Assembly (NCBI GenBank): GCA_017456005.1
Contig: JAFTLJ010000026.1
Location: 1 to 36,745, forward strand
DNA length: 36,745 bases
Source of the DNA: Clostridia bacterium
GTDB taxonomy: Bacteria; Bacillota; Clostridia; Oscillospirales; CAG-272
Direction of reading: 5' to 3'
This document shows positions 1 through 36,745 of this stretch, piece after piece (within the stretch, counting starts at the first letter, position 1; each line of letters starts with the position of its first letter). The translations under genes and the position numbers were made by a program. The notes beneath the pieces are model-generated. The model made no database searches. It was not told where the DNA came from and was given only the letters and a program-made list of their open reading frames with translations.

Positions 1-1
1 T

Positions 2-3000
2 CTTACAGCGGGTAAAAAATGATCCGTATGCGGCGAATTAACGGTAAAACAGGAAGTAATCAAAGCCAAAGGCCACACGGAAGTGGATGTTGCAGGCAAA
101 GATGCGACATGCACGGCAGACGGTCTTACAGCGGGCAAAAAATGCTCCGTATGCGGCGAATTCACGGTAAAACAGGAAGTAATCAAAGCTAAAGGCCACA
201 CAGTAGTATCTCTTCCCGGTATAAAAGAGACATGTACGGAAGATGGTCTTACAGCAGGCGAAAAGTGCTCTGTGTGCGGTGAAATTCTTGTTGCACAGGA
301 AGTGATCAAAGCCGGCCACAAAGAAGCAGACGTTGCAGGCAAAGAAGCAACATGCACGGAAGATGGTCTTACAGCAGGTAAAAAATGTTCCGTATGCGGC
401 GAAGTTCTTGTTGCGCAGGAAGTAATTCCCGCAAAAGGTCATACAGAAGTTGTAGTTGCAGATAAAGAAGCAACATGCACGGAAGATGGTCTTACGGCAG
501 GCAAAAAATGTTCCGTATGCGGCGAAGTTCTTGTTGCACAGGAAGTAATTCCCGCAAAAGGTCACACAGAAGTAGCTGTTCCCGGTAAGGAAGCGACATG
601 TACGGCAGACGGTCTTACAGCAGGTAAAAAATGCTCCGTATGCGGCGAATTCACAGTAAAACAGGAAATTATTCCTGCTACAAACCACAAGGCAACCTCC
701 TCTGTCGTATTCTATACGAAGGGCGAAAACCCCGTTGCTATTGTAATTGCTACAAATAAAAACCTCGGTACACTCGTTGCAGGCGAAGGCATAGAAGCGC
801 TTGTACAGGGTAACTTCTACGTTGTTAACTCTTGCGGATGCACGAATACAGCGGTTGCAGACCTTGGTGCGGCTGTTGCAGATAAACAGGTTACTGCCGG
901 CTGGACGAACGTACTGTCTAACGGCAGAGTACAGAACAGAACGAGCTGGCTGATGAAAACGGTTTCGCTCAAGAACTTTACGCTCAACAGCTATATGGAT
1001 GAAGCGGCACTTAATTCCGCTATGGGCGCATATGCTTCTATGGGTAAATTCGGCACGGTTACGCTCACAAACGTAGACGGCAAGAACGCAGCGCTCGTAT
1101 TTGACGGCACAGGCGAAGCAAAGCTTATAACAGACTATAAATGGAACTTCGTTTATGCAAATTACGATGGTTCCGGCCTCAACGTTGCAACAGGCACAAC
1201 ATGGACACCTCTTGCAATGAACCATATGGAACTTATCAGAACCGCAATAGACTTTGCGCTCAATGAAGAAGCAGGCTACAGCAGAGATATTTGGGTATCT
1301 GCTATGGATACATACGGCGGCCTTCCTTCTATTGTTACGTTGGACGGCAAGTACAACGGAACAACTATCCAGGTGAACAATACAAACGTTTGGAATAATT
1401 CCATTATTCCCGTTAGATACACAGCTGCACTTAAGAACTACGAAGCACTCGAAGACAGCGACGAAGTTATAGCAGAAAAGCTTGCAGCAGCGGAGAAGGC
1501 TCTCAAAGATGCTCAGAAAGCGCTCGACGAAGCTGTAGCTGCAAATGCAAACGTTGCAGCGCTCAAAGCGGCAATGAATAAGGCGGAAAAAGCACTTGAT
1601 GCTGCTAAACAGGCAGAATACGATGCAAAGGTTGCTTACGAAACGGAAAAAGCAAGCAGCGGTATTAACAGCGAAGCAAGCGTAGCTCTCAAGGCTGTAT
1701 ATGACGAAAAAACAGCTAAAAAGAATAGTGCTCAGGCAGAATACGATGCGGCAAAAGCGGCATATGATGAGGCTGTAAATGCAGACGAAGCTCTCAAGGC
1801 TCTTGTAGCGGCTCTCACAGATGCTACAAACGCTCATAAAACAGCAGAAGCTAACCAGAAGAAGGTAGATACGTACAAAGAATACGCTGCCCTCTATGAA
1901 GCGTTCCTCGCTGAATACAGCAAAGCGGCAAACGTAGCACTTTGGGACGTAAACAACATGGAAGAAAGCGCGATAGTAAAAGCTTTTGCAAATGTTCCCG
2001 AAGACCAGCGCGCGCTCCCCACATACACATACTACTATGATGCGGAAACAGATACATATACGGTATTTGTAACATCTGCAACAGACAAAAACACAATCGA
2101 AAAATTCACAGACAATACACCGATCAAACCCTATAACCCCAAAAACATTGATACATCCAACAAAACAACAGTGTTTATCACAATGGGAGAAGAACCCAAA
2201 GCTATCGAGATAGCGACAGGCAAGGTTATTTACGATTTTGCAGTTGCATATTCCGTTGGCGAAGTTAAGGGTGGATATCTCTATCTTATGAAAGCTGTCG
2301 ATGGCAAGAATGTTATTATGACAGAGCTTGGCGCGGCTGTTGCAGATAAACAGGTTACAGGCGGCTGGACGAACGTAAAATCCAACGGCAGAGTACAAAG
2401 CTACAGTACTTATCTTATAAGAATGGTTTCCCTCAAGAACTTTACGCTCAACGGCTATATGGATGAAGCGGCACTTAATTCCGCTATGGGCGCGTATGCT
2501 CCTATCGGCAATTTCGGCACGGTTACGCTCACAAACGTAGACGGCAAGAACGCAGCACTCGTATTTGACGGAACGGGCGAAGCAAAGCTTATAACAGATT
2601 ATAAATGGAACTTCGTTTACGTTAACTATGATGGCTCCGGCCTCAACGTTGCAACAGGCACAACTTGGACACCTCTTGCAATGAACCATATGGAACTTAT
2701 CAGAACCGCAATAGACTTTGCGCTCGGTGAAGAATCAGGCTACAGCAGAGATCTTTGGGTATCTGCTATGGATGCATACGGCGGCCTTCCTTCTATTGTT
2801 ACGTTGGACGGCAAGTACAACGGAACAACTATCCAGGTGAACAATACAAACGTTTGGAATAATTCCATTATTCCCGTTAGATACACAGCTGCGCTTAAGA
2901 ACTACGAAGCACTTGAAGACAGCGACGAAGTTATAGCAGAAAAGCTTGCAGCAGCGGAGAAGGCTCTCAAAGATGCTCAGAAAGCGCTCGACGAAGCTGT

Positions 3001-3613
3001 AGCTGCAAATGCAAATGTTGCAGCACTCAAAGCGGCAATGGATAAGGCGGCTGAAGCACTTGAGGCTGCTAAACAGGCAGAATACGAGGCAAGAGCTGCT
3101 TACGAAACGGAAAAAGCAAGCAGCGGTTCTAAAAGCGAAGCAAGCGTAGCTCTCAAGGCTGTATATGACGAAAAAACAGCTGAAAAGAATAGTGCCCAGT
3201 CTGCATACGATACGGCAAAAGCGGCATACGACGCAGCGGTAGCGGAAGACGAAGCACTTGCATCGCTCAACACAGCTCTCACAGATGCTACAAACGCTCA
3301 TAAAACAGCAGAAGCTAACCAGAAGAAGGTAGATACGTACAAAGAATACGCACCTCTCTACGAAGCGTTCCTTGCTGAATACAGCAAAGCGGCGAACGTA
3401 GCACTTTGGGATGTAAACAACATGGAAGAAAGCGCGATAGTAAAAGCTTTTGCGAATATTCCCGAAAATCAGCGTGCACTTCCCACGTATACATACTACT
3501 ATGATGCAAAAACAGATACATACACGGTATTTGTAACTTCTGCAACAGACAAAAACACAATCGAAAAATTCACAAACAATATAGCTATTAAACCCTACGA
3601 TCCCGAAAACTGA
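2..3613 (+). CDS. Large repetitive surface-type protein, 3' part (5' end outside window)
   Basis: The frame is open from the window edge except for a TGA at 20-22, and ends at 3611-3613. Positions 2-682 encode one partial and five complete units of about 41 residues (starts near 71, 194, 314, 437, 560), each with CTxDGLTAGxKCSVCGE, i.e. one Cys plus a CxxC pair. Such repeats are common in secreted proteins of gut Firmicutes; function unknown. Then follow two modules of 488 residues (about 700-2160 and 2161-3610), each with a globular N-terminal part and an Ala/Lys/Glu-rich region likely to form coiled coil (about 1450-1860 and 2920-3330). The C terminus ends ...KPYDPEN with no LPxTG, membrane anchor or S-layer motif, so attachment is unclear; the signal peptide would lie upstream. 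An internal GTG at 83 has no ribosome site, so I read the gene as continuing from upstream. The real product may be broken by the TGA. Confidence 0.8.
71..682 (+). repeat. Tandem 123-bp coding repeats (41-residue Cys units)
   Basis: Five consecutive units start with GGCCACA/GGTCACA at 71, 194, 314, 437 and 560; spacings are 123, 120, 123 and 123 bp. A sixth partial unit occupies 2-70. The 120-bp unit lacks one Lys codon before the GH. The core ACGGxAGAxGGTCTTACAGC is nearly identical in all copies. Confidence 0.9.
700..3610 (+). repeat. Two direct 1464-bp coding modules
   Basis: Matching points (e.g. GCTGGACGAACGT at 900 and 2364; CGGTATTTGTAAC at 2061 and 3525) are exactly 1464 bp apart, so the copies have no net indel between these points. 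The first 60-70 residues of each module differ strongly, while the rest is almost identical at DNA level, including synonymous positions. Confidence 0.9.
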
Positions 3614-3658
3614 TTATAGGTAAAATAAGTAATAGCTTAGTTATCTGAACAAAAGTTG

Positions 3659-3697
3659 GCGATACTTGGTTTTATAACCGAGTATCGCTTCTTTTTT
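3659..3697 (+). terminator. Rho-independent terminator of the surface-protein gene
   Basis: Arms 3659-3671 and 3676-3688 form a 13-bp stem (one G-U pair) with a 4-nt loop, followed by TTCTTTTTT. It lies 45 bp after the stop codon. Confidence 0.9.
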
Positions 3698-3892
3698 GCA
3701 TATTTCAGACGGGTGAAGACCTGTAAGTTTGCCGCAGGTGTTTTTTGCGCGAAGCTTGAAAGTTTTATACTTACAAAGTTAATGTATGAATGATAATACA
3801 TTGTTCTAAATTGTCATTATGGAAAAATACAATATTGAAAATATTAGCCCGGATGAAAACAGCCCCATGAGTGGGTGCAGATTATTTAAGCG

Positions 3893-3939
3893 GAAAATAA
3901 TAAAGGCACTAACTTTTTTTGGGTTAGTGCCTTTATTAT
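3893..3939 (-). terminator. Terminator of the ABC importer operon
   Basis: Perfect 17-bp arms 3897-3913 and 3923-3939 with a 9-nt loop. On the minus strand the stem is followed by TTTT and lies 40 bp after the ATPase stop. The rest of 3614-3978 holds only the upstream terminator and AT-rich sequence; no supported gene. Confidence 0.75.
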
Positions 3940-3978
3940 CGGTTGGCTTTTTATGAAAATATTTTATTTGTACCCGCC

Positions 3979-4737
3979 TTATCGGCGCATAGTGTAATAA
4001 TATCTTTCTTCTTCTGCCATCTTTTTGATTTGAACGCCGAAAAGCTCTTGTATTACGGGCGATTTGCACATTTCGGCAGGGGGAGATTTTATGAGCGAAG
4101 TTTTGTTTGCCATCAATACGATCTCATCGGAAAAATCGAAAGCAAGGGGCAGATCGTGCATTACCGTAACGATACCCTTGCCGCTATCGGCAAGCGCGCG
4201 CAGAATGTGCATCAGCTCAAGCTGATGGGCAATATCGAGGTAGGTCGTGGGTTCGTCCAGGAGAATGTAATCCGTATCCTGGGCGAGAGCCATTGCGATA
4301 TAGGCGTTTTGCCTCATACCGCCGGAAAGGGTGTGCAGGGGCTTGCCTGCAAGCTCGCATATGCCTACACGCTCCATAGCGGAATACGCTATCTTTCGGT
4401 CATTTTCGGTATATCGCCTCGGATAGCTGAGATAGGGGAATCTGCCGTGCAGGACCATCTGCTCGACAGTCATATCGGGTGTGCTTTTTCCCTGGGAAAG
4501 ATATGCCACCCTTTGCGCTATCTCGTTCCGCTTTAAAGAGGAAAGCTCTGCGCCGTCTATGGATATGCTTCCGTTCGAGAGGGGAAGTATACCGAGTATT
4601 GCTTTGAGAAAAGTGCTTTTTCCGCTTCCGTTTACGCCGATAATGCTTGTAAGGCGCCCCTTTTCAATGCTCACACCTATACCGTCCAACACGGGTTGCT
4701 TTCCGTAGCCCACGGTTATATTTTTAATTTCAATCAC
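3979..4737 (-). CDS. ABC transporter ATPase, iron-chelate/cobalamin type
   Basis: 252 residues, usual length for FecE/BtuD/FhuC-family ATPases that power uptake of siderophores, haem or corrinoids on the cytoplasmic face. Visible motifs: Walker A GVNGSGKST (34-42), Q-loop Gln82, signature LSGGMRQ (137-143), Walker B YILLDEP (157-163), H-loop His194. All catalytic residues are intact. The ATG at 4735-4737 overlaps the end of the permease gene by 8 bp, so translation is probably coupled. Substrate cannot be told from the ATPase alone. Confidence 0.93.
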   Translation of the reverse strand: MIEIKNITVGYGKQPVLDGIGVSIEKGRLTSIIGVNGSGKSTFLKAILGILPLSNGSISIDGAELSSLKRNEIAQRVAYLSQGKSTPDMTVEQMVLHGRFPYLSYPRRYTENDRKIAYSAMERVGICELAGKPLHTLSGGMRQNAYIAMALAQDTDYILLDEPTTYLDIAHQLELMHILRALADSGKGIVTVMHDLPLAFDFSDEIVLMANKTSLIKSPPAEMCKSPVIQELFGVQIKKMAEEERYYYTMRR

Positions 4738-5737
4738 GGCTGTGTCCCCCTTTTCCTTTTACTAAAATAAAGATAAAAAAGGGTGCACCGAGAAACGCCA
4801 TGATAATACCGACGGGCAATTCATAAGGCGCAAACACCACTCTTGCAAGTGTATCGCAAAGCGAGACAAAGCCCGCGCCGAGCAAAGCGCACAGCGGCAA
4901 AAGATGCTTTGATTCCGAGGTGGCAAGCCTTCTTACCGTATGAGGCACCAAAAGCCCCACAAAGGAAAGAAGCCCGCAAACGCTGACTGCCGCACTCGCC
5001 AAAAGCGCAGACAGCATCAAAAATATCACACGCGCGGCACCCGTATTAAGCCCAAGCCCTTTTGCGTTCTCGTCGCCGAGTGTAAGCAAGTCAAGCTCGT
5101 TTGAAAGTGTAGTAAGCACTGCAACCGATATGAAAATAACAACGGCGGCAGGCAATATTTTTGCGTATGTAACCGAAGAGAAATCCCCTATTTTGAAATC
5201 GTTGCGCATTATAGCGGCATCGGGGACGAATGTAGTGACCGTATCTGAAAGTGCGCCGAGAAACGCGTTGAGCGCCACGCCCATAAGTATTACCGTGCCG
5301 CGGGATGCCCCCCACTTTTTCGCGCCGAGGCTTACTAGCATCACTGCAAAAAACGCGCCGAGGAAAGCGAACAGGGAAAGGCGCCAGCCGCCGATAATGC
5401 CGAAAACAGAGCAAAGCGTGGTGGCAAGCCCTGCACCGGCGTTTACCCCTATAATGCTCGGGGAGGCCAGCTTGTTTGCGAGCACGCCTTGGATGACCGC
5501 GCCGGACACCGCAAGTGCCGCGCCGCAGGTAAGCGCGGCAAGCACCCTTGGCAAACGAACGTAGATAAGGATCCTTGCCTCCGGGCTCTCCATATCGCCG
5601 CGCACGATAGCTGCGAACGCCCCGGATAGGCTAAGGTTGGTGGCACCGAGCAAAATGCCGAAAAAAGCCGAAAGCAAAAGCAGCGCTGCGGCGGCAAGGT
5701 ATACGTATACTATCTTATTTTTCGGTAAGCTTTTCAT
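4730..5737 (-). CDS. FecCD/BtuC-family permease of metal-chelate importer
   Basis: 335 residues from the ATG at 5737, preferred over an upstream start at 5770 because ACGAGG precedes it and because FecCD permeases begin just before the first membrane helix. About ten hydrophobic segments are visible, and the family hallmark RLPRVLAALTCGAALAVSG near the third helix is clear. It forms the dimeric membrane channel for the ATPase downstream. The start overlaps the end of the binding-protein gene by 23 bp, typical of a tight operon. Confidence 0.92.
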   Translation of the reverse strand: MKSLPKNKIVYVYLAAAALLLLSAFFGILLGATNLSLSGAFAAIVRGDMESPEARILIYVRLPRVLAALTCGAALAVSGAVIQGVLANKLASPSIIGVNAGAGLATTLCSVFGIIGGWRLSLFAFLGAFFAVMLVSLGAKKWGASRGTVILMGVALNAFLGALSDTVTTFVPDAAIMRNDFKIGDFSSVTYAKILPAAVVIFISVAVLTTLSNELDLLTLGDENAKGLGLNTGAARVIFLMLSALLASAAVSVCGLLSFVGLLVPHTVRRLATSESKHLLPLCALLGAGFVSLCDTLARVVFAPYELPVGIIMAFLGAPFFIFILVKGKGGHSRD

Positions 5738-6680
5738 AAAGAGCCTCGTATGCTTCTGCGAAGCGTGCATTTGGCTTCAAGTTGAAGAGAGTTTTATCCA
5801 TAACGTGTAATCTTCCTTCCTTGATTGCCGTAAAACTGCTCCAAGCAGGGTTTTCTTTTATCATATTTTCAAGCGATTTCATCGCTTTTTCCGTATCGCT
5901 GCCCATCGTGACCACAAAAACGTGATGCACTTCTTCTCTGATAACCGCTTCCACGCTTAAGTTTTCTATTAGGCTTGTGTCGCTGTCGGCAATATTGATA
6001 CATCCCATATCGGCGAGCATTTCGCCGAGTATTGTGCCTTTGCTGCCTTTGGCTTTTACAAAGCTTGAAGAGGTGCGAAGCAAAAGGATCTTTCTCTCAT
6101 TTTCGGGAATGTCTGCGCTTTTATAATTAGCTTTTATAGCGTCTATCTGCGCTGCCAGCTTCGTTCCGTTCTGCGCGTACAAGTCCTTTCTGCCTGTTAT
6201 GTCGGTGCAGATATTCAGCATATGCAGGTAATCGCCAAAATTATCTACGTCGAAGTAAACAACGGTAACTCCCATAGCTTCCAGAGCACCCTTCATTTCT
6301 ATGTTGGAAGCAGTTGATGCGCTTGCGATAACAAGCTCCGGCGCGGCAGATATCAAAAGCTCGAGGCTGGGCGAATGAGCCCCGCCGATATTGACAGCGC
6401 CTGTAAGCTCAAGCCCGAAATCATCCCACGCATCCTCTGCGGCGGCGCAAAGCTCGCCGCCTGCGAGCACCCAAATATCCGCAAAACTGCCGAGAAGAGC
6501 GGCAACTCTTTTGGGGTTCTTTTTTACGCAAACCTCGCGCCCGAGGGCATCGGTAAAGGTGATTCCGCCCGTTTCGTTTTTGCCGTTTTCGTTATTGCAC
6601 GAAACGAGCATAGCCGCGGATGATATGGCTATGAAACAAACAAGCAGTATGCAAAAAGTTCTGTAAATCTTAATTTTCAT
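5715..6680 (-). CDS. Substrate-binding lipoprotein of metal-chelate importer
   Basis: 321 residues from the ATG at 6680. Signal peptide MKIKIYRTFC... with lipobox LVSC (Cys28) shows a lipid-anchored extracytoplasmic protein. The body fits the BtuF/FhuD/FecB type: start of the mature domain with ITFTDALGREV and NPKRVAALLGS, then two alpha/beta lobes joined by one long helix. It captures an iron, cobalamin, haem or other metal chelate and hands it to the permease. An upstream start at 6713 would add 11 residues but would begin inside the promoter region. First gene of a three-gene operon driven by the promoter at 6770-6798. Confidence 0.9.
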   Translation of the reverse strand: MKIKIYRTFCILLVCFIAISSAAMLVSCNNENGKNETGGITFTDALGREVCVKKNPKRVAALLGSFADIWVLAGGELCAAAEDAWDDFGLELTGAVNIGGAHSPSLELLISAAPELVIASASTASNIEMKGALEAMGVTVVYFDVDNFGDYLHMLNICTDITGRKDLYAQNGTKLAAQIDAIKANYKSADIPENERKILLLRTSSSFVKAKGSKGTILGEMLADMGCINIADSDTSLIENLSVEAVIREEVHHVFVVTMGSDTEKAMKSLENMIKENPAWSSFTAIKEGRLHVMDKTLFNLKPNARFAEAYEALYEKLTEK

Positions 6681-6706
6681 TTTAAACCGAATCCAATGCA
6701 AAGTTA

Positions 6707-6735
6707 TTGACATATGCCGTAAACAGTGATATAAT
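6707..6735 (+). promoter_or_regulatory. Perfect sigma-A promoter for DUF134 operon
   Basis: TTGACA at 6707-6712, 17-bp spacer, TATAAT at 6730-6735. Predicted start near 6742. A CATATGCCG word at 6711-6719 overlaps the -35 and recurs at 6751-6759. Confidence 0.85.
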
Positions 6736-6748
6736 AAACCATATAAAT

Positions 6749-6758
6749 GGCATATGCC
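6749..6758. promoter_or_regulatory. GGCATATGCC palindrome, candidate operator
   Basis: Perfect 10-bp palindrome almost at the midpoint between two facing promoters, just downstream of both predicted start sites. The flanks carry a 12-bp inverted repeat (TGATATAATAAA at 6728-6739 and its complement at 6768-6779). A DNA-binding protein here could block both transcripts; the neighbouring DUF134 protein is one candidate (inference). Confidence 0.5.
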
Positions 6759-6769
6759 GAATTTGTTTT

Positions 6770-6798
6770 ATTATATCACAGAACAGCATTTATGTCAA
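6770..6798 (-). promoter_or_regulatory. Perfect sigma-A promoter for ABC importer operon
   Basis: On the minus strand: TTGACA (6798-6793), 17-bp spacer, TATAAT (6775-6770). Predicted start near 6763, so the transcript runs across the opposing promoter before reaching the binding-protein gene. Confidence 0.8.
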
Positions 6799-6819
6799 TC
6801 AGTGCGGAAAGGAAAAGAA

Positions 6820-7164
6820 ATGCCGAGACCTAAAAAATGCAGAAAAGTATGCTCGATGCCGAGAACGTGTGAGTTTGCGCCCGTCGGAAAGACTTCGGAG
6901 TTTGTTACGCTCACGGTGGACGAGTACGAAACCATTCGTCTTATCGATAAGCAAGGGTTTTCACAAGAGGAATGCGCCGCCTATATGCAGGTGGCAAGGA
7001 CCACGGCACAGCAGATATACAATTCCGCCAAAAACAAGATTGCTACGGCTTTGGTCGATGGCTTCGGTATCCGCATAGAGGGCGGAGATTACCGCCTTTG
7101 CGATGGCAAGGAAGCGCATTGCGGATGCGGCGGATGCCAAAGGCATTGCCAAAATTCATTTTAA
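6820..7164 (+). CDS. DUF134-family helix-turn-helix protein
   Basis: 114 residues from the ATG at 6820, preceded by AAAGGAAAAG; upstream in-frame starts lie inside the promoter spacer/palindrome region. MPRPKKCRKV and the sigma-70 region-4-like helix-turn-helix (about residues 35-75, SQEECAAYMQVARTTAQQIY) are typical of the DUF134 family, a small uncharacterised DNA-binding family of anaerobes and archaea. Several Cys occur: two in the first 20 residues, one in CDGKEAHCGCGGCQRHC and others nearby, suggesting bound metal or Fe-S. First gene of an operon with the siroheme reductase and the NifX-like protein, and likely their regulator (inference). Confidence 0.9.
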   Translation: MPRPKKCRKVCSMPRTCEFAPVGKTSEFVTLTVDEYETIRLIDKQGFSQEECAAYMQVARTTAQQIYNSAKNKIATALVDGFGIRIEGGDYRLCDGKEAHCGCGGCQRHCQNSF

Positions 7165-7185
7165 GAAAAGTAAGGAGAAAATGCT

Positions 7186-8115
7186 ATGAGTATCACAAAA
7201 GAACAGATTACAAGCGTTAAAGGGAGAGGCTTTCTTCTGAACAGAGGCACGGAATGCTTTTCGGGCAGAATCGTAACCGTTGCGGGGCTTTTTACCCCCG
7301 ACGAGCTGCACGCGATCGCAGAGTGCGCAGAGAAGTTTGGCAATGGCAAGGTTATCGTAACCTCCAGACTTGCCGCAGAGATAGTGGGTATACCGTTCGA
7401 TAAGATTCCGGCGGCAGAAGCGTTTATGGCAGAGCGCGGTTTACACTTTGGCGGTACGGGCGCGAAGGTTCGCCCAATAACCGCTTGCAAGGGCACTACA
7501 TGTGTTTACGGCAATATTGATACACAGGCACTTGCAAAGGTCATATACGATAAATTTTATATAGGAATGCGCGATGTAAAGCTGCCGCACAAGTTTAAAA
7601 TAGGTGTAGGCGGATGCCCGAACAGCTGTATGAAGCCGAGCCTTAATGACGTAGGCATAGAAGGCTGCAGGGTATTTTCCTTCGACAGAGAGCTTTGCAG
7701 AGGCTGCAAAAAATGCGCCGTTGCCGCGAACTGCCCTTCCAAAGCCGCAAGCGTTGTTGACGGAAAAGCAATAATTGACGGCAGTAAATGTACAAAATGC
7801 GGTGTTTGCGTCGGCAAATGTCCCTTTGGTGCCGTTCCCAAGGAAGCAGAGTCTGCCTGCCGCATCTTCGTTGGCGGAACTTGGGGGAAAACACAGCGTA
7901 TGGGCACTCGCTTGAATGCGGTTTATTCTGAAGAAGAGGTGCCTGCCGTAATAGAAAAGGTTATGCTTTGGTATAAAGAAAACGGATACGTTAAAGAGCG
8001 CCTTGGTGCGGCGATAGACAGGCTCGGCGCAGATACGCTTGAAGCTGCAATCGCGGGCGACGACCTTATTTTGAGAAAAGAAGAAATTCTTGCAAAGCCT
8101 TTGCTTGAAAGATAA
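7186..8115 (+). CDS. Small siroheme nitrite/sulfite reductase-type protein with two [4Fe-4S] ferredoxin clusters
   Basis: 309 residues; ribosome site AAGGAG and ATG at 7186. Residues 1-70 resemble the nitrite/sulfite reductase ferredoxin-like half domain. The siroheme/[4Fe-4S] ligands are C101-x4-C106 and C144-x3-C148 (GGCPNSC). Two ferredoxin motifs follow: C171, C174, C177, C183 and C202, C205, C208, C212. This order matches the one-domain, ferredoxin-containing reductases (AsrC/DsrAB-like and related small proteins) of anaerobes, which add electrons to sulfite or another oxyanion in the cytoplasm. The first ligand pair is spaced x4 rather than the x5 usual in classical sulfite reductases. 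No asrA/asrB or electron-donor subunit is nearby. The substrate is not known. Confidence 0.85.
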   Translation: MSITKEQITSVKGRGFLLNRGTECFSGRIVTVAGLFTPDELHAIAECAEKFGNGKVIVTSRLAAEIVGIPFDKIPAAEAFMAERGLHFGGTGAKVRPITACKGTTCVYGNIDTQALAKVIYDKFYIGMRDVKLPHKFKIGVGGCPNSCMKPSLNDVGIEGCRVFSFDRELCRGCKKCAVAANCPSKAASVVDGKAIIDGSKCTKCGVCVGKCPFGAVPKEAESACRIFVGGTWGKTQRMGTRLNAVYSEEEVPAVIEKVMLWYKENGYVKERLGAAIDRLGADTLEAAIAGDDLILRKEEILAKPLLER

Positions 8116-8135
8116 ATTTTTTTGAGGTGATTATT

Positions 8136-8552
8136 ATGAAAATTGCAGTAACATACGAAAACGGACAAATATTTCAGCACTTCGGCCATACGGCACAGTT
8201 TAAGCTTTACGAAGTAGAAAACGGTAAGATCGTTTCCTCCGAAGTAATCGACACAAACGGGCAGGGACACGGTGCATTGGCGGGCGTACTTAGCACGGTT
8301 CGCGCTGATATACTTATCTGCGGCGGCATAGGCGGTGGTGCACAGATGGCGCTTGCAGCGGCAGGCATAAAGCTCTTTGGCGGCGTGAGCGGAGATTGCG
8401 ATGCGGCGGTTGAAGCTTTGCTTGCCGGCAACCTCGGCTACGACCCTGATGTAAGATGCAGTCATCACGACCACGAGCACGGTGAGGGCGGACACACCTG
8501 CGGCGACCACGCTTGCGGAAGCCATAAATGCGGCGGCCATAGCTGCCATTGA
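8136..8552 (+). CDS. NifX/NifB-type iron-molybdenum cluster-binding family protein with Cys/His tail
   Basis: 138 residues; ATG at 8136 with TGAGGTG six bases upstream is preferred to the GTG at 8127, which overlaps that site. Residues 1-100 (MKIAVTYENGQIFQHFGHT..., GALAGVLSTV..., ICGGIGGGAQMAL) are the dinitrogenase iron-molybdenum cofactor biosynthesis fold, known in MTH1175-like proteins of non-nitrogen-fixers. The last 30 residues are extremely His/Cys-rich (HHDHEHGEGGHTC, then three Cys-x-x-His-like words), a probable metal-binding tail. Twenty bp after the reductase gene, so co-transcribed; may carry or insert a metal/cluster for it (inference). No nif genes are present. Confidence 0.88.
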   Translation: MKIAVTYENGQIFQHFGHTAQFKLYEVENGKIVSSEVIDTNGQGHGALAGVLSTVRADILICGGIGGGAQMALAAAGIKLFGGVSGDCDAAVEALLAGNLGYDPDVRCSHHDHEHGEGGHTCGDHACGSHKCGGHSCH

Positions 8553-8602
8553 AAACAAACAAGGGATAGAGGCGTATACGCTTCTATCCCTTGTTTGTTT
8601 TT
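8552..8602. terminator. Strong bidirectional terminator
   Basis: Arms AAAACAAACAAGGGATAGAG and its complement (about 8553-8575 and 8580-8602, one G-U pair) around TATA, with T-runs on both sides. It ends the NifX operon on plus and probably the tlpA operon on minus. Confidence 0.85.
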
Positions 8603-8691
8603 AGTTGAATGTGTGAAGGTGAATTTTATTTTCTTGCAATTAAGAAGACAAACTTTTTATATTTATAATTGACTTTTAATAAATATATTTG

Positions 8692-8724
8692 CTTCTTCAT
8701 TATTTTTCCTCTTCATTATTTTTC
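8692..8724. repeat. Tandem 16-bp duplication at 3' end of tlpA-like gene
   Basis: CTTCATTATTTTTCC occurs twice in direct succession, at about 8694 and 8710, covering the stop codon of the minus-strand gene. The remainder of 8603-8693 is AT-rich with nothing I can name. Confidence 0.6.
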
Positions 8725-9522
8725 CGTTATCATGCCTATACCTTTTTCGAGCGTTTCGTAATCCAGCATACCCACGCCGCGTGCAATCAAATTGCCTTCT
8801 TTATCGATAAAGTACGTTGTGGGGAAGCCGGTTATACCGTATGTGTTCACGGCATCGCTGTTTACATCGAAGAACACATCGAAATCGTAGCCGTTCTGTT
8901 CAACGTATTTTTTTGCGCTTGCTACGGTTTCTCTTTCGCCGTCTGTGGCGTTTACCATGAGGAATTGAACATTCGGGTAGTTTGCATAGGCCTTATTAAA
9001 ATCTGCCATTTCCGCCTTGCAATAGTAGCACCAGGTAGCCCAGAAATTCAGCACTATCGGCTTGCCGGCGAAATCGGAAAGGTTAACTTCGTTGCCGTTA
9101 TTATCGAGCACAGTGAAATCGGGGGCGTTGAAAGGCTTTGTTTGCGGCTTTGGTGCAGTAGTAGTTGTAGCCGTAGTTGTAGATGTGGTTGCAGTAGTTT
9201 TAACTGTCGTGGCTGTGGTTGTGGCAATTGTATTTGTCGTGCTTGTTGAGGCGGTCGATATGGTTGTTCTATCCGTTACGGAAGTTTTTTGCGCTTCGGT
9301 AGTTGTAAGGGACGTGCTTGCAGAGCTTTCTGCTGTGGCAGAACTGCTTGAAGTAATATGTGCGACCGTCGTAGTTTTTTTACCCAAAGGCTTTACCGTT
9401 ATATTGGTTTCGAGGTTTGGAACAGCATAATCTTTGCTGAGGTTGTTGTAGAGTACAGATGCGCCTGCTATAGTGCCCACGAGCAAAACGGGAATTACGA
9501 GCCATTTTATTATTTTATTCAT
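8716..9522 (-). CDS. Membrane-anchored TlpA/ResA-like thiol-disulfide redoxin with Ser/Thr stalk
   Basis: 268 residues. One N-terminal membrane helix (about 5-25) with no lipobox, then a Ser/Thr/Ala stalk (about 50-125) that is almost pure TTT/STS, then a thioredoxin fold (about 130-268) with active site WATWCYYC (C165, C168) and a cis-Pro loop in GITGFPTTYF. It reduces disulfides outside the membrane and is normally re-reduced by CcdA, which is encoded just upstream (10-bp gap; its AGGAGG overlaps the ccdA stop). The long stalk suggests the domain is held away from the membrane through the wall. No cytochrome c genes are nearby, so the target is unknown. Confidence 0.9.
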   Translation of the reverse strand: MNKIIKWLVIPVLLVGTIAGASVLYNNLSKDYAVPNLETNITVKPLGKKTTTVAHITSSSSATAESSASTSLTTTEAQKTSVTDRTTISTASTSTTNTIATTTATTVKTTATTSTTTATTTTAPKPQTKPFNAPDFTVLDNNGNEVNLSDFAGKPIVLNFWATWCYYCKAEMADFNKAYANYPNVQFLMVNATDGERETVASAKKYVEQNGYDFDVFFDVNSDAVNTYGITGFPTTYFIDKEGNLIARGVGMLDYETLEKGIGMITEK

Positions 9523-9532
9523 AAATTTCCTC

Positions 9533-10198
9533 CTAAGACATCATTGCCAGAAATTTTCCGAAAAGACCTGTTGCCATAAGAACACCTATGAGAACAAGGA
9601 ATATTCCGCTTATGATATTTATAACGTTGTAATGTTTTTTTATAAAATTGAATGTGTTTTTGAATTTATCTATCAAAATTGCGCTTATAAAAAACGGGAT
9701 CCCAAGCCCTGCGGAGTAGGAGAGAAGCATAAGAACGCCCTCCAGCGTGTTGCCTCCGCTTGCCGCCATCATAAGTGCGGAACCGAGGAATGCGCCCACA
9801 CATGGTGTCCAACCTATAGAGAATATCACGCCGAACAAAAGGGAAGAGAAGAAGCCGAGCGATTGCTTTCTTGCCATGCGGCTGCCCTTGAAAATATTTA
9901 ATTTGAATATTCCGAGGAAGTTGAGCCCGAAGAATATAACTATAGCGCCTGTTACTATGTTGACGATCGTTCCGTATTTGCCAAGCAATTCTCCGAAAAA
10001 GCCTGCCAGCGCACCGAGCAAAACGAAAACTGTTGTGAACCCGAGAATGAACCCGAGAACGTTTTTTATAACCTTTTTGCTGTCTTTTTCTTCTGCAGAG
10101 CCGCCTGCAAAATAGGAAACGTAGATTGGCAGCATCGGTAAAAGACAAGGGGAAATGAAAGTTATTATACCTTCAAGAAAAGAAATTAAATATTGCAT
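9533..10198 (-). CDS. ccdA: CcdA-family transmembrane thiol-electron carrier
   Basis: 221 residues from the ATG at 10198, preceded by GGCAGGAGG; the longer frame to 10294 would start upstream of the promoter. Six hydrophobic helices are visible. The two membrane cysteines lie in ISPCLLPMLPIYVSYF (C18) and GWTPCVGAF (C133), as in CcdA, which passes electrons from cytoplasmic thioredoxin to extracytoplasmic redoxins. It forms an operon with the TlpA-like gene downstream. The upstream region carries a CRP-like box at 10269-10283. Confidence 0.93.
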   Translation of the reverse strand: MQYLISFLEGIITFISPCLLPMLPIYVSYFAGGSAEEKDSKKVIKNVLGFILGFTTVFVLLGALAGFFGELLGKYGTIVNIVTGAIVIFFGLNFLGIFKLNIFKGSRMARKQSLGFFSSLLFGVIFSIGWTPCVGAFLGSALMMAASGGNTLEGVLMLLSYSAGLGIPFFISAILIDKFKNTFNFIKKHYNVINIISGIFLVLIGVLMATGLFGKFLAMMS

Positions 10199-10241
10199 AT
10201 ATAAACCTCCTGCCGAGAAAATTATTGTTTTTTGTAATTCT

Positions 10242-10283
10242 ATTATAATATAAAACCCATAGGTTTTCTGTGATTTGGTCACA
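10242..10283 (-). promoter_or_regulatory. ccdA promoter with Crp/Fnr-type box
   Basis: Minus-strand TATAAT at 10247-10242; a TGTGA-N5-TCACA dyad at 10269-10283 replaces a recognisable -35. Twenty-one bp separate box and -10, placing the box centre near -40, the usual site for class II activation by Crp/Fnr proteins. The same geometry occurs upstream of trxA. Confidence 0.75.
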
Positions 10284-10318
10284 AAAAAATCCACGATTTT
10301 TTAATCGTGGATTTTCAG
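10283..10318 (-). terminator. Terminator of trxB
   Basis: 13-bp arms 10286-10298 and 10303-10315 with a 4-nt loop; the minus strand then reads a run of T. It abuts the Crp-type box of ccdA, leaving no spare sequence between the two units. Confidence 0.85.
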
Positions 10319-10325
10319 ACATGAA

Positions 10326-11243
10326 TTATATGTTCAGGAATTCTTCCGCGTAGTGAACGGCTACTGCGCCGTCTGCCACGGCGGTTACTATCTGGCGGAG
10401 CGCCTTTGTGCGAACGTCGCCTACGGCATATACGCCCTCTGCGCTTGTTTTTGTGCTTTCGTCGGCTATTATATAGCCGTTTTCATCGAGCTCAATTGCG
10501 CCTTTCAAGAAGTCTGTGGCGGGTTTTCTACCTATGCTTACAAACACGCCGTCGCAGGAAAGCTCGCTTATTTCGCCTGTTACTTTGTTCTTTATTTTTA
10601 CGCCCGTGACTCTTTTATCTGCCACAAATTCTTCTATGGAGCTGTTCCAAAGAAATTCCACGTTTTCTGCTTTCATAAGCGGTTCGTGATATATTTTTGT
10701 TGCACGAAGTGTGTCCCTGCGGTGTACGAGATATACTTTTTTTGCAAGGCGGGAAAGGTACAGCGCGTCTGCCGCAGCAGAGTTTCCGCCGCCTACGACA
10801 ACAACAGTTTTGTCTTTATAAAATCTGCCGTCGCAGTGCGCGCAGTAGTGTACGCCCCTGCCGATCAGCGCCTGCTCGTTTGCAACGCCGAGCTCGCGTG
10901 GGTTTGCGCCCGTTGCTATAACCACGGTTTTTGCCTCGAAAACCTTGGAATATGTGTGAACTTTTTTCGTTTTTTCGGAAAGATCTACGTGAGTAACGTC
11001 TTCGTATTCTGTTTTGGCGCCAAAGCGCTCTGCGCCCTGCTGCATCTTCATGCCGAGAGTAAAGCCGTCTACGCCTTCTTCAAATCCGGGGTAATTATCT
11101 ATATCCCCCGTGAGCGCCATTTGGCCGCCCGCCGACATTCGCTCCAGCACAACTGTGTCGAGCCCTGCACGCGCCGCGTACAATGCGGCTGTATACCCCG
11201 CGGGGCCGCCGCCTATTATTATCATATCGTATATATGTTCCAT
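10326..11243 (-). CDS. trxB: NADPH-thioredoxin reductase
   Basis: 305 residues, standard for low-molecular-weight TrxB. FAD-binding GGGPAG (11-16), redox-active CAHCDG (C134, C137), NADPH-binding GGGNSAAADA (151-160) and HRRDTLRAT, then the C-terminal FAD motif VYAVGDVRT. The retained HRRxxxR argues for NADPH rather than a ferredoxin-linked FFTR type. The CAHC centre differs from the CATC of E. coli. It supplies reduced thioredoxin for trxA and, through CcdA, for the extracytoplasmic redoxin. Transcribed divergently from the Crp/Fnr gene. Confidence 0.95.
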   Translation of the reverse strand: MEHIYDMIIIGGGPAGYTAALYAARAGLDTVVLERMSAGGQMALTGDIDNYPGFEEGVDGFTLGMKMQQGAERFGAKTEYEDVTHVDLSEKTKKVHTYSKVFEAKTVVIATGANPRELGVANEQALIGRGVHYCAHCDGRFYKDKTVVVVGGGNSAAADALYLSRLAKKVYLVHRRDTLRATKIYHEPLMKAENVEFLWNSSIEEFVADKRVTGVKIKNKVTGEISELSCDGVFVSIGRKPATDFLKGAIELDENGYIIADESTKTSAEGVYAVGDVRTKALRQIVTAVADGAVAVHYAEEFLNI

Positions 11244-11263
11244 GCTTGACCTCCTTTTTTTCT

Positions 11264-11292
11264 ATTATAACCCCCAATCACAGGTTTGTCAA
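11264..11292 (-). promoter_or_regulatory. Perfect promoter of trxB
   Basis: Minus-strand TTGACA (11292-11287), 17-bp spacer, TATAAT (11269-11264). The spacer contains a lone TGTGATT half-site on the same strand. Confidence 0.85.
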
Positions 11293-11305
11293 TTCGATAT
11301 TTTTC

Positions 11306-11322
11306 AACGCAAAATATGCGTT
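11306..11322. promoter_or_regulatory. 17-bp palindrome between trxB and the Crp/Fnr gene
   Basis: AACGCA-N5-TGCGTT, perfect 6-bp arms, next to the -35 of the regulator gene and upstream of the trxB promoter. The N5 spacing equals that of the TGTGA-N5-TCACA boxes but the arms differ. Candidate operator; binding protein unknown. Confidence 0.4.
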
Positions 11323-11323
11323 A

Positions 11324-11352
11324 TTGACATACTTTCGGGGGTGTGCTATAAT
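11324..11352 (+). promoter_or_regulatory. Perfect promoter of the Crp/Fnr regulator gene
   Basis: TTGACA at 11324-11329, 17-bp spacer, TATAAT at 11347-11352. Confidence 0.85.
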
Positions 11353-11396
11353 TTTTATATACAAATGCCACATCATATTTGAAAGGAGAGCTTCAA

Positions 11397-12062
11397 ATGT
11401 TTGAAGATGTATATAAAGAAATGCTTCCTTTTTGGAATGAAATAACCGAAAAGGAAAGGAATTTTATTTGCGAGCATTCGCTGGCGACTACTTACCTGAA
11501 GGGGACTACCGTCCACGACAGCACAGAGTGCTCGGGAGTTTTTTTCGTTCGTTCCGGTTGCTTGCGCGTTTATATTATGTCCGAGGACGGCAAGGAAATA
11601 ACACTTTATCGCTTGCATAAGGGCGGTATGTGCATGCTTTCCGCCTCCTGCGTTTTGCAGGCCATAACCTTCGACGTTTTTGTGGATGCAGAGGAAAACA
11701 GCGAATGCTATATTATAAGCGGACCAGCGTTTGCGACTGTTTCGGAAAATAACCCAAACGTTAAAATATTTGCACTGGAAACCGCCGTAAGCCGCTTTTC
11801 CGACGTTATGTGGGTAATGCAACAGATATTGTTTATGGGCATGGACAGGCGCCTTGCGATTTTTCTGCTTGACGAAGCTTCCAAAACAGGTACGGACACA
11901 ATAAAATTAACTCACGAGCAGATAGCCAAATATATGGGTTCTGCCCGTGAGGTGGTTACGCGAATGCTGAAATATTTTGCCGGGGAGGGGATGATATCAG
12001 CCTCCCGTACAGAGGGAATAAGGTTGCTCGATAAAAAGCGTCTACGCACCTTAGCCTTCTAA
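11397..12062 (+). CDS. Crp/Fnr-family transcription regulator
   Basis: 221 residues from the ATG at 11397 with GAAAGGAG upstream. A cyclic-nucleotide-binding-type beta barrel (about 15-115) is followed by a dimer helix and a winged helix (about 150-221). The recognition helix has SAREVVTRM (182-190): R184, E185 and R189 line up with the R-E-x3-R triad by which E. coli CRP reads TGTGA. Six Cys lie at 25, 45, 55, 79, 85 and 104, with the pair in CMLSASC (79, 85) most suggestive of redox or Fe-S sensing; no FNR-like N-terminal Cys cluster is present. Lies between trxB and trxA, so control of the thiol system is likely. The last 12 bp overlap the end of the convergent trxA. Confidence 0.92.
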   Translation: MFEDVYKEMLPFWNEITEKERNFICEHSLATTYLKGTTVHDSTECSGVFFVRSGCLRVYIMSEDGKEITLYRLHKGGMCMLSASCVLQAITFDVFVDAEENSECYIISGPAFATVSENNPNVKIFALETAVSRFSDVMWVMQQILFMGMDRRLAIFLLDEASKTGTDTIKLTHEQIAKYMGSAREVVTRMLKYFAGEGMISASRTEGIRLLDKKRLRTLAF

Positions 12063-12359
12063 CATAGCGAGTATTTGCGCCTTGGGGCGTGCACCCGTTG
12101 CCTGGTTTACTATTTCGCCGTTTTTCATAACCACGAGCGTGGGAATGCTGAATACGCCGAATTCGCCTGCGAGGTCGGGCTCTTCGTCAACGTTGATCTT
12201 TCCTACGATGATGTCTCTGCGTTCCTCTGCTATTTCGTCTACAATGGGGGAAACCATACGGCAGGGGCCGCACCAATCTGCGTAAAAATCTAAAAGTACG
12301 GGTTTATCGCTGTTTTTTATTTCTTCAAAATTTGCATAATTTATTTTCTTTACTGACAT
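12051..12359 (-). CDS. trxA: Thioredoxin
   Basis: 102 residues with DFYADWCGPC (C30, C33) and cis-Pro73 in SIPTLVV: a complete cytoplasmic thioredoxin. It is reduced by TrxB and gives electrons to reductases, peroxiredoxins and CcdA. AAAGGAG lies 8 bp upstream of the ATG. Its 3' end overlaps the convergent Crp/Fnr gene. The upstream region carries the second Crp-type box. Confidence 0.96.
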   Translation of the reverse strand: MSVKKINYANFEEIKNSDKPVLLDFYADWCGPCRMVSPIVDEIAEERRDIIVGKINVDEEPDLAGEFGVFSIPTLVVMKNGEIVNQATGARPKAQILAMLEG

Positions 12360-12398
12360 ATTATTATTCTCCTTTGTTTTGTTTTGTTTTGTGTCTTT

Positions 12399-12440
12399 AT
12401 TCTAACATATTTTATATCGTTTTACTGTGATTTAGTCACA
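12399..12440 (-). promoter_or_regulatory. trxA promoter with Crp/Fnr-type box
   Basis: Minus-strand -10 TAGAAT at 12404-12399; TGTGA-N5-TCACA at 12426-12440 with 21 bp between, exactly as at ccdA. The two 15-bp boxes differ at one base only (TTTGG against TTTAG). Confidence 0.75.
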
Positions 12441-12466
12441 ATTATTGGGAAATATATCGATTTTTT

Positions 12467-12561
12467 TTGAAAAAGAGAAAATTTTGCGTATAAGGCGTTG
12501 CGTTCCGATTTAAATATACACTTCTTTGTGCTAAAAACCCTTTAAGAAGTGTATATTTTTT
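12467..12561 (+). ncRNA. Possible short hairpin transcript
   Basis: TTGAAA at 12467-12472, 16-bp spacer, TATAAG at 12489-12494, then a perfect 14-bp hairpin (12513-12526 with 12544-12557, 17-nt loop) followed by TTTTT. No gene precedes this terminator on the plus strand, so a transcript of about 60 nt is conceivable. Otherwise 12441-12740 holds nothing I recognise. Confidence 0.25.
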
Positions 12562-12740
12562 TCCTGTTTCTGCCCAATAATCAATGGTTCTGCTTGCGTG
12601 AAAGTCTAGCAGAGAGCATACGTGTTTTTTTATTTTGAAAAGCAGATAAAAACTTTTTGGGCAAAAGAAACAATTAGGGCAACTTTTTTTGAATTTTGTT
12701 ACAAAAAAGACAAATCAGAAACGAAAAATGGTCAGGTTGA

Positions 12741-12769
12741 TTGACACAAATGTCTTTTTGTGTTATGAT
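12741..12769 (+). promoter_or_regulatory. Promoter of the 12839 lipoprotein gene
   Basis: TTGACA at 12741-12746, 17-bp spacer, TATGAT at 12764-12769. Confidence 0.75.
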
Positions 12770-12838
12770 TATATCAACATAAATAATGCTTTATATTCAG
12801 TTTGATTTGTGCAAACTGTATATTATTTGGAGGGTGAA

Positions 12839-13753
12839 ATGAAAAAAGCAGTGGCTTTGCTACTTATTGCGGCAATGTCTGCTATGCTGTTCGCCTGCGG
12901 AGCTGCGGAGCCTGCTGTTACCATACCTACAACGGCGGGAACTATTGCAACTACCGAAAAACCCGTACTTCCGGCAGACCCTATTGAACCTTATGCGGAT
13001 ATTGATTTTGAAAAAAGCACCGTTTCGGAGAAAAACGGGGTTATTTCTCTTGAAATAAAAACAAACGGAGAGGCTGATGCCGCCACCGTAAAAGAAGTGC
13101 CCCTCACTTTTGGGAAAAACACGAAAACCCTTTCTGCGCTTCGTATAGAAAATACGGGAACTTGGGTGAAGGGCGTTTTCGGTGAATTTGAAAACAGCGC
13201 CGATTTCGATGCTTTTGTGGCGGAAGCGGGAGGTATTTCCATAGAGGTATTTTACCTTGACAATTCTACCACGGGGCTTACGCGCGGCATAGTTTGCGCT
13301 ACGGAATCCATAGGCGGCGACGGAAAGCGTTCGGGCTTCGGCATAGCCGAGACCGCGGGCGGAGAGCCATATTTTGTAACGGGACATCCTGTCGAAAACG
13401 TGTACTCAACGGTCACGGCAAACAAAGCATCCGAAACAGAGCCGGTGCATGTTCTGGCGGTCTACAATGCGGAGACCGTGAGAAATTCCATATATATAAA
13501 CGGAGCGCTCGTTTCTTCAGACCGTGCGGCAGGCGCGTTTGCTGCGGCAGACAAAACGGAAGCATACGAAGGCTTCAATATGGGCAACGTATTCTATATA
13601 GGTGCAGACCCTTCCGCGCTGAATGAAAAACCGGAAAAATGCGATTTTCCATCTAACGACCTTACTGTTTTAGACGTAAAATTTTATAACAGAGCGCTTT
13701 CTGCCGAAGAAGCGGTAGCGGTCTATAACACGGCAACGGAAATTTTTAAATAA
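12839..13753 (+). CDS. Lipoprotein with concanavalin-like (LamG-type) domain
   Basis: 304 residues from the ATG at 12839 (GGAGGGTG upstream). Signal peptide with lipobox LFAC (Cys20), a Thr/Pro-rich spacer (24-50), then one domain of about 230 residues starting YADIDF and ending VLDVKFYNRALSAEEAVAVY. The pattern VHVLAVYN...SIYINGALV and the closing ...DVKFYNRALS...E are typical of LamG/concanavalin-like jelly rolls, which often bind or precede carbohydrates. The same domain is found in the next plus-strand gene and in the minus-strand gene at 16763. No enzyme domain; probably a surface-exposed binding protein. Confidence 0.85.
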   Translation: MKKAVALLLIAAMSAMLFACGAAEPAVTIPTTAGTIATTEKPVLPADPIEPYADIDFEKSTVSEKNGVISLEIKTNGEADAATVKEVPLTFGKNTKTLSALRIENTGTWVKGVFGEFENSADFDAFVAEAGGISIEVFYLDNSTTGLTRGIVCATESIGGDGKRSGFGIAETAGGEPYFVTGHPVENVYSTVTANKASETEPVHVLAVYNAETVRNSIYINGALVSSDRAAGAFAAADKTEAYEGFNMGNVFYIGADPSALNEKPEKCDFPSNDLTVLDVKFYNRALSAEEAVAVYNTATEIFK

Positions 13754-13765
13754 CAACGAATTTTT

Positions 13766-13790
13766 AAGAAACTTCAGAAGTTTCTTTTAA
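13766..13790 (+). terminator. Weak terminator or attenuator between lipoprotein genes
   Basis: AAGAAACTT and AAGTTTCTT (13766-13774, 13778-13786) form a 9-bp stem with a 3-nt loop followed by TT. No separate promoter for the next gene is obvious, so read-through is likely. Confidence 0.5.
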
Positions 13791-13817
13791 AGAATATAAA
13801 TCAAGGAGAATTTTATA

Positions 13818-16055
13818 ATGAAAAAGGTGATATCACTTATGCTTGCAGTAACAATGATGCTCGGCATTTGCGCTTGCGGCGGCAATAAACCCGCAGCTAC
13901 AACTGCCCCCACACAAGACCCCACACAGAGCACGAGCGGCACGACAGGTACGACGGGCACAACACAGCCCTCCTTCCTCGTTCCTTCCTCCAAAGGCTTC
14001 GATGATAAAAACATTGTGCTTCAGTTTGCGTCCGTTTCCGACGTTCACGTTGCACGTAATGCGGCAGCGCAGGGAAGAGTACAGTCTGCGTTTGAACAGC
14101 TTAAAGAAGCGGCTCTTCTTTATACGGAAAAAGGGCTCGATGCAGTAATCGTATCCGGCGACCTTACAGACGACTATGGCAACAATCAGGATACAAAAGC
14201 GGCTGAAATAAAGAAGCTTAAAACAGCTTATGAAAACGTTTTCGATCCCAGCAAGGTTCCGATGGTATACGGACTTGGCAACCACGACCACGACTTTGAA
14301 AGAAACGGCGGCGCAGGCTCTGATCTTGCTACGTTTATCGAAGTTATGGGCAATAAAGCGGCTTATACACAGTATGACGTTGCGTGCAGCGATTCTGCTC
14401 ACGGCAGCCGCCACGCAGTTATCGGCAACTACCACTTCCTTTTCGTAGAGCCTATCACATACGGTTGCACCGGCGCTGACGATACAGGTGCAAAATACTA
14501 TGCAGAAACAAAAACATGGCTCGACAATACTCTTAAAGAAATCACAGAATCTGCACCCAACCAGTACGTTTTCGTTTCCACACACGCAATGATCTACGGT
14601 ACAGTATACGGTTCCGACCTCCTTACAAGCGGTATCTATTGGTATACAAAAGACCTCACATCCATTCTCGATAAATATCCTCAGGTTGTAACATTCGGCG
14701 GCCATCTCCACTTCCCCCTTGCCGATGAACGCTCTATCATGCAGACAAACTTCACAGCTCTCGGCTGCGGTTCCGTTCAGTACATGGCTATTGAACAGGG
14801 CAACTACTATGGTATGGCTAACCCCGGCGCTACAACCATGCCCGATAACGGCTCCGTTTCCTCCGGTTACCTCGTTCAGGTAGACGGCAACGGCAACGTA
14901 AGATTTATCCGTATGGACTTCCAGAACAAAACTACAATTAAAGATCCTTTCGTTATCGAAACACCCAAAGCAGATAAATCCCACCTCACAAAATACGGCA
15001 AGGACCGCGGCGACGATGCGAAAAACAGCGCTCCCGTTCTTTCTGCAAATGCTGTAAGCGTAAAAGATAACGCGCACACAGACGATGACGTTCTTTCCGT
15101 TACGGTTAACTTTACAGCAGGTACAGACGACGACCTTATCCACCACTACGTTCTTCAGGTTCTTGAGGGCGGCGCTGTTAAGGAAAGCTACAATATTCTT
15201 TCCGACTTCTACCGTCACGGCAAGGTTTCCGATATGAAGAAGGAATATTCCATCGACCTCGTTGAAACGTACTCTCGCGGTGCAAAATATCAGATAGCTC
15301 TCGTAGCATACGATTCTTGGGGCAAGGAAAGCAACAAGGTTGTTTACGCATACGAACCCAAGCTCGACGTAAGCAAGGTAACGTTCCCCGATGTATATGC
15401 TGATATCGATTTTGCAAACGGTACCGCTACGGATACGAAGGGCAAGATAAATATTGAACTTGTAGGCGGTGCTTCTGTAGGTTCCGGCTCCTTCACCATG
15501 GGCGGAAAGACATTTACTGCAAATGCGCTCAATATCACGGCTGAAGGTCAGTATGCAAAGCTTAAATTCGCAGGCTTCGACGGCGATATGGATTCCTTCC
15601 TCAAAAAGAGCTTTACAGTAGAGCTTATCTATGTTAACCGCACAAAAACAGGCACACAGGGTATCTTCTCCGGTATAGAGGAAAAAGGCTTCGGCGTGCT
15701 TGAAACAGAGGGCGTCCCCACATTCAAGGCTTGCATTGTAAAAACAGTAAAAGAAACAGCCGCTAAATCTGCAACATCTGCAGATGAGCTCGTTCATGTT
15801 CTTGCAACTTACTCTCCTCAGTCTGCTCTCTTTGCTATCTATGTAAACGGTGAACAGTACAGAGTTGATGCTTCCGGTAACCCCAAAGGCCAGGGCGATG
15901 TGTTTGCTCTCGGTGCTAACATTAAAAAGGACGGTACGGCAGACAGCTTCGCAAGCAACCTTTCCATTGTAGACGTTAAATTCTACAATGCGAAATTCAG
16001 CCAGGCTCAGGCTCTTGTAAGATACCAGAACGTTCTTACGGAATACACAAAATAA
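13818..16055 (+). CDS. Metallophosphoesterase lipoprotein with C-terminal concanavalin-like domain
   Basis: 745 residues; CAAGGAG upstream of the ATG. Lipobox ICAC (Cys20) and a Thr-rich spacer to about 55. Calcineurin-like phosphoesterase domain (about 65-380) with D75-V-H77, GD (114-115), GNHD (154-157), STHAM and GGHLH, i.e. the full two-metal site. Then an Fn3-like segment (about 400-515), and a C-terminal domain (about 520-745, YADIDFANG to VDVKFYNAKFSQAQA) matching the domain in the gene before it. It probably hydrolyses an extracytoplasmic phosphoester while the lectin-like domain anchors it to a ligand. The gene prefers C-ending codons (TTCC, CTC) more than its neighbours, which may reflect high expression. 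Confidence 0.9.
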   Translation: MKKVISLMLAVTMMLGICACGGNKPAATTAPTQDPTQSTSGTTGTTGTTQPSFLVPSSKGFDDKNIVLQFASVSDVHVARNAAAQGRVQSAFEQLKEAALLYTEKGLDAVIVSGDLTDDYGNNQDTKAAEIKKLKTAYENVFDPSKVPMVYGLGNHDHDFERNGGAGSDLATFIEVMGNKAAYTQYDVACSDSAHGSRHAVIGNYHFLFVEPITYGCTGADDTGAKYYAETKTWLDNTLKEITESAPNQYVFVSTHAMIYGTVYGSDLLTSGIYWYTKDLTSILDKYPQVVTFGGHLHFPLADERSIMQTNFTALGCGSVQYMAIEQGNYYGMANPGATTMPDNGSVSSGYLVQVDGNGNVRFIRMDFQNKTTIKDPFVIETPKADKSHLTKYGKDRGDDAKNSAPVLSANAVSVKDNAHTDDDVLSVTVNFTAGTDDDLIHHYVLQVLEGGAVKESYNILSDFYRHGKVSDMKKEYSIDLVETYSRGAKYQIALVAYDSWGKESNKVVYAYEPKLDVSKVTFPDVYADIDFANGTATDTKGKINIELVGGASVGSGSFTMGGKTFTANALNITAEGQYAKLKFAGFDGDMDSFLKKSFTVELIYVNRTKTGTQGIFSGIEEKGFGVLETEGVPTFKACIVKTVKETAAKSATSADELVHVLATYSPQSALFAIYVNGEQYRVDASGNPKGQGDVFALGANIKKDGTADSFASNLSIVDVKFYNAKFSQAQALVRYQNVLTEYTK

Positions 16056-16067
16056 AATATAGCAAAA

Positions 16068-16099
16068 ATAAAACCCGAACTTTCCGTTCGGGTTTTTAT
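16068..16099. terminator. Bidirectional terminator
   Basis: AAAACCCGAAC and GTTCGGGTTTTT around TTTCC, 13 bp after the phosphoesterase stop; T-rich on both strands. Confidence 0.9.
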
Positions 16100-16112
16100 T
16101 TTTATAACACAG

Positions 16113-16216
16113 GCAATTGCGCGCAAATCGTGCGCAATTGCTTGTTCAAAAAAAGTTTTCCTTATGCAAAAATGACCGATTTTCGGGCATTTTATAGTTG
16201 CCTAAGGCAACTTTTT
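16113..16216. repeat. Two small inverted repeats in the intergenic region
   Basis: GCAATTGCGC/GCGCAATTGC at 16113-16122 and 16132-16141, and AGTTGCC/GGCAACT at 16196-16202 and 16206-16212 followed by TTTTT on plus. Role unclear; the second could be a plus-strand terminator without a gene in front of it. Confidence 0.5.
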
Positions 16217-16271
16217 ATATCGCTTGAAATAAAGCGCTCTGCGGCGATGCTGTGCAAGAACGCACATTTAC

Positions 16272-16547
16272 TTATCTAACTGTCGTTCCGCCGCCTGTAG
16301 AGGGCGCAAGCGTTTCGTTTGTGCCCGCTGTGCCGTTTTCGTCATCGGGGACGGTAGGCGTTTGTGTGTTTGCTTCCGTCGTGCGGCGTGTAGAGCCCAT
16401 GCCGGGCATAAGGTCGTTTGCTATATCGGACATACTCGTTATCGCGTCGCCTACAGCGCCGTTGTTGCCGTTATTATCTTTACCGCCGCAGGAGAAGAGC
16501 ATAGCCGCAAGCGCCACGACAAAGAATATGGCAAAAATCTTCTTCAT
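16272..16547 (-). CDS. Small Thr/Asn-rich lipoprotein of unknown function
   Basis: 91 residues. Signal peptide MKKIFAIFFVVALAAMLFSC with lipobox LFSC (Cys20), then a low-complexity Gly/Asn/Thr tail with no recognisable fold. TTAGGAGG upstream of the ATG supports translation. It may be a small anchored stalk; lipoproteins of this style surround it. Not similar to a family I can name. Confidence 0.7.
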   Translation of the reverse strand: MKKIFAIFFVVALAAMLFSCGGKDNNGNNGAVGDAITSMSDIANDLMPGMGSTRRTTEANTQTPTVPDDENGTAGTNETLAPSTGGGTTVR

Positions 16548-16659
16548 AAAAGCCTCCTAATGAAATTTTGCCGTTGATTCAAAGTGAAAAATTAAAATGC
16601 ATAAATATTTTTTGCCGTAAATACGTCAATATACAAGGTTAAATTTGGTTAAAAAAGCA

Positions 16660-16711
16660 AAAGAGCACCCACGATGTAAGAAGGGGGGAAGAACCTTTCT
16701 TTATCGTGGGT
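16660..16711 (-). terminator. Likely terminator of the 526-residue lipoprotein gene
   Basis: ACCCACGAT at 16667-16675 pairs with ATCGTGGGT at 16703-16711; the 27-nt loop has a partly self-complementary AAGAAGG/CCTTTCTT core. On minus the stem is followed by GCTCTTTTGCTTTTTT. Large for a terminator, so another role is possible. Confidence 0.55.
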
Positions 16712-16762
16712 ACCCTGAAGAATTAGGAGGTCATATTTAATGATTGACAGTGATTTGCGGAA

Positions 16763-18343
16763 TTATTTTACTTCTACTGCGTAGTTGTAGATCTGAAGGA
16801 GGCTTACAGAACCGTACCACTGCTGGTTCAAAAGGTTAGCGCCGCTGTATGTGCCGCCGCCAATGTTGATTTCTCTGTCGGAAGCGTAGTTGATAGCAGC
16901 TGCTTCTATCGCGAGTGTGCCGTCGCAGTAAATTTTAAGTGTGCCCGCGGTTCCATCCTGAACAACTGTAACAGTGTGTTCAGCTGTGTCGCCCGCTACG
17001 AAAGGCGTGTTTGTGTTGGGTGCTTTAAGGTCGCCGCCCCAAACGAACTGCTTGCTGCCGTTCATCCAAACGCCCCACCAGCCGTTGTTGCCGGAGCCTT
17101 TGGAAATAAGGCAGGGCCAGGATTTACTGAGTGTTGTTTCGGAAGCCTGGAAAGTTATTTTGATTGTGAAGCTGTCTTTTGCTGTGAAATCGAGTGTGTC
17201 GTTATCTGCGATTGTAAGGCCGTCGCCGTCAGCTGCGAAAACAACTTTGCCGCCCTCAACGGTTGCATTGCCTTTAATGGTAGCGTTGTTGCCGCTGCCG
17301 GATTTATCTGCGATTTTGCCGTCTGTAACAGCGGAGAAATCGAGGTCGAGAACGAGTTTTTCTTCTTTAGCGTCGCTATTGAATGCCGCAATCGCTTCAA
17401 GGTAAGCGGATTTCGCTTCGTCAGCTGTGAGAGCGCTTGCATAGATCTTAGCGTCTACGAGTACGAGGTCTGTTGCGAGGAAGTCGCCTGCTTTGGAAGT
17501 AGAGGGGGAAAGGTCTGCGCCCATTGCGAACGTATTGAACATTGCAATGCCGTCTTTGGATGTTGTATTTGTAGCAACAACACCGGAAATATTGGAGCCG
17601 GGATATTTGGAGTTTGTAAGGTCGCTGCAATCTTCGCCGTTAACGTAGATGGCGTGAACTTTCGCCGTGGGGTTGTATGTAGCAACAACGTGAACAAGCT
17701 CGCCTTCTGCACCTGCTGCCGTGGCGTAAGCCGCATTGTAGCCGGCACCGGAACCTGTGATGAAGTAGGGTTTATGGTTCGTCTGGTCTGCAAGACCCCA
17801 GCCTCGGTTGGATTCCGTCATGCACACGATACCTGCTATGTTAGCTGTTGTTTTGTTGATATAGAGAGCTTCAATGGAAACGCCTGCTGCGAGGAAAGCA
17901 TCCATTTTTTCTGCTGTGTCGAATTTTGTGAGTGTACCTACAATGAAGGAACCTGCTTCGGAAATTTTAAGAGCGTCGATCTCTTTTGTAACGCCGTTGA
18001 ATGTAACGGATGTTTTGCCTACAACGGGTGTCCCTATTACTTGGAACGTAGCGTTGCCTTTAGCGTCTTTTGCCGCGCCGTTTGCGAAGTTAACGTCTAC
18101 GTAAGCGTCGGGAACGTCAACGGGAACGAAAGGTTTCTGCGTTGTTGTAGCCTGTGTTGTGGCTGTTGTTGTCTGGGTTGTCTGAGTAGTTTTTGTTGTA
18201 GATGTTGTCGAAGCCTGAGTTGTTGTGGATGCTGCCGTTGTGCCGTTGGGGGTTGTTGTAGGGGTATCGCCATTACCGCCGCATGCAACGAATACCATTA
18301 CAGCAACTACAAGGACAGCAAAAAGAGCAATGATCTTTTTCAT
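16763..18343 (-). CDS. Lipoprotein with two concanavalin-like (LamG-type) domains
   Basis: 526 residues; CGGAGG upstream of the ATG. Lipobox FVAC (Cys21), a Thr/Gln stalk (about 27-75), a first domain (about 79-315, DAYVDVNFANG to LVDAKIYASALTADEA) of the same type as in the genes at 12839 and 13818, and a second domain (about 325-526, LVLDLDFSAVTDGKIADKS to GSVSLLQIYNYAVE) that is a more standard LamG/Laminin_G_3 jelly roll. Probably a surface carbohydrate- or wall-binding protein. Faces the phosphoesterase gene; own promoter at 18412-18440. Confidence 0.88.
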   Translation of the reverse strand: MKKIIALFAVLVVAVMVFVACGGNGDTPTTTPNGTTAASTTTQASTTSTTKTTQTTQTTTATTQATTTQKPFVPVDVPDAYVDVNFANGAAKDAKGNATFQVIGTPVVGKTSVTFNGVTKEIDALKISEAGSFIVGTLTKFDTAEKMDAFLAAGVSIEALYINKTTANIAGIVCMTESNRGWGLADQTNHKPYFITGSGAGYNAAYATAAGAEGELVHVVATYNPTAKVHAIYVNGEDCSDLTNSKYPGSNISGVVATNTTSKDGIAMFNTFAMGADLSPSTSKAGDFLATDLVLVDAKIYASALTADEAKSAYLEAIAAFNSDAKEEKLVLDLDFSAVTDGKIADKSGSGNNATIKGNATVEGGKVVFAADGDGLTIADNDTLDFTAKDSFTIKITFQASETTLSKSWPCLISKGSGNNGWWGVWMNGSKQFVWGGDLKAPNTNTPFVAGDTAEHTVTVVQDGTAGTLKIYCDGTLAIEAAAINYASDREINIGGGTYSGANLLNQQWYGSVSLLQIYNYAVEVK

Positions 18344-18411
18344 AAGGGTCCTCCGAAAATAAATTTTATGATATGTAGCGTGTGAAAAATCACACTATCT
18401 GCATATATTTA

Positions 18412-18440
18412 TATATATCACAAAATCTCTTTTTTGTCAA
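18412..18440 (-). promoter_or_regulatory. Promoter of the 526-residue lipoprotein gene
   Basis: Minus-strand TTGACA (18440-18435), 17-bp spacer, TATATA (18417-18412). Confidence 0.7.
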
Positions 18441-18574
18441 CATAGATACTTTGTTTGGCTATAATTTCGTTACGAGGCATAATTTTATACTTACATTTTG
18501 TTATGTTTGCATAAAATTGCCGTAAAATATAAAAAAACACGTAAATTATATTTTTTGAAAATTTTCACGCACGC

Positions 18575-18603
18575 TTGACAAAGCGAAAAAAAGGTGATAT
18601 TAT
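18575..18603 (+). promoter_or_regulatory. Promoter of the T-box/thrS unit
   Basis: TTGACA at 18575-18580, 17-bp spacer, TATTAT at 18598-18603 (an overlapping TATAAT at 18601 would give a 20-bp spacer). Confidence 0.7.
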
Positions 18604-18609
18604 AATCTA

Positions 18610-18836
18610 AAAGCAAAGAAGCAAGACATGCTGTGCAAATACCGCGGCAAGAGAAAAGGGCGTTTGGTGGAAGCCCTTACGCAAAAGGGTTTGCATTTGT
18701 ACCGCTTGCCAGCCGCGCGCAGGAAATGGCGCGCCGTATGCGCACGTTACAGCGCAATAAAGAGTTAAATTTTGAGTGGAACCGTGTTTATTGCACCTCA
18801 AAACGGCGTTTTTGCGCCGCTTTGGGGTGTTTTTTT
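18610..18836 (+). ncRNA. T-box leader controlling thrS
   Basis: The leader of threonyl-tRNA synthetase has T-box features. TGGAACCGTG at 18777-18786 is the T-box word; TTGAG (18772) can pair with CTCAA (18797) as antiterminator. The competing terminator GCACCTCAAAACGGCG / CGCCGCTTTGGGGTG (about 18793-18829) is followed by seven T. The Stem I apex has GGTGGAAGCC (18666-18675), like the conserved distal loop. ACC (Thr) at 18701-18703, 3' of the apex, is the candidate specifier codon, though ACC also occurs at 18641. Uncharged tRNA-Thr should favour read-through. A second perfect hairpin (TTAGCTTTTCTT and complement, 18835-18865) follows the terminator. Confidence 0.85.
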
Positions 18837-18932
18837 AGCTTTTCTTGGTGAAAAGAAAAGCTAAAAAACGGGAAAAACGCGCTTGAAATTTAAAATTAAA
18901 CAGTAAATAAAACAAAGGAGAATATATACAAA

Positions 18933-20861
18933 ATGGTTATTTCTTTCGGTGAAAACAAATTTTCATTCGATGCCCCCGTTACCGTTTATGAAGCGGCACA
19001 GGCGGCAGGGCTTATTTCCCGCGAGGTTATCTGTGCGTGCGTGGACGGCGAGGTTTGCGAGCTTACACACACTATTACAGGCGATGCGGAAGTAAAGCTT
19101 CTCACTTTTGCTGATGCAGAAGGCAAAAAGGTTTTCTGGCATACGTCCAGCCACATTCTTGCACAGGCGGTTAAGCGCCTCTACCCCGAAACAAAGCTCA
19201 CGATAGGTCCTTCCGTGGACAATGGCTTCTATTACGACTTCGACAGCGAGGTTTCTTTCACGCCCGAAATTCTTGCGAAGATCGAAGCGGAAATGAAGAA
19301 GATCGTAAAAGAAAACATAAAGCTCGAACGCTACACACTTCCTCGCGAGGAAGCGGTTAAATTTATGGAAGAAAAGAACGAGCCGTATAAGGTTGCGCTT
19401 ATAGGCAGAGTTCCCGAAGGCGCTGAAATTTCTTTCTATAAACAGGGCGAGTTTACAGATCTCTGCGCAGGCCCCCACCTTTTCTCCACGGGCGCTGTAA
19501 AGGCGTTTAAGCTCACACAGTGCACGGGCGCATATTGGGAGGGTGATTCCAAGAACAAGATGCTGCAGCGCGTATACGGCGTTTCTTTCCCCGCAAAAGA
19601 TCAGCTTCAGGCACACCTCACCATGCTCGAAGAAGCAAAGAAGCGCGACCACAACAAGATCGGCCGCGAGCTGGAGCTTTTCACAACGGTAGACAGCATC
19701 GGCCAGGGCTTGCCCGTTATACTTCCCAAGGGCGTTACGATTATCCAGACTCTCCAGAGATGGATAGAAGACGAAGAAACAAAACGCGGCTATCTCCGCA
19801 CAAAAACACCCCTTATGGCAAAGCGCGATCTTTACAGAATTTCCGGCCACTGGGACCACTACCTCGACGGTATGTTTGTTCTGGGCGACCCCTATGACGA
19901 AACAAAGGAATGCTTCGCTCTGCGCCCCATGACCTGCCCCTTCCAGTACCAGGTATACCTCAACAAAAAACGCTCCTACCGCGAGCTTCCCATGCGTCTC
20001 GGCGAAACCTCCACGCTCTTCCGCAACGAGGACAGCGGCGAAATGCACGGTCTCATCCGCGTTCGTCAGTTCACTATTTCCGAGGGCCATCTCGTTCTTC
20101 GCCCCGACCAGCTCGAGGAAGAGTTCAAGGGCTGCCTTGAGCTTGCAAAATATTGCCTCGATACGCTCGGTCTTTTGGAAGACTGCACATTCCGCTTCTC
20201 CCAGTGGGACCCCAAAAACACAGCAAAATACGAAGGCACGCCCGAGCAGTGGGATGAGGCGCAGGGTATTATGAAAACAATACTCGATAACCTCGGCGTA
20301 GAGTATGAGATAGGCATCGACGAAGCGGCATTCTATGGGCCGAAGCTCGATATCCAGTGCAAAAACGTATACGGCAAAGAGGATACGATAGTTACAATTC
20401 AGATAGATATGCTCCTTGCCGAGAAATTCGGTATGTACTACACGGATAAGGACAACCAGCAGAAGCTGCCTTATATCATTCACAGAACGTCTATGGGCTG
20501 CTATGAACGCACGCTCGCGCTCCTTATCGAAAAATATGCAGGCGCATTCCCGCTTTGGCTCGCACCTACACAGGTTCAGGTTCTTCCTATTTCCGATCTT
20601 TACAATGATTACGCAGAAAAGGTTGCAAAAGCTCTTGCAGATGCAGGTTTGCGCGTAGAAACAGACTACAGAAGCGAAAAGATCGGCTACAAGATACGCG
20701 AAGCACAGCTTGCGAAAGTGCCCTATATGCTTATCGTAGGCGAAAAAGAGGCGGAAGCCGGCGAAGTATCCGTTCGTTCCAGAAAGGGCGAAACGGTTTC
20801 CATGAGCCTCGAGGCATTCGTTGCTAAAGCTGAGGAAGAAAACGCAACACGTGCAAGATAA
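18933..20861 (+). CDS. thrS: Threonyl-tRNA synthetase
   Basis: 642 residues, full length. TGS domain (1-60), editing domain with HTSSH (H70, H74), class II core with the motif LRPMTCPFQY (zinc Cys), SEGHLVLRP and IIHRTSMGCYERTLALLIE, then the anticodon-binding domain (from about 540, LWLAPTQVQVLPIS). Charges tRNA-Thr and clears Ser-tRNA-Thr. AAGGAG lies 12 bp before the ATG. Controlled by the T-box leader upstream. Confidence 0.98.
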   Translation: MVISFGENKFSFDAPVTVYEAAQAAGLISREVICACVDGEVCELTHTITGDAEVKLLTFADAEGKKVFWHTSSHILAQAVKRLYPETKLTIGPSVDNGFYYDFDSEVSFTPEILAKIEAEMKKIVKENIKLERYTLPREEAVKFMEEKNEPYKVALIGRVPEGAEISFYKQGEFTDLCAGPHLFSTGAVKAFKLTQCTGAYWEGDSKNKMLQRVYGVSFPAKDQLQAHLTMLEEAKKRDHNKIGRELELFTTVDSIGQGLPVILPKGVTIIQTLQRWIEDEETKRGYLRTKTPLMAKRDLYRISGHWDHYLDGMFVLGDPYDETKECFALRPMTCPFQYQVYLNKKRSYRELPMRLGETSTLFRNEDSGEMHGLIRVRQFTISEGHLVLRPDQLEEEFKGCLELAKYCLDTLGLLEDCTFRFSQWDPKNTAKYEGTPEQWDEAQGIMKTILDNLGVEYEIGIDEAAFYGPKLDIQCKNVYGKEDTIVTIQIDMLLAEKFGMYYTDKDNQQKLPYIIHRTSMGCYERTLALLIEKYAGAFPLWLAPTQVQVLPISDLYNDYAEKVAKALADAGLRVETDYRSEKIGYKIREAQLAKVPYMLIVGEKEAEAGEVSVRSRKGETVSMSLEAFVAKAEEENATRAR

Positions 20862-20900
20862 ATTAAAAATGCAGAATTAAGAGTGCATAATGCAGAATGT

Positions 20901-20925
20901 GCGGGAAGGGGTAACCCCCTCCCGC
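20901..20925. repeat. Hairpin after thrS
   Basis: GCGGGAAGGGGT and ACCCCCTCCCGC nearly pair, but A-rich rather than T-rich sequence follows. It is preceded by two copies of ATGCAGAAT (about 20869 and 20889). Not a classical terminator; thrS and the Nudix gene may be co-transcribed. Confidence 0.5.
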
Positions 20926-20986
20926 AAAAAAATAAAAGGAGAACCTGAAGAAAGTTCTTTGCCGAGCTTTCTTTGGGGGAACGAAG

Positions 20987-21457
20987 ATGAAACCGACGAA
21001 AATCAAAATTGTAAATATGATAATGATAGAGAACAGAGGCACGGGAAAGGTGCTCGTTCTCGACCGCGTCCTTTCGACCTGGCCGGGGCTTACTTTCCCC
21101 GGCGGGCATGTGGAATGGGGCGAATCCTTCTATGCTTCCGCTGTGCGCGAGGCAAGGGAGGAAACGGGGCTGGAGGTTAAAAACTTAAAGCTCTGCGGCA
21201 CGGTTCATTGGGCGAACAAGCATAACGGCGAACGCTACCTCGAGTTCCTATATAAAACAAGCGATTTTTACGGTGTTCTTTCCGAGGGAACGAGAGAGGG
21301 AACGGTGCGCTGGATGACACCCGAAGAGCTCAAAAATTCCGGCAGACTTTCCCCGAATTTCGATATGTACCTGCCGATTTTCTTCGAGAACAAGTACAGC
21401 GAGCTGTTTTTCGAGTGGGACGGCGAAAGCTGGACGGCAGAACCGCATTATCTCTAA
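20987..21457 (+). CDS. Nudix (MutT-type) hydrolase
   Basis: 156 residues. The Nudix box runs from G40 to L62 (GHVEWGESFYASAVREAREE plus TGL) and fits GX5EX7REUXEEXGU in full, so the Mg-binding catalytic site is intact. FPGGHVEWGE resembles 8-oxo-dGTP diphosphatases and related nucleotide pyrophosphatases; substrate not determinable. The ribosome site is weak (GGGGGAACGAAG). 125 bp after thrS, possibly read through from it. Confidence 0.88.
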   Translation: MKPTKIKIVNMIMIENRGTGKVLVLDRVLSTWPGLTFPGGHVEWGESFYASAVREAREETGLEVKNLKLCGTVHWANKHNGERYLEFLYKTSDFYGVLSEGTREGTVRWMTPEELKNSGRLSPNFDMYLPIFFENKYSELFFEWDGESWTAEPHYL

Positions 21458-21476
21458 AATATTTTTGCGAAAATTA

Positions 21477-21505
21477 TTGACAAAACGAATACAATATAGT
21501 ATAAT
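21477..21505 (+). promoter_or_regulatory. Perfect promoter of tRNA-Pro
   Basis: TTGACA at 21477-21482, 17-bp spacer, TATAAT at 21500-21505. Confidence 0.85.
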
Positions 21506-21537
21506 ATTAACCGCATTGTAACAAATGCAGTTAATAA

Positions 21538-21613
21538 CGAGGTGTAGCGCAGCTGGTAGCGCGCCAGTTTCGGGTACTGGAGGCCGCGAGTTCGAGTCCC
21601 GCCACTTCGACCA
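21538..21613 (+). tRNA. tRNA-Pro (anticodon CGG)
   Basis: 76 nt with encoded CCA. Acceptor CGAGGTG/CACTTCG (one G-U), D-stem GCGC/GCGC, anticodon stem CCAGT/ACTGG with loop TTCGGGT giving CGG, T-arm GCGAG-TTCGAGT-CCCGC. The T-stem holds one A-C mismatch (the usual G52-C62 pair). Reads CCG codons. Confidence 0.93.
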
Positions 21614-21640
21614 AAAAAGCAGTCCGTCGGACTGCTTTTT
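21614..21640 (+). terminator. Terminator of tRNA-Pro
   Basis: AAAAAGCAGTCC and GGACTGCTTTTT around GTC, directly after the CCA end. Confidence 0.92.
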
Positions 21641-21687
21641 GCTTTGACATTTTGTTTTTGAAAAATCAAGACGGAAGGGAAGTTTAA

Positions 21688-22266
21688 ATGAAAGCCAAAC
21701 AGATAATAAGGCTTTTTTTCTGTATGCTGAAAATAGGGCTGTTTACATTCGGCGGCGGATATGCGATGATAGCTCTGCTTGAAAACGAATTCGTTTCGGA
21801 AAAAAAGTGGATAGAAAAAGAAGAATTTTTAGATATGGTTGCTATAGCGGAATCTACCCCCGGCCCTATTGCAATAAACGCCGCTACGTATATAGGCTAC
21901 AAAACAGCAGGCTTTCTTGGCTCGCTCGCCGCGACGGTTGCGGTGTGCCTGCCGTCTCTTGCCATAATATACTCTATTTCGCTGTTTTTCGATGCTTTTC
22001 TTTCGCTTAAAATCGTTGCATATGCCTTTAAGGGTATACAGGCAGGTGTGATATACATAATTTTTTCCGCAGGAATAAAGCTTTTCCGCGAGCTTCGCAA
22101 AAATGCTTTTAATATAACCTTGTTTTCTGCCACAGCTGTATATATGCTTGTTTGTTCGTTTTTTGCCGTTAATTTTTCCACCGTTTTTTATATACTTATT
22201 TGCGGCGGCGTGGGCGTTTTTGCCTATTTGCTCGGCAAAATACGTAAAAAGGAGGGCGGGAAATGA
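21688..22266 (+). CDS. chrA: Chromate-transporter family half protein, first subunit
   Basis: 192 residues with five to six helices. GLFTFGGGYAM near residue 17 and AESTPGPIAINAATYIG are the signature of ChrA half-domains. Short-chain ChrA proteins work as pairs in the membrane; they export chromate in some bacteria, but in gut anaerobes the substrate may be another oxyanion. Ribosome site GGAAGGGAAG. Overlaps the next gene by 4 bp (ATGA). Confidence 0.9.
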   Translation: MKAKQIIRLFFCMLKIGLFTFGGGYAMIALLENEFVSEKKWIEKEEFLDMVAIAESTPGPIAINAATYIGYKTAGFLGSLAATVAVCLPSLAIIYSISLFFDAFLSLKIVAYAFKGIQAGVIYIIFSAGIKLFRELRKNAFNITLFSATAVYMLVCSFFAVNFSTVFYILICGGVGVFAYLLGKIRKKEGGK

Positions 22267-22835
22267 TATATCTGAAGCTCTTTCTTACTTTTTTGGAAAT
22301 AGGCGCGGTTTCGTTTGGCGGCGGATACGGTATGATGTCGCTTATGCGCGAAAAAATGCTTGCTTTCGGCTGGATTACGGAAGAAGAATTACTTAATATG
22401 ATAGCTGTGGCGGAATCTACCCCGGGGCCGATAGCCGTAAACCTTGCCACGTTCATAGGCTCTTCGCAGGGCGGCGCTGCAGGAGCGCTTCTCGCTACCC
22501 TCGGCGTAGTTTTGCCCTCGTTTATAGTGATTTTGCTTATAGCTTCGCTTGTGCGCGGATTTCTTGAATACGCCGGTGTGAAGGCGTTTCTCGGCGGCAT
22601 ACGCCCTTGTGTTGTGGCGCTTATACTTACAACTGCGTTTACAATGTTTCTAGGCTCGTTTTTCGGCATAAAAACCTTAGAAAGCGCTCCTTGCGCGGAT
22701 TTTATAGGTATAACCATTTTCTTGACGGTTGCGGTATTTGCATTCTTTTTTAAAAAGATAAAAAAGAAAAAGCCATCGCCCATTTTGCTTATAATAATTT
22801 CGGCTTGTATGGGTATGGTTTTGTACGGAATATAA
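22263..22835 (+). CDS. chrA: Chromate-transporter family half protein, second subunit
   Basis: 190 residues, homologous to the preceding protein: GAVSFGGGYGM and AESTPGPIAVNLATFIG repeat the same signature. GGAGG precedes the ATG inside the first gene. Together the two make one full-length ChrA equivalent, probably with opposite membrane orientation. Confidence 0.9.
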   Translation: MIYLKLFLTFLEIGAVSFGGGYGMMSLMREKMLAFGWITEEELLNMIAVAESTPGPIAVNLATFIGSSQGGAAGALLATLGVVLPSFIVILLIASLVRGFLEYAGVKAFLGGIRPCVVALILTTAFTMFLGSFFGIKTLESAPCADFIGITIFLTVAVFAFFFKKIKKKKPSPILLIIISACMGMVLYGI

Positions 22836-22862
22836 AAAAACGGCTCGTCGAGCCGTTTTTAT
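22836..22862. terminator. Bidirectional terminator between chrA pair and MFS gene
   Basis: AAAAACGGCT and AGCCGTTTTTA with a CGTCG loop; shared by convergent genes. Confidence 0.9.
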
Positions 22863-22868
22863 TTTGTA

Positions 22869-24038
22869 TTATTTCTTCTTTTTGGGAAGCAGGCAAACAA
22901 GCATTACAGCGGGGAAGATGGTTGCCGCAAGTATTCCGATCTTCATATTTCCGCCGACTGCATCTGAGACAAAGCCTACGAGCGTGGGCCCTGCGGAGCA
23001 GCCGAGGTCGCCCGCCAAGGCGAGCAGGGCAAACATAGCCGTGCCGCCGGTGCGCAGCGTGCTTGCCGCACGGCTGAACGTGCCCGGCCACATTATGCCG
23101 ACGGAAAAGCCGCAAACAGCACAGCCGATAAGGTTTACTATCGGGTTTGGCACGAGAGAAGCGAGCAGATAGGAAGCCACACATAGCGCGGCGCTGCCTG
23201 CCATAAATTTATCGAGGTTTATTTTGTCGCCGTATTTGCCGTAGAAAGCGCGTGCGCCGCCCATAAGCACGGCAAATGTCATGGGTCCTGCCAGGTCGCC
23301 TGCCGTTTTGGAAATGCCGAGCCCTATTTCCGCAAAAGCGGAAGCCCATTGGCTTACAGCTTGCTCGCAAGCGCCCGAGCACACCATCATTACCACAAGA
23401 AGCCAAAATATCTTGCTTTTGAAAAGCTCTGCAAGTGTCATACCCTTTTCGCCGTCTGCTATAAGCGGGGCTATGGGGGTTTTTATAAAAATCACGGAGT
23501 TTATAAGTGGTATCAGCGCCCATACGTATGCTAAAATACGCCAATTTTCTATGCTGAAAATCGTGAAGAACGCCGTGGATATAAGCACAACGCCCACATG
23601 CCCCCAGCAATAGAAGGAATGGAGCAGGCTCATCGCCTTTTCCTTGTTATCTGTGGGGCAGCTTTCCATAATGGGGCTTATGAGCACCTCTATTATGCCG
23701 CCGCCTATGGCATATACTATAACGGCGAGGAGAATGCCTGCAAAGGGCGGCATTACCTCCGGAAGCACCGTAAGCAATATAAGCCCTGCGGCAGAGAAAA
23801 ACTGCGCGATAACTATAGATGTGCGATAGCCTATTTTATCCACAAAAAGCGTGGAAAGCAGGTCTACCGTCAGCTGTACGCCGAAATTTATCGTTACAAG
23901 CAGGGTTATCTGAGAAAGTGGAATGTCGTATGTGTTCTGAAAAGTAATAAAGAGAAGCGGAGCGAAGTTGTTTACGATCGCTTGAACTATATAGCCCACG
24001 AAGCACGCGAAGATCGTGGTCTTATATGTCGGTTTCAT
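22869..24038 (-). CDS. Major facilitator superfamily transporter
   Basis: 389 residues from the ATG at 24038, which has CGGAGG upstream; the longer start at 24071 lies in the -10 region. About twelve helices, with VDKIGYRTS in the loop between helices 2 and 3 (a loose version of the MFS motif). FQNTYDIPLSQ and the overall look resemble the FucP/sugar-type and related MFS carriers. Substrate unknown. Confidence 0.88.
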   Translation of the reverse strand: MKPTYKTTIFACFVGYIVQAIVNNFAPLLFITFQNTYDIPLSQITLLVTINFGVQLTVDLLSTLFVDKIGYRTSIVIAQFFSAAGLILLTVLPEVMPPFAGILLAVIVYAIGGGIIEVLISPIMESCPTDNKEKAMSLLHSFYCWGHVGVVLISTAFFTIFSIENWRILAYVWALIPLINSVIFIKTPIAPLIADGEKGMTLAELFKSKIFWLLVVMMVCSGACEQAVSQWASAFAEIGLGISKTAGDLAGPMTFAVLMGGARAFYGKYGDKINLDKFMAGSAALCVASYLLASLVPNPIVNLIGCAVCGFSVGIMWPGTFSRAASTLRTGGTAMFALLALAGDLGCSAGPTLVGFVSDAVGGNMKIGILAATIFPAVMLVCLLPKKKK

Positions 24039-24071
24039 AAAAAGCCTCCGAAAAGAATTTTGTTTTGGCAT

Positions 24072-24100
24072 ATTTTAGCATAAGTGATATGTAAAGTCAA
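24072..24100 (-). promoter_or_regulatory. Promoter of the MFS gene
   Basis: Minus-strand TTGACT (24100-24095), 17-bp spacer, TAAAAT (24077-24072). Confidence 0.7.
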
Positions 24101-24113
24101 CATCAAAACGAAG

Positions 24114-24137
24114 AAAAAGCAGGGGGCACCTGCTTTT
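24114..24137 (-). terminator. Terminator of the flavin reductase-rubredoxin gene
   Basis: AAAAGCAG and CTGCTTTT around GGGGCAC; the minus strand continues with T-rich sequence. It ends just before the MFS promoter. Confidence 0.7.
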
Positions 24138-24143
24138 AAAAAG

Positions 24144-24758
24144 TTATTTAAGCTCTTCGAAATCGGAAGCGGGGTGTAGGCACAGCGGGCAAACGAAATC
24201 CTCCGGCAGGGTCTCGCCCTCGTAAACGTAGCCGCATATAGTGCACACATAGCCTTTCTTTTTGGTGGGCTGAGGCTTCGGTTTTACGTTTGCGTGGTAG
24301 TAGCTGTAGGTCATGGATTCTTTATCGGAAATGACCTCTGCCTCCGTTACGTCGCAAATAAACATACCGTGTGTGCCAAGGTCTACATACTGCACAACGT
24401 CCAGCGAAATATATGCGTTTATATATTTCGGCAGGTATACAAGCCCGTTTGCGGAGCGCGGCGGTGTGCAAGATGCAAATTTATCGGTATCTCTGCCGCT
24501 GCTGAAGCCGAAAGCCTCAAAAACGCTGAAGGGCGCTTCCGTGGTAAGGCAGTTTACGTTCATTTTTCCTGTTTCTTTTATAGTGTCGTGAGAGTAGTTG
24601 GATTTATTTACCGTTACGGCAACGCGGCAAGGCGTGTTTGTAACCTGTACCACCGTGTTTACGATAAGACCGTTATCCTTCTTACCGTCGTTTGTCGTTA
24701 CAACGTAAAGACCGTAGCCGATTTTGAAAAGTGCTTTAAGGTCGAGTGTATTGCTCAT
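24144..24758 (-). CDS. Flavin reductase-rubredoxin fusion (Hrb-like)
   Basis: 204 residues; TAAGGAGG upstream. Residues 1-155 are an FMN-binding flavin reductase domain (LFKIGYGLYVVTT, PCRVAVTVNKSNYSHD, FGFSSGRDTDKF). Residues 169-204 are a rubredoxin, with iron ligands C172, C175 (CTIC) and C190, C193 (CPLC). This is the layout of high-molecular-weight rubredoxin of acetogens, which feeds electrons from NADH to flavodiiron proteins for O2 or NO detoxification. No flavodiiron gene is in the window, so the partner is encoded elsewhere. The rubredoxin is slightly short, lacking the usual loop residues between its two Cys pairs. Confidence 0.93.
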   Translation of the reverse strand: MSNTLDLKALFKIGYGLYVVTTNDGKKDNGLIVNTVVQVTNTPCRVAVTVNKSNYSHDTIKETGKMNVNCLTTEAPFSVFEAFGFSSGRDTDKFASCTPPRSANGLVYLPKYINAYISLDVVQYVDLGTHGMFICDVTEAEVISDKESMTYSYYHANVKPKPQPTKKKGYVCTICGYVYEGETLPEDFVCPLCLHPASDFEELK

Positions 24759-24921
24759 ATAAATATTACCTCCTTATGGGGTTTACTTGATTATTTATAT
24801 TATACCACAAAAAGCGCGCAAAGTAAATATTTATTTGAATATATTATTTTTCTTCGTGGATTATTAAAAATACACAAAAAAGATTGTGAAAAATGCAATA
24901 TAGAAAAATACGTATATTTTG

Positions 24922-24950
24922 TTTACATTTTTGATGAAATATGTTATAAT
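24922..24950 (+). promoter_or_regulatory. Promoter of the amino-acid permease gene
   Basis: TTTACA at 24922-24927, 17-bp spacer, TATAAT at 24945-24950. The remainder of 24759-24994 is AT-rich, with a minus-strand TATAAT (24804-24799) for the flavin reductase gene. Confidence 0.75.
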
Positions 24951-24994
24951 CAACAAATCTGATTTTCAGAAATTTATAACGGAGGAAAAAACCT

Positions 24995-26389
24995 TTGGAA
25001 AAAAATCAACTTGAAAAACGCTACGGTCTTTTCACTGCGATCTGCATGGTTGTAGGTATCGTTATAGGCTCCGGCGTATTCTTCAAAGCACAGGATATTC
25101 TCAACTACACGGGCGGCAACATGCTCCTCGGTATACTCGCTTGGCTTATCGGCGGTGTAGTAATGGTTATCTGTGCATTCAACTTCGCAAATTTTGCGAC
25201 AAAATATTCAAAAGTAAACGGTGTGGTTGACTATGCCGAAGCAGCCGTAGGCGAAAAATACGCCTATATGATGGGCTGGTTCGTATCCACTATTTATTAC
25301 CCTGCAATGACATCTGTTCTTGCTTGGGTTTCTGCAAGATACACACTCGTTCTTTTCGATGCAAATGCAGACATTACAAGCGGTCTTTGCATTGCACTCG
25401 GCGCATTCTACCTCGTTCTTTCTTACACTCTCAATGTGCTCTCCCCCAAGCTTGCCGGCAAATTCCAGGTAAGCGCGACCGTTATCAAGCTTATCCCGCT
25501 TGCTGTAATGGTGGTTGTGGGTACGATAGTCGGCCTTGTAAACGGTCAGACCGGAGAAGCCTTTACACAGGCGGCACAGAGCGAAGGCGGCGATTTCGGC
25601 AGCGTATTTGCAGGTGTTGCGGCAGCGGCATTTACATATGAGGGCTGGATAATTGCAACTTCCGTTAACGCAGAGCTTAAGGATGCGAAGAAAAATCTTC
25701 CCATCGCCCTCGTTGGCGGCACGCTTCTTATCATGGTGGTTTACATCACTTACTTTATCGGTCTTACGGGCGGCGCTACGGTAGACGTGCTTATGACTCA
25801 GGGTGCTACAACGGCATTCAAAAACATCTTCGGTAACATAGGCGGCACCGTGCTCAACGTATTCATCGTTGTTTCCTGCCTCGGCACGCTCAACGGTCTT
25901 ATGCTTGCTTGCACACGCGCTCCTTACTCCATCGCTGTAAGAAGCCACGGCCCCAAACCCGAAATGTTTGCTTCCGTAGATGAAAAATCCAATATGCCTG
26001 CAAACTCCGGTGCGCTAGGTCTTCTTTTCTGCGGCTTCTGGTTCTTCTATTTCTATGCCGCAAACCTCACAGCTCCCGTATTCGGTCTTTTCAGCTTTGA
26101 CTCTTCCGAGCTTCCCATCATCACGATTTACGGCATGTACATTCCGATCTTCGTTATGTTCATAGCAAAAGAAGGCAAAAAGAACGTATTTAAGAACATA
26201 GTTATGCCCGTTCTCGGTGTAATAGCTTGTGCGTTTATGATGTTCGTTGCGGTATACGCACACGGTGTGCGCCCCTACCAGGCGGCTGCTGCAAACGGCG
26301 AATTTGCTTTCCCCGTGCTCTTCTACCTCATCGTATACGTTGTTATCATGGCTATAGGCCTTGTAATGTACAAGAAAAAACAGAAATAA
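24995..26389 (+). CDS. APC-superfamily amino-acid permease
   Basis: 464 residues. The start is TTG at 24995, nine bp after GGAGG; no ATG fits. Twelve helices; GIVIGSGVFFKAQDIL in helix 1 is the unwound substrate-binding motif of the LAT-type amino-acid/polyamine-cation family. Likely takes up or exchanges an amino acid across the membrane; substrate unknown. Single-gene unit with its own promoter and terminator. Confidence 0.92.
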   Translation: MEKNQLEKRYGLFTAICMVVGIVIGSGVFFKAQDILNYTGGNMLLGILAWLIGGVVMVICAFNFANFATKYSKVNGVVDYAEAAVGEKYAYMMGWFVSTIYYPAMTSVLAWVSARYTLVLFDANADITSGLCIALGAFYLVLSYTLNVLSPKLAGKFQVSATVIKLIPLAVMVVVGTIVGLVNGQTGEAFTQAAQSEGGDFGSVFAGVAAAAFTYEGWIIATSVNAELKDAKKNLPIALVGGTLLIMVVYITYFIGLTGGATVDVLMTQGATTAFKNIFGNIGGTVLNVFIVVSCLGTLNGLMLACTRAPYSIAVRSHGPKPEMFASVDEKSNMPANSGALGLLFCGFWFFYFYAANLTAPVFGLFSFDSSELPIITIYGMYIPIFVMFIAKEGKKNVFKNIVMPVLGVIACAFMMFVAVYAHGVRPYQAAAANGEFAFPVLFYLIVYVVIMAIGLVMYKKKQK

Positions 26390-26398
26390 AAGCAAAAG

Positions 26399-26433
26399 AA
26401 AATCTCTTGGTAAATTCCAAGAGATTTTTTGTT
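26399..26433 (+). terminator. Terminator of the permease gene
   Basis: AAAATCTCTTGG and CCAAGAGATTTT around TAAATT, followed by TTGTTTTT. Confidence 0.9.
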
Positions 26434-26491
26434 TTTATGGCTCGTTCGGTGTAAATAACGTGCTCGCAGGCGGAAATGGGCGTAGGCTTCC

Positions 26492-27325
26492 TTACTTTTC
26501 GAAAGCGTAGTCGGAGATCATAGACGTATCTCTTATAACAGCCCAGCAAGCATCCTCGGACAGCAATTCGGCAAGCTTATAGATAGCATGAGCGTACAAA
26601 GCGTTTGAAATCAAAAATATATACTTTTTCGTTTTGGTTGCCGTGTCTGTGTAAACGTCATTTATGCGAGCTTCCTTTAAGAGCTTTAAGGCGGCGGCTG
26701 TTTCGTCCTCCGTGAGATTGCATCCCTCCATAATTTCATCAAAAGTAAATTCCGTATTGCTCACCTTCGACTTTTCAAAAGCTGTTTTATACTGATAATA
26801 AAAAACCTTTCGTAAATTTTTATCGGTCAAATACATTAAAGTATAATCGTCTGCCCGACATTTAATTGCGTTTTCGCTTCCTTCGGCTTTATAGGAAGAA
26901 TCTATGAAGGAAAAATCTTGTGTTGTAACTATAGCGCCGTGTGTATTGGAAATACAGCCTACTCGGCAACCCTCCATTAATTTTTGAATTTGAAAATCCA
27001 ATTGCTCTTTATCCGATGAACCGATATGCGTGAACCGCATTTTCGTGTTATGGTAGAACAATTCAATAAGCTTTTTATGGCAAAATGAAGGGAAATCATC
27101 GGCTGAACAAGATGTTTTTTCGGGTGCTTTTTCTATGCCGTACAGATTTTCCAGCGTTATGTTCAAAGCATTTGCGATTTCTGGAAGCAGCATTACGTCG
27201 GGCATAGAAACCTCGCTTTCCCATTTTGAAACAGATTGATTGGTAACGCCTATTTTTGCGCCCAATTCTTCCTGCGTTAAGCCATTTGCTTTTCTGTATT
27301 TTGCAATATTTTTTCCGATGCTCAT
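26492..27325 (-). CDS. XRE-family regulator with long unknown C-terminal domain
   Basis: 277 residues. Residues 1-66 are a Cro/CI-type helix-turn-helix (LTQEELGAKIGVTNQSVSKWE). Residues 75-277 form a domain I cannot name, with an FDEIMEGCNLTEDETAAALKLL stretch that looks like a second winged-helix and a C-terminal helical part. TATAAT at 27362-27357 lies about 30 bp upstream. Together with the regulator at 35561 it belongs to a style of clostridial regulator in which the extra domain probably senses a signal; no partner gene is evident. Confidence 0.85.
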   Translation of the reverse strand: MSIGKNIAKYRKANGLTQEELGAKIGVTNQSVSKWESEVSMPDVMLLPEIANALNITLENLYGIEKAPEKTSCSADDFPSFCHKKLIELFYHNTKMRFTHIGSSDKEQLDFQIQKLMEGCRVGCISNTHGAIVTTQDFSFIDSSYKAEGSENAIKCRADDYTLMYLTDKNLRKVFYYQYKTAFEKSKVSNTEFTFDEIMEGCNLTEDETAAALKLLKEARINDVYTDTATKTKKYIFLISNALYAHAIYKLAELLSEDACWAVIRDTSMISDYAFEK

Positions 27326-27416
27326 AGATATCAGCCTCCTTTGTTTTGGTAATTAAATTATAGCATATTTCACGCTTGGAATGAAGATATCATTTGTCGA
27401 ATCTGAATTTTATTGC

Positions 27417-28034
27417 TTAATTAAAATCGCCAAATGGTTGGAAAATACGCCTTTCCGTTTCTGCGCAGAGAAAATGGTATACGGGCAGATGAAGCTCCTG
27501 TACAAGGTATGTTTCGCTTTCGGGCACACAAATTGATATGTCGGCAATTTTTGCGAGTCTGCCGCCGCTGTTTCCCGTGAGCGCGAGCGTTTTTACGCCT
27601 ACAGCGCGCGCAAGCTCTGCCGCGTGCAGCACGTTAGGGGAATTGCCGGAGGTGGATATGGCGATAAGCAGGTCGCCCTCTTTTGCCAGCCCGTAGAGAA
27701 GCTGTGCATATACAAATTCGGCGTCGAGGTCGTTTATGCTCGCCGTGAGTGCCGCCGTGAGCGAGGGCAGGGAAACCGCAGGTAGCGCGCCCTGCAGCTT
27801 TTCGCGTATTGCGGCAGGGATCTTTTCGTTTTCCACCTTTCGCGGCAGCAAAAAGCCTTTCAGCAGTTCACCTGCGATATGGTCGCAATCTGCGGCGCTT
27901 CCGCCGTTGCCGCAGAGCAGTATTTTGCCCCCGTGCTCGTACGTTTGCACCATAAGCTCTGCCGCCGCAAGAATTTCGTTTTCGCAGGAGCAAAGCGCGG
28001 GGTATCGCGCGGTAAGTTTGCAAATTTCGTTCAT
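27417..28034 (-). CDS. SIS-domain phosphosugar isomerase-like protein
   Basis: 205 residues from the ATG at 28034 (AAGGA upstream); a GTG at 28052 is less likely. GNGGSAADCDHIAGELLKGF and ISTSGNSPNVLHAAELA are the phosphate-binding loops of GmhA/DiaA-type SIS proteins, which isomerise sedoheptulose 7-phosphate or bind phosphosugars. No other heptose genes are near, so the exact role is open. It follows the MATE gene but has its own promoter. Confidence 0.88.
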   Translation of the reverse strand: MNEICKLTARYPALCSCENEILAAAELMVQTYEHGGKILLCGNGGSAADCDHIAGELLKGFLLPRKVENEKIPAAIREKLQGALPAVSLPSLTAALTASINDLDAEFVYAQLLYGLAKEGDLLIAISTSGNSPNVLHAAELARAVGVKTLALTGNSGGRLAKIADISICVPESETYLVQELHLPVYHFLCAETERRIFQPFGDFN

Positions 28035-28064
28035 AAAGTATATTCCTTGCACATTTTTGTTTTT

Positions 28065-28093
28065 ATTATATCATGTTTTAAAAAATAGTTCAA
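28065..28093 (-). promoter_or_regulatory. Promoter of the SIS gene
   Basis: Minus-strand TTGAAC (28093-28088), 17-bp spacer, TATAAT (28070-28065). Confidence 0.7.
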
Positions 28094-28106
28094 CTTTGTT
28101 CTTTAA

Positions 28107-29435
28107 TCAATATCCGTATTTATTCTTCATTCCGCGAAGGAACGCCGCCGTAACCATAAGCGCCATAACCTCTGCGGCAACAATGGAAAACCATATGCCG
28201 TTAAGCTCCCAAATAAGCGGGAAAACGAGCACCGCCAGCACCTGAAAAACGAGTGTGCGCAAAAACGAAATAAGCGCGGAAACAAGCCCATTGTTAAGCG
28301 CCGTGAAGAAGGAAGAACCGAATATTGCCACGCCGGCAAACAAAAACGAGAAAGAGTATATGGAAAAGGCGTGTACTGTCATATCGAATAGTGTTTTGTC
28401 GTAACCCACGAAAATGCCGGAAAGCGGACGCGAGAGCAGAAGCGCCAGCGCAAACATAACGAACGAAGATGATATTATTATGCGCAGGCTCTTTTTGCGC
28501 AGGTTTTTTAGCTCTGTTTTGTCGCCTGCGCCGTAGTGGTAGCCTACGACGGGTGCAACGCCCACGGAATAACCGATAAACACGGAAATGAACACGAGGT
28601 TTACGTACATCAGCACGCCGTATGCGGCGATGCCGTCCTCGCCCGCGTAGCTGTTGAGTTGTATATTATAAAGCATATTCACCACAGACATGGAAATGTT
28701 CGTCGTAAGCTCCGAAGAACCGTTTATGCAGGTTGCAAGCAGAGATTTTCCGTCGAACCCCGTTTTGCCGAGGCGCAGAATGCTTTTGTTCGGCATAGAG
28801 AAGTATACAAGGGGGAAAACGCCGCCCACCATCTGGCTCAGCGCGGTTGCCGCCGCCGCGCCCGTGATACCCCAGCCGAGTACCGCCATAAAAAGCGCGT
28901 CGAGCACGATGTTCGTTATACCGGAAGCGAGCGTGGAGGCAAGCCCCAGCCCCGGCTTTTCCGCCGTTACGAAAAAGCTTTGAAATGCGAACTGCAAAAC
29001 GAGGAAGGGAAGCGCCAGAAGCACTATTCTGCCGTACAGCACGCAATCTGCGAGCATCTGCCCCTCTGCGCCGAGTGCTGAAGCTATTTCGCGCATAAAC
29101 GCTATGCCGAGCACGGCGAGAAGCACGCCGAGTGCCGCCGCGGAATATACAAGCAGGGAAAATATACTGTTTGCCTTTTCGCGCTTGCCCTCGCCTAGGG
29201 TTTTGGCTATGAGCGCGCCGCCGCCCGTGCCGAACATAAAGCCCATACCGCCGAGTATCATCAGCACGGGCATTATGAAGTTTACCGCGGCAAAAGGCGT
29301 TTTGCCCACGAAATTGGAAACGAAAAAGCCGTCTACAACGCCGTATATGGACGTGAATATCATCATAACTATAGACGGCAGGGTAAAGCGGAAAAGCTTT
29401 TTATAGTCAAAATGGTCTGATAATTGAATTTTCAT
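28107..29435 (-). CDS. MATE-family multidrug/metabolite efflux pump
   Basis: 442 residues, twelve helices, typical MATE length. LFRFTLPSIVMMIFTSIYGVVDGFFVSNFVG and the mirrored second half are characteristic of the MepA-like branch. It exports cationic compounds in exchange for Na+ or H+. Its promoter is flanked by a repeated CCGCGCGAA word that may bind a repressor. Confidence 0.92.
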   Translation of the reverse strand: MKIQLSDHFDYKKLFRFTLPSIVMMIFTSIYGVVDGFFVSNFVGKTPFAAVNFIMPVLMILGGMGFMFGTGGGALIAKTLGEGKREKANSIFSLLVYSAAALGVLLAVLGIAFMREIASALGAEGQMLADCVLYGRIVLLALPFLVLQFAFQSFFVTAEKPGLGLASTLASGITNIVLDALFMAVLGWGITGAAAATALSQMVGGVFPLVYFSMPNKSILRLGKTGFDGKSLLATCINGSSELTTNISMSVVNMLYNIQLNSYAGEDGIAAYGVLMYVNLVFISVFIGYSVGVAPVVGYHYGAGDKTELKNLRKKSLRIIISSSFVMFALALLLSRPLSGIFVGYDKTLFDMTVHAFSIYSFSFLFAGVAIFGSSFFTALNNGLVSALISFLRTLVFQVLAVLVFPLIWELNGIWFSIVAAEVMALMVTAAFLRGMKNKYGY

Positions 29436-29471
29436 TTTATAAGCTCCGAATTTGCAAAAGTGTCAACGGGA

Positions 29472-29500
29472 ATTATAGTATGATTCCGCGCGAATGTCAA
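29472..29500 (-). promoter_or_regulatory. Perfect promoter of the MATE gene with CCGCGCGAA repeats
   Basis: Minus-strand TTGACA (29500-29495), 17-bp spacer, TATAAT (29477-29472). CCGCGCGAA occurs at 29486-29494 inside the spacer and again at 29504-29512 just upstream of the -35, 18 bp apart. Confidence 0.8.
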
Positions 29501-29525
29501 GAGCCGCGCGAAATTTTAAGCTGTT

Positions 29526-31292
29526 TTATTCTTTTGCATCCAGCGCGATGTATCCGAGCAAGGCACCCCAATGGTAGAAAGAGTCCGCCTGGCGCGCGCT
29601 GCTTCCCAGCCCGTCCACGGCGCTGTAATTTTCATAAACGTGGTGTTCCTTTCGCCATTCGTGCATCATAAGCGAGGCAGATTTTTCCGCCAGCAGCTTT
29701 GCCTCGCGCAGAAGCCCCGCATCCTTCAGCGCTTCGTAAACGAGGAGGTTAAGCGGCGCCCAGATGCGCCCGCGCCAATAGTGCTGCTCTGCAAAAGCAA
29801 AGTCGCGGCGGCTTACAGACGGCAAAACGTATTCGCCCCAAAACTCCTCGGGGTTTAAAAGGTAATTTTCTGCCAAGGAACGCTTCTGCTCCGCGTTCAC
29901 TTCATCGGAAAACAGCGCAAAAAAATTCATTGGTGTGCGCCTTTGCACCCACCTGCCCGTGGCTAGGTCGAGGTTGTCAAAGCACCCTGCATCCGCGTGC
30001 CAAAGGCGGCACAGGCCCGTTTCCGCGCGTGCCTTTCTTGCCGCCAAAACGGCGACATCACCCTCTTTGCCCAGAATTTTTGCGATATTTATAAGCGCTT
30101 TGCAGTCCTTTACAAAAAGCCCCGTAAGCCCTACGGATGCCTGCATAATAAGACCCGATTCCTCATCGTAAACGGCATCGTCAAACGCTGGCGAGTTATC
30201 CATACCAGATTCGCATTTCGCGCCGAAAAGCGTGCCCTTCCACTCGCCGCGCGTGCGCGAGCCCCAGGACATTGTGCCGTCTGCACGCATACGGTTTTCA
30301 TAAAACCACGTGTTCCAGTGCAAAAGTTTGGGAAAAGACTCGCGAAGGAACCCGATGTTTTTGAATTTCGTATATATTTTTTCAGCTGCCATACTGCCCA
30401 CAGGCGGCTGGGAATGGTCGCCGTTGTTCCCGCCCGTGCTTATGCTTACGTTTGGCAACATACCGTCCCCGAACATTTCATCCAATATGCTGAAAAACGT
30501 GAGGTATGCCGAGCTTTCCTCGCCCCCCTCTGCAAACATCATAGCGGCAAAAAACGTATCCCAGCAGAAAATCATCCCCCCTTTGCCGCGGTTCCAGTTG
30601 CGCGAAACGGGCGCGCACACGCGGTTTTTTATGGGGTCATAAATCGTGTTCCATGCAAGCACGCTCTGCATAGCGGAAAACGATTCCGCATATTCGCCGT
30701 AGCGCTCCGCTTCAAGCGCGAGCGCACGTTTCTGCTCCCCCATGATGCGGTACGCCTCCTCTGTAGTGCAGGGCACGGTGGAAATGACCACGGGCGCATC
30801 CAGTGTGAAAAAGAGTGATGGCGTGTGCCACTCCGGCAGGTAATATTCGTATGGCGCCGTGTTGCTGTGCAGGTGCACGCGCGTACCGTCCGGGCAAAGT
30901 GCGCTAAGCTTGCCGTTTTCTTTTATAAGCGTGCCGTCGCGCCCCCAAAGGAACATCGTTTCCACGATCAGCTGTTCATCCGAGGTATAGTATCCGTCAG
31001 GCGTGACCATGATAAACTGCTCGCCGCCGCGCACGGCGCTTTCCACCTTCAGCGGTACGTTGCCGTGGCGCACGTGCAAGCAAGTATACGCCCCACCGAA
31101 GCTGCGCACGTCGGCGCGCACCTCCGGTTCGCGCCTTACAAGCGATGCGTGCAGAATATCGCCGCTTGAAATTTTTCTGAAGTTTAAATTTATGGCAAAG
31201 CCCCAGGGCAGAAGCACGTGCGTAAGCACGCTTTCGCTATACCACGTGTTCCAACCCGCGAGCGATTGTTTTTTCAGATCCGTCAAATTCAT
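29526..31292 (-). CDS. GH63-like glycoside hydrolase
   Basis: 588 residues; ACGGAGG upstream. No signal peptide, so cytoplasmic. An N-terminal beta-sandwich-like part (about 1-200) precedes an (alpha/alpha)6 barrel. CWDTFFAAMM (243-252), ESGMDNSPAFDD (361-372), YWRGRIW (505-511) and HVYENYSAVDG (551-561) are the landmarks of clan GH-G (GH63/GH37). The probable acid is D365 and the probable base E554. Members cleave alpha-glucosidic bonds or mannosylglycerate/glucosylglycerate; which one cannot be told here. Confidence 0.88.
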   Translation of the reverse strand: MNLTDLKKQSLAGWNTWYSESVLTHVLLPWGFAINLNFRKISSGDILHASLVRREPEVRADVRSFGGAYTCLHVRHGNVPLKVESAVRGGEQFIMVTPDGYYTSDEQLIVETMFLWGRDGTLIKENGKLSALCPDGTRVHLHSNTAPYEYYLPEWHTPSLFFTLDAPVVISTVPCTTEEAYRIMGEQKRALALEAERYGEYAESFSAMQSVLAWNTIYDPIKNRVCAPVSRNWNRGKGGMIFCWDTFFAAMMFAEGGEESSAYLTFFSILDEMFGDGMLPNVSISTGGNNGDHSQPPVGSMAAEKIYTKFKNIGFLRESFPKLLHWNTWFYENRMRADGTMSWGSRTRGEWKGTLFGAKCESGMDNSPAFDDAVYDEESGLIMQASVGLTGLFVKDCKALINIAKILGKEGDVAVLAARKARAETGLCRLWHADAGCFDNLDLATGRWVQRRTPMNFFALFSDEVNAEQKRSLAENYLLNPEEFWGEYVLPSVSRRDFAFAEQHYWRGRIWAPLNLLVYEALKDAGLLREAKLLAEKSASLMMHEWRKEHHVYENYSAVDGLGSSARQADSFYHWGALLGYIALDAKE

Positions 31293-31325
31293 AAAACGCC
31301 TCCGTAAGCGAAATTTACTGCTTTT

Positions 31326-31354
31326 ATTGTAACATTTAAAAATATATTTGTAAA
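31326..31354 (-). promoter_or_regulatory. Promoter of the GH63-like gene
   Basis: Minus-strand TTTACA (31354-31349), 17-bp spacer, TACAAT (31331-31326). Confidence 0.65.
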
Positions 31355-31401
31355 GTCAAAAATCTTTCTGCGTTACTTGCACCGAAAATAATACAAATTC
31401 A

Positions 31402-31430
31402 TTGCAAAAAGCAAATAGATGTGGTAAAAT
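31402..31430 (+). promoter_or_regulatory. Promoter of the PAP2 gene
   Basis: TTGCAA at 31402-31407, 17-bp spacer, TAAAAT at 31425-31430; divergent from the GH63-like gene. Confidence 0.55.
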
Positions 31431-31459
31431 ACACATATAAAATATAAAAGAGGTGCTTT

Positions 31460-32377
31460 ATGGAATTTCTTTATCTTCTTGAAAGTATCAGAAACCCCGT
31501 TTGCGATGCTATCGTAGGTATACTCACTTACCTTGGCGACGAGATAGCTTTTCTCGCCACGGCGCTCGTGGTTTTCTGGTGCTTCAGCAAACACCGCGGA
31601 TATTACCTTATGAGCGTGGGCTTCTGCGGCGTTATCGTAAACCAAACGCTAAAGCTTATTTTCCGCATACCCAGGCCTTGGGTGCTCGACCCCGAATTTA
31701 ACGCTGTGGAATCGGCAAAACCTGCCGCCACGGGCTATTCCTTCCCCAGCGGCCACACACAGAACGCTGCATGCACTTTTGGCGGGCTTGCAAGAGGCGC
31801 TAAAAAAACGTGGGCGCGCATAGTTCTCGTTGCCATAGTGGTGCTGGTTGCCTTTTCCAGAATGTATCTCGGCGTGCATACTCCCAAGGACGTTATAGTT
31901 TCGCTCATTATCGGCGCCGTGCTTGTTTTCGCGCTCTATCCGCTTTTTGAGTACGCGAAGAAGAACGAAAAGGTATATTATATCATATTCGGCTCCTTCT
32001 TCCTCATAACGCTCGCGTATCTTGCGTTTACGCAGATATACCCGAATTTTGTAGAGTTGGAGGCAGAGCATGTGGGCAGCGCCGTTAAAAACGCGGCCAC
32101 AATACTCGGTGCGGTGTCAGGTATACTCATTTCCTTCCCCATAGAAAGAAAATTTGTAAAATTCGATGAAAAAGCTACGCTTCTCGGCCAGATAGTGAAG
32201 GTTGCCGTGGGGCTTGTGCTCGTTCTCGCCATAAAAGAGGGGCTCAAGGTGCTCTTCGGCGGCAGCGATGAAATGCTCGTGCTGCGCGCGGTAAGATATT
32301 GCGCGATAGTGGTATTCTCCGCCTGTGTTTACCCCCTCACGTTCAAATACTTTGCAAAAATAGGCAAAAAAGCTTGA
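31460..32377 (+). CDS. PAP2-superfamily membrane phosphatase
   Basis: 305 residues; AGAGGTG upstream. The three PAP2 motifs are complete: K65-X6-R72-P73, PSGH (96-99), and S133-R134-X5-H140-X3-D144. Six N-terminal helices form the phosphatase; about 140 further residues with four helices extend the C terminus beyond a minimal PAP2. Probably dephosphorylates a lipid phosphate such as undecaprenyl pyrophosphate or phosphatidic acid. Confidence 0.92.
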   Translation: MEFLYLLESIRNPVCDAIVGILTYLGDEIAFLATALVVFWCFSKHRGYYLMSVGFCGVIVNQTLKLIFRIPRPWVLDPEFNAVESAKPAATGYSFPSGHTQNAACTFGGLARGAKKTWARIVLVAIVVLVAFSRMYLGVHTPKDVIVSLIIGAVLVFALYPLFEYAKKNEKVYYIIFGSFFLITLAYLAFTQIYPNFVELEAEHVGSAVKNAATILGAVSGILISFPIERKFVKFDEKATLLGQIVKVAVGLVLVLAIKEGLKVLFGGSDEMLVLRAVRYCAIVVFSACVYPLTFKYFAKIGKKA

Positions 32378-32384
32378 TAACGCA

Positions 32385-32432
32385 TAAAAAACACACGAAA
32401 CGCCCCCGAAAAGGGCGTTTCGTGTGTTTTTT
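32385..32432. terminator. Bidirectional terminator
   Basis: AAAAAACACACGAAACGCCC and its complement around CCGAAA, shared by convergent genes. Confidence 0.92.
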
Positions 32433-32463
32433 GATACCATATATTCAGCGCATAAAAGGGAGA

Positions 32464-32793
32464 TTAAGCTATTATTTGTGCGCGCTCTCTCGCTCTGTCG
32501 AGCTTTGCGTTTCTGAAATAGAGCGCAACGTCAACGGAAATTTCAACAAAGTTAAGAATATAGAAAAAGAAGCTTAAAAAGAAGATAAAGCCGCAGCTTC
32601 CCAGTGCCGTAAACTGTATTATTTTTCGCGCTATGCCGAAGGCGTAGCCGAGCAAAAGGAAAACTTCAAAAAAGAGGCTCTTACCCTTTGCCGTTTTGGA
32701 AATGAGCGATTTGCGAATTGAGATAGGCCAGGAAAGACCGAAGCAAAAAATAGTGACCGCTTCAAAAAGGTCTGTGAACATTGTTAAGTCCAT
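32464..32793 (-). CDS. Small PQ-loop/SWEET-like membrane protein
   Basis: 109 residues, three helices; AAAGGAG upstream. CFGLSWPISIRKSLISKTAKG with KSLFFEVFLLLGY resembles the PQ-loop/SemiSWEET fold: a Trp-Pro kinked helix followed by a basic KTAKGKS loop. Bacterial SemiSWEETs of this size dimerise to move sugars, but this clostridial group is uncharacterised. Transcribed divergently from the LysR gene, which may control it. Confidence 0.72.
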   Translation of the reverse strand: MDLTMFTDLFEAVTIFCFGLSWPISIRKSLISKTAKGKSLFFEVFLLLGYAFGIARKIIQFTALGSCGFIFFLSFFFYILNFVEISVDVALYFRNAKLDRARERAQIIA

Positions 32794-32900
32794 TATAAAA
32801 CTCCTTTATAATTTCCGCTTGGAAATGCTTGACTTTCGTTTACGATACCATTATAATACAATTGTGGGTATATGTAAAATGTATATTTTATATTTTGATT

Positions 32901-32915
32901 ATATCATTATGATAT
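32901..32915. promoter_or_regulatory. ATATCA-N3-TGATAT palindrome before the LysR gene
   Basis: Perfect 6-bp arms directly upstream of the ribosome site, in the intergenic region shared with the divergent small membrane-protein gene. LysR proteins usually bind such interrupted dyads (T-N11-A) and repress themselves. Confidence 0.45.
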
Positions 32916-32925
32916 GGGAGTTTTT

Positions 32926-33834
32926 ATGAATATAAGCTACGATCATTACGCTGTTTTCTATCATGTTGCCAAATACGGCAGCTTTACAAAGGCGGCAAAC
33001 GCCCTGCTTCTGAACCAGCCCAACCTTACCAGAACCATAAAATCGCTGGAGGAAAAGCTGGGCTGTGCGCTCTTTTTGCGCTCCAATAAAGGCGTAAAGC
33101 TAACCCCTGCGGGAGAGATGCTTTACGAGCACGTTTCCGCCGCATTCGAGCATTTTTCCGCTGCAGAGGAGGAGCTTTCCTTGAACAAAACCCTAGAGCG
33201 CGGTCTTATTTCCATAGGTGCCAGCGAAATTGCTCTGCATCTATACCTTTTGCCGATACTTAATAAATTCAAAAGCGAATACCCCGGCATACGCATAAAA
33301 ATTTCGCACCTTTCCGCACCCGGCGCTATTTCGAAGCTGAACAGCGGGCTCATAGACCTTGCCATGTTTACCTCGCCCGTGGAATATGACCCCGAAATAA
33401 CGGCCGTGAAAATAAAGCCATTCCGTGAGGTAGCCATCTGCGGCGAAAGCTACCACGATATAAGCACGGAAAAAGGGCTTGCCTTTGCAGAGCTTGTAAA
33501 ATACCCCATAGTTTCTTTTGGCAAGAAAACTTCTACTTACGATTTCTATTTCCGCCTTTTCGAAAAGCACGGGCTGGAATTTTCGCCGGATATAGAGGCC
33601 GCCACGGCGGACCAGATAATTCCCCTTGTGCGCCACAACCTCGGCGTAGGATTTGTGCCGGAGGAATTTTTAAAATCCAAAGATGTAGACGGTATATATC
33701 CGCTAAGGCTCGCGGATGTAATACCGGAAAGGCAAATTTTGCTCGCCAAAAAGCGCACACACACGCTTGCCTTGCCCGCAAAAAAGCTGGAGCAGATAAT
33801 TTTGGAAAATGCGGAGAAAAAGCGCGGTAATTGA
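32926..33834 (+). CDS. LysR-family transcription regulator
   Basis: 302 residues from the ATG at 32926 (TGGGAG upstream). N-terminal winged helix (1-60: YDHYAVFYHVAKYGSFTKAA, then LNQPNLTRTIKSLEEKLG) and a periplasmic-binding-like effector domain (about 88-300). Likely targets are the divergent small membrane protein and the GH20-like gene that starts 52 bp after it (inference from position). Confidence 0.92.
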   Translation: MNISYDHYAVFYHVAKYGSFTKAANALLLNQPNLTRTIKSLEEKLGCALFLRSNKGVKLTPAGEMLYEHVSAAFEHFSAAEEELSLNKTLERGLISIGASEIALHLYLLPILNKFKSEYPGIRIKISHLSAPGAISKLNSGLIDLAMFTSPVEYDPEITAVKIKPFREVAICGESYHDISTEKGLAFAELVKYPIVSFGKKTSTYDFYFRLFEKHGLEFSPDIEAATADQIIPLVRHNLGVGFVPEEFLKSKDVDGIYPLRLADVIPERQILLAKKRTHTLALPAKKLEQIILENAEKKRGN

Positions 33835-33859
33835 CAAGATCCGCATATTTTGGTATACT
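33831..33859 (+). promoter_or_regulatory. Promoter of the GH20-like gene, overlapping the LysR stop
   Basis: TTGACA at 33831-33836 contains the TGA stop of the LysR gene (33832-33834); 17-bp spacer; TATACT at 33854-33859. Confidence 0.75.
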
Positions 33860-33886
33860 GAAAACAACAAAAAATCGGAGGTAAAT

Positions 33887-35506
33887 ATGAAATATTTCGA
33901 TAAATTCGGCGTTATGATAGATTGCTCGCGCAACGCCGTGCCAAACGTCACGGGGCTTAAAAAATTCCTTTCGGCAATAGCGAAAATGGGATATAACACA
34001 GCCATGCTTTACACGGAAGACACGTTTGAGGTGGAAAACGAGCCGTATTTCGGCTACAAGCGCGGCAGATATTCTATAGAAGAACTGCGCGAAATAGATG
34101 CATACGCCGCATCGCTCGGCATAGAGCTCGTGCCGTTCATACAAACGCTTGCACACCTCGGCTCGCTTAAGCGCTGGCGTGCATACCGCCACAAGATCTT
34201 CGATATAGACGATATTTTGCTTGCGGACGAACCGCGCACGTACGAGCTTATAGAAAACGTTTTCTCCGCAATAGAAAAAGCGTTTACCTCGCGCCGAGTA
34301 CACCTCGGATTTGACGAGGCACACAACATAGGTCTTGGCAAATTCAAGGATCTGCACGGCTATGAGGATAGATATTCCATAATTATGCGCCACCTCGGCA
34401 AAGTTTGCGAAATAGCGCGTGCTCACGGCTTTGAAAGCACGATGATGGCAAACGACCTTTTCTTTAATCTTTCCCCCGGCGTTTTCTGCTCCGATGAGGA
34501 GCGAGATTTTCCGCCCGAAATAACGGAAAAAGTGCCCGCGGGCTGCGAAACGGTGTATTGGGATTACTTTGCTACGGATAAAAAAAGATACGGCGCTATG
34601 ATGCGCTCCTCCAAAAAGCTTTCCGAAAACGTATGGTTTTCGGGCGGCGCGTGGACGTGGGGCACTTTTGCACCCAACAACAAATACAGTATGCAGAGAA
34701 ACGCTGTTGCCATACCTTGCTGTATAGAAAACGGCGTGAAAAACGCGTTCTTCACGCTTTGGGGCGATAACGGCGGCGAGTGCGCGTACGAGGCGGTGCT
34801 GCCCGCGCTTATGCACGCCGCGGCGCTGGCAGACGGGCTTACGGAAGAGCAAATGAAAGCACGTTTTTACGAGATAACGGGCGAAAAATTCGAAGATTTT
34901 CTCGATCTTGACCTGCCGAACTACGTTTTCGGCGAAAACGTGCCTGTGGAATCGCCCTATTTCCAGCACAGCGCCAGCAACTATGCCAAAACGCACTTGT
35001 ACGATGACCCGTTCCTCGGCACAATGAGCGCAAGCCTCACGGCAGACGATGCCTCGCTCTACAGAGGATATGAGGCGCGCCTGCACGCACACGCCGAAAA
35101 CAGCAAAAATTACGCATACCTATATGAAAATATGGCTCGCCTTTGCGAGGTTTTGGAAAAGAAGCTTTTGCTTGCAAAAAAAACGCGCGCGCTCTACGCG
35201 GCAGGCGACAAAGCGGCTTTGCGCATGCTTGCGGAAAACGATTTTGCGGAATGTATACGCCTTGCGGATAGATTTTACGAATCCTTCCGCGCACAGTGGT
35301 ATACCGTGAATAAAACGTATGGCTTTGAGGTTCAGGATGCTCGCCTTGGCGGTCTTTCCCGCCGCCTTGAAAGCTGCCGCGAACGCTTACTTGCTTACGC
35401 AGACGGTAAAATAAGCGAGATCGCAGAGCTGGAAGAGGGCGTTTTGCCCATGGACGATACGTTTATAACAAGTTGGGCAGAAATGATATCCGCAAACTGG
35501 GTATAA
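33887..35506 (+). CDS. GH20-like beta-N-acetylhexosaminidase
   Basis: 539 residues from the ATG at 33887 (CGGAGG upstream); a longer frame back to 33809 lies in the LysR gene. No signal peptide. A TIM barrel begins at residue 1 (MIDCSRNAVPNVTGLKKF, YNTAMLYTEDTF, LVPFIQTLAHL). HLGFDEAHNIGLG contains the Asp143-Glu144 pair used for substrate-assisted catalysis in GH20. The long helical C-terminal part (about 375-539) resembles the domain of the small ExoII-type hexosaminidases. Expected to trim terminal GlcNAc or GalNAc from glycans inside the cell. Confidence 0.88.
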   Translation: MKYFDKFGVMIDCSRNAVPNVTGLKKFLSAIAKMGYNTAMLYTEDTFEVENEPYFGYKRGRYSIEELREIDAYAASLGIELVPFIQTLAHLGSLKRWRAYRHKIFDIDDILLADEPRTYELIENVFSAIEKAFTSRRVHLGFDEAHNIGLGKFKDLHGYEDRYSIIMRHLGKVCEIARAHGFESTMMANDLFFNLSPGVFCSDEERDFPPEITEKVPAGCETVYWDYFATDKKRYGAMMRSSKKLSENVWFSGGAWTWGTFAPNNKYSMQRNAVAIPCCIENGVKNAFFTLWGDNGGECAYEAVLPALMHAAALADGLTEEQMKARFYEITGEKFEDFLDLDLPNYVFGENVPVESPYFQHSASNYAKTHLYDDPFLGTMSASLTADDASLYRGYEARLHAHAENSKNYAYLYENMARLCEVLEKKLLLAKKTRALYAAGDKAALRMLAENDFAECIRLADRFYESFRAQWYTVNKTYGFEVQDARLGGLSRRLESCRERLLAYADGKISEIAELEEGVLPMDDTFITSWAEMISANWV

Positions 35507-35507
35507 T

Positions 35508-35546
35508 AAAAAAACGGGAATATCTGCCGATATTTCCGTTTTTTGT
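35508..35546 (+). terminator. Terminator of the GH20-like gene
   Basis: AAAACGGGAATATC and GATATTTCCGTTTT around TGCC, followed by TTGTTTG. Confidence 0.88.
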
Positions 35547-35560
35547 TTGTGTTTTAAAAA

Positions 35561-36178
35561 TCAAAATGCGTCTTCTTCTCCGATCAACCCCATAGCTACA
35601 TGCTCCTTGAGCATTTCACGCATATATTTTTTATCTTTTGTGTTGTACTCCCAAACCTTTTCGCTGCATACATAATGTTTATTTGGTTTATCGTCGATAA
35701 TAGCCTTGCCATCGGCAATTCTTATGCTGTAACCGTCGATAAGTACGCCGGGACGTATGTGTTTTTGTAACAAATACGCTATGTTTTCCTCGGTGGATAC
35801 GAAATGGATACGTACTTCCCATTCGCATTCAATAACATCTCCGCCGAGATATTCACGCTTCTGGCAAACTTTGCATTCTTTTGCGATACCGTGATTCAAA
35901 ATGCATTTATCAAAATCTTCAAGTGCTAAGCCGAAGTGGTATTCGTTAACAATAACTAATGGTTTATATTCAAGTGTGTAGTTAAAAAGTTCGTCCATTG
36001 TTATATGAAACAACTGTGCAATTTTCGGAAGCAGAGTTATATCTGGGTAACTTTCTTCATTTTCCCATTTGCTGACAGCGGCTTTGCTTACGCTAAGTAT
36101 GGCTGCAAGTTCTTCTTGTGTTAAATCTCGCTCTCTTCTTTTTGCTTTGATTTTCTCACCGATTTTTAAACTTGACAT
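35561..36178 (-). CDS. XRE-family regulator with unknown C-terminal domain
   Basis: 205 residues; GGAGG upstream. Residues 5-60 are a helix-turn-helix (LTQEELAAILSVSKAAVSKWE). Residues 70-205 are unidentified, with a Cys pair in KECKVCQKREYLGGDVIECEW that may bind metal. The TATAAT at 36227-36222 is the likely -10. It is similar in plan to the regulator at 26492, but the C-terminal domains do not look alike. Confidence 0.85.
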   Translation of the reverse strand: MSSLKIGEKIKAKRRERDLTQEELAAILSVSKAAVSKWENEESYPDITLLPKIAQLFHITMDELFNYTLEYKPLVIVNEYHFGLALEDFDKCILNHGIAKECKVCQKREYLGGDVIECEWEVRIHFVSTEENIAYLLQKHIRPGVLIDGYSIRIADGKAIIDDKPNKHYVCSEKVWEYNTKDKKYMREMLKEHVAMGLIGEEDAF

Positions 36179-36270
36179 ATCAAGATACCTCCAAAATAAT
36201 AATTGCTCCGAAACTGATTATATTATAGCATATATTCGGCGAAAAGCAAAGAGATAGTAGATATACTTTG

Positions 36271-36285
36271 TCAACCAATGGTTGA
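36271..36285. promoter_or_regulatory. TCAACCA-N-TGGTTGA palindrome upstream of the XRE gene
   Basis: Perfect 7-bp arms with one central base, about 45 bp upstream of the -10 at 36222-36227. Candidate operator. Confidence 0.4.
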
Positions 36286-36373
36286 TTGTTACTTCTCCGA
36301 TGCGAATCTGTCTACAGACCGAAAAACCCCGAAATGCATCTACAAAATTTCGAAAAACTTCAGAGCCGAAAAA

Positions 36374-36448
36374 ATGAAGCATTCGCTTCGCGAATATGAA
36401 GCACAAGCCTGCGGATTGTATGAAGCGGCGGCGTTGCCGCCATGAAGC
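36374..36448. repeat. Array of four ATGAAGC words separated by small palindromes
   Basis: ATGAAGC starts at 36374, 36396, 36420 and 36442 (spacing 22, 24, 22). Between them lie ATTCGC-TTC-GCGAAT, ACAAGCC-TGC-GGATTGT (one mismatch) and GGCGGC-GTT-GCCGCC, each a hairpin with a 3-nt loop and each different. No coding function is apparent; it resembles a REP/BIME-like intergenic repeat. Confidence 0.85.
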
Positions 36449-36456
36449 GAAGCGCG

Positions 36457-36504
36457 CATCACAGAAAAAAGCACTTGCGCAAGCAAGTGCTTTTTTCTGT
36501 GATG
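36457..36504. repeat. Perfect 22-bp inverted repeat with GCAA loop
   Basis: Arms 36457-36478 and 36483-36504 pair without mismatch; the upper arms contain AAAAAAGCACTTGC. It could end the minus-strand gene to its right or belong to the adjacent repeat. The remainder of 36505-36628 shows nothing I recognise. Confidence 0.85.
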
Positions 36505-36628
36505 TATGTCCGATTTAGATGCACACAGATTTTGCAGAGGGTACACTAACCCCTTGGCGATGATGGGAGTCACACTTGACCGCTATCTTCCGGGGCGCAA
36601 CGCCATGTTTGCAACGAAGCCTATGTAG

Positions 36629-36745
36629 CTATACTTTGAATATCTTATCTATCTGAATATTGTTGTCTTTTTCAACAAAATATCCATCAAAATCGTTTTT
36701 TCTACTCCAGCCCCTAATCTTAAAGTGATCGGCTATTTGAAACAA
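36629..36745 (-). CDS. C-terminal end of an unidentified protein (partial)
   Basis: On the minus strand one frame is open from the window edge for 38 codons and ends with TAG at 36631-36629. The encoded tail, ...FKIRGWSRKNDFDGYFVEKD... then NNIQIDKIFKV, has a normal charged composition and its codon use looks coding. The gene starts outside the window, so no function can be given. Confidence 0.45.
   Translation of the reverse strand: MFQIADHFKIRGWSRKNDFDGYFVEKDNNIQIDKIFKV

Follow-up and report, generated by a model that had tools for sequence, protein, structure and literature searches.

A Crp/Fnr-family regulator with three conserved cysteines and its predicted 15-bp operator upstream of thioredoxin-system genes in Clostridia

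Related regulators and the locus

To our knowledge, the sensing of oxygen and sulfur stress and the control of thiol repair are poorly understood in Oscillospiraceae, Lachnospiraceae, Ruminococcus and other obligate gut anaerobes. Crp/Fnr-type activators occupy a position around -41 in class II activation, and FNR carries an N-terminal cysteine cluster for [4Fe-4S]. P. gingivalis, the source of one regulator discussed below, belongs to another phylum. E. coli CRP and Vfr read a TGTGA half-site through R-E-x3-R, with a class II centre near -41. HcpR and HcpR2 are described, in the available parts of the sources, as Crp/Fnr proteins that control redox regulons in anaerobes and are linked to nitrosative stress; Desulfovibrio HcpR reads wTGTGAnnnnnnTCACAw with R180/E181, and the spacers are even (N6; GTAACnnnnGTTAC for HcpR2) (PMC545781, PMC1274295, PMC12915319). 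In C. difficile, part of the trx genes has been tied to sigma-B in a thioredoxin study whose available text does not use any word that starts with Crp or Fnr (PMC10880999).

Persulfide sensors such as CstR and SqrR are multi-cysteine regulators of persulfide- and sulfide-handling genes, but have CsoR-like and other folds rather than that of Crp/Fnr, and CstR is a repressor (available text of PMC9774590). PgRsp of P. gingivalis, likened here by description and not by sequence, is a redox-sensing Crp/Fnr regulator tied to oxidative stress that has Cys76 but binds heme; neither 'consensus' nor 'binding site' occurs in the available text (PMC6955866). The closest relative is 3DV8, a Crp/Fnr protein of Eubacterium rectale (organism per the same source), which falls in the same family as the regulator studied here (profile E 6e-98, vs 3.5e-20 for the next match, CooA) and has equivalents of C45, C79, C85 and RE-x3-R. 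In the literature searched it is found as a deposited structure only, with no function, operator or regulon.

The window, that is, the whole stretch of DNA analysed, comprises 36,745 nt of contig JAFTLJ010000026.1 (assembly GCA_017456005.1, Clostridia bacterium; Oscillospirales; CAG-272). Its features are given in Table 1. The identities first assigned to CcdA, the TlpA-like redoxin, TrxB and TrxA hold by family profiles. The trxA and regulator genes are convergent, and their 3' ends share 12 bp. An alternative, longer ccdA reading frame with a GTG start at 10294 would place the box within the gene; the ATG at 10198 is preferred because it has a ribosome-binding site and because most relatives' CcdA proteins align from the first residue.

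Table 1. Genes, regulatory elements and key codons of the locus (positions in the window)
Feature	Position	Strand	Remarks
tlpA/resA-like membrane-anchored redoxin, 268 aa	8716..9522	-	PF00578/PF08534; 10 bp past ccdA
ccdA, DsbD/CcdA transmembrane thiol transporter, 221 aa	9533..10198	-	PF02683
-10 hexamer TATAAT, ccdA-tlpA	10242..10247	-	21 bp from operator
Degenerate -35 CAGAAA, ccdA-tlpA	10265..10270	-	2-bp operator overlap; 17 bp to -10
Predicted 15-bp operator TGTGACCAAATCACA (= exact box TGTGATTTGGTCACA) 5' of ccdA-tlpA	10269..10283	-	centre ~-41
trxB, thioredoxin reductase	10326..11243	-	TIGR01292 above cut-off; no box here
Perfect sigma-70 promoter of trxB, TTGACA-17-TATAAT	11264..11292	-	without operator
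Perfect sigma-70 promoter of regulator gene, TTGACA-17-TATAAT	11324..11352	+	without operator
Crp/Fnr-family regulator, 221 aa	11397..12062	+	predicted activator at both boxes
Cys45 codon	11529..11531	+	kept in 115/116 regulators
Cys79 codon	11631..11633	+	kept in 115/116 regulators
Cys85 codon	11649..11651	+	kept in 115/116 regulators
R184-E185-x3-R189, DNA-reading helix	11946..11963	+	R184, E185, R189 in 116/116 regulators
trxA, thioredoxin, 102 aa	12051..12359	-	TIGR01068 above cut-off; PF00085
-10 hexamer TAGAAT, trxA	12399..12404	-	TGt just before; 21 bp from operator
Degenerate -35 CAGTAA, trxA	12422..12427	-	2-bp operator overlap
Predicted 15-bp operator TGTGACTAAATCACA (= exact box TGTGATTTAGTCACA) 5' of trxA	12426..12440	-	

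Predicted operators and promoter architecture

The initial annotation placed two 15-bp boxes exactly 21 bp from a -10 hexamer each, and both coordinates and spacing are borne out. Exact TGTGA-N5-TCACA occurs twice in the window vs 0.02 expected, a count reached in 0/100 dinucleotide shuffles, and the box joined to a -10 over 21 bp occurs twice in the window and never in shuffles. With two mismatches allowed there are 9 matches vs 9.33 expected, so that within the window the exact class alone is informative; the mismatch-tolerant scan was abandoned at this chance-level signal, and the exact and composite patterns were used instead. The whole genome (2.12 Mb) holds four exact boxes including these two, the others (contigs C88 and C89) being rejected as targets at matrix scores of 7.4 and 6.0. 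A reading of the boxes as RNA hairpins or as palindromes arisen by chance is scarcely credible given these counts and their conserved location upstream of the -10, which puts them outside the transcript, although TGTGACTTCGTCACA repeats in two other genomes (G057, G015) resemble hairpins with a TTCG loop. A one-mismatch composite site of this genome, on contig C46, likewise falls inside an inverted repeat that looks like a hairpin; no convincing gene accompanies it, and it was rejected.

Exact boxes in the G-set loci (n=41, 502 kb) have an N5 spacer in 14 cases, N4 in two and N6 in one, with none at N3, N7 or N8. This odd spacer sets the predicted 15-bp operator apart from published CRP, CooA and HcpR sites, and no characterised Crp/Fnr protein was found to use such an odd-dyad site in the literature searched. 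E. coli CRP uses a 16-bp N6 operator, which poses the question of how a Crp/Fnr dimer fits on a site 1 bp shorter. The regulator's operator reads TGTGAY-N3-RTCACA, and thus has none of the HcpR forms (N6 CRP-like, TTGAC-N4-GTCAA or GTAAC-N4-GTTAC).

The spacing to the -10 is equally constrained. Among box-carrying upstream regions a -10 lies at exactly 21 bp in 69/74 for trxA, 7/8 for ccdA and 7/8 for trxB, and a scan of 304 box orientations found 130 hexamers at 21 bp vs 6-34 at each other spacer from 10 to 34. In these 130 oriented promoters the promoter-side flank of the box is strongly biased (G.97, A.92, A.85), whereas on the far side every base is at or below.47; this one-sided GAA flank points to contact with the -35 rather than to a longer palindrome. 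The predicted composite, GTGAY-N3-RTCAC-N-GA-N19-TAnnnT, is on this sequence evidence one rigid unit, in which a class II site and a degenerate -35 are joined. It combines an operator centre near -41, a weak, overlapped -35 and a good -10, and its fixed geometry across relatives matches the class II activator position proposed at the outset. The strict pattern misses the window's own trxA promoter, which has a GT flank; with the second flank base left open, this genome yields two perfect matches. Allowing two mismatches gives 16 matches vs 19 for the backward control, so perfect matches alone are counted in this genome.

The explanation we consider probable as a whole is class II activation of trxA and ccdA-tlpA, with a signal received through a cysteine triad. 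In each half of the palindrome, R184/E185/R189 of a regulator dimer would read TGTGAY; the dimer would abut the degenerate -35, 17 bp from the good -10, and RNA polymerase would fire well at boxed promoters only with its help. The targets here would be a cytoplasmic thioredoxin and a membrane relay exporting reducing power, while trxB and the regulator gene would run from their own strong promoters. The box could instead be a repression operator, with the regulator bound there keeping sigma from the -35 until oxidation releases it. Crp/Fnr proteins can repress, and the 2-bp overlap with the -35 region would suit this, but the boxed promoters have a CAGAAA-like -35 whereas the unboxed trxB and regulator promoters have a perfect TTGACA, and the favoured 21-bp spacer with a centre at about -41 is the position for class II activation; repression is therefore quite improbable.

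Activation had been proposed for the entire redox chain. For trxA and ccdA-tlpA this is upheld by conservation at trxA, by co-occurrence and by geometry. Since trxB and the regulator gene are unboxed and have perfect promoters, co-regulation of NADPH-TrxB-TrxA-CcdA-TlpA as a whole chain is unsupported here.

The regulator and its likely signal

The regulator belongs to the Crp/Fnr superfamily, with a cNMP_binding-type sensor domain and a Crp-type winged helix (PF00027 34.4 bits, PF13545 57.6, PF00325 37.7; all above cut-off). The R184-E185-x3-R189 motif, likened earlier to the residues of CRP that read TGTGA, does align with RE-x3-R of the CRP homologue Vfr, and R184/E185 predict a TGTGA half-site by a published rule (available text of PMC1274295). 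By profile score and sequence motifs it is neither a cAMP-CRP (NF008732 49.4 bits vs a cut-off of 266; the cAMP phosphate-binding cassette is replaced by CMLSASC) nor an FNR (NF008365 23.1 bits vs a cut-off of 228; the near-invariant cysteines are 45, 79 and 85). As judged from its sequence, the regulator is a member of an uncharacterised Crp/Fnr subfamily with three conserved cysteines.

The initial annotation correctly located Cys79 and Cys85 in CMLSASC and suggested that they sense thiol state. Their conservation strongly supports such a role, which we infer may extend to the equally conserved Cys45, all three being present in 114/116 regulators; a conserved pair or triad of cysteines in the sensor domain is what is expected of a thiol or persulfide sensor. 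Disulfide or persulfide formation on Cys45, Cys79 and Cys85 would be the signal, with oxidants or reactive sulfur modifying the cysteines and repair genes coming on when thiols are oxidised. Thiol oxidation or a persulfide appears the most likely signal.

Its main rival is heme. Box, regulator and class II activation would be as above, but the sensor would hold heme or another metal (e.g. Fe-S) on the conserved cysteines and respond to O2, NO, CO or the redox state of the heme. Outside the 3DV8-like family, the closest protein of solved structure is CooA (1ft9); the profile pairs Cys85 with the second cysteine of CooA FCMHSGC, Cys79 falling one residue before the first. That first cysteine is heme ligand Cys75, and PgRsp, which was modelled on 3DV8, is a heme protein with effects on oxidative-stress genes (available text of PMC6955866). 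Because Cys104 (83%) and Cys25 (72%) are also frequent among the 116 regulators, a metal site is possible. CooA, however, has His77 and N-terminal Pro2 as heme ligands (numbering of PMC6955866), and the regulators differ from it on both: no histidine occurs at positions 80-83 in the 116 regulators, and proline is at residue 2 in 1/41 of those with script-chosen starts. The heme spectra of PgRsp were moreover unchanged on substitution of Cys76, Met78 or His85 (available text of PMC6955866, data not shown there), and the gene content of the regulon is that of thiol and sulfur repair. Heme or another metal is on balance unlikely, and thiol chemistry is preferred.

Conservation and regulon content in relatives

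A search at relatives' orthologues supports the box best at trxA. In 83/116 loci a nearby trxA runs convergently to the regulator gene, and with cross-trained matrices trxA is boxed in 54/58 (N-set) and 21/29 (G-set) regulator loci vs 2/40 in genomes without the regulator (Fisher 3.5e-20 and 2.8e-9, values that overstate independence because regulator and promoter share phylogeny). The trxA genes without a scoring box in regulator loci (4/58 N-set, 8/29 G-set) include L055, which has an N6 version. A box is also found at trxB in eight relatives' loci, but at ccdA alone (score of at least 14) the difference between 6/16 regulator-positive and 1/12 negative genomes is not significant (p=0.18). 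A box lies upstream of the regulator gene itself in 16 cases, and in one of these a -10 stands 21 bp away in the direction of that gene; the box there seems to serve the divergent gene, and autoregulation is not claimed. Overall, the predicted role of the regulator as activator of trxA and ccdA-tlpA from their boxes has good support.

Regulator and composite promoter co-occur. The promoter is present in 28/38 regulator-positive vs 3/79 negative related genomes and in 40/82 vs 14/309 of a class-wide sample (36/78 vs 14/305 without the eight genomes common to both), the backward control pattern occurring in 1/117 and 2/391 genomes, respectively. The strict box alone discriminates more weakly (24/38 vs 13/79). 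Seven of the 14 class-wide exceptions encode a divergent regulator, 22-27% identical to the window's, which keeps Cys45 and Cys79 in 7/7, Cys85, and with it the triad, in 6/7 and RE-xx-SR in 7/7, and lies within 3 kb of a composite promoter in 5/7 genomes; five other Crp/Fnr proteins from the same search are without the cysteines. In the other seven, the regulator search (two weak loci left out) found no cysteine-bearing relative. Among the related genomes, the regulator-negative matches in G029 and G069, with no gene downstream, are apparently chance, unlike G066, which has three good promoters and, in a genome 85% complete, no regulator found.

Such cases might mean that a different DNA-binding protein, e.g. 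a Crp/Fnr paralogue, acts at the boxes and that the neighbouring regulator is a bystander. Boxed genomes without a detected regulator (G066; G228, G273, G355, G472) would fit, as would the regulator-positive genomes without a strict promoter seen in the class sample. Several exceptional matches, however, have poor -10s (TATCTT, TACCTT, TACATT) and may be chance, and the strong co-occurrence, the linkage to boxed trxA, the invariant R184/E185/R189 predicting TGTGA and the proximity of same-cysteine divergent regulators to the same promoter make a bystander very improbable.

In many anaerobic gut bacteria this regulator thus seems to activate the genes of thioredoxin and of related repair functions. 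That it represents a class-wide multi-cysteine persulfide/disulfide activator of strict anaerobes, of Crp/Fnr fold and with an odd-dyad 15-bp operator, in a role like that of OxyR, Spx, CstR or PerR, is a tentative suggestion. The rigid, searchable signature makes the regulon predictable in many uncultured genomes, and together with a single regulator would give the orphan structure 3DV8 a function and the sensor a chemistry that can be tested.

Genes 3' of the composite promoter are mostly concerned with thiols and redox, and include thioredoxins, disulfide reductases, rhodaneses, ferredoxins and CcdA. Relatives' regulons also hold superoxide reductase, rubredoxin, ferritin and CoA-disulfide/persulfide-reductase-like genes (several named by eye), as well as glutaredoxin-like, OsmC-like and DsrE-like genes. 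The idea of a self-contained thiol regulon therefore suits this genome, with its two perfect composites, but relatives' regulons extend past thiols. No hcp, which together with frdX belongs to the HcpR regulon, was recognised by eye among the 105 first genes after the promoter. The same inspection identified as non-redox a short-chain dehydrogenase (L346), a 2-hydroxyacid-dehydrogenase-like gene (L397), a pair of 122-aa proteins (L416/L418) and a 202-aa membrane protein (L045), and further first genes comprise a ribosome-factor-like fragment (L390) and two probable false reading frames (L061, L369).

Boxed promoters of the window

The Crp/Fnr regulon predicted from these sequences is real and conserved; its operator is distinctive and its sensor rich in cysteine. 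The initial annotation had described two TGTGA-N5-TCACA boxes, each 21 bp from a -10 hexamer, and had noted R184-E185-x3-R189 and Cys79/Cys85 in the regulator; coordinates, spacing and residues are all as it described them. The exact box occurs twice in the window, against 0.02 occurrences expected, and four times in the whole genome. The ccdA-tlpA genes, then trxB, lie on the minus strand, and the regulator gene is convergent with trxA, their 3' ends overlapping by 12 bp. A gap of 10 bp separates ccdA from tlpA, and the two probably form a single operon. TrxA and TrxB score above curated cut-offs, the identity of CcdA and the TlpA-like protein comes from Pfam, and the regulator protein falls below the cut-off of every NCBIfam model.

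The boxed promoters have -35 elements CAGAAA and CAGTAA (-10s TATAAT and TAGAAT), whereas trxB and the regulator gene have perfect TTGACA-17-TATAAT promoters without a box. This difference suggests that trxA and ccdA-tlpA are activator-dependent in the window, unlike trxB and the regulator gene. Co-regulation of the whole chain, as originally proposed, would thus extend to trxA and ccdA-tlpA but not to the unboxed trxB.

With a -10 hexamer defined by at least 4/6 matches, A2 and T6 being required, one follows the box at exactly 21 bp in 69/74 trxA, 7/8 ccdA and 7/8 trxB boxed upstream regions. Across 152 boxes at 136 loci (304 orientations), a spacer of 21 gave 130 hexamers, and the other spacers from 10 to 34 gave 6 to 34 each. 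The promoter-side flank of the box is conserved (G 97%, A 92%, A 85%) and no base of the opposite flank is above 47%, which argues that the palindrome ends in CA and that the polymerase side reads CAGAAA-17-TATAAT. The predicted promoter is one rigid unit, in which operator and degenerate -35 are fused. The operator centre falls at about -41, taking the -10 as -12 to -7; this is the class II activator position, as for CRP.

Features of the window and of related loci
Sequence	Position	Strand	Feature
Window	83-3613	+	1176-aa repeat protein, units GH..V..GKEATCT.DGLTAGKKCSVC
Window	6778-8552	+	Consecutive genes for DUF134, siroheme sulfite/nitrite-reductase-like and NifX-like proteins
Window	10269-10283	-	Box of ccdA-tlpA
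Window	11397-12062	+	Crp/Fnr-family regulator, 221 aa
Window	12426-12440	-	Box of trxA
Locus L037	7846		Second boxed operon near trxA; ~65-aa two-cluster ferredoxin, then ~200-aa membrane protein with CNRYC motif
Locus L149	4060		Second boxed operon near trxA; ~65-aa two-cluster ferredoxin
Locus L176	5850		Second boxed operon near trxA; ~65-aa two-cluster ferredoxin
Genome G066, contig C2	26858-29953		Composite promoters before rhodanese-like lipoprotein, thioredoxin and ferredoxin

Conservation of the operator and its co-occurrence with the regulator

The search of relatives covered 117 genomes, the window's own counted, and found the regulator in 38 of them at E<=1e-10; 40 neighbourhoods (L035-L074) were taken from these and joined with the window as the G-set. 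A scan of named genomes confirmed at least 576 relatives; the best 80 of these, in records named Oscillospiraceae, Lachnospiraceae, Ruminococcus, Clostridia and similar, gave the 75 loci of the N-set after 5 duplicates were dropped. These names suggest that the class to which the window belongs is Clostridia. At 29/41 G-set loci trxA is in view, 24 times convergent and within 500 bp of the regulator; in the N-set this is so at 59/75 loci, all 59 convergent and within that distance. A trxB of at least 200 bits is in view at 6 G-set and 16 N-set loci, and ccdA at 4 and 2.

Boxes were scored by running the matrix from one set on the other, with a threshold of 14. A box precedes regulator-locus trxA in 21/29 cases in the G-set (12/41 loci have no trxA in view) and in 54/58 in the N-set (16/75 without trxA in view, one too short), and precedes trxA in 2/40 genomes without the regulator (the 40 being part of the 57 such genomes that have a trxA match). 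The trxA scores form two groups with few values between. Extra trxA copies in regulator-positive genomes are boxed in 4/20 cases not selected for a box and in 3/5 that were. Upstream of ccdA, a box is present in 6/16 regulator-positive vs 1/12 negative genomes (p=0.18, not significant, same direction as trxA), and in 8/16 positive genomes at a score of at least 12. Conservation in relatives, the check that had been suggested, is therefore borne out for trxA but not significant for ccdA alone.

The spacer of the box is specifically five: the G-set, 502 kb in all, has 14 exact sites with N5, 2 with N4 and 1 with N6, and none with N3, N7 or N8. One locus (L055) has a clear N6 box, TGTGACAAAAGTCACA, upstream of trxA, its -10 still at 21 bp. 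At another (L045, genome G052) an in-frame TAG interrupts the regulator orthologue, possibly marking a decaying copy, and trxA there has no box. In genomes G057 and G015 the box is mimicked by several copies of TGTGACTTCGTCACA, which seem to be a repeated hairpin whose loop is TTCG.

A plain DNA search for the composite promoter (GTGAYNNNRTCACNGA-N19-TANNNT) matched 31 of the 117 relatives, 28/38 with the regulator and 3/79 without (p about 2e-15), and a backward control pattern matched one. In a sample of 391 genomes of the class it matched 54, 40/82 with the regulator (E<=1e-25) and 14/309 without (p about 3e-20, neither p-value being literal because the genomes are related to one another), and the control matched two. 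Without the 8 genomes present in both samples, the counts are 36/78 and 14/305.

When the 14 regulator-negative exceptions were rechecked with a family profile, 10 had some match at E<=0.001. In seven the matched protein is just 22-27% identical to the window regulator, keeping Cys45 and Cys79 (7/7), Cys85 (6/7) and RE-xx-SR (7/7). In G209 and G233 no more than 10 bp separate the promoter start from the matched end of this divergent regulator; in G267, G359 and G183 the promoter lies within 3 kb of it, and in G127 and G279 it does not. Five other Crp/Fnr proteins found by that search do not have these cysteines. Taken together, the comparisons suggest a tendency for the cysteines to be kept along with the operator past easy sequence similarity. 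Genomes G228, G273, G355 and G472 have a composite match and no regulator relative by the family profile; no regulator was found in G066, which is 85% complete and carries three good promoters.

Gene content of the predicted regulon

In this genome the strict composite matches at ccdA only; with the second flank base left open there are two perfect matches, at ccdA-tlpA and trxA. Of 110 distinct composite promoters, pooled from regulator-positive and -negative genomes, 105 had a first gene within 300 bp and five did not. Among the Pfam matches of these 105 genes are thioredoxin (38), pyridine nucleotide-disulfide oxidoreductase (18; its dimerisation domain 11), 4Fe-4S (12), rhodanese (11) and CcdA/DsbD (6). 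By eye, desulfoferrodoxin, rubredoxin, ferritin, ferredoxin-thioredoxin-reductase-like, glutaredoxin-like, OsmC-like and DsrE-like proteins are also present, many of the pyridine nucleotide enzymes resemble CoA-disulfide reductases, and a minority of the genes have no apparent redox link. In a further count, 130 oriented promoters gave 129 first genes, whose clusters, named by eye, are thioredoxin-like (72), ferredoxin (22), desulfoferrodoxin (8), TrxB (7), ferritin (6), CcdA (4), rubredoxin (3), membrane protein (2) and singletons (5). The predicted regulon is one of redox repair in anaerobes; the self-contained thiol regulon of the initial annotation fits this genome, but those of relatives reach past thiols.

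Second boxed operons resembling those tabulated occur at similar loci. NifX-like genes are in view at 5/41 G-set and 7/75 N-set regulator loci, and a box lies within 260 bp of the start of five NifX-like genes.

The sensor domain and known systems

HcpR, CooA and FNR-like motifs, as presented in the excerpts of PMC545781 and PMC1274295, are even dyads, unlike the odd N5 box of this regulator; the R180/E181 pairing with G3/A6 in the same excerpts is seen in the regulator and its box as well. Among open-licence PMC papers, no paper on the N5 motif was found, the one match having a different spacing, and none on the regulon (the slashed name 'Crp/Fnr' being unsearchable); as far as these papers go, it is undescribed.

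Cys45, Cys79 and Cys85 are all present in 114/116 regulators, with Cys104 in 83% and Cys25 in 72%, and CMLSASC stands in the position of the cAMP cassette. Within this model we favour, with some confidence, a signal read by the three cysteines through thiol or persulfide chemistry. The main rival, a sensor of heme or another metal, seems rather unlikely: the solved family member 3DV8 (profile E 6e-98) appeared in open-licence PMC papers only as the modelling template for heme-binding PgRsp (excerpt of PMC6955866), but in all 116 regulators His is absent from positions 80-83, the place of a heme ligand in CooA. For the thiol or persulfide reading, reactive sulfur is a specific possibility in view of the rhodanese and CoA-disulfide-reductase-like targets; the persulfide sensors described in the excerpt of PMC9774590, unlike this regulator, are not Crp/Fnr proteins.
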